Below, in pieces: positions 1-64,000 of a DNA stretch of 64,000 nt. The notes under the pieces were generated by a model. That model was not told the origin of the DNA and made no database searches. It saw only the letters and a program-made list of their open reading frames with translations. Source of the DNA: Bacteroidia bacterium (GTDB lineage: Bacteria; Bacteroidota; Bacteroidia; J057); assembly GCA_030430575.1 (NCBI GenBank), contig JAUIKF010000020.1:62001-126000 (forward strand), read 5' to 3'. Each line of letters begins with the position of its first letter. The stretch's first letter is position 1. The position numbers and the translations under genes are program-made.

Positions 1-808
1 AGTTATCTACTACTTCTGGTTCCATTTCCCCAAAACTTGCCGCATTCCAGAAAATATCATATTCAAATTCTTTTAATAAAGGGAACAACCAATTCCCTAA
101 TAGATGAACCTTTCCTTTTTCAAGCTTAGATAGATCAGTGACATCTAGATTTTTCTCTCCAGTTACCACCATGTCATCTCCAAGTGCTCTAGTAAGGTAT
201 TCCCCACAAAGATAGAGAGGGCTAGGCATATCAAAACAAATAATAGTAAGGTTGGGATACATTTTTTTGAGTAATTCAACTTGATGCCCTGATCCTGATC
301 CAAGTTCTACAATTGTTTCATCTCCTTTTAGCTTAATAAGTTTTTGAACAAAACAATACCTGATGTAAACTCTAAAAAACATCATGGTGTATTTCTTTTG
401 GTCAATGGTAAATAAGTCATTTGGATTACCAAAATCACAAATTTCCACATCCGATATTGGCTTTGCCTCGGAAATAGTACCTAATAAATTACAATGTCTA
501 TATGCCATTTCTCTTATATCAGACAGTCTTATCGAATATGGCATGGTAGTTCTATTTGTGATAAATAGCTTCCTCACCAGTTTGAATAATACCTTCCGGT
601 ACCAAGGCATATTATGATGATATGTATAATAGGTCTCTGTAAAACCAAATGTGCCATATACTGGATACTTACCACTTCTAAGCTCATTGATATCAGTTTT
701 TTTTATCTCATCAATTGACTCTTCAAGGTATTTAGCCCAGTAGCGAGTAGCTTTAAATTCATCAGGTGCATTTCTATATGCATTTACAAGAATATCCAAT
801 TTATTCAT
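1..808 (-). CDS. Putative sugar O-methyltransferase (C-terminus beyond the window)
   Basis: Reading the minus strand from the ATG at 806-808 gives an uninterrupted frame to base 1, about 269 residues beginning MNKLDILVNAYRNAP. Near residue 170 there is a SAM-binding loop, VELGSGSGHQ, followed by an acidic strand end (ICFDMP). The N-terminal half has the long helical lead-in seen in the putative sugar O-methyltransferase family (TIGR04371-like), whose members act on surface polysaccharide or glycan sugars. The family call is from recalled sequence style; the methyltransferase fold is supported by the visible glycine-rich loop. The gene is AT-richer than the genes that follow, as is common for polysaccharide genes. 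Its downstream neighbours lie outside the window, so no cluster can be confirmed. The next gene to the right has the same orientation, 170 bases upstream, so an operon is unlikely. Confidence 0.7.
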   Translation of the reverse strand, partial: MNKLDILVNAYRNAPDEFKATRYWAKYLEESIDEIKKTDINELRSGKYPVYGTFGFTETYYTYHHNMPWYRKVLFKLVRKLFITNRTTMPYSIRLSDIREMAYRHCNLLGTISEAKPISDVEICDFGNPNDLFTIDQKKYTMMFFRVYIRYCFVQKLIKLKGDETIVELGSGSGHQVELLKKMYPNLTIICFDMPSPLYLCGEYLTRALGDDMVVTGEKNLDVTDLSKLEKGKVHLLGNWLFPLLKEFEYDIFWNAASFGEMEPEVVDN

Positions 809-975
809 TTATTGATAAGATTAAGTCTGCTAAAATTATGGCGAATTAAGAGAAAAAAAATTACTAATTAAAGGAATTGGTCCATTTTCCAAATCCAGTT
901 GAAAGAGAACTAATAGGTGAACCGAGATAATTCTTAAATTTGAGCTATAGACTCATTGAATTGAGAATGTATTTT

Positions 976-1599
976 TCACATCACAAAGGCAATCAGGAAA
1001 TAGGATACCATATTTCCCAATCCATGGGCTATCCATCCAGGCAAAATACTGCCGTTCCCCACCTTCTCATTGATAATGCCTATGGCATAAGCCGCAACAC
1101 CTGAGAGCAAAAAAGTGAACACCAAAAAGGGCCACTCGGCCTTCATTACCAGCCAAAATAGTACAAAATGCAGCAAGGCAAACCCCAGAGACTGAAGGAA
1201 ATTTCCCATCTGAAAGCCATACATCGCCATTAACCGCTTTCCGATAAACCCTCTAAACAGGATTTCTTCAGATAAGGAGGTTTTGATACCAGCCATCAAT
1301 AACAATAGGACAATCCCCTTGCCGCCTATTCCTAATTCCCTCAGCTTGTAGGTCACAGTTCCTGGCGCGTGAACAACCGCAGCAATATCATCAACAAACC
1401 AGATAATACTCACCCCAGTAATGATGAAAACTGAAGTGATGACCAGGGCATATAGAGCTGCCTTAGGGGTAGTTTGGTACAAACCCAGGTACTGGAAAAA
1501 TCCTTTGAAAGATTTTTTCTGGATCAAATAGACTATCAAGGGAATGAGGGAAAAAACGAATACTTGGAGGGTGGCGGAAATAGCTTCTGTAAGAATCAT
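976..1599 (-). CDS. CPBP family intramembrane metalloprotease
   Basis: This 207-residue polytopic membrane protein has the three CPBP (CAAX protease and bacteriocin-processing) motifs: EEILFR at 111-116, a histidine in LLHF at about 144, and AHGLGN at 191-196. The glutamates and histidines are the metal ligands and catalytic residues known for Rce1-like enzymes. Six or so hydrophobic segments can be seen. The substrate is unknown; bacterial members are linked to bacteriocin self-immunity or protein processing, but no bacteriocin gene is nearby. The ATG start at 1597-1599 leads directly into the first hydrophobic stretch. It stands alone, with 270 bases to the TetR gene on its upstream side. 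Confidence 0.85.
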   Translation of the reverse strand: MILTEAISATLQVFVFSLIPLIVYLIQKKSFKGFFQYLGLYQTTPKAALYALVITSVFIITGVSIIWFVDDIAAVVHAPGTVTYKLRELGIGGKGIVLLLLMAGIKTSLSEEILFRGFIGKRLMAMYGFQMGNFLQSLGFALLHFVLFWLVMKAEWPFLVFTFLLSGVAAYAIGIINEKVGNGSILPGWIAHGLGNMVSYFLIAFVM

Positions 1600-1869
1600 G
1601 GATTAATAAATTAAGCTGTGGACCAACAAGTAGTGGTTTGGAAAGAATCAAAATTAAAATGAAAATAAAAACCAAAATATGGCCTGATTATCACCAAGTT
1701 ATGTGACTTAATGGTTCTTTTTTCTTCTCTTATTGGTTGGCAGGAGGAGGGTTTTATTACGTGTCCAGGGTGGCGTGTATTGACAGCATAGCTGGCTACA
1801 CGGCAATTATTGCCGTGAATACATGATATAGACCGCTACACGCAATGCGTATACACGCCCCCTCACTGG

Positions 1870-2451
1870 CTACACGGCCTCGTGGCCAAAAAGCGAAAGC
1901 TGTTTCCGAATCATCCCTAGATAGTGTGCGATTACCTCCTCTTTTGGCCGTTCCCGAAAACTCACAAAAGCCTCAACCATCCAAAATCGTCCTAAGAGGC
2001 TAATAAATGATCCTAAGAAGTCCACGTCATCTTTCGTTAATGACAATTCGCCATTTTTTCCCAAGTCCACAAAAATTTCTCGAAAAGAAGCGCGGCGTTT
2101 TTGCTCGGTTACCTGATAATTGGTCTGTTCAGAAAATAGTTGAATAGTCAATTCTGGCCCTGTCAGCAAGCCTCGAATCTCGTATTGCCGCTCAAATATT
2201 TGTTGCATCAATCCCATAAATCGTTCGACAGAAGGAGATGCTGAAAAATAGGTATCAAATGCTATATCATTGCTAGCTGAGTACCTTCTGATAATTTCTA
2301 TAACCAAGTCCTCTTTTTTGGAAAAATGGTAAGACAAGTTGCCAGGACTCATATTGAGTGCACGAGCAATGTCTCTTACCCCTACCCTACTGACTCCCAG
2401 TTCATTAAAGAGTCTAATCGCCTGTTCAATAATTCGGTCTTTGGTTTTCAT
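1870..2451 (-). CDS. TetR/AcrR family transcriptional regulator
   Basis: The 193-residue protein has a typical TetR N-terminal helix-turn-helix at about residues 8-55 (AIRLFNELGVSRVGVRDIAR, then NLSYHFSKKEDL). The C-terminal 130 residues are helical and would form the ligand-binding and dimerisation part; the ligand cannot be read from sequence. It is divergent from the cupin gene at 2545. A perfect palindrome lies 7 bases upstream of its start codon and a second, weaker copy lies over the cupin promoter, so it very probably represses both itself and the cupin gene. No other target can be inferred. Confidence 0.9.
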   Translation of the reverse strand: MKTKDRIIEQAIRLFNELGVSRVGVRDIARALNMSPGNLSYHFSKKEDLVIEIIRRYSASNDIAFDTYFSASPSVERFMGLMQQIFERQYEIRGLLTGPELTIQLFSEQTNYQVTEQKRRASFREIFVDLGKNGELSLTKDDVDFLGSFISLLGRFWMVEAFVSFRERPKEEVIAHYLGMIRKQLSLFGHEAV

Positions 2452-2457
2452 TTATAC

Positions 2458-2515
2458 AAATTTAGTACAATGTACTAAATTTTCTTGACAAAAATAGGAC
2501 ATTGTACTAACTTTG
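2458..2515. promoter_or_regulatory. Divergent control region: two TetR-type operators and a Bacteroidota promoter
   Basis: Operator 1 is a perfect palindrome at 2458-2482, 11-base arms around AAT (core TTAGTAC/GTACTAA). Operator 2 at 2495-2510 repeats the core with one mismatch (TAGGAC-ATT-GTACTA). Their centres are 32 bases apart, three helical turns, so two dimers could bind on the same face. Between and over them lies a promoter for the cupin gene: TTGACA at 2485-2490, then 17 bases, then TAACTTTG at 2508-2515, which matches the Bacteroidota TAnnTTTG element exactly. Operator 2 overlaps that element. Binding would block cupin transcription, and operator 1 would block the tetR gene. Confidence 0.8.
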
Positions 2516-2544
2516 GTCCTAATTCACCTTTAACCTTACCTACT

Positions 2545-3099
2545 ATGTCTACTTCCATTCCCCTACCCCACACCATAGAAAACCACATGGGCGAAAAACT
2601 CATCTTCAAAGCCATCGAGGTCGAAGATGGGGTGGAGAAAGTATTGGTTGAAAATTTTGTGCAGCCAGGTGCTGGTCCGATCATGCATACCCACTTCAAG
2701 CAGGATGAGTCTCTGACTGTCGTGAGTGGCAGATTAGGTGTGGAGGTTCAAGGAGAAGCTCCCCAGTATTATGAGGAAGGAGATACGGCCACCTTTCTAG
2801 CAGGCACGCCACATCGATTTTGGAATGCTGGGGACACAGTCCTGAACTGCGTCGGATATGTCAAGCCCGCCAATAGCATCGTGTTTTATTTAAGTGCATT
2901 GTATGATGCCATCAATAAATCTGGCAAGGAGCAGCCTGCCCCATTTGAGGGTGCTTACCTGATGACTCGGTACAAGTCTGAGTACGATGTACCTGAGATT
3001 CCAGGATTTGTCAAAAGCGTAATCATGCCCATCACCGTTTTTTTAGGAAAAATGCTGGGAAAATATAAGCAATTCAAAAACGCCCCTGAGCCGCTTTAA
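2545..3099 (+). CDS. Cupin domain protein, target of the divergent TetR regulator
   Basis: A 184-residue protein with one cupin barrel: metal ligands are visible in HTHFKQDE and in PHRFWN. The C-terminal 60 residues are extra and include a hydrophobic helix. The reading frame is open from a TTG at 2485, but that TTG is part of the promoter; the ATG at 2545 follows the promoter at a sensible distance and is the better start. Function is unknown: cupins of this type are metal-dependent dioxygenases, isomerases or sensors. Sharing a control region with tetR suggests it answers to a small-molecule signal. It has no signal peptide. Confidence 0.8.
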   Translation: MSTSIPLPHTIENHMGEKLIFKAIEVEDGVEKVLVENFVQPGAGPIMHTHFKQDESLTVVSGRLGVEVQGEAPQYYEEGDTATFLAGTPHRFWNAGDTVLNCVGYVKPANSIVFYLSALYDAINKSGKEQPAPFEGAYLMTRYKSEYDVPEIPGFVKSVIMPITVFLGKMLGKYKQFKNAPEPL

Positions 3100-3244
3100 T
3101 AAGCATTTTCCATTGATTTAGACATGAAGTTTGAGATATGAGAAATAATTTTGTTTAATTTTTTCATAAAAACATTAAACAAAACTATCTCCCTTGATGT
3201 TCTGGAACCATTCTTATCAAACATCTTAAATAACTTAAATAACC

Positions 3245-4201
3245 ATGTTTAAAACAATCAATCTATCCCTCCTGACCATCCTCGTCTTCTTTGGTACATT
3301 TGTCCTGGCATCTTGCGAAGAAGACCCAGTAGATCCAGTACCTGTAGGCCCATTTAGCATTGTAGAAACTGCCCAAAACGATGCGCAGTTTAGCACCTTA
3401 GTAGAAGCGCTGATCAAAGCTGACTTAGTCAATACGATCAACAGTGGTACCTTCACTGTATTTGCCCCTACCAATACAGCCTTTAACCAGCTTTTTGCTG
3501 ACCTGGGGGTATCTGGAATTGCTGACCTTTCTGCTGAAGCGCTGACGCCCATTCTCCTCTATCATGTTGTAGCTGGTGAAGTAAAGTCTACTGACCTTGC
3601 GAGTGGCTATGTAGGTACTGCAAGTACTGGCCCTAACAGCCAAGCTCTAAAAGTAAAAGTAGATGTCGGTAATGGCGTTATGTTAGACAATGCGACCAAC
3701 GTAACGACTGCTGATGTAGCTACCACAAATGGCGTCATCCACATCATTGACAAAGTCCTTCTCCCTAGCAACGTAGTAGATATTGCCACAGGAAATAACG
3801 ACTTCAGCATCCTCGTATCTGCATTGACACGTTCGGACCTCAGCTTTGATTTTGTCTCTTTCCTCTCAGGAGATGGCCCATTCACCGTATTTGCCCCTAC
3901 CAATGCAGCTTTCCAGGACCTGTTGGATAGCAATGCTGCTTGGAACACACTCGACGATATTGATGCTGCTACCTTAGAAGCAGTTTTGAAATACCACGTG
4001 ATCAGCGGCAGCAATTTTGAAAGCACTGCCCTCTCCAACGACCTCGAAGGAACTACCGCACAAGGTGGAACCATTATGATCAACACAACTAATGGCGTAA
4101 CAGTCACCGACGCCAACAATGGCGTAGCTAATGTCATCCTAGCTGATGTACAAGGAACAAACGGTGTCGTACACGTCATCAACAAAGTATTGCTCCCGTA
4201 A
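3245..4201 (+). CDS. Lipoprotein with two fasciclin (FAS1) domains
   Basis: The 318-residue protein begins with a signal peptide ending in a lipobox (VLASC, cysteine at about 24), so it is a lipoprotein. Two FAS1 domains follow, at about 37-178 and 184-318. Each has the conserved box FTVFAPTN, a YHVV/YHVI segment, and a closing GVIHIID/GVVHVIN plus KVLLP. FAS1 proteins act in cell adhesion and matrix contact. The two domains probably arose by internal duplication. The gene stands alone and is followed by an AT-rich inverted repeat and a hairpin terminator. Substrate or binding partner is unknown. Confidence 0.9.
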   Translation: MFKTINLSLLTILVFFGTFVLASCEEDPVDPVPVGPFSIVETAQNDAQFSTLVEALIKADLVNTINSGTFTVFAPTNTAFNQLFADLGVSGIADLSAEALTPILLYHVVAGEVKSTDLASGYVGTASTGPNSQALKVKVDVGNGVMLDNATNVTTADVATTNGVIHIIDKVLLPSNVVDIATGNNDFSILVSALTRSDLSFDFVSFLSGDGPFTVFAPTNAAFQDLLDSNAAWNTLDDIDAATLEAVLKYHVISGSNFESTALSNDLEGTTAQGGTIMINTTNGVTVTDANNGVANVILADVQGTNGVVHVINKVLLP

Positions 4202-4203
4202 AT

Positions 4204-4295
4204 AATTATTAATTGATTGATTATTGATTGATTAATTCGGGTTAAATCACTGGTACTCAGCCCTCAATAATTAATAATCAGTCAATCAATCATTC
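4204..4295. repeat. AT-rich inverted repeat built from ATTGATT-like units
   Basis: Just after the FAS1 stop codon the sequence runs in ATTGATT and TTGATTA units, then an unrelated 25-base centre (around 4243-4268), then the complementary AATCAGTCAATCAATCATT type. It can fold as a long weak hairpin. The same units recur beside other genes, for example near 4933, 16000, 33040, 41220, 48105 and inside the RNase P RNA gene. The role is unknown. Confidence 0.6.
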
Positions 4296-4328
4296 AAAGA
4301 ATAAGTGTGAGTGTTAAGTTAATTGAAG

Positions 4329-4357
4329 AAGGTCGCCTGCATACCGGGCGGCCTTTT
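4329..4357 (+). terminator. Hairpin with T-run between FAS1 and DUF4430 genes
   Basis: Stem AAGGTCGCC against GGCGGCCTT (one G-T pair), loop of nine bases, then TTTT. It lies 128 bases after the FAS1 stop, so it may end that transcript or attenuate the next one. Confidence 0.55.
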
Positions 4358-4473
4358 CTGGTTATTGATGGCCGATAGTTCTCCCTGTCTTTCCTTCTTA
4401 AATCATAAACCCTTGTTCGATATTCGTCAATCATTCCCTCCCAGCATCACGCAATTTTTCCCTATATTTGGGC

Positions 4474-4929
4474 ATGAAAAACTCCCTTTGCCTATTTATT
4501 TGCCTGATGGCATTATTGGCCAGTTGTATCACTGAAAATCAGCAATCCAGCCAAGCTGAGATCGATCAACCTGCCGTCACCGAAGCTGACTCCATCTCCA
4601 TGGTCATCCACTATGGTGGCAAGAAGCCGGTGAAGACCATTCCCAATATCCCCTGGCAATCAGGCATGAGTGTTTATCAGGCTTTACAAGCGGCTCAAGC
4701 CACCACACCTTCCATCGCTTTCACCGATACCTTCTACGGCGGTCCCTTCCAACAACATTTTATCAAAAGTATTGACAGTGTTTATGGAAATACGTCGATT
4801 TTTTGGTTTTTTTGCGTCGATGATATGCCTTCCAAAACAGGCTCAGATTCGAGCTTTGTAGATGCAGGACAAGTCATCCGCTGGTACTATACTTCTACCT
4901 TTGGGAAGTGTGCGCCAGAAGAAAACTAG
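4474..4929 (+). CDS. DUF4430 domain lipoprotein
   Basis: A 151-residue lipoprotein: signal sequence with lipobox LLASC at about residue 18, then a single domain with SISMVIHYGG near the start, SVYQALQAA in the middle, and IFWFFCVDD and IRWYYTSTF near the end. This is the pattern of DUF4430, a fold related to the C-terminal domain of transcobalamin and intrinsic factor. It starts at the ATG at 4474; an in-frame TTG six bases earlier is less likely. The membrane protein at 4972 follows 42 bases after the stop in the same direction. The two probably work together in uptake of a small ligand at the cell surface, possibly cobalamin-related, but no cobalamin riboswitch is visible upstream. Confidence 0.75.
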   Translation: MKNSLCLFICLMALLASCITENQQSSQAEIDQPAVTEADSISMVIHYGGKKPVKTIPNIPWQSGMSVYQALQAAQATTPSIAFTDTFYGGPFQQHFIKSIDSVYGNTSIFWFFCVDDMPSKTGSDSSFVDAGQVIRWYYTSTFGKCAPEEN

Positions 4930-4971
4930 AAATTATTCATTGACTGATTATTGATTAATTGATTTGATACC

Positions 4972-5553
4972 ATGAGAAATAGCAATAGAAAACCGATTTT
5001 CACCCTCTTGATCGCCGTCGGACTGATCGCCTTGATCGTCGTGAGCAGAATCATCCCCCACGCTGCGAATTTCGCAGCGGTAGCAGCTGCAGCCCTATTT
5101 GCAGGATACATCTTCCGCTCCAAATGGCTCGCCCTGAGTGTACCTGTATTTGGCATGCTGATCAGTGACCTCTACTTCGTAGGTACCTATGACTACCGTA
5201 TCCTAGGCGTCGTTTATCTGGGCCTTGCCTTGCCTGTCCTCATGACGGGCATGATGAAGCGCCGTACCCAAGCGGAGCGCAAGAGCCGCCTCACAAACGC
5301 CTTAGGCGGCATGATGCGGGGCACCTTGACCCTTTTGGCCTGCTCCACTGTCTTCTTCCTCCTTTCCAACCTCGCCGTTTGGGCCTTCTCAGGCATGTAC
5401 TTACCGAACGCAGCTGGATTGGCTGAAGCATATGTGCTCGCTATTCCTTTTTATAAATACACCATCCTTGGTGACTTGTTCTATGGTGGTGTCATCTTTG
5501 GTGCCTATCAATTGGCACTAGCTGGGCAGCGGAAATGGGCCCTGAGTGTGTAA
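4972..5553 (+). CDS. DUF6580-like integral membrane protein, putative transporter S component
   Basis: The 193-residue protein has about five membrane segments and no soluble domain. The segment RIIPHAANFAAVAAAALFAG followed by PVFGMLISDLYF resembles the DUF6580 family, whose folds resemble the substrate-binding S components of ECF vitamin transporters. It directly follows the DUF4430 lipoprotein gene, and the pair is a plausible two-part uptake system in which the lipoprotein presents the ligand. No ECF ATPase genes are close by. The transcript ends at a strong terminator 22 bases after the stop. The family name is from memory, the topology from the sequence. Confidence 0.65.
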   Translation: MRNSNRKPIFTLLIAVGLIALIVVSRIIPHAANFAAVAAAALFAGYIFRSKWLALSVPVFGMLISDLYFVGTYDYRILGVVYLGLALPVLMTGMMKRRTQAERKSRLTNALGGMMRGTLTLLACSTVFFLLSNLAVWAFSGMYLPNAAGLAEAYVLAIPFYKYTILGDLFYGGVIFGAYQLALAGQRKWALSV

Positions 5554-5574
5554 CATAAATCATCCAGCAATAAG

Positions 5575-5614
5575 AACACCTCGTAGGTTTTTGAAACCTC
5601 CGAGGTGTTTTTTG
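5575..5614 (+). terminator. Rho-independent terminator after the DUF6580 gene
   Basis: A long stem (AACACCTCG-AGGTTT paired with AAACCT-CGAGGTGTT, one unpaired base on each arm) with a TTG loop, followed by a T-run. It ends the DUF4430/DUF6580 transcript. Confidence 0.85.
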
Positions 5615-5623
5615 TTTATGAAT

Positions 5624-5667
5624 TTTTCACTATTGCGACGGGTTTAAACCCGTCGCAATAGTGAAAA
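5624..5667. repeat. Perfect 44-bp palindrome between convergent genes
   Basis: The arms are 22 bases each and match without error; the centre is GGGTTTAAACCC. It sits between the terminator at 5575 and the stop of the lamin-tail gene at 5674. It may end transcription from the right-hand gene or be a remnant of a mobile palindromic element. Confidence 0.85.
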
Positions 5668-5673
5668 TTCCCC

Positions 5674-8600
5674 CTAAAACCGCGTAGCAAGCACGCACAC
5701 GTGCTTATACACTTGCTTTTCGCCCGTCTCCTGACGGAGAGCTTCCACCAAGACCACATACATCCCCACGTCTGCTTTTGTGTTTTTATCATCTCTTCCA
5801 TCCCAGAAGAAAGTGCCTTCCTTTGTCCCTAGCAGCAAGTTCTGATGCAGCAGGCGAATGGGCCGCCCTTGGGCATCGAAGATCGTCACACGGACATTGG
5901 CCCCTGCAAAATCGAAGTTGTAATTGATGAGCAGCACGTCTTCAAAGCCATCGTCGTCTGGCGAGAAAGTTTGGCGTTCGAGGCTTACGGCCTGATCGGC
6001 GGGGTTCAGGTCTTCGGCCTGGGAGTTTTCATACCCAGGCGTAGCGTGGTTGGCGGTGCTGGCGGCAGAATGCCAGTTGCCAGGCGCGCTAGCGGGACGC
6101 TGGCGAGAGATACGTTCGAGGGAAACCCCGTTTTTGTCAGATAAGGTAGGGAAATGGAAATCATCTTCGTAATAAAAGCGGTCAATGATCTGGTTCAATC
6201 CCGTGAAAATCACACATTCCCCTTCGTCGTCATCATAGGTCGGGAAGCGGTTCATTTCCCAAAAATTGGCATACCCAGGCGGCATATAAGCTGCCTGTTG
6301 GAAGGCGACATCTGAAGTCAGGCAAAGCCATTGACCTGGGAGGAAGAGGGCGCTTTGCGGAGCGACTTGGTCTGCGTTGAAAATGGAATCCGTTCCAGGA
6401 AAAATTTCCCCTATATACAACTCACTGAGGTCCAGCACTTTATCAGAAACATTATAGATTTCAACAAAATCACTTCCGCCAGTATAGGGATTAAACAAAA
6501 TTTCATTGATGAAGATATCCCCAGGTTCCGCCCGTCTTGGCAAGCCAAATCTAATTTCACCCGAAATCTCATTTCCTGCACAGTCGGCAATATCTGCATA
6601 AGTCAAGGTATATAACTTGGAAGAATCTAGTGCTTGGGGGAACAATAATTCTACCGCCAGGTTGTCTGGGGCTACAGGCATCGCCACAATAGGCTCCCCA
6701 ATCCCTTGATCGATCTCATAATTTTCTTCATCTCCCAATAAAGCGCGGTCCATGGGTTCATCAAAATAAACCACCACACTCATCGCGTCTATGATAGAGA
6801 TGCCCTGCACCGTCGGTTCTACATTGTCCTCCACAGTGCCTAATTGGCTATTTTCCGCCCCAGGCGTACCGCCATTGGCATCCTCCGAAGCCCGCCAATT
6901 GATTGAGGTATTGCAATCCACGAAGTCGGGATCGATGCGCTCCAGCGTCCAACCGCCTTCAGCTTTTAACTCGTCACGGTACCAGTCGTCCGAATACTGC
7001 ACATATTCCATGACTTCACCTAAGCTGTTATTTAAGATCAATTGATCACTGGCATTGTTTAAGCTAGGCAAACTTGTAGGCAAAAGTACCTTACCAAACG
7101 CCGCAAAAGCCGCGCTATCTCCATCGTCACAGAGGATTAGGTATTCATTGGGAAAAATAACGCCTGAGAGAATTTCGCCCGTCGCACTGCCATCGGTAAT
7201 CGTCCAGCCAGCCAGTGACAAGACTTCGTCTGTACGGTTGTACAACTCCACAAACTCGGCCTCCGGCAAGCTCACTGCCGGCTCGTAGTCGGGCAGGAGT
7301 TCGGTGATGACGACATCAAACGGTTCGGCTTCGCTTCCTATGGCAACCGCTCCTTGCAGCGGAGATGAAGTAAGGTTGCCACTGCAATCCGCCACATTGC
7401 TCACTGTAAGAGTCAGCACGTCGCCCGCTGGTAGCGGACTACCAAAATCCAATTCAACACACTGATTATCAACCCCTTGATTAACCACAGAAACAGGGTT
7501 TCCTATAGAAGGAGCAAGCACATAATGCGCTGGGTCGCTGATCAAAGAAGCATTCATGCTTTCGTTGAAGCAAAGCGTAATACGGTCTGGAGCAGTAACT
7601 TCTATGCTCAGAATTTCAGGAGCTGTCGTGTCCGAGGCTAACGAAAAAACACTATTGCGCCTAGCAGGCGTCCCCCCTGCTGCCGCCTCTGATCCACGCC
7701 AATTGCTTCTGTCTGGGCAGCCGTTTGCTTGTGGATTGATTAGCTCCAAAGAGTAGCCGCCTTCTTCCTTATTTTCGTCACGATACCACGAACTCCGATA
7801 TTGGACCGAATCGATCAACTCTCCTTGTTGGGACCTTAACCCCAAATCATCGCCGCCATTCACCAGTGCTGGCCAGGAAGAAGGGCTGATCGTAGGTCCG
7901 ATTCCCGCAAAAAGGCTTGCATTGGATTCACTCGTAAGGATGACATAGTCTCCCGGAAGTAGTTGAAAAGCTGGCAAAGTACCCTTGGTACTGCCATTGT
8001 CAATGGTCCATTGATCCAGGTCTAGTGTTTTGCTACTGGAATTGTAAAGCTCCAAAAACTCCGCGTCAGGCAGGCCGATAGGCGGCGTGGGATCAGGGTA
8101 AATTTCGTTAATGATGACATCCCGATAAGCGGCCACATCGGGTACAGCATACAGGAAACTGATGCTATCTGGTTGGGGCATTTGATTGCCATTTCTATCG
8201 CTAAGACCCTGAACTTCAAGGGTATAGTTGGTAGGTGAAACAAAAGGAGCAGGAAAGGTCAACATGACTTTGTTGGGGGCTTGGGCTGCCCAAGTAGCCA
8301 TTTGGGGATTTCCTAGGCCATTGTCCAAAGTATAATTCCCTACCACCCGTGCAGCCACGCTGTCCAAGCTTTCTGACATCGTCACTTCCAGTTCCGTCAT
8401 CGAAATGACCTCCACCGTATCGATCGTCGGCGCCTCCAAATCTACAATCGGCGGACCGATGTAAAAATCGTCAAAGAAAAATTCATCTGCTCGTGTTGAG
8501 GTGTGATTTACTACTACTCCAAAATAGCTCGTCGATTGATAAGTGGTATCTCGGGTCATTCCTTGAAGATCAAAGACTTCATCACCATCAAAGTCTGCCA

Positions 8601-9105
8601 GCACTTCCCAGTTCCCTTGTATATCGCGCAACACTTTGATCGTCAGATCAAATCCATCCACAATGGTCCCTACAGGCCCCTCAATCAAGGTCGTATCCGC
8701 AGCCCCATCCCGGCGAATGAAATCGATGGCATCGTCACTCCCACTTTCGCCCAACCGCAAATAGTAGCCTTCGAGGTCTCCTGTCAGCGTATCGTTGTTT
8801 GACACAAGGTAGATCCGAGCAAAGTTGGAATTACTGGGTTTTTCCCCAAATCGCGCTGTGAAGCGCCATTCCGTGAGGCCCAATTCGGAATTGGTAGTGG
8901 ACAGGTATATTTCGTCAGTACCAACCCCGTCAGACTGCAATTCTCCTCCACTATTTACCACAAAACGCCCTGTATCACCTGTCCAGATAGGATTAGTTAA
9001 AAAATCCCCATCCGAAAAATCGTCTGCCAGCTGAGCAAAAACAGGTGATATGATCACCTGAAAAAGAACTAGCAAAAGAAGGAATGGAGCTATTTTCATT
9101 TTCAT
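5674..9105 (-). CDS. Secreted multidomain protein with three lamin-tail domains
   Basis: A 1143-residue exported protein; the signal peptide runs to about residue 25 (SPVFAQ). Residues 25-220 form a jelly-roll-like region. Then three rounds of an Ig-like domain (starts near 225, 495 and 760, each with an APTIDTVEV-, APEILSIEV- or TVQGISIID-type strand and a hinge such as VTMSESLD) alternate with a lamin-tail domain (INEIYPDPTPP near 330, ITELLPDYEP near 600, INEILFNPY near 865). The last 100 residues start with FSPDDDGFED and end KHVCVLATRF, like FlgD-type or T9SS C-terminal domains, so secretion by the T9SS is likely. Lamin-tail domains in bacteria occur in surface nucleases and adhesins; no nuclease motif was seen. 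It stands alone, convergent with the DUF6580 gene. Confidence 0.8.
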   Translation of the reverse strand: MKMKIAPFLLLLVLFQVIISPVFAQLADDFSDGDFLTNPIWTGDTGRFVVNSGGELQSDGVGTDEIYLSTTNSELGLTEWRFTARFGEKPSNSNFARIYLVSNNDTLTGDLEGYYLRLGESGSDDAIDFIRRDGAADTTLIEGPVGTIVDGFDLTIKVLRDIQGNWEVLADFDGDEVFDLQGMTRDTTYQSTSYFGVVVNHTSTRADEFFFDDFYIGPPIVDLEAPTIDTVEVISMTELEVTMSESLDSVAARVVGNYTLDNGLGNPQMATWAAQAPNKVMLTFPAPFVSPTNYTLEVQGLSDRNGNQMPQPDSISFLYAVPDVAAYRDVIINEIYPDPTPPIGLPDAEFLELYNSSSKTLDLDQWTIDNGSTKGTLPAFQLLPGDYVILTSESNASLFAGIGPTISPSSWPALVNGGDDLGLRSQQGELIDSVQYRSSWYRDENKEEGGYSLELINPQANGCPDRSNWRGSEAAAGGTPARRNSVFSLASDTTAPEILSIEVTAPDRITLCFNESMNASLISDPAHYVLAPSIGNPVSVVNQGVDNQCVELDFGSPLPAGDVLTLTVSNVADCSGNLTSSPLQGAVAIGSEAEPFDVVITELLPDYEPAVSLPEAEFVELYNRTDEVLSLAGWTITDGSATGEILSGVIFPNEYLILCDDGDSAAFAAFGKVLLPTSLPSLNNASDQLILNNSLGEVMEYVQYSDDWYRDELKAEGGWTLERIDPDFVDCNTSINWRASEDANGGTPGAENSQLGTVEDNVEPTVQGISIIDAMSVVVYFDEPMDRALLGDEENYEIDQGIGEPIVAMPVAPDNLAVELLFPQALDSSKLYTLTYADIADCAGNEISGEIRFGLPRRAEPGDIFINEILFNPYTGGSDFVEIYNVSDKVLDLSELYIGEIFPGTDSIFNADQVAPQSALFLPGQWLCLTSDVAFQQAAYMPPGYANFWEMNRFPTYDDDEGECVIFTGLNQIIDRFYYEDDFHFPTLSDKNGVSLERISRQRPASAPGNWHSAASTANHATPGYENSQAEDLNPADQAVSLERQTFSPDDDGFEDVLLINYNFDFAGANVRVTIFDAQGRPIRLLHQNLLLGTKEGTFFWDGRDDKNTKADVGMYVVLVEALRQETGEKQVYKHVCVLATRF

Positions 9106-9247
9106 TTTTATTTTAATTTTAATTCCCTCATAAAGGTAGGAAAAGGTGGGGGAAAAAAGGGCATGGCAAAAAAATGACCTTTTTTGAGAAATGCTATGTT
9201 TCGTATTTTGGATTTAATTCTCATGTAACAAGCTGATTAATCCTTTT

Positions 9248-10387
9248 ATGCAAATCCGTTTCATCCTCCTTATTTCGTCCTTAGCATTTTCCCTTTCTCT
9301 CTTGCACGCCCAAAATCGAGCCATCCTGACAGCCATGCCCAGTCTTCAGGTCTCCGCCAACGCCCAAATCGGTGGGTTTGGTGAAATAGGCGTTGTCGCT
9401 CCTCCAGGCTATTATGCGGGAGCCGCCGCTCACAACCCTGCTTTGCTGGCTAGGAATGAGGCTGCCAGCGGCGTATTTCTCAACTATTCCCCATGGCTCC
9501 GGGGGCTAGGCATTCCCAGTATTCATTTGCTCCAAGGAGGCAATTTTTACACATTTGAAAATGGCAGACATGCCATCGGCACCCATCTGCATTATTTCTC
9601 TTCTCAGGGTTCCTTTATAGATTTGAATCCGCCTCCTCCCAATTTCATCTTCCTCTCTTCTACTGAATTTTCTTCTACCTTTTCTTATGCCTACGCCCTT
9701 TCAGAAAAGTTCTCAATCGGCATGGGAATAAAGTATTTACATGCTAATAATACAGCCATTGGCCCTATTATCGGGCTACCTACACGAGCGATCAATACCA
9801 TGGCGGGGGACCTTGGAGTTCATTATCAGGGCCATAAGACCCTTGCCAATGGCACGGAATCTCGGATTAGCCTTGGTCTTTCTATGCTAAATCTGGGGCC
9901 TAGAGTAACTTTCTTCCCTTCATCTGCAATTAGGGACTTCCTTCCCACTACCCTTAAACTCGGCGGCATGATGGGATGGACCTTCCCCTTCGACAATAAG
10001 GCCAGCATTGACTTCGACATGGCCTACCAAATGGATAAATTATTGGTCCCATCCATGGGACCCCAGTCAGAGGTAAGTTCTGCAGCAGGCATTTTCACCA
10101 GCTTCGCAGATGCGCCTGGCGGGCTGAGGGGAGAATTACAAGAAATAGCCCATCTATTGGGCGTGATGGGCAGCCTAGATTATGAAGGCTATCGCGTCAC
10201 TGTGCGGACAGGCTTCTATTTGGCCCATGAGGATGTGAGTAATAATAAGTACCAAACCATTGGGATTGGGATAGGCAGAAACGGGCTGCAGGTTGCAGGG
10301 TCTTTAATTATGCCCTTTGAGCAGAATCACCCACTTGCTCGGACGGCAAAAGTGACGGTAGCCTATAATTATAGTTTGGGAAAGTAA
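9248..10387 (+). CDS. PorV/PorQ-family outer membrane beta-barrel protein
   Basis: A 379-residue protein with signal peptide (cut after LLHAQ, about residue 22) followed by a segment MPSLQVSANAQIGGFGEIGV and NPALLARNE. This resembles the start of PorV/LptO proteins (FadL-like barrels), where a similar glycine-rich stretch and an N-P-A box occur. Alternating hydrophobic strands fill the rest, and the end AYNYSLGK is typical of a barrel. PorV shuttles T9SS cargo to the attachment complex, which fits the several T9SS substrates in this window. It may be a paralogue rather than PorV itself. It is divergent from the lamin-tail gene with 142 bases between. Confidence 0.65.
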   Translation: MQIRFILLISSLAFSLSLLHAQNRAILTAMPSLQVSANAQIGGFGEIGVVAPPGYYAGAAAHNPALLARNEAASGVFLNYSPWLRGLGIPSIHLLQGGNFYTFENGRHAIGTHLHYFSSQGSFIDLNPPPPNFIFLSSTEFSSTFSYAYALSEKFSIGMGIKYLHANNTAIGPIIGLPTRAINTMAGDLGVHYQGHKTLANGTESRISLGLSMLNLGPRVTFFPSSAIRDFLPTTLKLGGMMGWTFPFDNKASIDFDMAYQMDKLLVPSMGPQSEVSSAAGIFTSFADAPGGLRGELQEIAHLLGVMGSLDYEGYRVTVRTGFYLAHEDVSNNKYQTIGIGIGRNGLQVAGSLIMPFEQNHPLARTAKVTVAYNYSLGK

Positions 10388-10797
10388 GTTCAAGTTCAAG
10401 AAGATACTTTGAGTTTTAATTTGAGTACAGTGGAATTTAAATTTCTAGTTCTTACAACAAAGTTGTCATTTCGACCGAAGGGAGAAATCTAACACGCCCT
10501 TTCGAATGGTTATTTCCAGGCTTCTAGACCACATTGCTAGATTTCTCCTCCCTCCGCAAAGCCTTCAGTCGTCGAAATGACAGCAATACTGTTATGGCGA
10601 AAAACTTTGGTTACACTGTATTGAGTTTGAACTTGAAATTGCATTTGCCTTCGGCTTTCTTGGCGTAATACTTGCCCAGAATGGGGGTCCGCAATCAGTA
10701 ATTTTTCGGATTAATTTTTATTTGTGGCAACACTTTATAAGTTTTGCCACTTATAAAGCGTAAAGAAAACTCCCCCTAAAACCATTATAATCTACTT
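10388..10797. other. Long intergenic region upstream of topA
   Basis: This 410-base stretch has no supported gene. It holds a 119-base inverted-repeat element (10464-10582), weaker outer inverted repeats around it (TTGAGTACAGTG near 10422 and CACTGTATTGAG near 10615), and close to topA a paired motif CTTTATAAG/CTTATAAAG at about 10730-10758 that could be a regulatory site. Confidence 0.6.
10464..10582. repeat. MITE-like inverted-repeat element, TGTCATTTCGAC type
   Basis: The ends are TGTCATTTCGAC (10464-10475) and its exact complement GTCGAAATGACA (10571-10582). Internal arms GAGAAATCTA and TAGATTTCTC also pair. Repeats of this type with TCATTTCGAC ends are common between genes in Bacteroidota (recalled). 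No coding capacity. Confidence 0.75.
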
Positions 10798-13116
10798 ATG
10801 TCAAAAAATTTATTGATTGTAGAGTCCCCAGCCAAAGCCAAAACTATTGAAAAGTACTTAGGAGATGATTTCACAGTAAAAGCGAGTTATGGGCACGTCA
10901 GGGACCTCATCAAAGGAGACAAAGCCATCGATATTGAGAATGGTTTTGAACCCAAATACGATGTCATAGATGACAAGAAGGCGGTCATCAAAGAGCTCAA
11001 AAAGCTCATCAAGACTTCTGAGAAGGTATGGCTCGCCACGGATGAAGACCGCGAAGGAGAAGCCATCTCATGGCATTTGGCCAATGTGCTTGGCCTAGAT
11101 TTAGCGAATACGCCACGGATCGTTTTTAACGAAATTACCCGCAAGGCCATTCAAAAGGCCATTGCTAATCCCAGGCAGATAGATGCCAATCTGGTGAATG
11201 CCCAGCAGGCACGGCGTATTTTGGACCGGATTGTTGGGTTTAAACTGTCTCCAGTCCTCTGGAAAAAAATCAAAGCGGGTTTATCTGCTGGCCGTGTGCA
11301 GTCGGTAGCCGTCCGCATCGTTGTGGAACGCGAGCGCGAGATCATGGCCTTCACGCCTACCTCAGCCTTCAAAGTGACCGCAGAGTTCTCGGTAGGAGGA
11401 CAATCTCTCCTCTCAGCTGAGCTGAGGAAGCGCTTTGACAAGGCGGAAGATGCGCGCGCATTTTTGGAATCCTGCACAGGTGCTGCTTATAGCATCACCA
11501 ATATGGAGACCCGCCCCACCAAAAAGTCGCCTACGGCGCCTTTTACTACCTCTACCCTCCAGCAGGAGGCTAGTCGTAAGCTTGGTTTTTCCGTCTCCCG
11601 AACCATGATCGTAGCCCAGAAACTCTATGAGTCGGGTAAGATTACCTATATGAGGACTGATAGTGTCAGTCTATCGGATTTTGCCCGTGAACAGGCAAAA
11701 GATGTGATTACGAGCCTCTATGGGCCAGAATACCATCATCACCGACAGTTTAAAAACAAAAGCTCCTCTGCACAAGAAGCACACGAAGCCGTCCGCCCTA
11801 CTGACCTTTCGGTCAACAAGGTAGCTGGCGAACGCGACCAACAGCGTTTGTATGAGTTGATTTGGAAGCGTACGCTCGCTTCTCAGATGGCAGATGCCCG
11901 ACTGGAAAAAACCACAGTAGACATCGAAACCTCCACCAATAAAGCTGTTTTTAAAGCTACAGGTGAAGTGTTGAAATTTGACGGATTCCTCAAATTATAC
12001 CTCGAAGGCAAAGACGATGAGGATGAAGAGGGAGGAGAAGAGGCAGGCGTACTGCCTCCTTTGACCATTGGTCAGCAGCTTAAACTGCGTGAAATGATGG
12101 CTTTGGAACGCTACTCCAGACCAGCTCCACGCTATACAGAGGCTAGCCTCGTGAAGCGAATGGAAGAGCTAGGTATCGGACGTCCTTCGACCTATGCGCC
12201 AACGATCTCCACGATCCAGAAACGTGGCTATGCCATTAAGGAAGTGCGCGAAGGCGTACAGCGTGGCTGTCAGAAATTCACCTTAGCCAATGACCAAATC
12301 AAGGAAGGCATCAAAACCGAGATCACAGGAGCAGAGAAAAACAAGCTTTTCCCTACAGATCTAGGTATGGTGGTGAATGATTTTTTGGTGAAATTTTTCT
12401 CAGGCGTCTTGGACTACTCCTTTACCCGCCAAGTAGAGGAAGAGTTTGACCATATAGCAGCGGGCGAAAAAGGCTGGCAGGACATGCTAGAGAACTTCTA
12501 TAAGGACTTTGCCCTTAAGGTCGAAGACACCACGGCGAATGCGGATCGCAGCGGCGGAGAACGAGAACTCGGTGTGCATCCAGAGAGTGGAAAAGTGGTC
12601 ATGGTACGCTTGGGGCGTTATGGCCCTATGGCACAGATCGGAAGCTCCGACGATGAAGAGAAGCCACGCTATTCTAAGCTCCGCCCTAATCAGCGATTGG
12701 AGACCATCACCCTCGAAGAGGCCTTGGAGCTGTTCAAGTTGCCCCGCGTGTTAGGGGAATATGAAGAAACGCCTGTCAAAGCGGCTATCGGGCGATTTGG
12801 CCCTTACGTCCAGCTTGACAAGCTATTTGCTTCCCTCACGAAGGAAGACGACCCTTACACCATCACCCTTGACCGCGCCATCGAACTCATAGAGATCAAG
12901 CGCGAAAAAGAGCGGAATAAGTATATCAAAGTCTTCACAGACGAAATCGCCATCCTGAATGGCCGTTGGGGACCTTATATCAAGTATGGCAAGGAAAATG
13001 TCAAAATCCCCAAGGACGTAGAAGAACCCAAAAACCTGGAGCTCGAAGACATCCAGAAGCTGTATGAGGAGCACCTCAAAAAGCCGAAGAAGCCTAAAAG
13101 AGGGCGGAAGAAATAG
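10798..13116 (+). CDS. topA: DNA topoisomerase I
   Basis: A 772-residue type IA topoisomerase that relaxes negative supercoils by cutting one strand. The TOPRIM domain begins at the N-terminus (LLIVESPAKAKTIEKYLG) and carries the acidic DEDREGEAISWH. The catalytic tyrosine is in KITYMRTDS, about residue 284. The core ends at about 590; after it come three short repeats (GRYGPMAQIG, GRFGPYVQLD, GRWGPYIKYG), the C-terminal type found in Bacteroidota instead of zinc fingers. An acidic insert (DDEDEEGGEE, about 402-411) is present. The length is normal for the group. It is monocistronic and followed by two hairpins. Confidence 0.97.
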   Translation: MSKNLLIVESPAKAKTIEKYLGDDFTVKASYGHVRDLIKGDKAIDIENGFEPKYDVIDDKKAVIKELKKLIKTSEKVWLATDEDREGEAISWHLANVLGLDLANTPRIVFNEITRKAIQKAIANPRQIDANLVNAQQARRILDRIVGFKLSPVLWKKIKAGLSAGRVQSVAVRIVVEREREIMAFTPTSAFKVTAEFSVGGQSLLSAELRKRFDKAEDARAFLESCTGAAYSITNMETRPTKKSPTAPFTTSTLQQEASRKLGFSVSRTMIVAQKLYESGKITYMRTDSVSLSDFAREQAKDVITSLYGPEYHHHRQFKNKSSSAQEAHEAVRPTDLSVNKVAGERDQQRLYELIWKRTLASQMADARLEKTTVDIETSTNKAVFKATGEVLKFDGFLKLYLEGKDDEDEEGGEEAGVLPPLTIGQQLKLREMMALERYSRPAPRYTEASLVKRMEELGIGRPSTYAPTISTIQKRGYAIKEVREGVQRGCQKFTLANDQIKEGIKTEITGAEKNKLFPTDLGMVVNDFLVKFFSGVLDYSFTRQVEEEFDHIAAGEKGWQDMLENFYKDFALKVEDTTANADRSGGERELGVHPESGKVVMVRLGRYGPMAQIGSSDDEEKPRYSKLRPNQRLETITLEEALELFKLPRVLGEYEETPVKAAIGRFGPYVQLDKLFASLTKEDDPYTITLDRAIELIEIKREKERNKYIKVFTDEIAILNGRWGPYIKYGKENVKIPKDVEEPKNLELEDIQKLYEEHLKKPKKPKRGRKK

Positions 13117-13145
13117 ATAAGGTGTTAGGAGGAAGGCGTAGCTCG

Positions 13146-13227
13146 GACACCTAACAGATTGAAGAAAATCTGTTAGGTGTCGATAGGCCCAAAGACGTAA
13201 CAGATTTTCTTCAATCTGTTACGTCTT
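13146..13227. repeat. Two adjacent hairpins sharing one core in opposite orientation
   Basis: Hairpin 1 (13146-13181) has a 15-base perfect stem, GACACCTAACAGATT, around loop GAAGAA. Hairpin 2 (13192-13227) has stem AAGACGTAACAGATT around loop TTCTTC. The inner eight stem bases are identical, the outer seven differ but stay paired, and the loops are each other's complement. They lie 30 bases after topA and probably stop transcription from either side. A third member is at 26649. Confidence 0.85.
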
Positions 13228-13332
13228 CAGCCGCCAGCTATCGATCATCACTCCTCCATTTTGACGTATCAATATTCCCCCCAGATAAAACTCAAAAGCG
13301 TCACACTGTTTGAACAACCTACCCCCAAACCC

Positions 13333-13878
13333 TTAACCTTTCCCCATCAATCGCCGATAATACCCCCGATGTGGCCAAGTAGCCTGAGGCGGTCTGGGCG
13401 CTTCTTTCCGACTCATCCCACAGCGAATACGATGGAGCTCCATTTCCAGGCTTTTTTTACCCTTCTTCATCGCCCATTGGTGATTGAAGGAAAAAAGCGG
13501 TCGTAGGATAAAAGATAAATAGCGGAAAATGGGCTTATTGGCTTTCACACGCCAATCATAAGTGACAGCAACGGTGTCTCCTTTTTGCTCCAACGTCCAT
13601 ACCCCTTCTCCCTCCAAATCCCCCACAGCGGTAATGGCCAGTTTCGTGGGGCGTTCCTTATAGTCTTCCGCCAAGGTCCAGCGGATCCGATAGGGCAACC
13701 ACCCTTTGGTAAGCAAATGAAAGGCGTCTTTGCCTGGCCTTTCTTCTTTCTCCAATTCCAAATACACAGAAGGCCACCAATAGACCAGTTCCAGCGGTTC
13801 ATTCAGCAGATCAAACACCTCTTCTGCCGTGCCTTTAATGTGCCAAACCTTTGTGAATTCGTAAGTTGGAGATGCCAT
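13333..13878 (-). CDS. SRPBCC (START-like) fold protein, polyketide cyclase/dehydrase type
   Basis: A 181-residue protein with the SRPBCC pattern: TYEFTKVWHIKGTAEEVFDL near the start, VYWWPSVYLE, GEGVWTLEQKGDTVAVTYDW in the middle, and a long amphipathic helix at the end (HQWAMKKGKKSLEMELHRI). The fold binds hydrophobic ligands; the ligand here is not known. The frame is open further upstream, but that part translates repeat DNA; the ATG at 13876-13878 starts the domain and is the right start. No signal peptide. It lies downstream of the M28 peptidase in the same direction, separated by a repeat region, so it is probably transcribed separately. Confidence 0.75.
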   Translation of the reverse strand: MASPTYEFTKVWHIKGTAEEVFDLLNEPLELVYWWPSVYLELEKEERPGKDAFHLLTKGWLPYRIRWTLAEDYKERPTKLAITAVGDLEGEGVWTLEQKGDTVAVTYDWRVKANKPIFRYLSFILRPLFSFNHQWAMKKGKKSLEMELHRIRCGMSRKEAPRPPQATWPHRGYYRRLMGKG

Positions 13879-13899
13879 AGGAAGAAATAATAAAATGTA

Positions 13900-14325
13900 T
13901 TGAGACCGCTTCGCTGTCAGATCGTTCGCGCCTTCGGCACTCACTGTCAGACCGCTCAGGCCGAAGACGGCCTTCGCTACGAGATCGCTCGAAGACTCGC
14001 TGTCAGACAAGAGAAAGAAATGCCTTTATTTAGTCTGACAGCGAGGTGAGTCTTCGAACCGAGCGGCCTGACAGTCGCAGAAACATCCCCCATCGCATTG
14101 GCCGCCCCCTTCGCCTTCCGCACAAGATTCCATCACACTAAGGGGGATTGCCCGCAAGGCCGAATGAAGAAGTGTGAGGTTGAGTGTGAGAGTGAAGATG
14201 CTTTTTAGTCTCAAAGCGAGTCTTCGAGCGTTCTCGCAGTGAGGAGCGCAGCGACGAACGGTCTCGCAGCGAGGGCCGTCTTCGGCCCGAGCGATCTCGC
14301 AGCGAGCCCGAAGGGCGAGCGGTCT
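13900..14325. repeat. Palindromic repeat array A (GAGACCGCTCG family)
   Basis: Two blocks of units related to CGAGCGGTCTCGCAGCGAG and its complement. In the left block (13900-14080) the unit carries CTGTCAGA in place of CTGCGAGA; the right block (14195-14325) has the CTCGCAG form. About 110 bases of unrelated sequence lie between. The right end runs into the stop codon of the M28 peptidase gene (14326-14328). Relatives are at 18499 and 52305. The open frames over it are low-complexity Ser/Arg translations and not genes. Confidence 0.85.
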
Positions 14326-15975
14326 CTACCGCTTTGCCTTAAACTCAGACCCGTCATACCACTGGGGCCAAGTTGTACCATTAGCCACATTCCAGCCCAC
14401 CTGAAAGAACAAACTCGCATCTTGTACCAGGCCTTCATATCTGAATTCGTCTGGGCGATACTCGTCAGAGGGCCGGTGATAATGGTTATAGGTAAAATTG
14501 TCTTTAAGCTTCATCGCATATTCTTTGCCACCTGTTTTGTGGTCGTAGCCGCCTTTACAGTAAAGGGCAGGAACGCCTACCTTGGCGAAGTTGAAATGGT
14601 CTGAGCGGAAGTAATAACCCTTTTCAGGCTCTTGTTCAGGCTGCATATAGCGACCTTGGGCTTCTGCTACTGCCTTGGCCATATCTTCCATCTCCGATTG
14701 CCCAAAACCCGTAACCGTCAGGTCTTTCATGGGGCCATTGATATTGCCGCCGTCCATGTTGATGGCTGCGGCGGTTTTCTTGATGGGGAAAATGGGATTC
14801 GTAGCGTAATACTCAGAGCCGAGCAAGCCTTGCTCCTCCGCTGTCACAAAAAGAAATAACACCGAACGATCAGGTCCAGGCTTCTGCTCGGCATACGCCT
14901 TAGCAATGGCCATTGCCGTGGCTGAACCCGTTGCATTGTCCATGGCACCATTGTAGATGGAATCGCCTTCTACAGGAGAAGCAATGCCCAGATGGTCCCA
15001 GTGCGCACAGTAGATGACATATTCGTCAGGCGTCTTGCTGCCTTTCACCAAACCTGCTACGTTTTGAGATTTGTTGTATTCTAATTCGTTTTGGATGCCC
15101 ACACTGGCATTCAGCCCGAGGGGAACAGGCTTAAAGCCCTTATTTCGCGCCTTGGCGATGAGATCCTCATCCCCTAGCCCAGCAGCTTCGAGCAGACCGA
15201 AGGTAGCTGTCTGAGAAATCCAGCCTTGCATCGCACATCGGGAAGCGTTTTTATCTTCTGTTTGTAGATAAAGGCGCGCACCACTGCCTGAACGCTTCAC
15301 CACAAACCATGGGTAACCTGCAGCTTTGGTCTCGTGGACGACCAATACGCCCGCAGCCCCTTGACGTGCCGCTTCCTCAAATTTATATACCCAACGCCCA
15401 TAATAAGTCATGGTATTTCCCTTGAAAAAGGCGCTGTCATTGGTGCCATAGCCAGGATCATTTACCAATACTACCGCTACTTTTCCTTTCATATCAATCC
15501 CCTCATAATCATTCCATCCATACTCTGGTGCGACGACCCCAAATCCACAAAAGACCAACTCTGCATCTTCGATATTCACTTGCTCCTCTTCTCGTGGACT
15601 CTGAGCTACAAAGTCCTCTCCTTCAGTCATTTCTATGGTTTTCCCATTACCTGAAACCGTCATTTTTTCATCCGCTTGACCGACAATTTTGACCATGGGT
15701 ACTTCTTGAAAGTAACTGTCCCCATTACCAGGGGCAAGGCCCAATTTTTCCATTTCAGACTTGAGATAGGCAACCGTTTTAGCTTCACCAGCGCTGAAAG
15801 GCCCACGCCCTTCAAATTCGTCAGAAGCCAGCGTCTGTAAGACTGATTCCATATAGACAGAATCTATGGCCACAGAAGCAGGATCGAATGATTCAGGTGC
15901 TTTGGGTTCACAACTCAATAAGGCAAAAATGACCGTGAGGAGAAGTCCTGAGAGGAGGATAAATGTGTGTTTCAT
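14326..15975 (-). CDS. M28 family zinc metallopeptidase, lipoprotein
   Basis: The 549-residue protein has a lipobox (ALLSC, cysteine at about 22), so it is anchored to a membrane. A protease-associated (PA) insert lies at about 130-300. The M28 peptidase core follows, with zinc ligands in YCAHWDHLG, GAMDNATGS, VTAEEQGLLGSE and, near the end, SDHFNFAKVG. M28 enzymes are aminopeptidases or carboxypeptidases that trim peptides outside the cytoplasm. It is monocistronic; its stop codon overlaps the GAGACCGCTC end of repeat array A. Confidence 0.92.
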   Translation of the reverse strand: MKHTFILLSGLLLTVIFALLSCEPKAPESFDPASVAIDSVYMESVLQTLASDEFEGRGPFSAGEAKTVAYLKSEMEKLGLAPGNGDSYFQEVPMVKIVGQADEKMTVSGNGKTIEMTEGEDFVAQSPREEEQVNIEDAELVFCGFGVVAPEYGWNDYEGIDMKGKVAVVLVNDPGYGTNDSAFFKGNTMTYYGRWVYKFEEAARQGAAGVLVVHETKAAGYPWFVVKRSGSGARLYLQTEDKNASRCAMQGWISQTATFGLLEAAGLGDEDLIAKARNKGFKPVPLGLNASVGIQNELEYNKSQNVAGLVKGSKTPDEYVIYCAHWDHLGIASPVEGDSIYNGAMDNATGSATAMAIAKAYAEQKPGPDRSVLFLFVTAEEQGLLGSEYYATNPIFPIKKTAAAINMDGGNINGPMKDLTVTGFGQSEMEDMAKAVAEAQGRYMQPEQEPEKGYYFRSDHFNFAKVGVPALYCKGGYDHKTGGKEYAMKLKDNFTYNHYHRPSDEYRPDEFRYEGLVQDASLFFQVGWNVANGTTWPQWYDGSEFKAKR

Positions 15976-16008
15976 GAAAAAATTATGTTATAAAATGATT
16001 GATGAATA

Positions 16009-16084
16009 TCGATTGATGAACAAGGATTTTTGAAGTATTAAGATTTTTTGCATTCTACAATCTTCAATCCTTGTTCGTCAATCA
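16009..16084. repeat. Inverted repeat containing ACAAGGATT/AATCCTTGT
   Basis: The left arm ATTGATGAACAAGGATT and right arm AATCCTTGTTCGTCAAT pair with two mismatches; an inner TGAAG-AAGATT part pairs with AATCTTCA. It lies between two co-directional genes. Related single arms occur near 4400, 32035 and 48210. Confidence 0.6.
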
Positions 16085-17422
16085 TCATTCTCTTGTCTCA
16101 TCCCAAAACGTCCCTTCCTGCGCCACCTGATCGCGGTGATAGACAAGGGTCGATTGGAGTTGGGCGACAATTTCGGGAAAATCCTCCGAAAGATCATATT
16201 TTTCAGACGGATCGGTGTCTAGGTCAAAGAGTAAAGGCAATTTTTTGTCAAAATATTCCACCTGCAATTGGCTATTGGTGCGGATATGGAGTTTCCATTT
16301 TCCATGGCGAACCGCCTGTAAGCGATTGTCTGGGCCATAGTAGAAGTAAGGGCTGTCAGACAGCGCCCGCTTATCATCCAAGAATAGGCTCGAAATGTCT
16401 CGCCCATCCACCGTGCGGTCGTCAGGTGCTTCCTTACCCGCCAATGACAGACACGTCGTGTATAAGTCCAATGTACTCGTAATCGACGTACAGACGCTAT
16501 TGGCTGGAACTTGCCCCGGCCAATAGGCAATGCCTGGCTCACGCATTCCGCCTTCCCAGGTACTCCCTTTGCCATCGCGCAGCAAACCTGAGCTCCCGCC
16601 ATTGGCCCCTTGAGTGAGCCATGGGCCATTGTCACTAGTGAAGAAAATCAACGTATTTTCCGCTAAGCCCATTTCAGCTACCGCATCGATTATTTGCCCG
16701 ACACTCCAATCAATTTCCTCTACTACATCTCCATACTTTCCCCGTTCAGATTTCCCCGCAAATGCTTCCCCTGGATTCAAAGGCACATGCGGCATCGCAT
16801 AAGGGAAATAGAGGAAAAAAGGATCTGAAGGATGTTGTTGGACAAAATCGATGGCAGCTTCGGTGTATCTCTTGGTTAAAGTCGTCTGGTCAGGGCCTGA
16901 CTCGATGGTGTCATTGCCTTGAATCAAGGGAATGGGCGCGTAGCGCGGTGGCAGCATATCATTGCTATAGGGCAATCCCAGATAGGTGTCAAAGCCATTT
17001 TGTAAGGGCAAATAATCAGCCTTGGTGACGCCTAGGTGCCATTTCCCTATACAAGCGGTAGCGTAGCCCGCTTCCTTCAGGCCTTCGGCCAAAGTCTTCT
17101 CTTTGGGATGCATCCCCAATTGAGAATGGGGAAAGAGCACCCATTCTAAGCCTGATCGGACGGGATAGCGCCCTGTCAGGAGTGCATAGCGGCTCGCTGT
17201 GCAGGCAGGAGAGCCCGCATAGAAATTGGTGAATTTCATGCCCTTCTGCGCCATCTGGTCCAGATGAGGCGTGCGAATAGTCGGATGCCCATAACAGGTC
17301 AAGTCCCCGTATCCCAGGTCATCGCAGAATAGGATGATGATGTTGGGGCGAGGGGCTTCTGAAGTCGTAGATGGGGTGCATTGCGTGAATAATGCGATCA
17401 GGAGAAGGAAGAGGTAGCGCAT
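16085..17422 (-). CDS. Sulfatase (arylsulfatase type)
   Basis: A 445-residue sulfatase. The formylglycine signature is CTASR at 74-78, so the cysteine at 74 would be converted to the catalytic formylglycine; the middle residue is Ala rather than the usual Pro, which is an accepted variant. Metal and sulfate ligands are visible in LFCDDLGYGD near the start, GKWHLG in the middle, and FTSDNGPW. The N-terminus looks like a lipoprotein signal (LFTQC, cysteine at 15). Substrate is probably a sulfated polysaccharide or arylsulfate, typical for marine Bacteroidota. No SusCD pair or second sulfatase is near, so it is not in a clear polysaccharide utilisation locus. Confidence 0.93.
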   Translation of the reverse strand: MRYLFLLLIALFTQCTPSTTSEAPRPNIIILFCDDLGYGDLTCYGHPTIRTPHLDQMAQKGMKFTNFYAGSPACTASRYALLTGRYPVRSGLEWVLFPHSQLGMHPKEKTLAEGLKEAGYATACIGKWHLGVTKADYLPLQNGFDTYLGLPYSNDMLPPRYAPIPLIQGNDTIESGPDQTTLTKRYTEAAIDFVQQHPSDPFFLYFPYAMPHVPLNPGEAFAGKSERGKYGDVVEEIDWSVGQIIDAVAEMGLAENTLIFFTSDNGPWLTQGANGGSSGLLRDGKGSTWEGGMREPGIAYWPGQVPANSVCTSITSTLDLYTTCLSLAGKEAPDDRTVDGRDISSLFLDDKRALSDSPYFYYGPDNRLQAVRHGKWKLHIRTNSQLQVEYFDKKLPLLFDLDTDPSEKYDLSEDFPEIVAQLQSTLVYHRDQVAQEGTFWDETRE

Positions 17423-17585
17423 GGGGGGAAATTAAAGTAAAAATAAATAACAAGGAACAAGGAAGTGAAAAGTGACTTCTGAATTGCTTGCTTTCCACAT
17501 TAATCTAGCAGATTCATAAATGATCTCTTCACTTTATCCTTTCTTGTTTATTATTTTTCCTTTTTACTTTTCTGAATCCATTATT

Positions 17586-18500
17586 ATGCTAATAACCGCC
17601 ATCATACAAGCCCGCCCCATCCCCTGCAGCCTTTCCCAAAGCCTGGAAAAGGCCCTTTCTTTGATTGCAGAGGCCGCCCAAAAAGGCGCTCAGCTAGTCG
17701 CCTTCGGCGAGTCGTGGCTCAGCGGCTACCCAGCCTGGGTGGATCATGCCCCTGAGATCGCCCAATGGGGCAACCCCGCCATGAAGGCAGCTTATGTGGA
17801 GCTGTACAAAAACGCCGTTCTCGTGGGGAGTGAGACGACTCAAGCCCTGGCTGACGCAGCCAAGCGGCATCAGATCACCCTCATCATGGGCATCAATGAG
17901 CGGGTGGAGAAAGGCCCAGGAAATGGGACGCTGTACAATGGCATTTTGACCTTTGGGCCAAATGGTGTCTTACTCAATCACCACCGTAAACTCATGCCTA
18001 CCTTCAATGAAAAATTGGTGCATGGGCTGGGTGATGGCCGTGGGCTAAAAGTGGTCGAAACACCGCATGTGCGGGTGGGGAGCCTAATTTGCTGGGAACA
18101 TTGGATGCCGCTCAGTCGGCAGGCGCTGCACATGCAAGGCGAGCAAGTGCATGTCGCCCTTTGGCCGATGGTCAAGGAGCTGAATGTGCTGGCGAGCCGC
18201 CATTATGCGCATGAAGGGCGTTGTTTTGTGCTGGCCGTAGGCCAGATTATGCAAGTAAATGACATCCCGGAAGCCCTGGGGCGGACTTCCCTCAACGGTC
18301 GCACCTCGGGCGACTTGCTCCTGAGAGGCGGCAGTTGTATCATCAAGCCGAATGGCGAACTGCTTCTCCCTCCCCAAATGGACGCGGAGGGCATTTTCAT
18401 TCAAGAACTCAACCTCGATGAGATCATCGAGGAGCAAATGACGCTGGATGTCTCCGGCCATTACCATCGGCCCGATGTGTTTGAGTTTCGGGTGAAGTGA
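17586..18500 (+). CDS. Nitrilase family carbon-nitrogen hydrolase
   Basis: The 304-residue protein has the nitrilase triad: glutamate in FGESWLSGYP (about 42), lysine in HHRKLMPT (about 135) and cysteine in LICWEHWMPL (about 169). The CWEHW motif and length fit true aliphatic nitrilases (RCN to RCOOH plus ammonia) rather than amidases. The frame is open from 17520, but the ATG at 17586 begins the first conserved strand (MLITAIIQA). The stop codon TGA at 18498-18500 is fused to the first unit of repeat array B. It is convergent with rmlB. Confidence 0.9.
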   Translation: MLITAIIQARPIPCSLSQSLEKALSLIAEAAQKGAQLVAFGESWLSGYPAWVDHAPEIAQWGNPAMKAAYVELYKNAVLVGSETTQALADAAKRHQITLIMGINERVEKGPGNGTLYNGILTFGPNGVLLNHHRKLMPTFNEKLVHGLGDGRGLKVVETPHVRVGSLICWEHWMPLSRQALHMQGEQVHVALWPMVKELNVLASRHYAHEGRCFVLAVGQIMQVNDIPEALGRTSLNGRTSGDLLLRGGSCIIKPNGELLLPPQMDAEGIFIQELNLDEIIEEQMTLDVSGHYHRPDVFEFRVK

Positions 18501-18731
18501 GACCGCTCCCTGCGGTCGCTGCGAGACCGTTCGGGGCTTCGACAAGCTCAGCCCCTCACTGCGAGAGCCGAGACCGCTCGAAGACTCGCTATGAGACAAG
18601 AGACTAAAAGTCATGCCTTTGTCTCGCAGCGAGGTGAGTCTTCGAACCGAGCGGTCTCGCAGCGAGGGCTGAGTCTTCGAAGCCCGAACGATCTCGCCTC
18701 TCGCAGCGAGCCCGCAGGGCGAGCGGTCTCA
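18498..18731. repeat. Palindromic repeat array B between convergent nitrilase and rmlB genes
   Basis: The whole gap between two stop codons is filled by units of GAGACCGCTCG/CGAGCGGTCTC and CTCGCAGCGAG. The order is inverted about a central GAGAC...GTCTC hairpin near 18600-18630, so the element is one large imperfect palindrome. Both end units are read as TGAGACCGCTC from the adjoining gene, and TGA is the stop codon in both cases. It may serve as a two-way transcript end. Confidence 0.88.
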
Positions 18732-19781
18732 ATACCGCTCCCCATACTGCTGCAAATAATAATTCTGATACGCTCCAGACTGCACACGGGCAATCCACTC
18801 CGCATTGGCAAGGTACCAGTCGACGGTCTTTTCGAGGCCTTCCTCGAATTGGAGCGAAGGTTCCCACCCCAGCTCGTTGGTGAGTTTGGAAGCGTCTATG
18901 GCGTAGCGCATATCGTGGCCAGCACGGTCGGTTACATAAGTGATCAGTTTGGCTGCGCTGCCTGTTTCCCGCCCTAGTTTTTTGTCCATCACTTTACACA
19001 AAAGATGAATGAGGTCAATGTTTCTCCATTCGTTATTGCCGCCGATATTATAGGTTTCTCCTTCTTTCCCTTGGTGGAAAATGAGGTCTATTGCTTTAGC
19101 GTGGTCTTCCACCCAAAGCCAGTCGCGGACATTGATGCCTTGGCCATAGACAGGCAGGGGTTTTTCCTTGACAATGTTGGCGATGAAGAGAGGCAGGAGT
19201 TTTTCGGGAAATTGGTAAGGTCCATAATTGTTGGAGCAGTTGCTCATCACAAAGGGAAACTTATAGGTGTTGCCGTAGGCGCGGACGAAGTGGTCGGAGC
19301 TCGCTTTGGAAGCCGAATAAGGACTCTGCGGGTCATAAGGCGTAGTTTCTACAAAAAATCCCCCATCGTGCAAGGAGCCGTAGACTTCGTCTGTAGAGAC
19401 GTGATAAAAACGCACGTCGTCACGGCCTGCCCAGTGTTTCTTGGCAGTGTTGAGGAGATTGACGGTGCCGATGACATTGGTACGAACAAACGACATCGGA
19501 TCTGTAATGCTGCGGTCTACATGGCTTTCTGCTGCCAGGTGAATGACACCGTTGATGTCAAAGCGTGTAAATACTGATTCGATGGCCGCTTCATCACAAA
19601 TATCGGCTTTGACAAAGGTGTAATTGGGGAGGTTTTCTATGTCTTTCAGGTTTTCGAGGTTGCCTGCATAGGTGAGCAAATCCAGGTTGATAATCTGATA
19701 GTCAGGGTACTTGTGTACCATGTGGCGGACGAGGTGAGAACCGATAAAACCTGCGCCGCCCGTGATGAGAATGTTTTTCAT
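18729..19781 (-). CDS. rfbB: dTDP-glucose 4,6-dehydratase
   Basis: A 350-residue extended SDR enzyme that turns dTDP-glucose into dTDP-4-keto-6-deoxyglucose, first committed step to dTDP-rhamnose and similar sugars. The NAD loop is GGAGFIGSHLV at the start, the active site is YSASKASSDH (Tyr and Lys), and the DE pair of the family is in VSTDEVYG. The listed frame is open further upstream, but the ATG at 19779-19781 directly precedes the Rossmann strand (MKNILITG). The other rhamnose genes (rfbA, C, D) are not in the window. The stop codon is part of repeat array B. Confidence 0.95.
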   Translation of the reverse strand: MKNILITGGAGFIGSHLVRHMVHKYPDYQIINLDLLTYAGNLENLKDIENLPNYTFVKADICDEAAIESVFTRFDINGVIHLAAESHVDRSITDPMSFVRTNVIGTVNLLNTAKKHWAGRDDVRFYHVSTDEVYGSLHDGGFFVETTPYDPQSPYSASKASSDHFVRAYGNTYKFPFVMSNCSNNYGPYQFPEKLLPLFIANIVKEKPLPVYGQGINVRDWLWVEDHAKAIDLIFHQGKEGETYNIGGNNEWRNIDLIHLLCKVMDKKLGRETGSAAKLITYVTDRAGHDMRYAIDASKLTNELGWEPSLQFEEGLEKTVDWYLANAEWIARVQSGAYQNYYLQQYGERY

Positions 19782-20175
19782 GAAATATGGTCTGTGTAAT
19801 GTTGATCTGTTTCCTGCAAAAATAGGGCAAAAAAGGGGGAATGAATACTTTGGGAACAAATGAAAATTAAAATGAAAGTTAAAACCTCTCCTGAGCGAAG
19901 TCAAAGGATCAAAATATGACTTGACTATCAAGGAGTTACAAATGAGAAATCGGAACTTTATTTTTTCATCGTTCGAAAACATCGGAAATTTACCACAGAT
20001 TACACGGATTTTCACAGATTAAAAAAGGCAATCCATGTAAATCCGCGTAATCCGTGGCCCATTCTTCTTTCATGGAAGGACCAATTGTTTTACAGGGCTG
20101 CAATTTGCGCAAACAGGAGTTTTTGCCTAATTTGAATGAAGTCAATTTTCTTCTCCACCTACAAACTCCTATTTT
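19782..20175. other. Divergent intergenic region between rmlB and the first SprB-repeat gene
   Basis: The 394 bases hold no gene. A hairpin-forming repeat lies at 19993-20057. The two flanking genes are divergent, so both promoters must be here, but I could not place a convincing TTG/TAnnTTTG pair. Confidence 0.5.
19993..20057. repeat. Inverted repeat of the CCACAGATTACACGGATT type
   Basis: The left arm CCACAGATTACACGGATT and the right arm AATCCGCGTAATCCGTGG pair with two mismatches. Repeats with this wording are widespread between genes in Bacteroidota and other environmental bacteria (recalled). A decayed relative is at about 56763-56815. Confidence 0.7.
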
Positions 20176-23100
20176 ATGAAACGACTCTCTACTCTACTTT
20201 CCCTTCTGTTGTTCGTAGTGGGCCTATCTGCCCAGATCAACTCCGTCCAAATTGGCTCAGCTAGCAATGCTTATAGCACCTATATCAGTGGTGGCCACTC
20301 ACTTTCATTTGTGCCAGGTACGGGTACCAATGGCGGCTCACTGAGTTTTGTACATAGAGAAAATACCTCCCTCCACACAGGCGGTAGTTCAGGCCGAATT
20401 CGCTATTCCTTTTCTACCAATGGGGGTACTTCTTGGACCACAGAACAAGGACCTGTGACTGTTTTGAATACCTTTTTATCTAGATATCCTTCTTGTAAAT
20501 TATTCAATCCCAATCCTACCTCTATGAGCCTTGGAGACCTCAACATGGCTGTGGTATGTCCTACGCTCACTGCTGCGGGGACTGGTTTTGAAGGCACGTA
20601 TGTAGGCATGTTGGATTCTGCTGTAAACAATCCTTTTAGCGTATTAAACATTACTCAAGAGCAGTATATCAATCGCGCTGCCTCCTCCACATCTACTACT
20701 CGGATCAGTCGAAGCCTGGTTCAGCGTGTACCTGGTGAATTTTGGTTTATTATTCCTTCTACCAATGTACGCGATGTCGATGTATACAAAGGGGTCTATA
20801 ATGCTAGCATGAATCGCATTGACTGGGTGCGTGACCGCGTATTGGTAACGGGATTCCGAACGGGTGCATTACAATCTCAGGGGCAGCATATTGCTTTCAG
20901 CCCTGACGGAAGCACCGGGTATATAGCTATGGCTGGAGACCTCACGGGCGGGATAAATGGCTCTTATGCCCCTATTTTGTCTACTACGACAGATAGTGGA
21001 GCCACCTGGAGTGTACCACAGGAGATCGATATGCGGATATGGTACCGTCTAGTAGATTCCTTGACTTCTGTACCAGGGGGATCTGGGCATCCAGCTATTG
21101 GTTCTCGGTATCCTGTAGGTTCCAATGTGATCCCAAATGTTACGGATCTTACAGTTGATGGGAATGGGAACCCCCATTTTTTGGTGTTGGTCGACAATGA
21201 AGTTTCTTCACTTGCTCCCAATTATAATATGGCGGAAAATAAACTGATGCTAGTAGATATTACACAAGATACATTTGGAAATTGGGAAGGGGTGTATGTG
21301 GCTGAAAAGTCTACCCGCAGGGCAGTGATAGGGAACCCAAGTGTTGCCAATGGCTCGCTATTTTTTGAGACTTGGATGCAGGTCACCAGAAATGCAGATG
21401 GCACCAAAATATTTTACTCTTGGAATGATACTGACACTACAGCTGCGGGCTGGAGTCCCGGAGATGGGAACAATGCTCCTGACCTGTTTGGACGCGGATA
21501 CGATGTCTCTACTGGCATGATGACGCCTGTGGTATGTCACACATGCAGTGATGCTACTTGGCAAGGGCGAATTTTGACGCCTACTGTGGCAGAAGAGGTT
21601 ATCACAAGAGGTAGTACCCATTCTGTCCCTACTATGGTGATGGAACTTGACTCCTTGAATGCTAGTCTCTTGAACCCTGTTCGCTATCATTTTTTTAGCA
21701 ATATCAACTATACCAATAGCCAGTTCACCCAAACGCCTGTCTATTTCAGAACCTATTGTGGCGACTTTCCCCTTACAATTTCTGCTTTCTCTCAAGACGC
21801 CATTTGTGGAAATAATAATGGGATTGGAAAAATCAACATTACTTCTCCTAGTTCACCTGGACCTTATACCTATACTTGGAGTTCAGGCCAGACAGTGGAC
21901 AGTGTCGGCACCTTGGCAGCTGGCAGTTATACCATTACGGTAGAGGATGATAGTTCCTGTGTGGCAAGTATTTCCATTAATATTACCAACACCCCTGGGC
22001 CGCAGATAGATTCCATTGGCCATACAGATGTGACTTGTTTTGGCGGAGTTAATGGAACCGCCTTTGCGATGGCTTCTGGTGGCACAGCGCCACTCAGCTA
22101 TACTTGGATCACGGGTGATACGACGGCATCTGTCATCAATTTGACGGCTTCGATATACAATGTGACGATCACAGATGTCAATGGCTGTACGGTGGACACC
22201 ACCATCACCGTCTCAGAACCAACGGCTGTATCAGTTGTGACCAATGGGTTTGATCCTTCTTGTTTTGGGGGAAGCGATGGCTCTGCGGGAGCGGTAGCTG
22301 GAGGTGGCACGCCAGGCTATACCTACTCCTGGTCCAATGGAGACTTGGGGGCAAATACTTCCAATACTTTGGCAGCAGGCGCCTACACCGTCACCGTCAC
22401 AGATACCAATGGCTGTACAGGGATGACATCAGTCAATATCTTTGATCCACCCGCCATCACGAGTGCTACCAGTACTTTCAATGTGACCTGCTTTGGCGGT
22501 AGAAATGGCAGTGCCACTGCGACAGGTATGGGCGGGACGCCGCCGTTTAACTATACCTGGTCCAACGGCGTGACACTAGCCGCGAACAATAATATTCCCG
22601 CAGGAACTTTCTATGTGACTATCACAGACTCTAAAGGCTGCGAAAAGATCGATTCGGTCTTGATCGAGCAGCCAGATATGATCGCGGGAAATCCTACGGT
22701 CAGCAATGTTTCCTGTTTTGGGGAAATGGATGGAAGTATTATGCTAAATGTCACAGGAGGCACTGCCCCCTTTAACTTTACCTGGACGAATGGCGGCACC
22801 ACACAAGATCTCACAGGGCTTCCTGGCGGCACCTATGCCGTGACCATCATCGATGCCAATAATTGCACCGGCTCCGCCGTAGCACAGTTGACAGAACCAC
22901 CTGCTATGGTGCTGAATGCGACCTTCACACCAGACAATGGAACTGGCAATGGAACCGCCACCGCCAATGTAACAGGAGGCAATCCACCTTATATGTATGA
23001 TTGGTTATCTGGGCAGACGACCAAGACCATTACTGGGCTTTTTGCTGGTAATTATATCATCACTGTGACGGACGCCAATGGCTGTGAACAGAAGGATACC

Positions 23101-23397
23101 ATCTTGGTCACCAGCAATGTCGGAATCGATGAGCTGGCTAGTGCGGGCATCCAAACTCTGGAGGTATTCCCCAACCCTTCTACGGGCGTCTTCTACCTCA
23201 ACATTGGGCTCGTCCAAGTACAGCCGCTGAAGCTGGAGGTCTACGACCTTAGGGGGAAAGCCATTTTGACCCAAGCCCTTCGCGCTGCGAAAGAGTTTGA
23301 AGAGGTCCTTGACCTGGAAGGACTGGCCAAAGGCGCCTATTTCTTGCGGATCACCACTCCCCATGGAATGGGTCATAAGCATCTGATTGTCAAGTAA
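20176..23397 (+). CDS. T9SS-secreted protein with sialidase-like propeller region and SprB repeats (copy 1)
   Basis: A 1073-residue surface protein. The signal peptide ends at about residue 20 (GLSAQ). Residues 20-530 carry neuraminidase-like features (RIRYSFSTNGGTSW, STTTDSGATWS Asp-box-like turns), suggesting a beta-propeller. From about 540 to 980 there are six SprB-type repeats, each with a TCFGG or SCFGG box, GGTxP, Y/F-x-W and a TVTDxNGC end. The last 90 residues are a type-A T9SS sorting domain (VFPNPSTGVFYL, then YDLRGKAI, AKGAYFLRI, KHLIVK). SprB repeats occur in gliding adhesins. A paralogue begins 10 bases after the stop, so the two form an operon. Confidence 0.9.
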   Translation: MKRLSTLLSLLLFVVGLSAQINSVQIGSASNAYSTYISGGHSLSFVPGTGTNGGSLSFVHRENTSLHTGGSSGRIRYSFSTNGGTSWTTEQGPVTVLNTFLSRYPSCKLFNPNPTSMSLGDLNMAVVCPTLTAAGTGFEGTYVGMLDSAVNNPFSVLNITQEQYINRAASSTSTTRISRSLVQRVPGEFWFIIPSTNVRDVDVYKGVYNASMNRIDWVRDRVLVTGFRTGALQSQGQHIAFSPDGSTGYIAMAGDLTGGINGSYAPILSTTTDSGATWSVPQEIDMRIWYRLVDSLTSVPGGSGHPAIGSRYPVGSNVIPNVTDLTVDGNGNPHFLVLVDNEVSSLAPNYNMAENKLMLVDITQDTFGNWEGVYVAEKSTRRAVIGNPSVANGSLFFETWMQVTRNADGTKIFYSWNDTDTTAAGWSPGDGNNAPDLFGRGYDVSTGMMTPVVCHTCSDATWQGRILTPTVAEEVITRGSTHSVPTMVMELDSLNASLLNPVRYHFFSNINYTNSQFTQTPVYFRTYCGDFPLTISAFSQDAICGNNNGIGKINITSPSSPGPYTYTWSSGQTVDSVGTLAAGSYTITVEDDSSCVASISINITNTPGPQIDSIGHTDVTCFGGVNGTAFAMASGGTAPLSYTWITGDTTASVINLTASIYNVTITDVNGCTVDTTITVSEPTAVSVVTNGFDPSCFGGSDGSAGAVAGGGTPGYTYSWSNGDLGANTSNTLAAGAYTVTVTDTNGCTGMTSVNIFDPPAITSATSTFNVTCFGGRNGSATATGMGGTPPFNYTWSNGVTLAANNNIPAGTFYVTITDSKGCEKIDSVLIEQPDMIAGNPTVSNVSCFGEMDGSIMLNVTGGTAPFNFTWTNGGTTQDLTGLPGGTYAVTIIDANNCTGSAVAQLTEPPAMVLNATFTPDNGTGNGTATANVTGGNPPYMYDWLSGQTTKTITGLFAGNYIITVTDANGCEQKDTILVTSNVGIDELASAGIQTLEVFPNPSTGVFYLNIGLVQVQPLKLEVYDLRGKAILTQALRAAKEFEEVLDLEGLAKGAYFLRITTPHGMGHKHLIVK

Positions 23398-23407
23398 TTA
23401 AAGAACC

Positions 23408-26400
23408 ATGAAAAAATTATTATTGATTATAGGGTGTTTAGGGATGACCTCTTTGTTTGCCCAAGTGACTTCTCAACAAATTGGAAGCTCTTCAAATGCC
23501 TTTACCTCGTTATTTAATTCCTCCCATTCCCTATCTCATTTTTCAGGAACGGGGACAAATGGAGGTAGCCTAGCCTTTCTGCATAGGGAAAACACCACTT
23601 TGCACACAGGAACGGGTTCAAGCAGTGGCCGGCTACGATACGCGATTTCTACCAATGGCGGGACTTCTTGGAGTAGTGAAAATGGTCCCATTAATCCTAC
23701 CTATACACAACCTGCTAGGTACCCTAGCGCCGTGCTATTCAACAAAACATTAGGTTCAAGCAGCAATTTTTCCGACTTGAGGCTGACCTATGCGTGTCCT
23801 ACCGTTGCAACGACTTGGGATGGGCAGGTGATTGGCTTAGCAGGTGCGTTAACCAGTACCTCTCCTTCTGTCCTCCAAGAAGACTATCCTTATGGAGGCA
23901 CGGTCACACATGACTATATCACCAATAGCATGGTGGAACGCGTACCGGGTGAGTTCTGGTACTGCAATTTGGGATTTAATGGGACTGCCATTACTGGAGA
24001 CATAACGGTTTACAAAGGGATTTATAGCAGTACAGGTGATACCATTGCATGGAGCGTTGATACGACCATTACGCCCAATCACAATACTTCTGGACCCGGT
24101 GGTATTTCCAGGCACACTGCCTTAAATATGGCCTTTGACCCGTCAGGAAATATAGGATACATCGCCTATCTAGGGGATTTGGTAGGGGGAATAAATAATG
24201 TTTTTACCCCTATCGTGATCAAAACCACTGACGGCGGCAATACCTGGCAAGCGCCAGAGGAAATCAATATGAATGATTTTCCCACCCTCCCCGATAGCCT
24301 ATCAAGTACGGGTAGTACTGGAAGCCCTGCGTGTGCTTTCACCGCTGATTTGACAGTAGATATGAATAGCCGCCCGCACTTCTTTGTACAGATTGGAAAT
24401 GCACCTACTGCACCTGCCTATAATGTCTTGGTGAATTATTATTTAATGGCGGACTTCACGCAGGATAGCCTGGGAGAATGGATGATTCACTATGTGGCAG
24501 AGCAATCAGGGCTACGAGGGACTTTTGGGGGTACAAATACCTTTACGGCAGATGCCTGGACCAAAATCTCTCGCACGGCTTCAGGCGATAAAATCTTTTA
24601 TGGGTGGACTGATACAGACAATGTTGGTACTATCAGGACCAATAACCAACCCAATTTACTGGGAAGGGCTTTAGATATTGGCACAGAAAAATTTACCCCG
24701 ATTACCAACTGGACCATTAACGACATGAATTGGGCTGGACAGGTGCTACTTCCACAAGTCTCTACAACAGTATTTGAACGCAGTGGAAATTATACCGTCC
24801 CGACCGTGGTCATGCGGCTGGATTCGGGTGATGCCCTCATGCCTGTTTCTCATCATTATTTCTCCAATATCACCTATCCAGGCACCAGTTTCACCCAAAA
24901 TGCAGTCACATTCTCTGGTTGTCGTTCTGGCTTGATGAGTAGCTATCAAGTAATAGATGATATATGTGCGCTGGGAACTGGCAGGGTGGTAGCAACCGTT
25001 CAATCTACTTTTGGGAGTGGCCCATTTTCCTTTAGTTGGAGTAATGGAGGCACCACGGATACCTTGTCCAATTTGGGTCAAGGCATCTATGTCTTGACCC
25101 TCACAGAGCCATCCAGCGGGTGTATGCGTGTCGACAGTATTTTGGTAAATGACATTCCTGGCCCCCAAATAGATTCTGTAGGTCATACGGACGTGACCTG
25201 TTTTGGCGGAGTGAATGGAAGTGCCTTTGCGATGGTTTCTGGTGGCACAGCCCCACTCAACTATGCCTGGATCACGGGAGATACTACGGCATCCATTATC
25301 AACCTTACAGCTTCTGTGTACAATGTGACAGTGACGGATGCCAACGGATGTACCGTGGATACGGCTATCACCATTTCAGAACCCGCTGCAGTTTCTGTAG
25401 TAAGTACGGGTCAAGATCCGTCTTGCTTTGGCGGAAGTGATGGCTCCGCAGGCGCGGTTGCGGGGGGCGGTACCCCAGGCTATACTTACTCCTGGTCCAA
25501 TGGAGATACGGGGCCCAATACCTCCTCAACGCTGGCAGCAGGCGCTTATACCATCACAGTCACAGATACCAATGGCTGTACGGGCATGACAACTGTCAAT
25601 ATCTTTGATCCACCGGCTATCACCAGCGCTACCAGCACGTTCAATGTGACCTGTTTTGGAGGGAGAAATGGCAGTGCTACTGCGATGGGTATGGGCGGAA
25701 CACCTCCATTTAGCTACTCGTGGTCTAATGGGGTGACATTGCCTGCCAACAATAATATTCCAGCAGGCACTTTCCTCGTGACGATCACAGATTCCAAAGG
25801 ATGTGTGAAGATCGATTCGGTCTTGATAGAACAACCTGATATGATCGCTGGGAACCCTACCATTAGCAATGTTTCGTGTTTTGGGGAAATGGATGGAAGT
25901 ATTATGCTAAATGTCACGGGCGGGACAGGACCATTCAATTTCAACTGGACCAATGGAGGTACCACCCAAGACCTCACGGGCCTTTCTGGCGGGACCTATG
26001 CCGTGACCATCATCGATGCCAATAGTTGCACCGGCTCCGCCGTCGCACAAGTGACCGAACCACCAGCCATGACCCTCAACGCGACATTTACCCCAGACAA
26101 TGGAACTGGAAATGGCACGGCAACAGCAAATGTAACTGGTGGAAATCCCCCTTATAATTATGCCTGGTTATCTGGCCAGACCACCAAGACCATTACAGGG
26201 CTTTTTGCGGGGAACTACATCATCACAGTGACGGATGCCAATGGCTGTGAACAGAAAGACACCATTCTTGTCACGAGTAATGTGGGAATCGATGACCTCG
26301 CTAAAGCAGGGATAAATTCCATACAGGTATTTCCTAATCCATCCGATGGTCGATTCCACCTTGCAATAGAAGTGAACCAGGTTCAGCCCCTTAAGCTGGA

Positions 26401-26560
26401 GGTTTATGACCTACGAGGAAAAGCGATCCTGACCCAGGAGCTTCATGCAGCGAAGGATTTTGAAGAAATCCTTGATTTGACACATGTCGCACATGGCATC
26501 TATTTCTTGCGGCTCGTCACCACAAATGGAATGGGGAGTAGGCAGCTGATTGTCAAATAG
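23408..26560 (+). CDS. T9SS-secreted protein with SprB repeats (copy 2, tandem paralogue)
   Basis: A 1050-residue protein with the same plan as its upstream neighbour: signal peptide ending SLFAQ, propeller-like region with RLRYAISTNGGTSW and IKTTDGGNTW, SprB repeats from about 510 to 955, and a type-A sorting domain (VFPNPSDGRFHL, YDLRGKAI, SRQLIVK). The repeat part matches copy 1 almost residue for residue, while the first 500 residues are much more different. Most DNA differences in the repeat part are silent, which points to protein-level constraint rather than a very recent copy. A strong terminator follows at 26649. Confidence 0.9.
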   Translation: MKKLLLIIGCLGMTSLFAQVTSQQIGSSSNAFTSLFNSSHSLSHFSGTGTNGGSLAFLHRENTTLHTGTGSSSGRLRYAISTNGGTSWSSENGPINPTYTQPARYPSAVLFNKTLGSSSNFSDLRLTYACPTVATTWDGQVIGLAGALTSTSPSVLQEDYPYGGTVTHDYITNSMVERVPGEFWYCNLGFNGTAITGDITVYKGIYSSTGDTIAWSVDTTITPNHNTSGPGGISRHTALNMAFDPSGNIGYIAYLGDLVGGINNVFTPIVIKTTDGGNTWQAPEEINMNDFPTLPDSLSSTGSTGSPACAFTADLTVDMNSRPHFFVQIGNAPTAPAYNVLVNYYLMADFTQDSLGEWMIHYVAEQSGLRGTFGGTNTFTADAWTKISRTASGDKIFYGWTDTDNVGTIRTNNQPNLLGRALDIGTEKFTPITNWTINDMNWAGQVLLPQVSTTVFERSGNYTVPTVVMRLDSGDALMPVSHHYFSNITYPGTSFTQNAVTFSGCRSGLMSSYQVIDDICALGTGRVVATVQSTFGSGPFSFSWSNGGTTDTLSNLGQGIYVLTLTEPSSGCMRVDSILVNDIPGPQIDSVGHTDVTCFGGVNGSAFAMVSGGTAPLNYAWITGDTTASIINLTASVYNVTVTDANGCTVDTAITISEPAAVSVVSTGQDPSCFGGSDGSAGAVAGGGTPGYTYSWSNGDTGPNTSSTLAAGAYTITVTDTNGCTGMTTVNIFDPPAITSATSTFNVTCFGGRNGSATAMGMGGTPPFSYSWSNGVTLPANNNIPAGTFLVTITDSKGCVKIDSVLIEQPDMIAGNPTISNVSCFGEMDGSIMLNVTGGTGPFNFNWTNGGTTQDLTGLSGGTYAVTIIDANSCTGSAVAQVTEPPAMTLNATFTPDNGTGNGTATANVTGGNPPYNYAWLSGQTTKTITGLFAGNYIITVTDANGCEQKDTILVTSNVGIDDLAKAGINSIQVFPNPSDGRFHLAIEVNQVQPLKLEVYDLRGKAILTQELHAAKDFEEILDLTHVAHGIYFLRLVTTNGMGSRQLIVK

Positions 26561-26648
26561 GGGAAATGGTTATATAAGCAATAACTTGATGATTGTCAGC
26601 ATATTATAACCCAAATACCAAATCTTAAATTCCTATTATTGTAAGCTG

Positions 26649-26690
26649 AATACGCAACAGATTGAAGAAAATCTGTTGCGTATTTTTTTG
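26649..26690 (+). terminator. Terminator of the SprB operon, core shared with the hairpins after topA
   Basis: A perfect 15-base stem (AATACGCAACAGATT with AATCTGTTGCGTATT) around loop GAAGAA, followed by a T-run. The inner eight stem bases and the loop equal those of the hairpin at 13146; the outer seven differ and remain paired. Confidence 0.9.
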
Positions 26691-26696
26691 GCTATC

Positions 26697-26732
26697 GACA
26701 TGTAACAGGCTTTCTCCATCCTGGTACATGTC
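26697..26732. repeat. Degenerate hairpin next to the terminator
   Basis: The arms GACATGTAACAGG and CCTGGTACATGTC pair except at one or two positions. It lies between the SprB terminator and the proline dehydrogenase stop, so it may end that transcript on the minus strand. Confidence 0.55.
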
Positions 26733-26748
26733 CAAGCTTGCCTCTGTC

Positions 26749-27933
26749 TCATGCCCGCTTTCTCCGCCTCAATTCTTCCTTCAACAATAATAGTTCACGT
26801 CCTGACTGGCCCGCGACGGAGGTATTCTCATTCGCCCGCCTAATCAGGTAAGGCATCACAGATTTTACAGGACCATAAGGGAGGTACTTGGCGGTATTGT
26901 ACCCCGCGTGGCCCAGATTGAAGGAAATATGATCTGACATCCCCAAAAGCTGTGAGAATAAGACATGGGAGTCATTGGGGGCAAGGCCTTTTTCCGCCAT
27001 CAGTTGGGTGAGCAAAAGGCTACTTTTGTCATTATGTGTACCCGCACAAATATGCACGTGATCGATATTGTCAATACAAAGGGCCAAGGCCGCATCAAAA
27101 TCACGGTCTGTTGATTCTTTATTGGGCTGCATGGGCGTTTTATATCCCATTTCTTCTGCGCGCTCATTTTCTTTTTCAAGATAGGCTCCACGCACCACCT
27201 TTACGCCCAGTTGATAGCCTTTTTCTTTGCTCCGCTGGATTAGTTCCTGGAGGTATGCTAAACGATCCCACCGGTAGAGTTGCACGGTAGTAGCTACCCA
27301 TGCATTATCTTGATTGTACTTTTCCATCATTTCCTCAGCTAGCATATCAATCGTATCCTGAATCCAAGACTCTTCAGCGTCTATGAAAATCGGTGTTTTT
27401 TGCTTCGCAGCCTCTGCACAGAGTCTATCAAGGCGCCCTCTGACACGTTCAAAGGCAGCTTGTTCATCGTCTGTCAATGCTGCATCAGTTTGTGCTTTTT
27501 CCAATAACTCAAATTCCCCAAGTCCTGTCACCTTACAAGCACTAAATGCGACTTCCTCATGGCCGCCACCATGTTTCACTGCTTCGAGGATTTCCTCACA
27601 CGTTTTATCAAACCCTTCCTCTGTTTTTTCCCCTTCCACAGAAAAGTCAAGAATTGTCCGTACACCAAATTGGAACAGGTATTTCGACGTCTGAGCCGTC
27701 TCTTCAAGCGTTTCCCCTCCACAAAAAAGCTCATAAAGGGTATTTTTCACCAAGCCTTTGATTGGGAGTCGTATCGCAAAAGCAAACATCAGGAGCTTAG
27801 GCCCTATTGCATTGATGAGGGGACGCCCCATCAACCAGAAAAGCCAATAGGCTTTGCGAAGTTGTACCTTTGATTTAGCTTGAAACGCCAGTTGCGTATT
27901 CTTGAAATCTAATTTGGGAGCTATTTTTTCCAT
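26749..27933 (-). CDS. Proline dehydrogenase
   Basis: A 394-residue flavin enzyme of the monofunctional ProDH type, oxidising proline to pyrroline-5-carboxylate. Typical segments are IFIDAEESWIQ (barrel strand), KVVRGAYLEKENERAEEMGY, and near the end LPYGPVKSVMPYLIRRANEN with the arginines that hold the proline carboxylate. An insertion of about 70 residues near 110-180 is usual in the Bacteroidota form. No P5C dehydrogenase gene is adjacent. It ends near a hairpin and is convergent with the SprB operon. Confidence 0.93.
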   Translation of the reverse strand: MEKIAPKLDFKNTQLAFQAKSKVQLRKAYWLFWLMGRPLINAIGPKLLMFAFAIRLPIKGLVKNTLYELFCGGETLEETAQTSKYLFQFGVRTILDFSVEGEKTEEGFDKTCEEILEAVKHGGGHEEVAFSACKVTGLGEFELLEKAQTDAALTDDEQAAFERVRGRLDRLCAEAAKQKTPIFIDAEESWIQDTIDMLAEEMMEKYNQDNAWVATTVQLYRWDRLAYLQELIQRSKEKGYQLGVKVVRGAYLEKENERAEEMGYKTPMQPNKESTDRDFDAALALCIDNIDHVHICAGTHNDKSSLLLTQLMAEKGLAPNDSHVLFSQLLGMSDHISFNLGHAGYNTAKYLPYGPVKSVMPYLIRRANENTSVAGQSGRELLLLKEELRRRKRA

Positions 27934-27983
27934 GTGAACGCTAATTGAGTTTGAACTTGTACTTGAATTTGTCCTTTCTTCTC

Positions 27984-28583
27984 CTATTGATTCGCTTCCC
28001 GCAAAGGCTTGTCTGAAACATCGTTTTCGTTTCTAGGGGGATTAAAGGTAACAGGTTTGGGTTCTCTTGCTATATAGATAAATTCTACTGTTTTTACCCC
28101 TTGATTGTATACAATATCATCCTCAGCGTACTTGATGATATGGGTACCATCCCAAAGGATCGTATCAGTTCCCACTGGCAAATCTTCCAAGATATCTTGA
28201 TGAGAAAAATGGTAGAATTCGTGACGGTGAAACCGCGTCATCAATTCTCCCCCAGTATCATGTTTATTAGGAATTTGGACAAAATCGCTTCCAGACGGTG
28301 CAAAAAAGCGATTTCGTGACCATCCTTGTTCCAGCGGTGTAGCAGTCTCTACATACCCTGAAGCAGGGACCTGCACTTGATAGGCACCATCTTTCAAGGC
28401 GAGTGGCTTAGCATCCGGCTTGCTGTGAACCACCGTCACCCATCCTTCAAATCCTTCTGAGGGAAGGTAATAATCATGGTTGGTTCGTTTAGTATTCCAC
28501 CAAAATCCCAGCAAAAAAATAGCCGCAGTAAGAAAGCAGACAATGATGATTCTATCGATCAGCTTGAGGTTTTTAAATTTCAT
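27984..28583 (-). CDS. Membrane-anchored protein of unknown function, DUF6843-like
   Basis: The 199-residue protein has one N-terminal membrane helix at about 11-28 and a soluble part outside. The segment YYLPSEGFEGWVTVVHSK resembles the YLLPxGFxGxV motif of DUF6843 proteins; the match is from memory and weak. There are no catalytic motifs. It lies 50 bases upstream of the proline dehydrogenase gene in the same direction, so co-transcription is possible. Its start lies 67 bases beyond the 3' end of the RNase P RNA gene, whose terminator covers that gap. Confidence 0.5.
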   Translation of the reverse strand: MKFKNLKLIDRIIIVCFLTAAIFLLGFWWNTKRTNHDYYLPSEGFEGWVTVVHSKPDAKPLALKDGAYQVQVPASGYVETATPLEQGWSRNRFFAPSGSDFVQIPNKHDTGGELMTRFHRHEFYHFSHQDILEDLPVGTDTILWDGTHIIKYAEDDIVYNQGVKTVEFIYIAREPKPVTFNPPRNENDVSDKPLREANQ

Positions 28584-28610
28584 TCAGTAAATGTAACACG
28601 CTTGGCTGAA

Positions 28611-28640
28611 AAGAAAAAAGGGAGCACAAATGCTCCCTTT
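28611..28640 (-). terminator. Terminator of the RNase P RNA gene
   Basis: On the minus strand the stem AAAGGGAGCA/TGCTCCCTTT with loop TTTG is followed by a T-rich run. It lies 10 bases past the mature 3' end of rnpB. Confidence 0.9.
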
Positions 28641-28649
28641 ATGAAATAA

Positions 28650-29122
28650 GCAACTAGCTTATAAGCCGGATCCTGTAACCCCGAAGGGCCCTCCATCATT
28701 TATCTAGGCCTGCCGTCACCGACAGGCTCTATCGACCTACCCACTGACATCGGACGGGCCGCCCTCAAGCGTCAGCTTATTTGGTCTTTCAGCTCCTGAG
28801 GTTTACCTGGCTACCGACATCACTGCCGATACCGGTGGGCTCTTACCCCACCCTTTCACCCTTACCAACCCCCAAAAATTACTAATGAATAATTAATAAT
28901 TAACTGAGTTTTGGCGGTCTACTCTCTGTTGCACTTGCTGTCTCTCATTTTCATGAGATCCTTCCCGTTAGGAAGCAAGATGCCCTGTGCTGTCCGGACT
29001 TTCCTCCTCTGGATTAATTATTGATTACTGATTATTAATTATTGATTGATAACAACCCTTAATCAATAATCATTCAATTAATAAATCAATAATTATTCAG
29101 CGGCGATGGAGCCACTAGTTGC
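28650..29122 (-). ncRNA. rnpB: RNase P RNA, bacterial type A, with enlarged AT-rich helices
   Basis: The catalytic RNA of RNase P. On the minus strand the landmarks are GAGGAAAGTCCGGACA (complement at 28993-29008), the AGAGAGTAGACCGCC segment, GGTAAGGGTGAAAGGGTGGGG, and near the 3' end ACAGGATCCGGCTTAT. P1 pairs GCAACTAG at the 5' end with CTAGTTGC at the 3' end, which fixes both ends; P2 pairs CTCCATC with GATGGAG. Two arms are unusually long: about 85 bases of ATTGATT-like sequence in the P3 position (29012-29098) and a shorter stretch of the same kind near 28879-28905. The total of about 473 bases is longer than the usual 350-400. Confidence 0.95.
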
Positions 29123-29310
29123 AATCGGTTATTCAGATGAATAAATTATCCAAGCATAAACCTACGTATTTTACTGTATTTTGTAACAATTTGGGCAAAA
29201 AACAGCTTATCTAACTTTGAAATCCTCAACTTTCGACCTACATTTACGTATTCAAGCTAAGTGTGAGCTCATAATATCTAAAAACCACATCTCTGTTAAG
29301 GAACATCGTC

Positions 29311-29664
29311 ATGAAACACATATTTACTTTATTGATAATCTTCGCTCTAGCACTTGGATCTGGGTTGGCTCAGGATTCATTTTCTAGTTCCAGTGAAGCC
29401 ACCCTAATCACCAATGTTAGTGTTTATCCTAACCCTAGCCACACTGGTGATTTTTCCGTAAAATTTCTGATCAATTCTCCCCAAGATCGCCTGCAAATCA
29501 AGGTGTATAATTTGATTGGTCGTGAAGTATATAGCAATCAAGCCAAAGCATCTCAAGGGCAATTCAAAACGAGTTTTTCTCTCCAAAGTCTTCCTAAAGG
29601 ATTTTATATGCTAGAAGTCACAATCGGTGATAAGCGTATTACACGACGCCTAGCTTTTTCCTAA
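29311..29664 (+). CDS. Small exported protein, little more than a T9SS type-A sorting domain
   Basis: Only 117 residues: a signal peptide to about 20 (GSGLAQ), a 12-residue serine-rich linker, then a complete type-A sorting domain (NVSVYPNPSHTGDFSV, IKVYNLIGREV, LPKGFYMLEV, ending TRRLAFS). There is no passenger domain. It could be a small cell-surface filler or a regulator that competes for the T9SS, or a remnant of a larger gene. The upstream 188 bases hold no other frame that could encode a lost passenger. A clear terminator follows. Confidence 0.85.
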   Translation: MKHIFTLLIIFALALGSGLAQDSFSSSSEATLITNVSVYPNPSHTGDFSVKFLINSPQDRLQIKVYNLIGREVYSNQAKASQGQFKTSFSLQSLPKGFYMLEVTIGDKRITRRLAFS

Positions 29665-29688
29665 GAATCCATCTAAGATTAAAATACC

Positions 29689-29719
29689 AGCCATTGCTTT
29701 TCAAGCAATGGCTTTTTTT
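29689..29719. terminator. Terminator between convergent genes
   Basis: Stem AGCCATTGCTT/AAGCAATGGCT with a TTC loop and a T-run on the plus strand. It directly abuts the stop codon of the DUF2279 gene on the other strand. Confidence 0.9.
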
Positions 29720-29720
29720 A

Positions 29721-30698
29721 TTACTCATAAGCTCGAAACTTCACGCCTGTTCGGTCAAATTGCAAAGCTGGTAATGGCACCCGCAAAATATTCACCGTGC
29801 TAAAGATTGCGTGCAAAAATCCTGATTTCGTCTTGATATTGGCCAGGTCAATGTCGAAGGCGAGGTAGTATTGACGGTATTCATTTTGCTTGATAATCTC
29901 ATCTGGAATCCTGCCATAACCACCCACCATCCCTTCAGCTCCATATCCTAAGGCCAGATTGAGCCACCTTGGGTAGATGTCCTTGAATTTTCCTTCTGGT
30001 AAAAAGGAATGCACTCGAAAACTTAGCCAAAGCGTATTTCCATTATAGTCTTTGAGTAACCACTCAATGGGATTACTTCCAAACAAACGCTGCAAACTAT
30101 CTACTTCTGCAAAGGCAGATTTTCGCCAACCGACTTTCATCTGAACCCGATTTTCATTCCATAGCAGTTGATTCCCAACAGCTAAAGAAGAGCCCAAAAA
30201 ATTGGCCCCAATATCACTCCAAGAAAATCCCCAGGTTTCTCCAAATCCATCAAATACCTCAATGCTACTCATGGCCAGAAAGCCCCCTATTCCTCCTCGG
30301 AGGATAGCTTTCTTTTTAGAAGTCCCAGACCATTTATACAAATCTGTAATCCATCGACTCGCATTATAAGCCCCCATCATATGCCCTCCTTTATCTATCT
30401 GTTTCCATTCCCTTGAATCATCAAAAAAGTGAAAACTTCCTAGATCTTGAGATGAGTACCAGGAGGTGCCTAAATATAGACCCGCAAGTCCTAGCCCCCC
30501 TACGATCGTCCCAGTCACCCACCTTTGGCGTTGCTTATTGGGCACCGTATCATTTAGAAAAAAAGAATTGGCTGGGCGCTCAGGATATTGGTAATGAAAA
30601 GCGCGAAGTTCCTGGCCCTGGCTAGCATGTGGCCCAACGAGGCAGAAGATTATGAGCACAAAACAAATGAGTGGGGAAGTCAGTCTTTTGGGAAGCAT
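29721..30698 (-). CDS. DUF2279 family (YfiM-like) protein
   Basis: The 325-residue exported protein has an N-terminal signal segment (ending ASQG, about 28) and the DUF2279 core: a conserved KGGHMMGAYNASRW, then EVFDGFGETWGFSWSDIGAN. Those His, Asp and Glu residues are the family's signature. Members are predicted outer membrane or periplasmic proteins of unknown function. The C-terminal half has alternating strands consistent with a small barrel. It is alone, convergent with the small T9SS gene and divergent from the thiolase gene. Confidence 0.8.
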   Translation of the reverse strand: MLPKRLTSPLICFVLIIFCLVGPHASQGQELRAFHYQYPERPANSFFLNDTVPNKQRQRWVTGTIVGGLGLAGLYLGTSWYSSQDLGSFHFFDDSREWKQIDKGGHMMGAYNASRWITDLYKWSGTSKKKAILRGGIGGFLAMSSIEVFDGFGETWGFSWSDIGANFLGSSLAVGNQLLWNENRVQMKVGWRKSAFAEVDSLQRLFGSNPIEWLLKDYNGNTLWLSFRVHSFLPEGKFKDIYPRWLNLALGYGAEGMVGGYGRIPDEIIKQNEYRQYYLAFDIDLANIKTKSGFLHAIFSTVNILRVPLPALQFDRTGVKFRAYE

Positions 30699-30834
30699 AA
30701 GGTGCGAAGATAGGCTGAACGAATTGCAAATTCAATCCCAAAAAATTGCCAATCTCAATGTACCTTTGCAGCTGAGCGGATTTTTAACCTAATCCGTTAC
30801 GCGATTACAAAAACAACAAAAAGGATCATACCAC

Positions 30835-32013
30835 ATGAAAGAAGTATTTATTGTCTCTTCGGTGAGAACTCCCATAGGAAGCTTTGGGGGAATTTTTGCC
30901 AATGTCTCTGCTACCGCCTTGGGAACGGCTGCAATTAAAGGAGCCCTTGAAAAAGCGGGCGTTGCAGCCAGTGAGGTGGAAGAAGTATTTATGGGAAATG
31001 TCATTTCCGCTAATTTAGGCCAGGCGCCAGCCCGCCAAGCCGCTTTAGGGGCAGGCATTGGGCATCAAGTCCCTTGTACAACCGTCAACAAAGTATGCGC
31101 TTCAGGCGCCAAAGCAGTCATGTTTGCCTCTCAAAGCATCATGCTAGGCCATGCGGATCTCATTGTGGCTGGAGGAATGGAAAATATGTCCATGGTTCCC
31201 TATTATATGCCCAAAGGGCGGTTTGGCTATAAATACGGCAATGCCGAATTAGTAGATGGCCTGTTCAAAGACGGCCTTTCTGACGCCTATGACCATCAAG
31301 CGATGGGCGTATGTGCCGATAGGACTGCCCACAAATATCAAATCTCTCGTGAAGAGCAGGATGCTTTTGCGATTCAGTCTTATCAGCGGTCTGCTGCCAG
31401 TACTGAAGCGGGGCATTTCAAGGATGAGATCGTCCCTGTGATGGTCCCTCAGCGGAAAGGCGATCCCCTCGCTATTATCGAAGATGAGGAATACAAGAAG
31501 GTCAAATTTGAAAAGGTACCCACCTTACGTCCAGTATTTACCAAGGACGGTACAGTGACGGCGGCCAATGCATCTACAATTAATGATGGGGCTTCAGCCC
31601 TCATTTTGGCTAGTAAAGAGAAGGTCGAGGAATTGGGATTAAAACCCGTAGCAAAAATAGTCTCGTTTGCTGATGCGGCACTTGAGCCTCAATGGTTTAC
31701 CGTAGCACCTACGGTTGCGGCTCCTAAGGCCCTCAAACGCGCGGGCATGACATTGGATGACATTGACTTTTTTGAAGTCAATGAGGCCTTCTCAGCGGTC
31801 ACACTAGCCTTTAGCAAAGAATTAAAGGTAGGACTTGATAAAATCAATGTAAATGGAGGCGCCGTTTCCTTAGGCCATCCGCTGGGTGCTTCAGGGGCGC
31901 GTATTTTGACTACGCTGAATTCTGTGCTTCATCAGAAAGATGCAACTACGGGATTGATTGCGATTTGCAATGGAGGAGGCGGTGCTTCTTCGATTGTGAT
32001 CGAACGCGTATAA
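30835..32013 (+). CDS. Acetyl-CoA C-acetyltransferase (thiolase)
   Basis: A 392-residue thiolase. The acyl-accepting cysteine is at 88 in NKVCASGAK; the conserved NEAFSA, NGGAVSLGHPLGASGAR and the catalytic second cysteine in CNGGGGAS are all present. It condenses two acetyl-CoA to acetoacetyl-CoA or runs the reverse step in fatty-acid and ketone-body use. The sequence is closest in style to biosynthetic AtoB/PhaA thiolases. No hydroxyacyl-CoA dehydrogenase gene is adjacent. Monocistronic. Confidence 0.95.
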   Translation: MKEVFIVSSVRTPIGSFGGIFANVSATALGTAAIKGALEKAGVAASEVEEVFMGNVISANLGQAPARQAALGAGIGHQVPCTTVNKVCASGAKAVMFASQSIMLGHADLIVAGGMENMSMVPYYMPKGRFGYKYGNAELVDGLFKDGLSDAYDHQAMGVCADRTAHKYQISREEQDAFAIQSYQRSAASTEAGHFKDEIVPVMVPQRKGDPLAIIEDEEYKKVKFEKVPTLRPVFTKDGTVTAANASTINDGASALILASKEKVEELGLKPVAKIVSFADAALEPQWFTVAPTVAAPKALKRAGMTLDDIDFFEVNEAFSAVTLAFSKELKVGLDKINVNGGAVSLGHPLGASGARILTTLNSVLHQKDATTGLIAICNGGGGASSIVIERV

Positions 32014-32177
32014 TTAAGATCTATTTGATTTCTGAATATCGAACAAGGAATTAAGATTGAAGAAGTGGATTGGACCAATATTCATTGACTAATCCATTAA
32101 AGATTTGAGAGCGAATTTAAAGGTGAAGATTCATTATACAGGCAGTTCACACTCAAACTCGCTCTCATACTTCTATG

Positions 32178-33026
32178 TTAGCCTACCTTGACAAGCTCTA
32201 TGTCAAATACAAGCACAGAGTTGGCAGGGATAGCGCCGACAGCATTTGGGCCATATGCCAATGGGCTAGGAATCAATAAGGTTCCTTTTCCCCCTACACT
32301 AAATTGAGGAATACCTTCTTCCCACCCTGGGATGACTTGGCGATTGCCAAGCTGAAAGGTGATAGGTTCACCTCGTTTGTAAGAAGAATCGAAGATGGTT
32401 CCGTCCAAGAGGCGGCCTTCATAATGTACCGTTACCTGACTATTCCGCTGGGCCTTTGTGCCTGTTCCTTCAACTTTCATGGCGTAGACTAGACCAGAGG
32501 GCAGTTGCTTAGCAGGTAATTGATGCTCCCTCACATAACCCTCAATCAAAGGCATATCGATCTGCATCTGCTTCATCATCGCCTCAATATAAGCCTGGCG
32601 GCGTTTCTCCTGAGCAGCTTGCTCTGTTTTTTGATACGTTTCCTCATCCAAAATCTCCAACAACTCCACTTCGAAGGCCAAGGAAGCAAATGGAGGAATA
32701 GCCCCTTCAATTCCTTGAGCCCCGTAGCCGAGTTCATGGGGCAAGTAGAGATTTGCCTTACCCCCTACTTTCAACAGCTGTAAGCCTAGGTCCCAGCCTT
32801 TGATCACTTGGCCCTTGCCTAGTTGAAACGTGAAAGGTGTACCACGTTCAATAGAACTATCAAATACCTTCCCATCCAAAAAACGGCCTGTATAGTGTAC
32901 TTGCACATAATCGCCTGCTTGAGGTTGTTTACCATCGCCCTCTTTTGTCATCACATAGTACAGATCATCTACTGTACGTTCCGCTTTAATCTGATTTTCT
33001 TCCAGATAACTTTTAAGATTCGTCAT
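32178..33026 (-). CDS. FKBP-type peptidyl-prolyl isomerase with two FKBP domains
   Basis: The 282-residue protein has two FKBP domains: about 20-130 (DYVQVHYTGRFLDGKVFDSS, then VIKGWDLGLQ and ELGYGAQG) and about 175-282 (VTVHYEGRLLDGTIFDSS, VIPGWEEGIP, PLAYGPNAVG). A charged helix (about 130-165) links them. It catalyses proline cis-trans isomerisation. There is no signal peptide, so it should be cytoplasmic, unlike the exported FKBPs frequent in this phylum. It stands alone. Confidence 0.93.
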   Translation of the reverse strand: MTNLKSYLEENQIKAERTVDDLYYVMTKEGDGKQPQAGDYVQVHYTGRFLDGKVFDSSIERGTPFTFQLGKGQVIKGWDLGLQLLKVGGKANLYLPHELGYGAQGIEGAIPPFASLAFEVELLEILDEETYQKTEQAAQEKRRQAYIEAMMKQMQIDMPLIEGYVREHQLPAKQLPSGLVYAMKVEGTGTKAQRNSQVTVHYEGRLLDGTIFDSSYKRGEPITFQLGNRQVIPGWEEGIPQFSVGGKGTLLIPSPLAYGPNAVGAIPANSVLVFDIELVKVG

Positions 33027-33092
33027 TCGACTTATTGATTATTGATTACTAATTAATGATTCTTCTATTTCTCTTACCCTCCATAATTAGGC

Positions 33093-33125
33093 CCAGAACA
33101 TAAAACATAGAACCTAAAACCTAAA
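33093..33125. repeat. Imperfect 7-bp tandem array, ACCTAAA/ACATAGA type
   Basis: Units ACATAAA, ACATAGA, ACCTAAA, ACCTAAA follow each other in a strict 7-base phase just beyond the stop of the GH3 gene. The same units occur at 58953-58985. Confidence 0.65.
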
Positions 33126-33128
33126 ACG

Positions 33129-34625
33129 TTATAAGATATAAGGCGCCAAGGCATCTGCTAATTTGCGGTCATTGCTGAGCCGGGGAAATTTATTTTGCCC
33201 CCCAAGCTTACCCACAGATTTCATGTATTCTCTGGATGCTCCCACCTTGAGGGGAGTGATCTTGGCGCGTTGCAGAATATTGCCAGAACGAAGGTCCTGA
33301 TAGTAGGGGTTTTTTGCCTGAAGTTTTTGGTCCAATACTTCCGAAAAATATGCAAGGTCATCAGGTCTATTCACAAACTCGATCAGCCATTCATGGCAGG
33401 AGTCTCCTTTGTCCTTTTGGATGGAAGGGGCAACGGTAAATTCCTGGAATTCGCCGCCCGCCTGTTTGACGGCTTCCATGATGGCAAAATTCACCTCTTC
33501 AGAAATCACATGTTCCCCAAAGGCAGACAGAAAGTGCTTCACACGTCCAGAAACCCTTATTTTATAGGGATCCAGCGAGACAAACTTCACGGTATCGCCA
33601 ATATCATACGCCCACAGCCCCGCATTGGTAGAGATGATCATGGCATATTGTTCCCCCAACTCCACTTCTTCCAGTCCTAGGCGGGGGGCATTTTCACTTC
33701 CATATTGATTCAGGGGAATGAATTCATAAAAGACGCCATTCCTTGGCAATAGGAGTAGGCCATCATCAGCTTGTGAATTTTGAATGGCAAAAAAGCCTTC
33801 AGAAGCAGGGTAGACCTCTACCATGTCAACGCTGTCTCCCAAATATTTGTCAAATATTGGGCGGTAGGGGTTGAAGTCCACGCCTCCTTGAACAAAGATA
33901 GAAAGATTGGGCCAGGCCCCTAAAGGAGATTTGCCATGACTGGCTTCTAGCTCTTCAAAAAACATTTGAACCCAAGGTGGAATCCCCGAGATCAAGCGCA
34001 AATCCTTGTCATGTACTTCACTGGCTATGGCCTTTACTTTATCCTCCCAATCTTCGATACAATTGGTCTCATAAGTAGGCACGCGATTAGATAATAATAC
34101 CCCAGGGACAAAGTGATTGACTATTCCTGATAATCGACCAACTTTCAACCCATGATTATTCATCTCTATCTCTGGACTGCCAGAGAGAAACATCATTTTG
34201 CCGTCAAAAAATGAGGCATTTCCAGTTTCGGCAGCATATAGTAGCAGCGCATCACGAGCAGCTGCGATTTGGTTGCGAATGGATACTTTGGTTAAAGGAA
34301 TGTATTTAGCACCTGAGGTCGTACCTGAGGTTTTGGCCAAATAAATAGGCTTCCCTGGCCACGAAACGTCTGGCTCTCCCTGATAAATTCTGTCAAAATA
34401 AGGTTTTGCGGCCTCATAACTCCTGACAGGAACAGCGGAAATAAAATCCGCATGTGTGCGGATATCTGAAAAGTGGTGATCTTTTCCAAATTGCGTATGC
34501 TGCGCTTTGGCGAGCAATTGACCGAAGGTCTTTTGTTGCCAAAAGCAAGCGCGCTTACTTTCTTGTTGAATTTGTCGTGCGCGAAATCGCGCGATTTGCA
34601 ATGCTGCAAAGGACTTTATTCCCAT
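33129..34625 (-). CDS. GH3 family acyl-adenylate-forming ligase
   Basis: A 498-residue protein of the GH3 (auxin-responsive promoter) family. It has the AMP-binding loop AKTSGTTSGAKYIPLTK, a middle motif EVYPASEGFFAIQ, and AYDIGDTVKFVS. Plant GH3 enzymes join amino acids to acyl acids; the bacterial substrates are unknown. The N-terminus is basic and helical (ALQIARFRARQIQQESKR) but not a signal peptide. It is followed in the same direction by the FKBP gene only after 100 bases, and preceded 98 bases upstream by the MarR gene's stop with a terminator between, so it is probably separate. Confidence 0.88.
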   Translation of the reverse strand: MGIKSFAALQIARFRARQIQQESKRACFWQQKTFGQLLAKAQHTQFGKDHHFSDIRTHADFISAVPVRSYEAAKPYFDRIYQGEPDVSWPGKPIYLAKTSGTTSGAKYIPLTKVSIRNQIAAARDALLLYAAETGNASFFDGKMMFLSGSPEIEMNNHGLKVGRLSGIVNHFVPGVLLSNRVPTYETNCIEDWEDKVKAIASEVHDKDLRLISGIPPWVQMFFEELEASHGKSPLGAWPNLSIFVQGGVDFNPYRPIFDKYLGDSVDMVEVYPASEGFFAIQNSQADDGLLLLPRNGVFYEFIPLNQYGSENAPRLGLEEVELGEQYAMIISTNAGLWAYDIGDTVKFVSLDPYKIRVSGRVKHFLSAFGEHVISEEVNFAIMEAVKQAGGEFQEFTVAPSIQKDKGDSCHEWLIEFVNRPDDLAYFSEVLDQKLQAKNPYYQDLRSGNILQRAKITPLKVGASREYMKSVGKLGGQNKFPRLSNDRKLADALAPYIL

Positions 34626-34655
34626 CCCGCGAAGGTACGGCGAATTGTGAAGAGG

Positions 34656-34698
34656 CGCAAAAATGGAAACGCCTGACCATAAGGCCAGGCGTCCATTT
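34656..34698 (-). terminator. Terminator of the MarR gene
   Basis: On the minus strand the hairpin (CGCCTG paired with CAGGCG, then TCC/GGA and ATTT/AAAT after a one- or two-base bulge) is followed by TTTTT. It lies about 20 bases after the MarR stop codon. Confidence 0.75.
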
Positions 34699-34719
34699 CT
34701 TTCAGGTGGTCAATTGGTT

Positions 34720-35184
34720 TTATGCTTCTCCGATAAATGGAGATGCTTTTTCAAGTGTTTCTACCAAAGCAGTATTATTTTTGCTGGTTGATGCACCCGA
34801 AATTTTCTCTGCTAGATCAGCTACTTGCTGGTTATATTCTTCGAGCATTTTCTTGCCCTTCTTGGTTAAGGTAACTAAAATAGATCTTCTGTCTTCTTTA
34901 GAATTCACACGCTTCACGAGGTTCAGGCGCTCAATCTTATCTACGAGGCTGGTGAGGGTACTAAATTTAATTTTAAAACGCTCACCAATTGCTTTCATTC
35001 GCTGAGGACCTTCTTGGGAAATAAACAGGATAATTTCCATTTCATTGGCCGAGATCTTGTACTTCTTGCGGATTTCATTCTGATGATGCCTGAATGCATC
35101 GCGCATGTTCAATAGGTGTTTAGTTAAATCGTCTGTTTTCATAACTTCTGTAGGGTTTCCATTACTTTTACTGACACGTGCCAT
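34720..35184 (-). CDS. MarR family winged-helix regulator
   Basis: A 154-residue protein with the MarR fold: helices around KKYKISANEMEIILFISQEG, recognition region QRMKAIGERFKIKFSTLTSLVDK, and the wing VNSKEDRRSILVTLTKKGK. It would bind DNA as a dimer. No palindromic operator is obvious in the 445-base upstream region. Target genes and inducer are unknown; the GH3 gene downstream is a candidate target only because it is adjacent. Confidence 0.9.
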   Translation of the reverse strand: MARVSKSNGNPTEVMKTDDLTKHLLNMRDAFRHHQNEIRKKYKISANEMEIILFISQEGPQRMKAIGERFKIKFSTLTSLVDKIERLNLVKRVNSKEDRRSILVTLTKKGKKMLEEYNQQVADLAEKISGASTSKNNTALVETLEKASPFIGEA

Positions 35185-35629
35185 GATCTTTGAATTTGGT
35201 TATTTTCTGAAATTACTGATTCTCTTTGAAAAGAGATTTCTTGAATAAGGTTATATTCGACAATATGCAAAATTCACTGCAATAATCAAAGGACTTTTTA
35301 CTATTCTCAAATTAGTTTCATTAGCTTCTTATTCTTTGGATATTGTCAAAAATTGAATTTATTTTTTCACCATTAGACGGTCCCTATACGGGTCGGTCAC
35401 TATTTGGTTGTGATAAGTTTAAATAATTATCAATCCTCAAAACATTACGTGAAAATTATCCCTGCATAAAGTGTCGTTTATCCAACATTTCTTCAATACG
35501 AAGAATAAAAATGATTGACATTCAGACAATTAGGGAGAATTTCTCTTTAAAAAGCTGTTTACACAATTTTCACACTTTTCTACTCAAACGGCACTATATG
35601 CCATTATGTTTTAAGTCATGGAGAATTTT
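35185..35629. other. Non-coding region between MarR and the CHAT gene
   Basis: The 445 bases are AT-rich and hold no supported gene; the one short plus-strand frame in it (from 35511) runs into the 3' end of the CHAT gene and has no recognisable domain or ribosome binding site. There is no strong hairpin after the CHAT stop codon. The promoter of the MarR gene should be here but could not be placed. Confidence 0.5.
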
Positions 35630-38233
35630 TTATAGAGAATATTTGCCAATTCTATACATTAATCGATTAAGGATAGAGGTATTTTTCAAAATGTCTTTCA
35701 TAAACTCTTTGACCGTGTGGTATCGCCTGTAAGGGTCTGGGTGAATCGCACGAAAGAGGGTCTTGCTTATCCGACGTGGTATATGGCGATTGCGTTGCCT
35801 CAACATCCGATAAAGCTTCTCATCTGAGTCAGGATGATACTCAGATAATCGATGACCGATCAAAATTTCAAAAAATATGGCACCAAGCGCATAGATGTCT
35901 GTACGCTTATCTGGACTTTGGTTTCCAGCTACTACTTCAGGCGGCATATAATCCAATGTACGCTCGCCCGAGCGGGTTTTCCAGTCATTGCCTGCGATGA
36001 CAATGCTGGGGTCATTCATGATTTCCCCAAACATAAAGTCAATTATTTTGGGGTATTGGCTATCAGCTAGGATGATCTTTCTTGTCTTAAGGTTGCCATG
36101 CATCATGCCATAGGAGGTCTCCCCCTCGCGATCTATATACTCCATGGTATGGGCAGCATGTAGGCCTTCACAAATCCATAAGGCGGCATGAGCTAATTGA
36201 GTCAGTTTGAATCTACTGAGTCTTGGAATGTCAAAATTTATTTTATCCAGCCGCTCTCCATCCACTAATTCTCGAATAATGTAAATATACTCTTTGTCCC
36301 CCAAGGTTCCCCACCCTTTTACCTGAACTACATTAGGGTGATTGAGGTGTATAAGCGCTTGAGCATTTCTTCTCAGGATTCTTTCTGCTTGATCAAATCC
36401 ACTTCGAATCCTATGGGAGAGCTTGATGGCCACTCTTTCGGTCTCATCTTTTTCATTTACCCCGATAAATACAAACCCTTGCCGCCCTTCTCCCAAAAAT
36501 TCAGCAATACGATAGCCCGAGAGCGTTTTTCCAATCACAGAATCAATGACTGCCTTGGGATCTTCATGCTCCTCTGCATAAGCGATCTCCATGACACTGA
36601 GAGATTCCTGTTTTTTAGAAAGTGCAGCACGTAAGTCCACCAAAAAAGACTCTACCCAAGCATAGCGCTGGGAGGGGTCAGGATCGATCGCTTTAAAAAT
36701 AGCATTTGATAGTCTTCGAGGCACACTAGGGTTTACTTGCTGAAAAATGGTGTGGACCTTTTCTTCTGTCAGTAAGTCAATCGTACTTAAAGGTTGGCCT
36801 GAAATAATGGAGAAAAACATGGCGCCTAAGCCATATATGTCTGTTTTTTTGGTTACACCTGCCTGACCAGAGGCTACTTCTGGAGGCAAGAAATCAAGTG
36901 GATTTTCGTCAGGTTTGCTTTTCTCTTCCTCCTCAGGGCCATCAGGTACCAGAAAAGTAATCTCTTGGGCCTTAGAGAAGTCCGCAAACAGAAAGTCAAT
37001 CAACTTGGGGATTCCAGATGGTGTAAAACGGACTTTTTTGGCCTTAATATTTCCATGTACAACTCCATCTTGGACAGCCCCATCATCTGTCGTAAAACTC
37101 AGATTATGTGCCAATAAGATCCCCTCACACAATTGAATTGCATATCCAATCATTCTATCCCAGCCTGTCTCATCAAATTCACTTACTCCAAAATCCATTT
37201 TGTCCATCCGCTCTCCCTTGACGAGCTCCATAATAACATACATATAGTCTTGTCCTATGGGAGCGGCATCTATTACCTGCACGAGGTTGGGGTGCTTAAG
37301 TTTGTGTAAAGCGCGATTTCCATTGGTAATTATCCGCTTCACATCTTCAAAACCTTCCAGGATTCGGTGAGTAATTTTTATGGCTACTTCATTGTGAAAA
37401 TTTTCATGGACAGCTTTGAAGACAAGGCCAAAGGACCCGATCCCCAAAAGTTTTACAATTTTATAGTTGTTGAATACTTTGCCAATAAAGGAATGGGCTA
37501 TCGCTTCTGCCATTGACATTTCCTCTCCTGTATCGATGAACCCCCCAAACAATCGCCAATAGGCTGCTTTATTGTCTGCATTCTCAGCATTATTCACAAA
37601 GAATCGCCAGGGAAATTGCACTTTTTCCTGTTCCTTTCGCTTCCGCCAAAAAAGCCCCCGACTAATGTCTTCTTGTACATTTTGCGTATTTCCAAGCAGC
37701 AGTGCCTCCGCCTCTGTAAAAGACTCTTCTATGTTGGCACCACTCGCCATGCCTCTATAAAATCGCTTCGCAAATAATACGGCCTGTTGGTCATTGATCT
37801 TAGTGGCCGTAACTACCACAGCGGGTATCCCTGCTTCTATCAATAAGTCCGCATGTTCTTGGGTGGCACATCCATTCAGAAACACCAGGTGTAGCCCTTG
37901 CTGGACGCTGAGAAATCTTGCCAGGCTCATCGAAGAGAGGCCTTGGTTTCCTCCCTGTTCCGTTTCCAAAAACAGTTCATCCTCATCGGCATGACCCGCA
38001 TAATGAAAAACCCTAATCCGTCCTTCTAGCCAGGGATCTTGAAAAGCATCAGCAATCTCCGCCAAGGTAGCGGCAGGCATGAGCTTGAGCTCCACTTTAC
38101 CTGCTCGTACAGCGGGTTCAAGCCCCCTCAATAGAGAACTTAGTTCTACCGTCAAACCACGCAAAAATCCGTGTTCGCTACGCTCATTGGACATTGCGAC
38201 ACAGATCACAGGTACATTAGGATTGGCTGGCAT
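35630..38233 (-). CDS. CHAT-domain protease fused to two degenerate Ser/Thr kinase domains
   Basis: An 867-residue cytoplasmic protein. Residues 1-210 are a CHAT (caspase-like) domain with the catalytic His in FHYAGHAD (about 81) and Cys in LNGCAT (122), both intact. Kinase-like domain 1 is at about 256-540: glycine loop GIGSFG, VAIK lysine at 286. Domain 2 is at about 572-850: GEGRQG, VAIK lysine at 604. Where active kinases have HRD, both have HGN (393-395 and 712-714), so the catalytic aspartate is lost; DFG is DFL or DFM. PPEV and DIYGLG/DIYALG motifs remain. The two kinase parts resemble each other and probably arose by duplication. Expected role: a protease regulated by pseudokinase sensing or scaffolding. 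It is divergent from gdhA and has no obvious operon partner. Confidence 0.85.
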   Translation of the reverse strand: MPANPNVPVICVAMSNERSEHGFLRGLTVELSSLLRGLEPAVRAGKVELKLMPAATLAEIADAFQDPWLEGRIRVFHYAGHADEDELFLETEQGGNQGLSSMSLARFLSVQQGLHLVFLNGCATQEHADLLIEAGIPAVVVTATKINDQQAVLFAKRFYRGMASGANIEESFTEAEALLLGNTQNVQEDISRGLFWRKRKEQEKVQFPWRFFVNNAENADNKAAYWRLFGGFIDTGEEMSMAEAIAHSFIGKVFNNYKIVKLLGIGSFGLVFKAVHENFHNEVAIKITHRILEGFEDVKRIITNGNRALHKLKHPNLVQVIDAAPIGQDYMYVIMELVKGERMDKMDFGVSEFDETGWDRMIGYAIQLCEGILLAHNLSFTTDDGAVQDGVVHGNIKAKKVRFTPSGIPKLIDFLFADFSKAQEITFLVPDGPEEEEKSKPDENPLDFLPPEVASGQAGVTKKTDIYGLGAMFFSIISGQPLSTIDLLTEEKVHTIFQQVNPSVPRRLSNAIFKAIDPDPSQRYAWVESFLVDLRAALSKKQESLSVMEIAYAEEHEDPKAVIDSVIGKTLSGYRIAEFLGEGRQGFVFIGVNEKDETERVAIKLSHRIRSGFDQAERILRRNAQALIHLNHPNVVQVKGWGTLGDKEYIYIIRELVDGERLDKINFDIPRLSRFKLTQLAHAALWICEGLHAAHTMEYIDREGETSYGMMHGNLKTRKIILADSQYPKIIDFMFGEIMNDPSIVIAGNDWKTRSGERTLDYMPPEVVAGNQSPDKRTDIYALGAIFFEILIGHRLSEYHPDSDEKLYRMLRQRNRHIPRRISKTLFRAIHPDPYRRYHTVKEFMKDILKNTSILNRLMYRIGKYSL

Positions 38234-38358
38234 GGTGTGAAATAATTAAATTTATTTACGAAACCCTAAAAATGATCCAGGCATTCCCTAATTTGCCGCC
38301 GATTTACATGCAACAATTTTAACTTAATACCCAATCCTATCAATTACTAGCACGCGAT

Positions 38359-39777
38359 ATGAGTCAATTACAGGATTTTAACCTTTTTGGAGAGGTATGT
38401 AACTTCGTCGACGGTGCGTCGGCCTACCTCGACCATCCCAAAGGACTGCTCGATCAGATCAAGCAAGCCAATAGCGTTTATAAGTTTCACTTTCCGCTTA
38501 GACGTGGTCCTGGTAACTATGAAGTTATCGAGGCTTATCGGGTACAGCACTCCCACCACAAGACACCTGTCAAAGGAGGGATACGTTATGCGCTCGATGT
38601 CTCTGAAGACGAAGTAACTGGACTAGCAGCACTGATGACCTTTAAATGTGCTCTTGTCAATGTTCCTTTTGGCGGTGCCAAAGGAGGCATTAAAATCAAT
38701 GCTCGGAATTACACCACTGATGAGTTGGAGCGCATCACCAGACGCTATGCATATGAATTGCTCAAGAAAAACTGTATAGGTCCAGCATTGGATGTACCGG
38801 CACCAGACTACGGAACGGGTGCACGGGAAATGGCATGGATCTATGACACCTATTCTGCCTTTCATCCAGAAGCTGTCAATGCCAGCGCTTGTGTGACGGG
38901 GAAACCCCTTTCCCAATCAGGAATCCGTGGACGGACTGAAGCTACAGGCCAAGGGGTCTATTTTGGCATCCGTGAAGCTGTATCTATTGCAGAAGACATG
39001 AAAAAACTGGGCCTTACAACAGGCCTAGAAGGGAAAAAAGTGATCATTCAGGGGCTTGGAAATGTAGGCTATTATTCTGCTAAATTCATGCAAGATGCAG
39101 GCGCTATCATTACAGGGGTCGCTGAATATGAGGGAGGCGTTTACGATGAAAATGGCCTAGATATTCCAGAACTGTTTAAGCACCGTCAAGAGAACAAGTC
39201 TATTCTCAACTTCAAAAAAGCCAAAAATGTAGAGAATTCTAGAGAGATGCTTGAATACGATTGCGATATTCTTATCCCTGCGGCTTTGGAAAACCAGATC
39301 ACAGAAGAGAATGCCCCTCGTATCAAAGCCAAAATCATTGGGGAAGCAGCAAATGGCCCTGTAACAGCAGCTGCTGCACAGATCCTATTAAGTAAAGGGG
39401 TTTATATTATTCCCGACCTTTTCCTCAATGCAGGCGGCGTGACCGTTTCTTATTTTGAATGGCTAAAGAACCTTTCCAGGGTTTCTTTTGGAAAAATGCA
39501 AAAACGCTTCGAACAAGTCAGTAACCAGCGGATGGTAGAAGCCATAGAATCTGCCAGTGGAGCGCAACTTACTACTTCTCAGCACCAGCAATTGATCAGA
39601 GGGGCTGGAGAGCGAGACATCGTAGAATCTGGACTTGAAGAGACCATGGTCCGTGCATATCAAGAGACCCGCGAGACCATGCATCAAAAAAATGTTGATA
39701 CCCTCCGTATGGCTGCTTTTATCAATGCGATCAATAAAATCGCCATTAGCTATATCGACTTAGGTATTTTCCCCTAA
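38359..39777 (+). CDS. gdhA: Glu/Leu/Phe/Val dehydrogenase (glutamate dehydrogenase)
   Basis: A 472-residue dehydrogenase converting glutamate to 2-oxoglutarate and ammonia. The glutamate site is PFGGAKGGI with the lysine, and the catalytic aspartate lies in VPAPDYGTG. The nucleotide-binding loop is IIQGLGNVGYYSAKF. There is an extra stretch of about 60 residues near the C-terminus (after FEWLKNLSR) in which the family helices are lengthened. NAD or NADP preference cannot be told. A double hairpin at the end closes the transcript. It shares a 125-base divergent region with the CHAT gene. Confidence 0.93.
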   Translation: MSQLQDFNLFGEVCNFVDGASAYLDHPKGLLDQIKQANSVYKFHFPLRRGPGNYEVIEAYRVQHSHHKTPVKGGIRYALDVSEDEVTGLAALMTFKCALVNVPFGGAKGGIKINARNYTTDELERITRRYAYELLKKNCIGPALDVPAPDYGTGAREMAWIYDTYSAFHPEAVNASACVTGKPLSQSGIRGRTEATGQGVYFGIREAVSIAEDMKKLGLTTGLEGKKVIIQGLGNVGYYSAKFMQDAGAIITGVAEYEGGVYDENGLDIPELFKHRQENKSILNFKKAKNVENSREMLEYDCDILIPAALENQITEENAPRIKAKIIGEAANGPVTAAAAQILLSKGVYIIPDLFLNAGGVTVSYFEWLKNLSRVSFGKMQKRFEQVSNQRMVEAIESASGAQLTTSQHQQLIRGAGERDIVESGLEETMVRAYQETRETMHQKNVDTLRMAAFINAINKIAISYIDLGIFP

Positions 39778-39840
39778 AATTTCGCAGAGCGAAATTTTGT
39801 GCAAAAAAACCCGACAGGCGTGTTTCCTGTCGGGTTTTTT
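39776..39840. terminator. Two hairpins after gdhA, second one a strong terminator
   Basis: Hairpin 1 (AAAATTTCGC, loop AGA, GCGAAATTTT) overlaps the gdhA stop codon. Hairpin 2 has a 15-base stem from AAAAAACCCGACAGG, a CGTGTTT loop and a T-run. As A-runs and T-runs are on both sides, it can also end the convergent gene at 39875. Confidence 0.9.
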
Positions 39841-39874
39841 ATGTGTAAAGAGTGAATTATTTAATGATAATTCC

Positions 39875-40207
39875 TCAATTCCGATCTTTCTTATTGTGCT
39901 TCTTGCGGTAAATATTGCCGCTAGCATTCTTTTGCTGGCGGTTGAGTTTGGCGCGTTCTCTCCGGGTGACGACGCCATCTGCTTTGGCCTTCCGCTTATT
40001 GCGATTGATGGCCCTTTGCTGTCTTTCCAGTTCTTTTACCTCCGCTTTAGTCAGCTCGCCAGACGCAGCTCCTTCCACAATTCGCTTCTGCTGGTTTTTC
40101 TGCTGTTTTGTTACCTTTGGCGTAGCCTTGGCCGGAGAATTCTGCGCACTGAGGCTGAAGGTGACTCCTACCAATAGGAGGCTGATGAGGATCATTCTAA
40201 TTTTCAT
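39875..40207 (-). CDS. Small exported basic protein with repeated helical motif
   Basis: A 110-residue protein: signal peptide to about 21 (LSAQ), then a highly charged helical part rich in Lys, Arg and Gln (KQQKNQQKR, ELERQQRAINRNKRK, RRERAKLNRQQK). Motifs SGELTKAEVKELERQQ and DGVVTRRERAKLNRQQ look like two copies of one unit. Similar small periplasmic proteins of unknown function are known in many bacteria. The signal peptide, terminator on its 3' side and 79-base divergent spacer to the next gene support it as real. Confidence 0.7.
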   Translation of the reverse strand: MKIRMILISLLLVGVTFSLSAQNSPAKATPKVTKQQKNQQKRIVEGAASGELTKAEVKELERQQRAINRNKRKAKADGVVTRRERAKLNRQQKNASGNIYRKKHNKKDRN

Positions 40208-40286
40208 GGTTTTACATTGGTTTTGTGATGATATAGTCTATAGATAGGCAGAATGGAAAAAAGTTTAATCAAGGGTCAACATTTTT

Positions 40287-41216
40287 ATGCAAAATTGGCG
40301 CAAAGTAGGACATGTATACGCTCCTGATGGTACACATGAGTGGAGTCAGAGCCACGCCCAGATGCCTATAGTAGCAGCAAAGTCGCCAGACTCTTTCAGG
40401 GTATATTTCTCTACCAGAGATGCCCAAGGGCATTCTCGACCAGGTTGGCTCGACTTGGGCATAGAGCCTGACTTTCAGCCAGTTATCCTAGAAGTGGGGA
40501 CCACTCCCCTACTCGACCTCGGCGATCGAGGCATGTATGACGACGCAGGCGTCATGCCTACTTGCCTCATGCAACAAGGCCAACGAACCTATCTCTTCTA
40601 CAATGGCTGGACGTTGGGCAAAAAAGTTCCTTTTTTTTCCTTCAACGGCATCGCCTTCAGCGATGATGGACAGCATTTCACCAAATGTTCGCCCGGACCA
40701 GCCGCTATCTGGAGAGACGCTGTAGACCCTATTTCTACTTTTGCTCCATTTGTCCTAAAAGCAAATGATCACTGGAAAATGTGGTACGTATCCTGCCTAC
40801 GCTGGGAAGAAGTAGCAGGAGAACTCCTCCATTATTACCACATCCGGTACGCGACTTCAACAGATGGCCTGAATTGGAAGCGAGAAGGCCAAGTTGCTAT
40901 TGATTTTCAGGATGAATACGAATACGCCATCGCCCGGCCGATGGTCATCTTTGAAGATGAAATCTACAAAATGTGGTTCTCCTTTCGGGCTGATCGCAAT
41001 CACCGCACTTACCAGGTCGGCTATGCAGAATCACCTGATGGGATAGATTGGCAGCGAAAAAATGGGCAAGTCTCCCTGCAGCCTTCTATCGATGGCTGGG
41101 ATAGCGAAATGGTCTGTTATCCCTATATTTTCGATGTTCATGGCAAGCGATGTATGTTGTACAACGGAAATGGCTATGGCCGTACAGGATTTGGGTTGGC
41201 GGTATTGGAAGAATGA
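40287..41216 (+). CDS. Five-bladed beta-propeller protein, glycosidase-like (GH43/GH32/GH130 type fold)
   Basis: The 309-residue protein has repeated blades with the pattern Y-F-S-T-R-D, Y-L-F-Y-N-G-W, M-W-Y-V-S, M-W-F-S-F-R-A-D and M-L-Y-N-G-N-G-Y, each with an adjacent D-G-I/L-N/D-W strand (TDGLNWKR, PDGIDWQR). This is the five-bladed propeller of GH43, GH32 and GH130 enzymes. I cannot assign the catalytic acids, so the function may be sugar binding or hydrolysis. No signal peptide is seen, hence cytoplasmic. The polytopic membrane protein gene starts only about 27 bases downstream, so they are probably co-transcribed and may deal with a cell-surface glycan. Confidence 0.6.
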   Translation: MQNWRKVGHVYAPDGTHEWSQSHAQMPIVAAKSPDSFRVYFSTRDAQGHSRPGWLDLGIEPDFQPVILEVGTTPLLDLGDRGMYDDAGVMPTCLMQQGQRTYLFYNGWTLGKKVPFFSFNGIAFSDDGQHFTKCSPGPAAIWRDAVDPISTFAPFVLKANDHWKMWYVSCLRWEEVAGELLHYYHIRYATSTDGLNWKREGQVAIDFQDEYEYAIARPMVIFEDEIYKMWFSFRADRNHRTYQVGYAESPDGIDWQRKNGQVSLQPSIDGWDSEMVCYPYIFDVHGKRCMLYNGNGYGRTGFGLAVLEE

Positions 41217-41242
41217 TTAATTGATTGATTGATTACTAATTA

Positions 41243-42892
41243 TTGATTCAAGCAAATCACATAATAACGGCATTTACAGACAGGCTTCGCAGTCCAGCCC
41301 AAAAGGCATGGGCTACACTTGCCCTGTTTTATCTACCCTTTCTTCTCCTTTTCCATCCCCAATACGACACCAACGATGACGTTCGCCAAACCATGATCGT
41401 ATCGGGTGTTGGGATCGTGGATGCGCCAGACAGCCATATTCTCTTCCCCCATATCTGGATAGGAGAAGGCCTATCCAGTCTTTATCAAATTGCCCCTCAA
41501 ATTCCCTGGTATGGGATTCACCTTTACCTATGCCTTGCCTGGGCCATCTGGCTGTTGGCTTATCTTTTCTTTAAAAAGGCCCAGAGCCGACATTGGGGGA
41601 TTTGGGCTGTTTTTCTCATTTGGGTACTGATCCCCCAAATGCAGTTTTTGCAATATACGACCACTGCATGCCTATTGGCTATGGCAGGCTGGTGGGGGAT
41701 ATGGAAAGGGGAAAAGCGAGCGATAGAATGGGTAGCTATTCTGGCCCTACTCTGGGCTTCTATGGTTCGATGGGAAAGTCTGTTGTTGATGACAGGATTG
41801 ATGGTGCCAGTGTTGATTGGGGAAATGATTTGGGCAAAAAAGAAAGCGTTCTGGCCATTTGTTTGGGGGGGGCTGGCGCTGATGATAGCGTTTGGGGTGA
41901 ATCAGTGGAATAAACAGGTCTATGACCGTGATCCCGATTGGACAAACTTTTACACTCAAAATGCCCTCCGCGCCCAACTAACTGACTACAATGCCCTCCC
42001 TTATGCTCCTGAAACAAAAGTTCACTATGATCAAATTGGCTGGACCGAATCAGCCTATAAACTATACAAAAGCTGGTTTTTGGCCGATACAGTACTTTTT
42101 AATTCCCAAAACGTTCAGCAGCTTCTCTCAGCTCCCAAGCCCATGCTGAAAAAATCCTCTTTTTCACTTCAACACCTCAAAAACACATTTCGCCAAAACA
42201 TCCTCCCTTTGATCCTTCTTCTTCCTATCTGTTGGTTAATGTTTTTGGGGAAATGGTCTATCGACAGTAAGCGGAAACTAGGGCTCTCAGTCATTTTCTC
42301 AATTGCTATCGTTGCCTATCTCTTTCTATATAAATGGCTGCACCCCAGAGTATTATATCCTATTCTTGGCGCGTTTGGATACATCGTTTGTTTGTATTGG
42401 AGTAAAAAGGAATTTAGGTCTCCTACCCTACATCGCTGGGCCAAATACAGCCTGATAACCCTCAGCCTTCTCTATTTGCTAGCAGCTTCGATACGGGACT
42501 ACCGCGCTTGTCAGCGCTATGACTGGGCGAAATCGGCCCTTACACAACTTGTGAGCCCTACAAACAGCCAAAAACTCTACATGATATGGGCTGACAGTTT
42601 TCCTTATGAGTACCTCATAAGACCGCTATCGGAAAACCGAACACTGTTAGAAAATATACCTATGACAGAGACGGGATTGACGTTTTACACCCCATTTTAC
42701 GCGCAGCGGGCTGCTCAATATGAACTCGGAGACATCCACCATGCCTTGGAAGGCGGAGACATCCGATTGATTGCCCGACCTGAGTTGATGGAGATATATA
42801 AGGATTTTAGGGAGGATTATGCGCTACCAACCATCACTTGGGACACGGTCCTGGTAGATCAGCGGATTTTCCTGTATGTGTGGGAGAGATAA
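41243..42892 (+). CDS. Polytopic membrane protein, glycosyltransferase/polymerase-like
   Basis: About 549 residues with 10 or so membrane segments. Early on there is an acidic loop YDTNDDVRQTMIVSG, then FPHIWIGEGLSSLYQIAP, as in lipid-linked sugar transferases and uncharacterised relatives. The C-terminal 130 residues are soluble. The start is unsure: the frame opens with TTG at 41243, and the first in-frame ATG would remove the first membrane segment and the acidic loop, so TTG or another non-ATG start is likely. The stop codon TAA is followed without a gap by a TGGTCAA array. It lies after the beta-propeller gene. Confidence 0.65.
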   Translation: MIQANHIITAFTDRLRSPAQKAWATLALFYLPFLLLFHPQYDTNDDVRQTMIVSGVGIVDAPDSHILFPHIWIGEGLSSLYQIAPQIPWYGIHLYLCLAWAIWLLAYLFFKKAQSRHWGIWAVFLIWVLIPQMQFLQYTTTACLLAMAGWWGIWKGEKRAIEWVAILALLWASMVRWESLLLMTGLMVPVLIGEMIWAKKKAFWPFVWGGLALMIAFGVNQWNKQVYDRDPDWTNFYTQNALRAQLTDYNALPYAPETKVHYDQIGWTESAYKLYKSWFLADTVLFNSQNVQQLLSAPKPMLKKSSFSLQHLKNTFRQNILPLILLLPICWLMFLGKWSIDSKRKLGLSVIFSIAIVAYLFLYKWLHPRVLYPILGAFGYIVCLYWSKKEFRSPTLHRWAKYSLITLSLLYLLAASIRDYRACQRYDWAKSALTQLVSPTNSQKLYMIWADSFPYEYLIRPLSENRTLLENIPMTETGLTFYTPFYAQRAAQYELGDIHHALEGGDIRLIARPELMEIYKDFREDYALPTITWDTVLVDQRIFLYVWER

Positions 42893-42920
42893 TGGTCAAT
42901 GGTCAATGGTCAATGGTCAA
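42893..42920. repeat. TGGTCAA heptamer array filling the gap between two stop codons
   Basis: Four exact TGGTCAA units occupy 42893-42920. The left gene's stop is immediately before the array; the recN stop (TCA on this strand, 42917-42919) is inside the fourth unit. Confidence 0.92.
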
Positions 42921-44614
42921 ACGAGCAATTCGCGGGCATTCTGCATCGCAGATGCAGGGGGATTGTCCCCGCTGAGCATCTTGGCGAGTTCTTGGATGCG
43001 TGAATCGTCGTCTAATTGGCGGACGGAGGAGAAGGTCCGTCCATTCTCTACATCTTTGTAGATGACGAAGTGCTGGTGGCCCTTGGCGGCGATTTGGGGT
43101 AAATGGGTAATGGACAAGATCTGGAACCGCTGGGCTAGCGATCGCATGACACGCCCTACTTTTTGGGCGATTTCTCCGCTGATCCCGGTATCTATTTCGT
43201 CAAAGATGAGCACAGGGAAGGCAGATTTATCCGCCAATGCGGATTTGATGGCGAGCATCACGCGGGAAATTTCGCCGCCAGAGGCGATTTGGGAGAGCGG
43301 CCCCATAGGCAAGCCTGGATTGGTGCGAATCATGAACCGGATGTGGTTGATTCCTTTGGGGCCTGGACGGATGGCTTGGTCATCAATGGTCAAGAAGCCT
43401 CCATATTCCACTTTACGCTCCACGAGAATCTCAAGCTGTGCATCTACAAATCCTACTTCCCCTAGCAGGGAATTGATCTTCTGAGCCAGTTCTTTGCTGG
43501 CTGCTATGCGCTTATTTTCTAGAGATAACCCTTTGGTTATCAGTGATTTTTGATCCTGCGCAAGCGTTTGTTGTAACGCGTAAAGATTACCTGAAAGAGA
43601 TGAGATTGCATCTCTTTGGGCCTGGAGGCGGTGCAGAATTGCCATGAGCTCTGCCCCATCTTGGGCTTTATATTTCAGCTTTAGGCTATGGTACAAAGCC
43701 AGTCTCTCTTCAATAAAAGCTAGCCTTTCAGGATCAGACTCTACCGATTCGAGCATGCCAGCAAAGCTGAAAGAGACTTCTCGCAAGTTCTCATTGGCAT
43801 CTTTGAGTAGGCCCAATTGCTCCTGAAACGCAGTCTGCGCATCTCCAAACCGCTCAAACTGTTGCAAGACCTCACTGAGTCGATTATACATCGACATTTC
43901 ATCTTCATACAAGGCCTGAGTGGCAAAACCCAGAGCCTCTTTCACCTCTTCCGAATTTTGCAATAGATGAATTTCTTGTTCCAATGCCTCCTCTTCCCCT
44001 TCTTCAATCCCTGCTGCTTCCAACTCTTGAAGCTGAAAATCCAAGAAATCTTTTTGTTCCTGAGCCTTTTCTGCCTCTCGCTCTATGCGCTCAATCTCTT
44101 GCAAAGTTTTTTTGCATTTTCCCCACAAATCTTCAAAATCGCTCACTTGTGCCTCTTGTCCAGCGAAGGCATCCAACAGGTCCAGCTGATGGTCAGCCTC
44201 TAATAGAGATTGATTTTCATGCTGGCCATGCAGATCGAGTAATCGAGTGACAACTTCACGAACTAGCTGGAGGGAGGCTGGGGTATCATTGATAAACGCA
44301 CGAGATTTGCCGCTGGGATTTATTTCCCGCCTAATCAGCAAAGCATCTTCTTCTATAACAAAAGCTTCTAATTTGGAGAGTTTTTCTAAGGTCTGATTAG
44401 AAAGGTCGCCAAATTCTGCCTCCACAATACACTTCTGCTCGGGGTAAAATACGACAGAGCTATCTGCCCTTTTTCCCATAATCAGCCCTAATGCCCCTAC
44501 AAGAAGAGACTTTCCTGCTCCGGTTTCACCTGTCAGAATATTTAGCCCATTGGGAAATTCTACATGGGTTTCGGTGAAAAGGGCGTAGTTTTTAATGTAT
44601 AAGCTTTTTAGCAT
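42917..44614 (-). CDS. recN: DNA repair protein RecN
   Basis: A 565-residue SMC-like ATPase for double-strand-break repair. Walker A is TGETGAGKSLL near residue 30, the signature is SGGEISRVMLA and Walker B is VLIFDEIDTGISG; between them lies a long coiled coil (about 150-370). Length and order match the family. Its last codon-stop is embedded in the TGGTCAA array, so the final residues may have been changed by growth of the array. Confidence 0.96.
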   Translation of the reverse strand: MLKSLYIKNYALFTETHVEFPNGLNILTGETGAGKSLLVGALGLIMGKRADSSVVFYPEQKCIVEAEFGDLSNQTLEKLSKLEAFVIEEDALLIRREINPSGKSRAFINDTPASLQLVREVVTRLLDLHGQHENQSLLEADHQLDLLDAFAGQEAQVSDFEDLWGKCKKTLQEIERIEREAEKAQEQKDFLDFQLQELEAAGIEEGEEEALEQEIHLLQNSEEVKEALGFATQALYEDEMSMYNRLSEVLQQFERFGDAQTAFQEQLGLLKDANENLREVSFSFAGMLESVESDPERLAFIEERLALYHSLKLKYKAQDGAELMAILHRLQAQRDAISSLSGNLYALQQTLAQDQKSLITKGLSLENKRIAASKELAQKINSLLGEVGFVDAQLEILVERKVEYGGFLTIDDQAIRPGPKGINHIRFMIRTNPGLPMGPLSQIASGGEISRVMLAIKSALADKSAFPVLIFDEIDTGISGEIAQKVGRVMRSLAQRFQILSITHLPQIAAKGHQHFVIYKDVENGRTFSSVRQLDDDSRIQELAKMLSGDNPPASAMQNARELLV

Positions 44615-44808
44615 TTGGATATAAATATGAGCATTCCCCGCAACATCCTAGCGTCAAATTTAGCATGATTTTATTTGGGTCGCTAGTATTTTATAAAATT
44701 GAGGAATGAATGGCGGAATCAGTTAATGGATTTTGCATCCCCAAGGGATTCATGTTATCTTCGGCACGTCATCTGACATCAACTTCAAATACATAAATAT
44801 TTCAACCC

Positions 44809-45453
44809 ATGCTCACTGAGAAGGAATTGTCCAAGATACTGAATAATAATGGCGGCATTCTTTTAGACACAATACCCATTGAAAGGATTCAAAACTACTT
44901 GGAGCTAAAGGATAAGTATCAGGCTACCAACGTTCTAGAGGACACAGAATTCCAACAACAATTTCTAAAAATTCAAGAGATCAGTGGTGTTGGGGTTAAT
45001 GAAGAGTTTATTAGGCGCTATTTTGATATCATGGAAGGCCACAAAAAGCGCGAAGGACTAGTAGACTTTCGGGTGACTTGCCGGGCTGTTTTTGGGGCTA
45101 ACCCCAAAAAGAAGCTTACCTCTACGCAGTTTTCTCAACTGACCAAGATGGCCAATGTCATCAACCCAAAGTATCCTTCGTATGATGGGCCGATTGCTGA
45201 CCTATATGGGTTTGACAAACCTGTACAAACGAAACTTGACTCGCGCGAGCGTCTCAATGTCTATCTCGAATTTTATCGCTATATGGGCGACCTCTACCAG
45301 CAGATGCTCGATAGTGGTTCCATAAAAGACTTGATCATCGTCTTCAAGATTAAGCTGAGGGAACATGGAGACTATCCTATGACCCCTGTCAAGCGCGTTG
45401 ATTTACTGGTCAAGACCGCTGCCCACCTCAAAGCAGCAGGGAAATTGATTTAA
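44809..45453 (+). CDS. Unknown protein paired with the PP2C-like gene
   Basis: A 214-residue soluble protein with no motif that I recognise. It is helical, with a short positive cluster in the middle (NPKKKLTSTQFSQLTKM) and a regular C-terminal helix (RVDLLVKTAAHLKAAGK). There is no signal peptide or membrane helix. The stop codon is only 15 bases before the ATG of the PP2C-like gene, so the two are co-transcribed. Given that pairing, it may be a substrate or a regulatory subunit of the phosphatase-like protein. Confidence 0.75.
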   Translation: MLTEKELSKILNNNGGILLDTIPIERIQNYLELKDKYQATNVLEDTEFQQQFLKIQEISGVGVNEEFIRRYFDIMEGHKKREGLVDFRVTCRAVFGANPKKKLTSTQFSQLTKMANVINPKYPSYDGPIADLYGFDKPVQTKLDSRERLNVYLEFYRYMGDLYQQMLDSGSIKDLIIVFKIKLREHGDYPMTPVKRVDLLVKTAAHLKAAGKLI

Positions 45454-45468
45454 CTTATTGATTACATC

Positions 45469-47280
45469 ATGGACAAATTAAGTGAGGACCAGAAACATCA
45501 ATTAAAGCTGGCCCTCATTCGAAATGTCATCAACACTTTTGGAGAAGTAGATGCGGATCGGTACGCTGATGCGGATCTCTCTAAACTCATCACAGACCTT
45601 GATTCCCTCAACCAATCCCGTGTTCGCTACTTAGCTGACTTGGCTGACTACCTCTATGAGGCCATCCGCCCCCGAATTCTCAGTCCTGAGGAGATGCTGG
45701 GTAAGACAAGTCAAGAAGCTGAAGCGGAGGATTTACCTATCGATACAAGTCAAGAAGTCCCAAAAGGGCGATCTGTTTTTACACCAGAAGGGCTAGCGCC
45801 TCTTCCTAAGGCCATTGAACTGCCGCAGGCAACTCTCGGTGAACCCTATGACTATTCTTTTGACCTTTCTTCTTATATAGAAGGGGTGGTCTTTGGCGCG
45901 GAGTGTGAAGGATTAGACAAAATCCCCAAACTCCAGTTTACGCCTAAAGACATGCGCCTCTCTGGCATTCCAGAAATCCCCGGGTCTCATGTCTTTGCCC
46001 TGGACTTTTTGGCGCATGGCAAAATGCAAAGGGACTATATTGAATTACACCTCACTGTCACTCCTAACCTGGGACTCCTGCCTGAAGCGATTACCCTCAG
46101 TCCTGCCAAAACCGAGACGCCATATAAGGCGAAAATTCCTATTGATCGTAGCTACAAATATGACTTTAAGCTGGAAGAGGCTGATGAATCCATGCAAATG
46201 GTTTTTGACCCAGTAGCGCTGACTATTTCTGGCACCTTCACCAAACCAGGCATATTTCGCTGTTTCCTTACTTTTAAATGGGAAGGATTTCATCATATGG
46301 AACCAAGCAAAATCCCACTAGAATTGGAAGTGACCAGTGCCCCACAGGAATATTGGGAAGATAAGTTTCCAGATAAAAATGCCCGATACCCTAAACCCTT
46401 GGAGGAGAAGAAATACTTGGGGGTAAATGAACGCACTTACCTTTTGGGGGCTAGTTTGCGGGGGAAACGGCATTGTCATGAAGGACTTCATCGGCAAGAT
46501 GACTTCCAGATACGCTATCGAGCGCATTTGGGATGGGTGATTATTGCTGTAGCAGATGGAGCTGAGGCAATGGCCTATTCACGCAAAGGGTCTGAGCTGG
46601 CTTGTAAGGTAGCCGAGCAAGTCGTAAGCAAGCGGCTGGAAGCGAAAAAAGGAGAGGAAGAGGAACTTTTTGCCCAATTAAAAGCAGGCATATCAGATGC
46701 AGAAGATCGGCTAAATGAATTCTTAAGCTACGCACTCACCACTGCTGTCTACAACGCACATCTTTATATCAAACGCTTCGCAGCTAGTGAGTCAGTCGAC
46801 GTAGAAGACTTTGATACCACCCTTCAATTATTGATTGCTCGTCCTTTGGAGGATGGAAAATATTTTGTGGCAGGGATCACCGTCGGCGACGGCGTATCGG
46901 CTGTGTACCACCATGAATCTGGAACCCTCAACCTGATCAATGACCCTAATTGGAAAGCAGGGGAAGGCCACCACCAACTGCTGGTCAATCCCTTGATCAG
47001 TGAAGACACTCAATCGCTGAATCAGCGAATTCGGTACTTCTTCCCAGATGCTTTCAGTGCTGTTTTGGTGATGTCTAAAGGAGCAGAAAGCGCTTTGATT
47101 GGGGATGATAAAGAGCTAAGCGAATTTGCCAAATGGCAAAAAATGTGGCTAAGTCTCAAAAAAGAAGTCCTAGAAAAAGGCAAACGGGAGGACAAAGCTG
47201 AGCGTCTATTGGAATGGGTAGGCCAAGAAGCCAATGGTGCTTATGAAGATCGAACCATTGCCATGTTTGTGAGGAGGTGA
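45469..47280 (+). CDS. Ig-like domains fused to a degenerate PP2C-type phosphatase domain
   Basis: A 603-residue cytoplasmic protein. Residues 1-75 are helical; about 115-290 hold two Ig-like (He_PIG-type) modules, with TLGEPYDYSFDLS and LTISGTFTKPGIF strands. About 325-603 is a PP2C fold: VADGAEAM (Asp 363), DTTLQLLI, TVGDGVSAVYHH (Asp 474) and YEDRTIAMF (Asp 594). The usual SDG is MSKG (535-538 region), so one metal-binding Asp is lost and the glycines after the first Asp are missing; activity is doubtful. PP2C proteins of this kind are known in TerY-type von Willebrand/kinase/phosphatase gene groups, but no vWA gene or active kinase is near. The nearest kinase-like protein is the pseudokinase fusion 7 kb to the left. 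Confidence 0.75.
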   Translation: MDKLSEDQKHQLKLALIRNVINTFGEVDADRYADADLSKLITDLDSLNQSRVRYLADLADYLYEAIRPRILSPEEMLGKTSQEAEAEDLPIDTSQEVPKGRSVFTPEGLAPLPKAIELPQATLGEPYDYSFDLSSYIEGVVFGAECEGLDKIPKLQFTPKDMRLSGIPEIPGSHVFALDFLAHGKMQRDYIELHLTVTPNLGLLPEAITLSPAKTETPYKAKIPIDRSYKYDFKLEEADESMQMVFDPVALTISGTFTKPGIFRCFLTFKWEGFHHMEPSKIPLELEVTSAPQEYWEDKFPDKNARYPKPLEEKKYLGVNERTYLLGASLRGKRHCHEGLHRQDDFQIRYRAHLGWVIIAVADGAEAMAYSRKGSELACKVAEQVVSKRLEAKKGEEEELFAQLKAGISDAEDRLNEFLSYALTTAVYNAHLYIKRFAASESVDVEDFDTTLQLLIARPLEDGKYFVAGITVGDGVSAVYHHESGTLNLINDPNWKAGEGHHQLLVNPLISEDTQSLNQRIRYFFPDAFSAVLVMSKGAESALIGDDKELSEFAKWQKMWLSLKKEVLEKGKREDKAERLLEWVGQEANGAYEDRTIAMFVRR

Positions 47281-47300
47281 GTTGTGCTAAATTCTCCATT

Positions 47301-47594
47301 AGGAGTGTTCACTCATTTTTCGAAATAAAAACTGCACCCCCTTTTATATGAAAAATAAAAAAACCAGAACGTCACCCCGGAATTTTTCGATGCTTTGGGA
47401 GAAAAATATCCGGGGTCTCCCGCCCCAAATCGTTTTTAACGTTTTTTGGCGGGAGGTTGCGGATAAATTTGATTGTAGGGACAGGACATGTCCTGTCCCT
47501 ACAATCAAATTTTCCGCGAAGACGATTGGGGTGGGATGAAAATTGTTCATTTTTGCATTGAAATATTTATTTCAATTTTTGAGTGAACACCCCT
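47301..47594. mobile_element. Non-coding 294-bp element with terminal inverted repeats (MITE-like)
   Basis: The ends AGGAGTGTTCACTCA and TGAGTGAACACCCCT are inverted copies; pairing continues inward to GAAATAAA/TTTATTTC for about 29 bases. An 11-base direct repeat, AATTCTCCATT, flanks it (47290-47300 and 47595-47605), consistent with target duplication, although the flank is low in complexity. Inside are three hairpins: 47374-47416 (ACCCCGGA ends), 47417-47455 (TCCCGCC/GGCGGGA) and 47459-47517 (48-base perfect core centred on ACATGT). No coding capacity is supported. Confidence 0.75.
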
Positions 47595-47616
47595 AATTCT
47601 CCATTCTTAATTCTCC

Positions 47617-48090
47617 CTACTTCCTTTTCTCACTAAACTTCTTCAACATCGCCAACGACGTCTTGCGGACCTTTCCTTTCACTAGTGGGGTGAATCCCAA
47701 CAGGCGCCCCATTGGTCCTAAAGCCATACTGGCCCAGTTCCAGAAAGAGAAGGAGTCGTGATGCTGGATGATTTTCCCATCTTGAAACTGAAATTTCGCT
47801 TTGATCTTATTATGAACATGACGCCCCGTCCTGGAGAAGACATATTGGGCCTCCCATTTCGCTGTGCCTTCGGTTTCATTTGCAGTGACATCACTAAAAG
47901 AGATCTGTATCTCACCGCCCATGCTGATCAGCATTCGCCACATATTCCGCGCCTCCTCTCCCGTTAATTTCCCAAAAGCAGGGTCCTTAAATTCGACCGC
48001 ATCATGGTAACAAGCGGCCATGGTTTCTGCATCACCTTGCTGGAAAGCGGTGTAGAATTGATTGATCAATGCTTGATGCGTAGTTGACAT
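47617..48090 (-). CDS. NTF2-like (SnoaL-type) protein
   Basis: A 157-residue protein of the NTF2/SnoaL fold: HQALINQFYTAFQQGDAETMAACYHDAVEFKDP is the typical start, GTAKWEAQYVF the central strand and IIQHHDSFSFWNWASMAL the end. Members bind or isomerise small hydrophobic molecules. The C-terminal tail (FTPLVKGKVRKTSLAMLKKF) is basic. No partner gene is evident; it lies between the MITE-like element and a T9SS protein gene. Confidence 0.85.
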   Translation of the reverse strand: MSTTHQALINQFYTAFQQGDAETMAACYHDAVEFKDPAFGKLTGEEARNMWRMLISMGGEIQISFSDVTANETEGTAKWEAQYVFSRTGRHVHNKIKAKFQFQDGKIIQHHDSFSFWNWASMALGPMGRLLGFTPLVKGKVRKTSLAMLKKFSEKRK

Positions 48091-48239
48091 AAGGAATCAG
48101 GGATTATTTATTGATTGATTATTGATTGATTAAGCAATGTTTTTCTGGGTGCTGTCGCGGATTTCGGCTAATGTGTTGGCCTGTGCGTAATCCGCGACCA
48201 TTCCTAAATCATAAATCCTTGTTCTGCAACCGAAATTCA

Positions 48240-50387
48240 TCAATCCTCAGTCTTCACCACCCATCCGACCCCATAGCCATTTGGTACAGGTTTTCCCATT
48301 AGCTTAATCCCATACACCCCAGCCGCCCAGTCTTCAAGGGATATGCTAATAGATTGCCTGCCCAAGGTACCTAAATATCTTTGTTGTTGAAGGACTTTTT
48401 TCCCTACCATATCTGTCACTTCCCACCACACCATTCCTGGCTGCGTCACTGCTAGATCCACTGAGAAAACAGCTGTAGTGGGATTGGGGTAAATTATCAA
48501 AGAAGCAGGTTTCTTATCGGTTACAGGCATGAAATCAGGTGTATCAATAGCCAAAGGACACACCACTGCCAGGCTGAAGGTGTCTGAAGCAATTCGGCAT
48601 AGCGAATCGTCAATATGGCCTCCCTCAGAAGCCAGCAACCGATATAGCCCAGCATCCATGCTGTCAGCACTTACAAAGGCGTAATCCACCTGCGTGGCAC
48701 CTGCAATATTTGTCCAGGTCTGCCCGCCATCATCGCTAAATTGCCATTGAAAATCGGGATTGGCATATCCTGCGCTAATTGTCCCATCCAATAAGATCGT
48801 ATTTCCAGGACAAAAATCTGGCGGACCGCTAGCACTAAGGACGGGTCCGCACGGCCGAAAGCTGATATTGTCAATGGCGAGGTCATTGCCTACATTGGAC
48901 ATACCGCCGGGGTTATTGCTACGAAGGGCCAGCGTAATGGTATCTGCTGTGGGCGTAAAGGTAAATCCGAAATTATGCCACATACTATCTTGAGGAACAT
49001 CATCTGTGCTGGCAGATGCGCCTAGTACTTGCAGGCTAGCGGTGGATGCGCCTTTGGGTGCCAGAAGAAAGTCAATATTGGGGAATACCCCTATGCCGCC
49101 ACTTGGAGTGAGCAAATTGATGACATCTATAGAAAATTCATAGACCGTATTGGGACATAGTCCCCCTACTTCCTTTACATAAAAAAGGCCTGGAGTTGAT
49201 GCCGAATTGACCACCATCATATAGCCATCTGGCTCGGGGCCATTATCTTGAATCTCAATCCAGTTATCGAGAGAGGAGGGGGTATTGAGCATGCCGTTGG
49301 TGCTGGTTGCGATGACATAATTTCCGTCATCTGGAAAGCAGTTGACACCCCCAAAGCACGCAAAATTACTGCTGAACCCATAGGTATAGGTGGTGATACC
49401 TGGCTGAAGTTCATCCCCCAGAATGACCCCAGGGTTTGCATTAGGGTCAGGCTGTGTGATGGCTTGCCCATCTACACTGACTGACCCAAAATCGCCATCA
49501 GCCAGGACGTTATCCCCTAAGGTACCCGTACACCTTCCGCAATCACTATCAAACCCATCTATCAGCCCATCTAAATCATTATCCACCCCATCCCCACAAA
49601 ATTCTATGGTAGGGAAAGTATCACAAGGCGTACCCACCGTACCAGCCAGATCACTCACATTATAACTGAAATACGTACCTGAAATTCCTTGATAAAATAG
49701 GGTTAAGGCTTGATAGTCCACATCTGCATGGGAAAGGGTCACGCCACTGGTCGTTGTCAGAAAATAGTATTCTACCGTAGTTCCATCTGCCTGGGCAGGC
49801 AGAGAAACGGTCAAGGGATTACCCGTCAGTTGAGCGAAATTACTGGTGGAGAAGCCATTCGTCGAATACCTGACCCATACCTCTTCTCCTGCGCTCAATA
49901 CACCTGCGGGAACCGCCGTTAGGCTCACTGTGGCACTAGAAGTAGGCCGACGGGGACAGCGAAAAACCGAGTCCAAGACCTGTGGCTCTGCCAAGGTCTC
50001 TAAAATGGCCACATCATTATTGTCCGTAGCCTCTTCTACGATAAAGGTATACCATCTGCCAGTGGTAGCAGGAAACTGCACATTATTGCCTGAAGTGGTC
50101 AGGATATCAGTCAAGCGCGCATGCAGCGCTTGTGGGTTGGCGAGAAAGTTTTTCAGCTTAAACTCGGGCATATAGTCCCCAGGGCCATCATTAAACAAAA
50201 AATCACGATTTCCTGTCGCCCCTGCCTGTACCGTTACCACGCGAACATTTCCCCGATCAGTGAGGGGGTTATTATTATTCCATACCCCTGACCAGTCGCC
50301 TTCCATGTTGTTGGGAAATTGGGCGAAAGTCATAGAAAAAGAAGTGATACAGCAAAGCAGAAAAAGGGATAAATATCGACCTATCAT
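48240..50387 (-). CDS. T9SS-secreted protein with metal-binding DGVDNDLDG motif
   Basis: A 715-residue exported protein. The ATG at 50385-50387 begins a signal peptide ending at TFAQ (about 23); a TTG two codons earlier is also open. Near residue 270 is CGDGVDNDLDGLIDGFDSDC, a calcium-binding-like motif of the MopE/thrombospondin type. A jelly-roll-like region at about 290-520 and an Ig-like region with DFQWQFSDDGGQTW (about 550) follow. The last 85 residues are a type-A sorting domain (LIIYPNPTTAVFSVDL, VTDMVGKKVL, WAAGVYGIKL). Function unknown, probably a surface binding protein. Confidence 0.85.
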   Translation of the reverse strand: MIGRYLSLFLLCCITSFSMTFAQFPNNMEGDWSGVWNNNNPLTDRGNVRVVTVQAGATGNRDFLFNDGPGDYMPEFKLKNFLANPQALHARLTDILTTSGNNVQFPATTGRWYTFIVEEATDNNDVAILETLAEPQVLDSVFRCPRRPTSSATVSLTAVPAGVLSAGEEVWVRYSTNGFSTSNFAQLTGNPLTVSLPAQADGTTVEYYFLTTTSGVTLSHADVDYQALTLFYQGISGTYFSYNVSDLAGTVGTPCDTFPTIEFCGDGVDNDLDGLIDGFDSDCGRCTGTLGDNVLADGDFGSVSVDGQAITQPDPNANPGVILGDELQPGITTYTYGFSSNFACFGGVNCFPDDGNYVIATSTNGMLNTPSSLDNWIEIQDNGPEPDGYMMVVNSASTPGLFYVKEVGGLCPNTVYEFSIDVINLLTPSGGIGVFPNIDFLLAPKGASTASLQVLGASASTDDVPQDSMWHNFGFTFTPTADTITLALRSNNPGGMSNVGNDLAIDNISFRPCGPVLSASGPPDFCPGNTILLDGTISAGYANPDFQWQFSDDGGQTWTNIAGATQVDYAFVSADSMDAGLYRLLASEGGHIDDSLCRIASDTFSLAVVCPLAIDTPDFMPVTDKKPASLIIYPNPTTAVFSVDLAVTQPGMVWWEVTDMVGKKVLQQQRYLGTLGRQSISISLEDWAAGVYGIKLMGKPVPNGYGVGWVVKTED

Positions 50388-50468
50388 GAGCAATAAGAAA
50401 TGGTGAAATTATTAATTCAACATCAGCCAATTTAATAATTAATCATCAATTTTACTTTTGAATCGTGC

Positions 50469-51497
50469 CTATGCTTCCTGCATCAGATGCTGTTGCCATT
50501 TCCAGGCAGAGGCCATCATATCGTGGATACTGGCTTTGGCCTTCCAGCCCAAATATTTCTCAGCTTTGCTACTATCTGAATAAATGGCCATTACATCTCC
50601 AGGGCGGCGATCGCCTACCATGTATTTCAACTTCATACCTGCCGCTTTTTCAAAAGCCTGTACGGCTTCAAAGACCGTCACCCCCTCTCCAGAGCCGAGG
50701 TTAAACACCTCATAGGCATCGGTATTTTTGCCATTTCCCAAATAATCCATTGCCATCACATGGGCCTCAGCAATGTCACAGACATGAATATAATCCCGAA
50801 TACAAGACCCATCCCGCGTATCATAATCCCCGCCAAACACGGTCAGAGGAGGCAAAAGCCCTGCTGCTGACTGCGTGATAAACGGCACCAGGTTATTGGG
50901 CTTATTGGCGGGGAGTTCGCCATTGAGGCCCGTAGGGTGTGCGCCAACGGGGTTGAAGTAACGCAAGGCGATGGCCTGGACATTCTTGCTGATGCGAATA
51001 AAATCTCGCAGGATTTCTTCCCCGACCAATTTGGTATTGCCATAGGGAGATTCGGCACGAGAGACGGGAGAATTTTCCGTCACAGGCAACTGATCAATGC
51101 TTCCGTACACGGTACAGGAAGAGGAAAAGATGACATCTTTCACCGCAAATGCCTCACAGCATTTCAGGATATTGATTAGAGATTCAAAATTGTTGTGGTA
51201 GTATTTGAGGGGTTCAGCGACTGATTCCCCCACAGCTTTCAACGCTGCAAAGTGAATGACACCTGTCAGGTCAGGATGGTGTTCAAATATCGCTTGAGTC
51301 GCCGCCAAATCACACAGGTCGATAGAATAATTGACAATCCGTTTGCCTGTAATGGCTTCTATGCGATCAATGGTTTTTTCGGAAGAATTGACAAGGTTAT
51401 CTATAGAAATAACGTCATGAAGGCCTTGGTTGAGCAATTCGATAATGGTATGAGAGCCGATATAGCCACAACCGCCTGTGACAAGAATGGTAGACAT
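50469..51497 (-). CDS. galE: UDP-glucose 4-epimerase
   Basis: A 342-residue extended SDR. The NAD loop is GGCGYIGSHTIIELL, the catalytic Tyr-Lys pair lies in SPYGNTKLVGE, and the GSGEGVTVFEAV and GDRRPGDV segments are typical of GalE. It interconverts UDP-glucose and UDP-galactose for surface sugars. It is upstream of a T9SS gene in the same direction but with a 75-base gap. The region upstream of its start is filled by 7-bp arrays, so its promoter would be beyond or inside them. Confidence 0.94.
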   Translation of the reverse strand: MSTILVTGGCGYIGSHTIIELLNQGLHDVISIDNLVNSSEKTIDRIEAITGKRIVNYSIDLCDLAATQAIFEHHPDLTGVIHFAALKAVGESVAEPLKYYHNNFESLINILKCCEAFAVKDVIFSSSCTVYGSIDQLPVTENSPVSRAESPYGNTKLVGEEILRDFIRISKNVQAIALRYFNPVGAHPTGLNGELPANKPNNLVPFITQSAAGLLPPLTVFGGDYDTRDGSCIRDYIHVCDIAEAHVMAMDYLGNGKNTDAYEVFNLGSGEGVTVFEAVQAFEKAAGMKLKYMVGDRRPGDVMAIYSDSSKAEKYLGWKAKASIHDMMASAWKWQQHLMQEA

Positions 51498-51523
51498 GGG
51501 GGGAGAAAGTTTTAAGTTTGGGG

Positions 51524-51563
51524 TTTAGGGTTTAGGGTTTAGGGTTTAGGGTTTAGGGTTTAG
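51524..51563. repeat. TTTAGGG heptamer array (telomere-like)
   Basis: Five exact TTTAGGG units at 51524-51558, a sixth partly changed. It begins about 25 bases upstream of the galE start codon. Confidence 0.93.
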
Positions 51564-51575
51564 AGCTAAAGTGCA

Positions 51576-51654
51576 ACTTCAGACTTCAGACTTCAGACTT
51601 CAGACTTCAGACTACAGACTACAGACTACAGACTTCAGACTTCAGACTACAGAC
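51576..51654. repeat. ACTTCAG/ACTACAG heptamer array
   Basis: Eleven 7-base units, all ACTTCAG or ACTACAG, in unbroken phase. The variants are grouped (five ACTTCAG, three ACTACAG, two ACTTCAG, one ACTACAG), so block copying is likely. It lies between galE and gmhA, which are divergent. Confidence 0.93.
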
Positions 51655-51737
51655 CTTATTATTGTAGGTTCTAGGTTGCTATTCCTTGCAAGGCGTATGC
51701 CTAAATTTGTACATTTATCAAGATAAATATTGAAGGT

Positions 51738-52304
51738 GTGAATATAGAAAAATTGATTGAATCGGAAATGCTTGGGCACCAGGCGGTTGTATCAAAGGTT
51801 ATTGCTGAAATGCAGCCCGCCATGTTAGTAGCCATACAGCTCGCCAGGCAGGCCCTGGCCAATGGCGGAAAACTCCTGCTTTTTGGCAATGGCGGAAGCG
51901 CTGCTGATGCCCAACATATCGCTACGGAACTAAGTGGACGCTTTCGCAAGGAACGCCCCGCTTTGGCGGCCCTCGCCCTGACAACGGACACGTCTGCCCT
52001 TACCGCCATTGGCAATGACTATGGCTTTGAAGCGGTCTTCAGCCGACAGGTAGAAGCCTTGGCAAAACCCGAAGATCTCCTGGTAGCGATCTCCACCAGC
52101 GGCAATAGCGCTAATGTCATTCAAGCCATCCATCGCGGCAAAGGCATCGGCTGTCAAGTAGTCGGATTCACAAGTGCATCCGGCGGTGCGATGCTATCGC
52201 TGTGTGATATCTGTCTAGCTGTGCCTGCCACAGACACGGCCCGCATCCAGGAGATGCATATCCTTTTGGGACATATTCTATGTGCTGGCGTGGAGGAGAC
52301 CTAA
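51738..52304 (+). CDS. gmhA: D-sedoheptulose-7-phosphate isomerase (SIS domain)
   Basis: A 188-residue SIS-domain protein, GmhA type, making D-glycero-manno-heptose 7-phosphate for surface polysaccharide. The phosphosugar site is FGNGGSAADAQH and ISTSGNSANV; the catalytic Glu and His lie in TELSGRF and EMHILLGH. It starts with GTG at 51738; no better start is found. The GTP/ADP-heptose genes (hddA, gmhB) are not in the window. The stop codon is one base away from the first GAGACCGCTCG unit of repeat array C. Confidence 0.88.
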   Translation: MNIEKLIESEMLGHQAVVSKVIAEMQPAMLVAIQLARQALANGGKLLLFGNGGSAADAQHIATELSGRFRKERPALAALALTTDTSALTAIGNDYGFEAVFSRQVEALAKPEDLLVAISTSGNSANVIQAIHRGKGIGCQVVGFTSASGGAMLSLCDICLAVPATDTARIQEMHILLGHILCAGVEET

Positions 52305-52575
52305 GGAGACCGCTCGGGCTTCGAAGACTCAGCCCTCGCTGCGAGAGGCGAGACCGTTCGCGCCTACGGCACTCACTGCGAGATCGCTCGCCTTTCAGGC
52401 TCGCTGCGAGACAAGAGACAAACATAACCTACCTTTAGTCTCGCAGTGAGGCGAGTCATCGAGCCGAGCGATCTCGCAGTGAGGCGAGTCATCGAGCCGA
52501 GCGATCTCGCAGTGAGGAACTCTGCGACGAACGGTCTCGGTTCTCGCAGCGAGCCCGCAAGGGCGAGCGGTCTCA
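52305..52575. repeat. Palindromic repeat array C between convergent gmhA and transaldolase genes
   Basis: The gap between the two stop codons is filled by GAGACCGCTCG/CGAGCGGTCTC and CTCGCAGTGAGGCGAG units, inverted about a central GAGAC...AGTCTC hairpin near 52410-52442. A 33-base unit (ending in CGAGCCGAGCGAT) is present as two exact tandem copies on the right. The transaldolase stop TGA is read as TGAGACCGCTC, as at array B. Confidence 0.88.
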
Positions 52576-53220
52576 CCCTTTGCTTTTCGCATGGTCCGCG
52601 AGGAACTTCGCGAGGCCGCTGTCCGTCAACGGATGCTTGATCATGCCTTCGATGACCTTGAAGGGAAGGGTTGCGACATCGGCGCCAGCTAGCATACAAG
52701 CCAGCAAATGCTGGTTGTGGCGGATGCTGGCGGCGAGGATTTCAGTGTCTAGGTCATAATTGTCAAACACCTGACGGATGTCTTCGATGAGCACCATGCC
52801 GTCTTGGCCGATATCGTCCAGACGGCCAATGAAGGGGCTGACATATTTGGCACCCGCTTTAGCGGCGATCAAGGCCTGGGCCACGTTAAAAATAAGGGTA
52901 CAATTGATCTTGACGCCCTCCGCAGCCAGCGTAGAGATCGCCTTTACGCCATCCTTGATCATCGGGATCTTGACCGTGATATTGTCATGTATTTTGACCA
53001 ATTCCCTACCTTCTCGGACGATTCCCTCATAATCTGTAGAGATAACCTCCGCGCTCACGTCTCCATCCACCATTTCACAGATTTTGAGGTAATGCCCATT
53101 CACATCTGAGATGCCTTCTTTGGCCATCAAGGATGGATTAGTCGTGACCCCGTCCAATATGCCCATATTATTGGCTTCGCTAATTTCGGTTAGGTTGGCC
53201 GTGTCAATAAAAAACTTCAT
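52573..53220 (-). CDS. Fructose-6-phosphate aldolase/small transaldolase (TalC type)
   Basis: A 215-residue (beta/alpha)8 barrel of the short transaldolase type. The start [13 protein letters not shown] and [12 protein letters not shown] are conserved; the Schiff-base lysine is in ITVKIPM (about residue 85), and [14 protein letters not shown] is the phosphate part. It transfers or cleaves a three-carbon unit in the pentose phosphate pathway. Its stop codon lies at the edge of repeat array C. Confidence 0.93.
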
Positions 53221-53359
53221 GTTAAATAGATTTTATTTCTTCTGTTGATTAGGAATAATAGCTTCTGTTTCTGGCGGCAAAGATAGCGGAGCAGACATCA
53301 AGCTACAAGCATCTAGGAGCAAGTTTGCAAATTGGCCCAAGTAGGGAGATATTTGGACA

Positions 53360-54337
53360 ATGATTCTACTTACTGGCGCTACAGGATTTCTGGGCAGACA
53401 CCTGGTGGACGAGTTTCTCGCCCAAGGACACGAACTGCGTTTGCTGGTTCGCAACGCATCCGATCGCACCTTGCCTTGGGGCAACCTCGTCGAGGTAGTC
53501 TCGGGAGACATATTAGATCCCCTTATCCTCGCACAAGCCATGGAAGGGGTAGAGACGGTCGTTCATGCAGCTGCCGTTGTCTCATTTGCCCGAAAAAAAC
53601 GCAACACGCTTAAGCAGGCCAATGTCACAGGAACAGCACGGGTGGTAGATGCTTGTCTAGCTACCGGGGTGAATAAATTACTCCATATCAGCTCTATATC
53701 TGCTACAGGACGCGCAGGAAAGGGCGAATGGGTAGATGAATCCACCAAATGGCAGGACAACGCCTCCCACGACTTGTACGGGCAGACCAAACGCGCTGCC
53801 GAGCTGGAAATCCATCGGGGAATCGCCGAAGGCCTTCATGCCGTCATGCTCAATCCCGGGGTCATTTTAGGCCCAGGGGACTGGACTACTGGGCCTCCTA
53901 AAATATTCCAGACAATCCATAAAGGCTTAGCCTTTTATAATGGAGCGATCACAGGATTTGTTGGGGTAAAAGATGTGGCAAAGGCCGCCTTGATGGTCCT
54001 AGAAAAGCCGATTTCGGCAGGAGAACGCTTTATCCTCGTGTCTGAGAACCTTGCCCAAAAAGAAATGCTCTCCATGATCGCCCATGCCATTGGCGCCGCT
54101 CCTCCTCGCTATAAGCTGCCACCTGCTTTAGCCCCTATTGTAGGGATTATAGCCGAAACTTGGTCAGAATTAAGGGGCAAAGAGGCCCTGATCACTCGGG
54201 GCCTGATGCGAGCCGCCAATAATGTAACCTATTTTAATGGGGAAAAAGCCACCAAAGACCTTGGCCTTTCCTATACCCCTATTCAGAAAGTGATTGAAGA
54301 AACAGCAGCTGTGTTTTTGGAAGAAATGATGAAATGA
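53360..54337 (+). CDS. NAD-dependent epimerase/dehydratase (extended SDR)
   Basis: A 325-residue SDR with TGATGFLGRHLVDEFL at the start, an ISSISATG strand, and the active-site YGQTKRAAE. The region after 170 (PGVILGPGDW) resembles dihydroflavonol-reductase-like members. The substrate is unknown. It is divergent from the transaldolase gene with 139 bases between; downstream is an inverted-repeat element and then the agmatinase gene. Confidence 0.88.
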   Translation: MILLTGATGFLGRHLVDEFLAQGHELRLLVRNASDRTLPWGNLVEVVSGDILDPLILAQAMEGVETVVHAAAVVSFARKKRNTLKQANVTGTARVVDACLATGVNKLLHISSISATGRAGKGEWVDESTKWQDNASHDLYGQTKRAAELEIHRGIAEGLHAVMLNPGVILGPGDWTTGPPKIFQTIHKGLAFYNGAITGFVGVKDVAKAALMVLEKPISAGERFILVSENLAQKEMLSMIAHAIGAAPPRYKLPPALAPIVGIIAETWSELRGKEALITRGLMRAANNVTYFNGEKATKDLGLSYTPIQKVIEETAAVFLEEMMK

Positions 54338-54356
54338 GTAGATGAGAAAATGATGT

Positions 54357-54510
54357 TATACTTTTGACTGGGTAAAATGTCGTGTTGATTAAACCATATA
54401 AGGAATATAAGACCATATAAGGAAATAGGCTATTTTGACCTTATATGCTCTTAAATGTCTTATATGGTTCCCAAAATGGCCATAAGTCTAAACAGACAAT
54501 CTATCAGGTC
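54357..54510. repeat. Palindromic 150-bp repeat element, copy 1 (upstream of agmatinase)
   Basis: The centre pairs AACCATATAAG with CTTATATGGTT, and the inside has further paired CATATAAG/CTTATATG and TTAAATG units. A second copy lies on the other side of the agmatinase gene at 55581; about two thirds of the bases are shared, in the same orientation. Confidence 0.8.
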
Positions 54511-54555
54511 TTTTCTCATTTATTCATCTTATCATTTAATCATTCCTCCTACCCC

Positions 54556-55572
54556 ATGATCCCTCCCGATTTCGACCCCAACGGTCTGGCCGCTGCCAAT
54601 GGGCAACTTTTTGGATTACCCTTTACCCCAGATCAAGCGAACTGTGTGGTCATCCCCGTGCCTTGGGAAGTGACAGTTTCCTACCGGGCAGGTACTGCTT
54701 ATGGTCCACAGGCTATCCTTGATGCTTCTGTCCAAGTAGACCTGTTTGATGCCAAATCACCCGAAGGTTGGAAACAGGGGATCGCCATGTTGGACATGGA
54801 CGAAGAGTTGCGAAAGCTGGGGGAGAAAAAGCGAGAAATTGCCCTGGAAGCCATCCAGGCTCAGGAAGAAGGCCAGTCTTTGGAAAAATATGAAGGGCTA
54901 TTGGATGAAGTGAATGAAGCATGTGGGAAGATGGTCGATTGGGTCCAAGAGACAGCCTCCGCATGGCTTGATAAGGGGAAATTGGTGGCAGTACTCGGGG
55001 GTGATCACAGCACGCCATTGGGGCTGCTTCATGCCTTAGCGGATCGCTATCCGTCTTTTGGCATCTTGCAAATCGATGCGCACTGCGACCTCCGAGAAGC
55101 CTTTGAAGGCTTCCAATACTCCCACGCATCCATCATGACCAATGCCCTGTTATTGCCCCAAGTCACTTCCCTGGTACAAGTTGGCATTCGGGATTATTGT
55201 GAGTCGGAACATACTTTTGCCCAGACTGATCCACGTATTCACCTACATAGTTTCAGGGAAATGGAACAGGAAAAGTATGAGGGGAAAAATTGGCAGCAAA
55301 TCGTTGATAACATCATCGAGCCACTGCCTGAATGGCTGTATGTCAGTTTTGACATTGATGGGCTGGATCCTGCCCTTTGTCCCCACACAGGAACGCCCGT
55401 TCCTGGAGGACTGCAATTCGAAGCGGCGCTTTACCTCATCGAGCGTGCACTGGCCAAAGGTCGCAAGCTCATCGGGTTTGACCTATGTGAAGTAGCGCCA
55501 GGAACTGACGAATGGGACGCCAATGTAGGCGCAAGGGTGCTGTATCGCCTCTTTTTATCTTCAATCATTTAA
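54556..55572 (+). CDS. speB: Agmatinase family ureohydrolase
   Basis: A 338-residue arginase/agmatinase-fold enzyme. Manganese ligands are visible in VLGGDHSTPLG, IDAHCDLREAF and SFDIDGLDPALCP. It releases urea from agmatine (giving putrescine) or from a related guanidino compound. There is an insert of about 70 residues, mostly acidic helix, between the N-terminal strand and GGDHS. The frame is open upstream, but that part is repeat DNA; the ATG at 54556 begins the protein. It is flanked by two copies of one repeat, and a deoxyhypusine-synthase-like gene follows, suggesting polyamine metabolism. Confidence 0.88.
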   Translation: MIPPDFDPNGLAAANGQLFGLPFTPDQANCVVIPVPWEVTVSYRAGTAYGPQAILDASVQVDLFDAKSPEGWKQGIAMLDMDEELRKLGEKKREIALEAIQAQEEGQSLEKYEGLLDEVNEACGKMVDWVQETASAWLDKGKLVAVLGGDHSTPLGLLHALADRYPSFGILQIDAHCDLREAFEGFQYSHASIMTNALLLPQVTSLVQVGIRDYCESEHTFAQTDPRIHLHSFREMEQEKYEGKNWQQIVDNIIEPLPEWLYVSFDIDGLDPALCPHTGTPVPGGLQFEAALYLIERALAKGRKLIGFDLCEVAPGTDEWDANVGARVLYRLFLSSII

Positions 55573-55580
55573 CCCATTAT

Positions 55581-55735
55581 ACTTTAGACTGGGTGAAATG
55601 TCCTGTGAATAAAACCATATAAGACATATAAGAACATTTAAGAAAACCGCTTTTTGACCTTATATGCCCTTAAATGCCTTATATGGTTCATAAAGCGACC
55701 AAAAGTCAAAACGGACTTTCTATCATGTCTAAAGT
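55581..55735. repeat. Palindromic 150-bp repeat element, copy 2 (downstream of agmatinase)
   Basis: The outermost arms ACTTTAGAC (55581-55589) and GTCTAAAGT (55727-55735) are exact complements, and AACCATATAAG pairs with CTTATATGGTT inside. The segment TTTTTGACCTTATATGCCC and GACTGGGTGAAATGTCC match copy 1 with few changes. It is non-coding. Confidence 0.85.
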
Positions 55736-55754
55736 TTAATCAATAATCTCTAAA

Positions 55755-56729
55755 ATGGATAAAGGACCTATTTCTCAATTTATTGAACACCATTTTTTAC
55801 ATTTTAATGCGGCCGTAATCGTGGATGCAGCCAAAGCCTATGAGCAATTGCTATCAGACGGGGGCAAAATGATGATCACCCTGGCAGGCGCCATGAGTAC
55901 AGCCGAGCTGGGCAAGAGCCTAGCTGAGATGATCCGCCAAGACAAAGTCCAGATCATCACCTGCACAGGCGCCAACTTGGAAGAGGATATTTTTAACCTA
56001 GTCGCCCACAATCACTATAAGCGGATTCCCAACTATCGTGACCTTACACCAGCCCAGGAGTGGGATTTATTACAAAATAAATACAACCGCGTCACGGACA
56101 CCTGTATCCCGGAAGAGGAAGCTATGCGGAAGATAGAAGGCCTCATTATTGAGCTATGGCAGCAGGCAGAACAAAATGGCGACCGCTTCTTTCCCCATGA
56201 ATATTGCTATCAACTCCTCCGTTCGGGCCTTTTAGAACCGCATTACGAGATAGATCCCAAGGATTCATGGCTGCTTGCAGCGGCAGAAAAAAACATCCCT
56301 ATCATCGTCCCTGGCTGGGAAGACTCCACCCTGGGAAATGTATTTGCTGCGCAATGCTATCTAGGCGCCCTGAAGCCCGAGACGATGAAGTCAGGGATAG
56401 AATACATGACCTATCTGATTCAATGGTATCAAGATCATGCGACCCCTCCAGGCGTGGGATTTTTTCAGATTGGCGGAGGCATAGCAGGGGATTTCCCCAT
56501 CTGTGTGGTACCACTCCTGCTTCAAGATTTGCAAATAGAAGATACCCCCTTTTGGAGCTATTTCTGCCAAATATCTGATTCGACGACGAGTTACGGTTCT
56601 TATTCTGGAGCTGTTCCCAATGAAAAGATTACCTGGGGAAAGTTAAGTGTAGATACCCCCAGCTTTATCATTGAGTCCGATGCGACCATTGTAGCACCGC
56701 TTATTTTTGCCTGGCTTCTGGGGCAATAG
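55755..56729 (+). CDS. Deoxyhypusine synthase-like protein, possible homospermidine synthase
   Basis: A 324-residue protein of the deoxyhypusine synthase family: GAMSTAELGKSLAEMI and CTGANLEEDIF bind NAD; GGGIAGDFPIC and the C-terminal YSGAVPNEKITWGKL carry the lysine (in WGK) that forms the enzyme imine. In eukaryotes and archaea the enzyme modifies eIF5A with spermidine. Bacteria have no eIF5A, so bacterial members are thought to make homospermidine or to act on another amine. It follows the agmatinase gene in the same direction after a palindromic element of about 150 bases, so the two may form one polyamine unit. Confidence 0.88.
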   Translation: MDKGPISQFIEHHFLHFNAAVIVDAAKAYEQLLSDGGKMMITLAGAMSTAELGKSLAEMIRQDKVQIITCTGANLEEDIFNLVAHNHYKRIPNYRDLTPAQEWDLLQNKYNRVTDTCIPEEEAMRKIEGLIIELWQQAEQNGDRFFPHEYCYQLLRSGLLEPHYEIDPKDSWLLAAAEKNIPIIVPGWEDSTLGNVFAAQCYLGALKPETMKSGIEYMTYLIQWYQDHATPPGVGFFQIGGGIAGDFPICVVPLLLQDLQIEDTPFWSYFCQISDSTTSYGSYSGAVPNEKITWGKLSVDTPSFIIESDATIVAPLIFAWLLGQ

Positions 56730-56997
56730 CACGTATGCAGTTTAGCAGTAAAAGAAGAAGCCATGGATTGCACAGATTAGCCTGAATTCTCATCTTTAAT
56801 AGGATAAATCTGTGAAATCAGGAATATTTAGGTGCGCTGAGAAGAAGGGAAATCCTGTAATTCTTGAAAAAATTGTTATTTTTTCTTCTACCTTCACAAT
56901 TTGTGTAGGCATAAATGGTATCTTGCAGGCCTAAACAAAATTACCTAAACACAGTAAACACCTCAAAAACTTATTTTATACTAATTTTAAACACATT

Positions 56998-57306
56998 ATG
57001 GCAAAAAAAATGTATGTCGGAAATCTTCCATTTTCAGCTACGGAAGATGAAGTAAGAGAACTTTTTGAACAATTTGGAACAGTAACTTCGGTAAATCTGG
57101 TTAACGATCGCGATACAGGCAGACCTAGAGGATTTGGTTTTGTAGAAATGGAAGATGGTGCAGATGAAGCTATCAATGAACTAAATGATGCAAGCTTTGG
57201 CGGAAGAAACCTGAAAGTAAACGAGGCAAGACCTCGTGAACCCAGAAGAGATAGTGGTTACCGTGGCGGTGGTGGCGGTGGCTATCGCGGCGGCGGCGGA
57301 TGGTAG
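56998..57306 (+). CDS. RNA-binding protein with one RRM and a glycine-rich tail
   Basis: A 102-residue protein. One RRM occupies residues 1-80, with RNP2 MYVGNLPF and RNP1 RGFGFVEM. The tail from 81 is RGG-like: YRGGGGGGYRGGGGW. Such small RRM proteins are common in cyanobacteria and Bacteroidota, and several are cold-induced. The 268-base upstream region holds a long leader and no other gene. The tail could bind RNA weakly or promote self-association. Confidence 0.95.
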   Translation: MAKKMYVGNLPFSATEDEVRELFEQFGTVTSVNLVNDRDTGRPRGFGFVEMEDGADEAINELNDASFGGRNLKVNEARPREPRRDSGYRGGGGGGYRGGGGW

Positions 57307-57495
57307 GGACTACGCCTATCCTCCTTTCAGCCTATGGATTGATTAGTTAACTAATTGACGGCTGACGATTTTTGTAACAAAGAGATAGCATGACTCATTG
57401 GTTTTAATTGTAGAGCTTTTTGGATAATGCTGTTTCTTTGTATTTTCTCCCCAATTCTGCTTTCTGTTGGCTTGGAAAGTTAATCCTATATCATT

Positions 57496-58887
57496 ATGCG
57501 AATACTGCTACTCTGCTGTTTCCTATTTTCAGCATTATCGGTCATTGCCCAACCTGACCAGCACCAGAACTGCGACGAGACCTATTATCATCCCAATCCA
57601 CGTCCCTCCCATCCCATCGGTCAAGGCCCCATCGTCTGGATAGACGAGGCCCATCACAATTTTCACACCATGGAAGGCCGTTACTGCGCCTTTACCGATG
57701 TATTGCAATCCGATGGCTATCAAGTATATGCCAATACACGCTCCTTCGAAGATGCCAACCTCTTCCAGTGTGACGTCCTCGTCATCTCCAATGCCTTAGA
57801 TGAAGGCACAGCCTATCGCGCACAATTTGCCAATAATTGGCAATTACCCAACCTCTCTGCCTTCACGACAGAGGAGATCCGCGCCTTGGAGCGCTGGGTA
57901 GCATATGGCGGCAGCCTTTTCCTCATCGCAGACCATATCCCTTTTCCAGGCTGTGCCTCAGAATTAGCCGCCGTATTTGGCTTCGACTTCTTCAATGGAT
58001 ACGCCGAGATCGATAATCGGAAAAATTGGCCTTCACAGTTTCGCAAGCGTGATGGCTCGTTGAAACGCCATCCGTTGACGGAAGGTATTGATTCAATAGC
58101 CACCTTCACAGGCCAAGGGTTTCGTTGCCCCTTAGGCGCAGAGCCTATATTAGTCTTTGGCAACAATCATGAGATCATCCTCCCTGAGCAATCAGGCCGC
58201 CCCTATAGTGCGACAGCCCCTCGTTTCAGTGCCAAGGGCCTTGCCCAAGGTGCCGTCATGAATTACGGCCTTGGCCGCATCGCTATCTTCGGCGAAGCCG
58301 CTATGTTCACCGCTCAGACCACTCCCAATAACCTCAAATTTGGACTTAACTCCCCAAAGGCACCTAATAATGAAAAATTCTTGCTCAATATTCTTCATTG
58401 GCTAGAAAATGAAGGGGGTCAAAAGATTCCTCAATGGCTGATGACCCGCATCGGTGACAATACCCAAAACATGGAGTTGTCCCTTATCAATGGCAACCTC
58501 AGAGCGCTTACCGCCAATTACGAAGCCAACGCGATGCTCATCTCCTCAGACCGCCGCAAATACAAGGGCCGCAGCAAAATCGAATCTTATTGGAAGCAAA
58601 CCGGCGCCCTCAGCGTCCGCATGGCGTCCATCCAGACGACCTACGACATCAACGAACTCAAACAGTGCCAACTCTGGCAGAAGATAAGCCCTGCCACCAT
58701 CCGCAACTGGTCGCCCCTACTCCGCCTCGACCCCAAGCGTCAAGGCGTCTACCAGATCGGCACCACCATGATCCGCACCAAAGGAAGCGATGGACATGAT
58801 ATCTACACCCAAGGCTACTTCGCCCGATTCTGGCAACAGCAGCCCGATGGCAGCTATCAGTTGTTGGTGGATTGTTATGGGAAATAG
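57496..58887 (+). CDS. Exported protein of unknown function, DUF4350/GATase1-like N-terminal part
   Basis: A 463-residue protein with signal peptide (cut after VIAQ, about 18). Residues 50-290 have Rossmann-like order: IVWIDEAHHNFHTMEG, DVLVISNALDEG, then GSLFLIADHIPF and GLGRIAIFGEAAMF. This resembles DUF4350 or GATase1-like folds seen in sugar-binding or membrane-linked proteins. No nucleophile elbow cysteine is apparent. Residues 310-463 form a second part that looks like an NTF2-type or lipocalin-like strand region (SYWKQTGALSV, YTQGYFARFWQQQPDGSYQL). Function unknown. It is monocistronic and followed by TTCTATG repeats. Confidence 0.6.
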   Translation: MRILLLCCFLFSALSVIAQPDQHQNCDETYYHPNPRPSHPIGQGPIVWIDEAHHNFHTMEGRYCAFTDVLQSDGYQVYANTRSFEDANLFQCDVLVISNALDEGTAYRAQFANNWQLPNLSAFTTEEIRALERWVAYGGSLFLIADHIPFPGCASELAAVFGFDFFNGYAEIDNRKNWPSQFRKRDGSLKRHPLTEGIDSIATFTGQGFRCPLGAEPILVFGNNHEIILPEQSGRPYSATAPRFSAKGLAQGAVMNYGLGRIAIFGEAAMFTAQTTPNNLKFGLNSPKAPNNEKFLLNILHWLENEGGQKIPQWLMTRIGDNTQNMELSLINGNLRALTANYEANAMLISSDRRKYKGRSKIESYWKQTGALSVRMASIQTTYDINELKQCQLWQKISPATIRNWSPLLRLDPKRQGVYQIGTTMIRTKGSDGHDIYTQGYFARFWQQQPDGSYQLLVDCYGK

Positions 58888-58896
58888 AAGAAGAAG

Positions 58897-58986
58897 TTCT
58901 ATGTTCTATGTTCTATGTTCTATGTTCTATGTTTTAGGTTCTAAGACAGAAAACAACTTAGAACATAGAACCTAAAACTTAGAACT
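58897..58986. repeat. TTCTATG heptamer array with a complementary partner
   Basis: Five exact TTCTATG units at 58897-58931, then TTTTAGG and TTCTAAG. Twenty bases on, the complement appears as ACTTAGA, ACATAGA, ACCTAAA, ACTTAGA in the same 7-base phase, so the whole can fold as a hairpin. It follows the stop of the gene at 57496. Confidence 0.9.
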
Positions 58987-59048
58987 CTCCTAAAATCCCA
59001 CTTTCTTGTTGGCAAATTGAAAGGCTTTCTCTAATTTTGTCTCCCCAC

Positions 59049-59134
59049 GCCGCAGTGGTGGAATTGGTAGACACGCGAGACTTAAAATCTCGTGGACCGA
59101 ATGGTCCGTGCTGGTTCGAGCCCGGCCTGCGGTA
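59049..59134 (+). tRNA. tRNA-Leu(UAA)
   Basis: An 86-base class II tRNA. The acceptor stem is GCCGCAG with CTGCGGT (one G-U pair), the anticodon loop is CTTAAAA giving anticodon UAA, the variable arm pairs GGACC-GAAT-GGTCC, and the T loop is TTCGAGC. The discriminator base is A; CCA is not encoded. Its 3' end is followed after 118 bases by the integrase gene, so it is probably the attachment site of the island. Confidence 0.95.
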
Positions 59135-59252
59135 CCTGGAACCCTTAAATCGCTTCATACGTACTGTATGGAGCGATTTTGCTTTTGATTTTGGTGCTGT
59201 AGACCCAAAATACGGCATTATAGACCCAAATCCAGACCCAACCCCTACCCTC

Positions 59253-60422
59253 ATGGCCTCCAAACCTCCCAAAAATCGGATCAAGAAAAATGCGAAAGGT
59301 TACCCTTATGTTCCTCCCAAATTATTCAAAGGGGCCAAGTGGTACATTGAATTTTGGGTATGGTCCTTCCCCAAAGGACACTTGGTGAAAAAAAAGTTAT
59401 ACACCATTGAAGGGAATACCGATGAAGAACGAGAAGGGGATGCCTGGAAAAAAGTCTTTAGCCTGGAGAGCCTTCTTGCTCAAGGGAATATGATCATGGC
59501 AGAAGAAAAGGACCATCGAAAAAAACGGGAAAAGGTCTACACTATCCTGGATGGTTTTCAGTATGCGCTTGCCATCAAAAAGGAAACCATTGAAAAGCGC
59601 ACGCTTGAAAGATATAGCAGTTTCTTCCACGTCTTTGAAAAGTATACCATGGCTACCGGGATAGGTGGGCGAATGCTTTCTACCCTTGGGACCCTGGATA
59701 TTGTGGAGTTCCTGGACTACCTAAAACAGGAACGCAAAGTCTCCAATGCCACGCGCAATAATTATCTGGAGATTGCTCATTCTATCTGTGCGACGCTTGT
59801 AGAGAGAGGAAAATTATCGAGCAACCCCGCCAAAGGCATCAAGAAACTGGAAAGCCACAGCGAAAAAAATGTCCCTTTCACCGACTCCCAGCAGACCAAG
59901 CTAGAGACCTGGCTCAAGCACAATGACCCCAAGCTCTACTACTACACCCGCTTTATCTATTATGGCTTTCTACGTCCCGTAGAAGTGCTCCGTCTGCAAG
60001 CCAAACATATTGACCTCAAGAACCGCCTGATCCTTGTCCGCTCGATGATGAGCAAGAACAAGAAGCAGATGCCGGTGATCCTCACCGACGCTTTCCTGGA
60101 ATCCATTCAAGGAATGGAAATCAAAAAAATAGCCTCAAGCCATTACCTCTTTTCCAAGAACCTGGAACCAGGTACAGAGATGTGGGTCCGCAACCGCGTC
60201 TCAGAGCGCCATCGTGACGCCATGAACAAAGCCGGTATCCTAGATAAGGATGTGACCATGTACTCCTGGAAGCATACGGGGAACTGCAATGCTTATCGGG
60301 CCGGAGCTGATATTAAGGCGCTTCAGCAGCAGAATCGGCATCATTCGCTGGAGATGACGGATATTTATCTCCGGTCGATGGGGCTGAGGCATCAGTGGCA
60401 GTTGAAGGAGGTGAGGTGGTAA
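59253..60422 (+). CDS. Tyrosine-type site-specific integrase of a genomic island
   Basis: A 389-residue tyrosine recombinase: SAM-like core-binding domain at about 140-230 and catalytic domain from about 250. The first arginine is in YGFLRPVEVLRL; the HxxR region is SWKHTGNCNAYRAG, then RHHSLEMTDIYLRS with the nucleophile tyrosine. The box is unusual: KHTGNCNAYR rather than HxLRH. The frame is open backward through the tRNA, but the ATG at 59253 (MASKPPKN) is the sensible start. The gene lies just behind tRNA-Leu, the usual position of an integrase at an attachment site. Confidence 0.9.
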   Translation: MASKPPKNRIKKNAKGYPYVPPKLFKGAKWYIEFWVWSFPKGHLVKKKLYTIEGNTDEEREGDAWKKVFSLESLLAQGNMIMAEEKDHRKKREKVYTILDGFQYALAIKKETIEKRTLERYSSFFHVFEKYTMATGIGGRMLSTLGTLDIVEFLDYLKQERKVSNATRNNYLEIAHSICATLVERGKLSSNPAKGIKKLESHSEKNVPFTDSQQTKLETWLKHNDPKLYYYTRFIYYGFLRPVEVLRLQAKHIDLKNRLILVRSMMSKNKKQMPVILTDAFLESIQGMEIKKIASSHYLFSKNLEPGTEMWVRNRVSERHRDAMNKAGILDKDVTMYSWKHTGNCNAYRAGADIKALQQQNRHHSLEMTDIYLRSMGLRHQWQLKEVRW

Positions 60423-60448
60423 GGATACTGGTCGAAATATGAAACCAT

Positions 60449-60661
60449 ATTTCCAAAGCCATGATCCGCGCAGGTATCGAGGACAAAGACGTCACCATGT
60501 ATTCCTGGAAGCATACCGGCAACTGTAATGCCTACCGCGCCGGTGCTGACATCAAGGCCCTGCAACAGCAGAATCGTCACCATTCCCTTGAGATGACGGA
60601 TGTCTACCTCAGGTCGATGGGCCTGCGGCAGCAGTGGAAGCTGCGGGATTTGGAGTGGTGA
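60449..60661 (+). pseudogene. Duplicated 3' fragment of the integrase gene
   Basis: The 66-residue frame from 60461 repeats the integrase C-terminus (KDVTMYSWKHTGNCNAYRAG to the end) with nine or so differences in 60 residues, mostly after DVYLRSMGLR. The DNA differs at many silent sites, so it is not a fresh copy. It lacks the rest of the recombinase and cannot work alone. It may be the tail of an earlier integrase left by a second insertion. Confidence 0.85.
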
Positions 60662-60803
60662 GGGGGGTAAGTATTCACTATTTTTGATAATGTCCTAACT
60701 TATTTGATTTCATTTATTCAAATCTGGGAATAATCAATATAGATTGCTACCTTTCAAGTCTATCCTAAAAATGAAGTCATAAAACCAAGCTAGCAAGCCA
60801 TCC

Positions 60804-63152
60804 ATGAATACATCTGTACACAACCGCCTTGTATCTTTTATCTGGTCTATTGCTGATGACTGCCTGAGGGACGTCTATGTAAGAGGAAAATATCGCGATG
60901 TCATCCTCCCCATGGTCGTCCTACGACGACTCGATGCCTTGCTCGAACCGAGCAAAGAAGCCGTCATGGAAGAGCTCGCCTTCCAAAGAGATGAAGCAGG
61001 CTTCACTGAGTGGGACGAAGCTGGGCTTCGAGATGCTAGTGGCTTTGTATTTTACAATATCAGCAAATGGACCCTACAACGCCTTCACGATACAGCTACC
61101 AATAGCCAGCAGATCCTCCAGGCCAATTTTGAAGAATACCTCAACGGCTATAGTGCTAATGTCAAGGAAATCATAGACAAGTTTAAGCTGAAGAGTCAGA
61201 TCCGGCATATGGCATCAAAGGATGTCTTGCTGGATGTTCTGGAGAAGTTCACTTCCCCCTATATCAACCTTACGCCATTCGACAAAGAAGATCCAGATGG
61301 TCGAAAACTCCCTGCACTTTCCAATCTTGGAATGGGCTATGTGTTTGAAGAACTGATCCGGAAGTTCAATGAAGAGAATAATGAAGAGGCAGGAGAACAC
61401 TTTACGCCCAGGGAGGTGATCGACCTGATGACCCATATCGTCTTTGAGCCGATCAAAGATACCTTGCCCCCAGTAATCACCATCTACGATCCAGCCTGCG
61501 GCTCGGGAGGTATGCTCACAGAATCGCAAAACTTTATCAAAGATGAAGATGGTGAAATCAAGGCAACTGGCGACGTTTACCTTTTTGGAAAGGAGATCAA
61601 TGACGAGACCTATGCCATCTGCAAATCAGATATGATGATCAAAGGCAATGACCCTGAGAACATCCGTGTAGGCTCCACCCTTTCGACCGATGAGTTTTCG
61701 GGGAAAACCTTTGACTTTATGCTCTCCAATCCACCTTATGGCAAATCGTGGAATACGGAATTGAAATATATCAAAGATGGCAAAGATGTGATCGATCCGC
61801 GTTTTGTGGTAGAATTGAATGACTATTGGAGAAATGTGGAAAGCGCGGATGCTACCCCCCGATCTTCAGATGGGCAATTGCTATTTCTGATGGAAATGGT
61901 GAGCAAAATGAAATCCCTTGCCCAAAGTCCACTTGGCTCACGCGTCGCCTCCGTTCATAACGGCTCCAGCCTCTTCACCGGCGACGCCGGTGGGGGCGAA
62001 AGCAATATCCGCCGATACCTCATCGAAAACGATCTGCTCGACTGCATTATCCAATTGCCCAATAACCTCTTCTACAATACAGGTATCACGACCTATATCT
62101 GGATTTTGAGCAATCACAAAGCAGAAAATCGCAAAGGCAAAGTCCTGCTGATCGACGCCTCCCAGCGCTTCAATAAGCTCCGCAAGAACCTCGGAAATAA
62201 AAATTGCGAACTGTCGCCTGCGCATATACGCGAAATTCTGGATGCCTATCTGGCATTTGAACCCGTCGACCGCCAGGGCGAAGACGGCCTCGCCGCCAAG
62301 GTCTTCGACAATAGCGACTTTGGCTATTACAAAGTCTCCATCAACCGCCCCAAGCGCCTGAAGGCGCAGTTTTCCGAAGACCGGATCTCAGAGCTTCGCT
62401 TTGACAAAAGCCTCAAAGAACCCATGGAATGGGCGTATGAGACATTTGGCGACAAGGTCTTTACTGACCTTTCCATTATCGAAAAGGATCTGCTCAAATG
62501 GTGTGAGGACAACGACCTTGACCTCAACGCTAAAAAGCGCAAGGCGCTGACCAGCCCTGCCCTTTGGCAAAAACACAAAGAGCTTCATGAAACTGCCAAA
62601 GTCCTCTTTCAGGAAATCGGCACAGAAACCTATAGCGATTTTAATGCTTTTGCCAAACAAGTGGACATGACCCTTAAATCCCAGGGTACCAAACTGTCTG
62701 CCACCGAAAAAAAGGCCATCCTCAATGCCATCACATGGTATGACGAATCTGCTGACAAGGTCAGCAAAAGGATCCATAAATTCAGCGAAGATCAGCTCAC
62801 CCAACTGCTGGATCACTTGGGGTGTAAGGTAGAGCAATTACCCGATTATGGGTATTACGAAACAGATCAGGCAAACCATTTCACCACCTACGAACCCGAA
62901 TCTGACCTGCGCGACACCGAAAATATTCCTCTGAAGGAAAACATCCACGATTATTTCCTGCGCGAGGTAAAACCACACGTGCCAGAGGCCTGGATAGACC
63001 TCGACAAAACCAAGATCGGCTATGAAATCAGTTTCAATAAATATTTCTACCAGCACAAACCCCTTCGATCTCTCGAAGTGGTCAGCCACGAAATCCTCGC
63101 GCTGGAGCAGGAGAATGAGGGCCTTATTATGGAAATCCTAAATCTGAAATAA
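60804..63152 (+). CDS. hsdM: Type I restriction-modification system, methyltransferase (M) subunit
   Basis: A 782-residue adenine-N6 methyltransferase. The N-terminal helical HsdM domain is at about 8-150 (IWSIADDCLRDVYVRGKYRD). The SAM site is DPACGSGGML at about 231 and the catalytic motif NPPY is at about 310. After 540 a 240-residue extension is helical, longer than in EcoKI-type HsdM (about 530 residues) but known in a second class. It methylates DNA together with HsdS. The stop TAA overlaps the ATG of hsdS (TAATG), so translation is coupled. An hsdR gene would be expected to the right, beyond the window. Confidence 0.96.
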   Translation: MNTSVHNRLVSFIWSIADDCLRDVYVRGKYRDVILPMVVLRRLDALLEPSKEAVMEELAFQRDEAGFTEWDEAGLRDASGFVFYNISKWTLQRLHDTATNSQQILQANFEEYLNGYSANVKEIIDKFKLKSQIRHMASKDVLLDVLEKFTSPYINLTPFDKEDPDGRKLPALSNLGMGYVFEELIRKFNEENNEEAGEHFTPREVIDLMTHIVFEPIKDTLPPVITIYDPACGSGGMLTESQNFIKDEDGEIKATGDVYLFGKEINDETYAICKSDMMIKGNDPENIRVGSTLSTDEFSGKTFDFMLSNPPYGKSWNTELKYIKDGKDVIDPRFVVELNDYWRNVESADATPRSSDGQLLFLMEMVSKMKSLAQSPLGSRVASVHNGSSLFTGDAGGGESNIRRYLIENDLLDCIIQLPNNLFYNTGITTYIWILSNHKAENRKGKVLLIDASQRFNKLRKNLGNKNCELSPAHIREILDAYLAFEPVDRQGEDGLAAKVFDNSDFGYYKVSINRPKRLKAQFSEDRISELRFDKSLKEPMEWAYETFGDKVFTDLSIIEKDLLKWCEDNDLDLNAKKRKALTSPALWQKHKELHETAKVLFQEIGTETYSDFNAFAKQVDMTLKSQGTKLSATEKKAILNAITWYDESADKVSKRIHKFSEDQLTQLLDHLGCKVEQLPDYGYYETDQANHFTTYEPESDLRDTENIPLKENIHDYFLREVKPHVPEAWIDLDKTKIGYEISFNKYFYQHKPLRSLEVVSHEILALEQENEGLIMEILNLK

Positions 63153-64000
63153 TGGAAGTGGTAGACACAAAAATGATATATGAAGCCTATCCAGCCTATA
63201 AGGATTCTGGGGTGGAATGGATTGGGGAAATTCCAGAGGGATGGGAGGTGAGGAGATTAAAATTTATGTTGCGAGAATTCAACCTTCGCTCAGTAACAGG
63301 AGAAGAGCAACTACTTTCCTTAAGCAAGTACTATGGAATAATTCCAAAATCATCTTTGGAAGAACGAGCTGGGGGAGCAGAATCACTAATTGGGTATAAA
63401 GTTGTAAATCCGAACCAGCTTATCATAAACAAAATGCAAGCTGTGAATGGATTAATAGCTGTTTCAAAAATTTCAGGTATTACTAGCCCAGACTATAGTA
63501 TATATTATTCAAACGATGAAGATATTTTAAATATAGATTTTTTGGGATTGCTTTTAGGACAAAAGCTATATTTAGCTGAGTTCAAAAGAAGAGTTAAAGG
63601 TGTGATGGAAGGGTTTATACGGTTGTATTCTAATGACTTATTCGATATTTCGATCCATTTACCCCCCCTCCCCGAACAAACCGCCATCGCCCATTTCCTC
63701 GACCGGAAAACGGCCCAGATCGACACCGCGATTGCCCAGAAGACCCAGCTGATCACCTTGCTCAAGGAGCGCAAGCAGATCATCATCCAGCAGGCTGTCA
63801 CCAAGGGACTCGATCCCGAGACCAAGATGAAGGACTCCGGTGTGGAGTGGATCGGGGAGATCCCGGAGGGATGGGAGGTGAAGCGGTTGAAGTATATTCT
63901 CAAAGAAAGAAGCGAACGTTCAGAAACAGGAGAAGAGCCACTTTTTATGGTCAGTCAGATTCACGGCTTGGTCCTTCGTTCTGATTTTCACTCTAAAGCT
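63152..64000 (+). CDS. hsdS: Type I restriction-modification system, specificity (S) subunit, partial
   Basis: An open frame of 283 residues runs to the end of the window. It starts at the ATG overlapping the hsdM stop. The lead KDSGVEWIGEIPEGWEV recurs: at about 17-33 and again at about 227-243, each before a target-recognition domain. TRD1 occupies about 35-170; its DNA is much more AT-rich than the flanks. A conserved helix follows (LPEQTAIAHFLDRKTAQID, then LLKERKQIIIQQAVTKGLD). The second TRD is cut by the window end. It sets the target sequence of the M and R subunits. Confidence 0.95.
   Translation, partial: MEVVDTKMIYEAYPAYKDSGVEWIGEIPEGWEVRRLKFMLREFNLRSVTGEEQLLSLSKYYGIIPKSSLEERAGGAESLIGYKVVNPNQLIINKMQAVNGLIAVSKISGITSPDYSIYYSNDEDILNIDFLGLLLGQKLYLAEFKRRVKGVMEGFIRLYSNDLFDISIHLPPLPEQTAIAHFLDRKTAQIDTAIAQKTQLITLLKERKQIIIQQAVTKGLDPETKMKDSGVEWIGEIPEGWEVKRLKYILKERSERSETGEEPLFMVSQIHGLVLRSDFHSKA

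Follow-up and report, generated by a model that had tools for sequence, protein, structure and literature searches.

A predicted CHAT protease joined to a degenerate kinase fold is conserved across a family of Bacteroidota

In the window (the whole stretch of 64,000 nucleotides of contig JAUIKF010000020.1 that we analyzed), the minus strand encodes a protein of 867 amino acids that joins a CHAT caspase-like protease module to two kinase-like domains, which we call K1 and K2. The open reading frame at 35630-38233 runs for 867 codons without a stop; the original prediction placed the gene correctly and omitted its strand. In Pfam, the protein matches CHAT (PF12770) at residues 35-185 (E = 1e-12, 48 bits, with a cut-off of 24) and Pkinase in two stretches (E = 2.5e-48, together 165 bits), and no other domains were found. 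The features of the locus are listed below, with the evidence for each in parentheses.

35630..38233, minus strand: CHAT-pseudokinase-pseudokinase gene, 867 aa (ORF, Pfam, orthologs)
37589..38233, minus strand: CHAT caspase-like protease module, residues 1-215 (PF12770; profile match to 8tl0)
37991..37993, minus strand: predicted catalytic His81 in HYAGHAD (invariant in 28 CHATs)
37868..37870, minus strand: predicted catalytic Cys122 in LNGC (invariant in 28 CHATs)
37598..37612, minus strand: PWRFF, the PWxL-type end of the CHAT module (alignment)
36566..37486, minus strand: first pseudokinase K1 plus linker, residues 250-556 (Pfam, HMM, AF2)
37376..37378, minus strand: K1 beta3 Lys286 of VAIK (Lys kept in 14/14 domains)
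37319..37321, minus strand: K1 Gly305 in place of the alphaC Glu (Glu lost in 14/14 domains)
37049..37057, minus strand: K1 HGN, residues 393-395, in place of HRD (15/15 domains)
37034..37036, minus strand: K1 Lys400 in place of the HRD+5 Asn (15/15 domains)
36989..36997, minus strand: K1 DFL, residues 413-415, in place of DFG, with Asp413 kept (alignment)
35684..36529, minus strand: second pseudokinase K2, residues 569-850, the probable genus-specific duplicate (Pfam, trees)
36422..36424, minus strand: K2 beta3 Lys604 of VAIK (alignment)
36092..36100, minus strand: K2 HGN, residues 712-714 (alignment and DNA loop pattern)
36077..36079, minus strand: K2 Lys719 in place of the HRD+5 Asn (alignment)
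36032..36040, minus strand: K2 DFM, residues 732-734 (position in the protein)
35633..35683, minus strand: cationic C-terminal tail, residues 851-867 (possible membrane-binding helix)
34720..35184, minus strand: MarR-family regulator, a conserved neighbor (ortholog and synteny comparison)
33129..34625, minus strand: GH3-family enzyme, a conserved neighbor beyond MarR (Pfam, synteny)

The CHAT module looks intact, as originally predicted: the His in HYAGHAD and the Cys in LNGC are both present, and this dyad is unchanged across 28 aligned CHATs. The PWxL-type end of the module recurs in alignments of many CHATs that are joined to other modules, and P208 and W209 of PWRFF are invariant among the orthologs. 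Because matches to the kinase domain filled the Foldseek lists, we assessed the CHAT fold by profile. When a profile of the CHAT subfamily was compared to solved structures, the sole CHAT match was 8tl0, a SAVED-CHAT protein (E = 3e-24). (SAVED is a kind of domain that responds to cyclic oligonucleotides.)

The rest of the protein has a Hanks-type kinase fold, as indicated by the Pkinase profile match and by a structural match of Z about 25 to PknB and Stk1. More precisely, the kinase part of the AlphaFold2 model of a one-kinase ortholog superposes on Stk1, PknA, and PknB at Z about 25, with an rmsd of 2.5-3.1. Mean pLDDT was 85 for the window protein and 88 for this ortholog. Neither model has a confident packing of CHAT against kinase (pTM 0.62 and 0.52), and the linkers, which are flexible in the models, have low pLDDT. 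Because the linkers and the domain packing are low-confidence, the models are silent on how the domains touch, and an inhibitory interface is not seen.

To compare active sites, we built an alignment of 15 kinase domains recovered from 13 genomes and added three kinases that retain HRD, including two from the window's genus. Pseudokinases have been defined by the loss of at least one of the beta3 Lys, the HRD Asp, and the DFG Asp (PMC12599244), and in all 15 domains here, Asn stands in for the HRD Asp. Within the window protein, the sequence had been read as lacking the catalytic Asp in both kinase domains while keeping the VAIK Lys and a DF-hydrophobic motif. Both statements hold: HGN replaces HRD at 393-395 and 712-714, and the kept residues are Lys286 with DFL in K1 and Lys604 with DFM in K2. 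Two further losses had been missed, namely the alphaC Glu (Gly305 in K1, Asn623 in K2) and the Asn at HRD+5 (Lys400 and Lys719). Across the family, HGN and the change from Asn171 to Lys (HRD+5) are each found in 15/15 domains; the alphaC Glu is absent from 14/14, with Gly, Asn, Lys, or Ser instead; and the Gly of DFG is replaced by Leu, Met, or Ala in 15 domains. The Lys at HRD+2 is variable. The residues that are retained include the beta3 Lys (14/14), the His of HRD (15/15), the Asp and Phe of DFG (15/15 and 14/15), the alphaF Asp (15/15), and the Glu of APE (15/15). Thus, conservation across the 15 domains indicates that the spine (His and Phe) and the pocket are held while the catalytic base, the second metal ligand, and the alphaC Glu are gone.

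The mean entropy of the alignment columns is 1.76 bits, and 23 of the 303 columns are invariant. Since these few columns include the altered residues of the site along with the kept ones, the altered residues appear to be under strong constraint. Also, a 33-base DNA pattern that represents the HGNxKxRK loop was found in 6 of 395 genomes of the class, each time in this gene, and the reversed control gave 0 hits. A loop that is invariant in 15/15 domains, with a pattern that is confined to this gene, is not due to chance. These comparisons show the putatively dead site to be ancestral and constrained, unlike a site in neutral decay. Given the residues that are missing, the kinase fold is most likely unable to transfer phosphate. 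The Lys at HRD+5 would occupy the metal site, which suggests either metal-free binding or a locked pocket; this Lys may exclude Mg-ATP. In one genome (G009), K2 lacks two of the three glycine-loop glycines, so K2 may be unable to bind nucleotide.

The CHAT-pseudokinase gene, or a fragment of it, was found in all 13 of the sampled genomes from this GTDB family of Bacteroidota, which represent 10 genera and are mostly metagenome assemblies. (The count includes full-length genes and fragments at contig edges, and every match covers some kinase-domain sequence of this type; for G011, we have only a piece from the kinase end.) Two kinase domains are found only in the two genomes from the window's genus; the relatives that we recovered from other genera have one kinase domain and are ~550 amino acids long. 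If close relatives had kept HRD, then the loss would be a local decay, which had been proposed as grounds for refuting the original prediction. This refutation fails: none of the 15 kinase domains from the 13 family genomes retains HRD.

Outside the family, we found no single ORF with CHAT and kinase domains in samples of the class (395 genomes) or the phylum (395 genomes). Nor was the fusion found in a 294-genome sample of the phylum around a planctomycete locus with the same type of CHAT, in five further genomes that encode CHATs (of which two are very rich in kinases), or in plasmids or phages. These searches covered samples, with the top candidates from each genome scored, and a wider spread is possible. 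In the phylum sample, the kinase part alone matched one genome that does not belong to the family, and the matched sequence has a canonical HRD. Some matches of other CHATs past residue 236 seemed to be kinase fusions, but HMM searches found no kinase there, and we rejected them. Six alphaproteobacterial CHATs of the same subfamily (L087, L088, L097, L102, L105, and L107) have a C-terminal region of ~400 residues; in L087 and L097, this region is similar throughout, with the terminus LVEEFREA, and no kinase was detected in it.

In a phylogenetic tree of CHAT modules, those from the family form a single clade (97/96), with the window's genus nested within the one-kinase lineage. In a tree of the kinase domains, there is moderate support (85/89) for grouping K1 with K2, which makes it most likely that they are tandem duplicates, within the window's genus, of one ancestor that was already dead. 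The simplest account is that the catalytic residues were lost once and that a tandem duplication in one genus followed, with K2 keeping the original C-terminal tail. On the basis of the two trees, we rejected independent losses of the catalytic Asp in two copies in favor of one loss before the duplication. The original prediction had argued that loss of the same residue in both copies points to a selected non-catalytic role. Such a role is supported by conservation across the family, but because K1 and K2 most likely descend from a dead ancestor, the argument from both copies counts one event twice. Within our samples, the fusion shows an apparently single origin in one family, and the double-pseudokinase form is, as far as the trees tell, a genus-level derivative.

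The C-terminal tail is net positive in 12/12 relatives (charges of +1 to +9). It is amphipathic in only some of them (shuffle p from 0 to 0.67), and given this unevenness, membrane binding is only a lead: the cationic tail may contact the membrane.

An ortholog of the MarR-family regulator is present in 13/13 family genomes and adjoins the CHAT gene in 9 of them. The link is interrupted by a contig break in one genome and is absent from the three genomes of a single genus (g4). In many genera, MarR lies about 285-480 bp downstream of the CHAT gene and is followed by GH3. In three genomes (G010, G008, and G001), the shared gene order extends several genes further, so the linkage to MarR may be plain ancestral order. 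The CHAT-pseudokinase gene does not share a tight operon with any partner. It has no conserved gene upstream, the side on which EACC1-caspase systems encode their single-TM partner. The GH3 neighbor scores 393 bits against the model for the lyso-ornithine lipid synthetase OlsH, for which the curated cut-off is 620. The gap between the CHAT and MarR genes (35185-35629 in the window, and about 285-480 bp in the linked genera) is AT-rich. Some of these gaps share a stretch resembling GGAAATATTAC, which may be a MarR operator; no conserved RNA, tRNA, or small ORF was evident in the gaps. The conserved MarR-GH3 pair is perhaps involved in membrane lipid control.

It had been noted that no gasdermin or other obvious substrate gene lies beside the CHAT-pseudokinase gene. 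We likewise recognized no gasdermin-like gene beside it, but the MarR and GH3 genes are conserved neighbors. We considered MarR as a substrate of the protease and rejected this idea, for which synteny is the sole support; the link is broken in genus g4. The flanking genes that we scanned have Pfam matches of other kinds or none, and we recognized no defense-type genes beside the CHAT-pseudokinase gene. Also, the protein has no iSTAND match and there are no MoxR or vWA genes among the scanned neighbors, so this is not a ternary system of the iSTAND/MoxR-vWA type.

Known systems share parts of this arrangement. In 8tl0, as here, a CHAT protease is joined to one regulatory domain, but there the regulator is an N-terminal SAVED domain, whereas here it is a C-terminal pseudokinase and there is no CRISPR link. 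The TPR-CHAT protein of Craspase (Csx29) is likewise a CHAT protease that is switched by an attached module, but the module is TPR, the partner is Cas7-11, and there is no kinase fold (PMC10028731, PMC9729208). Caspase-like peptidases at the N-terminus of inactive STANDs have been published (PMC7159879). Those ternary conflict systems also join a protease to an inactive module of an NTP-binding type, but iSTAND is not a kinase, and MoxR and vWA are encoded as partners. In fungi, a review of cell death reports that gasdermin-linked proteases (S8 or CHAT) can join predicted kinase-like domains (PMC12881547). Unlike our protein, these are fungal and gasdermin-linked; which protease is paired with the kinase-like domain, and its catalytic state, are not told there.

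Among bacterial pseudokinases, the described groups ActPs1-3, GLW, CP1, DYD, and DLHK also have a Hanks-type fold that lacks some catalytic residues (PMC12599244). The combination VAIK/HGN(x4)K/DF[LMA] fits none of the descriptions that we consulted. For instance, ActPs2 has beta3 Lys to Arg, HRD Asp to Asn, and a deletion of DFG, and only the change of HRD Asp to Asn is shared, as both the Lys of beta3 and the Asp of DFG persist here. DYD pseudokinases have beta3 Lys to Arg and DYD, whereas Lys and DF[LMA] are kept here; and CP1 pseudokinases have a linked COG3899 ATPase domain, whereas this protein has only CHAT and Pkinase. The text of this 2025 review does not contain the terms CHAT domain or caspase or words beginning with HGN- or Bacteroid-, and it describes no bacterial pseudokinase that is joined to a caspase-like protease. 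The parts and the logic of the fusion are already known, and in the open-access literature we found no description of a bacterial CHAT joined to a fixed dead kinase.

We propose that the protein is a stand-alone regulated protease in which the pseudokinase, without catalysis of its own, acts as a switch on the CHAT module, and we consider this somewhat better than an even bet (roughly 0.55). The N-terminal CHAT, with its kept dyad, is predicted to be a caspase-like cysteine protease. The C-terminal pseudokinase would hold the protease off or promote its self-association, and the protein would change state when a partner protein or a ligand, such as a nucleotide, binds the altered but strictly kept pocket. 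In the window's genus, the switch protein would have a tandem-duplicated pseudokinase. The cationic tail may anchor the protein to the membrane. Of the possible inputs, sensing of ATP or peptides, as originally suggested, is plausible. We infer the gating, the binding of a ligand or partner, the membrane contact, and the cleavage of some target. The switch reading draws on the constant CHAT dyad, the held pocket, the presence of the gene across the family, eukaryotic precedents, and the fusions of paralogs to switch modules. In the same genome, CHAT paralogs are joined to iSTAND, with MoxR-like ATPase genes alongside, or to nSTAND1-WD40. Since the C-terminal partner in this CHAT subfamily is often a switch or sensor, the pseudokinase occupies the place of one. 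A fuller version of this proposal, which we consider less likely than not, is that the protein represents a new class of bacterial caspase-like protease. It would be switched by a pseudokinase with a remodelled and possibly metal-free pocket (Lys72, Asn166, Lys171, and Asp184), and would have been fixed in one family of Bacteroidota to serve regulated proteolysis in the everyday life of the cell, not mobile phage defense.

VRK3 is unable to bind ATP, so HGN alone is uninformative about nucleotide binding. This motif is found in VRK3 and in the JH2 domains of JAK1-3 and TYK2 (PMC2639636), and also in DYG-bearing entries of a compilation of kinase-like non-kinases, among which receptor guanylyl cyclases are counted (PMC2754085). 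The sharing of HGN with eukaryotic pseudokinases is presumably convergent. As in our proposal, RNase L, the JAKs, and receptor guanylyl cyclases use a dead kinase to control a fused enzyme, but they are eukaryotic, and the fused enzyme is an RNase, a tyrosine kinase, or a cyclase. The pseudokinase of RNase L is a platform for dimerization, and ATP binding stimulates the RNase (PMC4718504); guanylyl cyclases become constitutively active if the pseudokinase is deleted (PMC2754085).

The roles of the two parts could instead be reversed, with CHAT cutting its own linker upon a signal to free the pseudokinase as an effector, such as a decoy or a dominant-negative binder of kinases or their partners, a role that has been proposed for inactive domains in conflict systems. 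This is unlikely, even though the linker is flexible in the AlphaFold2 models. In EACC1 systems, the caspase domain at the N-terminus is constant while the C-terminal domain is one of many alternatives, for which autoproteolytic deployment was proposed, and the kinase domains in related conflict systems mostly have broken catalytic residues (Kaur and colleagues, PMC7159879). But EACC1 and MoxR-vWA systems have partner genes, and we recognized none among the scanned neighbors. Furthermore, the C-terminal domains of those systems are changeable, whereas 10 genera have all retained the same pseudokinase here, and its pocket is more constrained than the surface of a decoy would require.

We similarly doubt that the protein is an anti-phage effector of abortive infection, like SAVED-CHAT or the CHATs that activate gasdermins, with the pseudokinase as the sensor of infection. 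Its best match among solved CHATs, 8tl0, is a protease tied to type III CRISPR; PADLOC reports a SAVED_CHAT match (E = 3e-4); and the same genome has CHAT paralogs of the conflict type. However, typical defense genes are mobile and patchy, whereas this gene is in every family genome, in largely vertical synteny and with no recognized defense neighbor. The kinase matches from PADLOC are generic to the fold. In particular, its PD-T4-6 matches have no curated cut-off and appear to be generic in this way, and the protein scores 215 bits against NCBIfam's MADS6 model, below the curated equivalog cut-off of 460, so by this score it does not belong to the PD-T4-6/MADS6 kinases.

It is more doubtful still that the kinase fold is an enzyme with changed chemistry, which would use the invariant Lys72, Asn166, Lys171, and Asp184 to modify the protease or its substrate. 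SelO is a pseudokinase that proved to be enzymatically active with changed chemistry. Another, the bacterial SidJ, is reported to catalyze polyglutamylation (PMC6858067), and in our alignment the altered residues vary no more than the kept ones. But the HRD Asp, the HRD+5 Asn, the alphaC Glu, and the DFG Gly are all missing, the HRD+2 Lys varies, and no particular reaction is indicated. Finally, local decay, in which two kinase copies are degenerating in one strain, is ruled out for practical purposes by conservation of the same altered motif in 15 domains from 13 genomes and by frames that are open with no internal stops.

To our knowledge, few bacterial pseudokinases have a known function. 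If the pseudokinase is a switch on the CHAT protease, then its output could be read directly as protease on or off, so that the long-standing question of what bacterial pseudokinases bind, and how they signal, could be tested in one polypeptide of ~550 residues. Such a switch would, in addition, bring to prokaryotes the logic of RNase L, JAKs, and guanylyl cyclases, in which a dead kinase controls a fused enzyme.

The CHAT paralogs in the same genome are at several other loci. At L044:243-8869 (C61) and L046:2436-10325 (C90), a CHAT-iSTAND gene is followed by a MoxR-like AAA_5 gene and then by a gene for a very large repeat protein, with PKD/WD40/WG or PKD/TPR/lectin repeats. These two loci look like the published iSTAND ternary conflict systems. 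A two-gene arrangement, in which an nSTAND1 gene comes immediately after a CHAT gene, occurs at both L045:9102-14301 and L048:9485-14880; in one of these, WD40 repeats accompany nSTAND1. The same genome also encodes an LRR-Roc-COR protein (L049:9087-12596) with a weak match to CHAT at its C-terminus.
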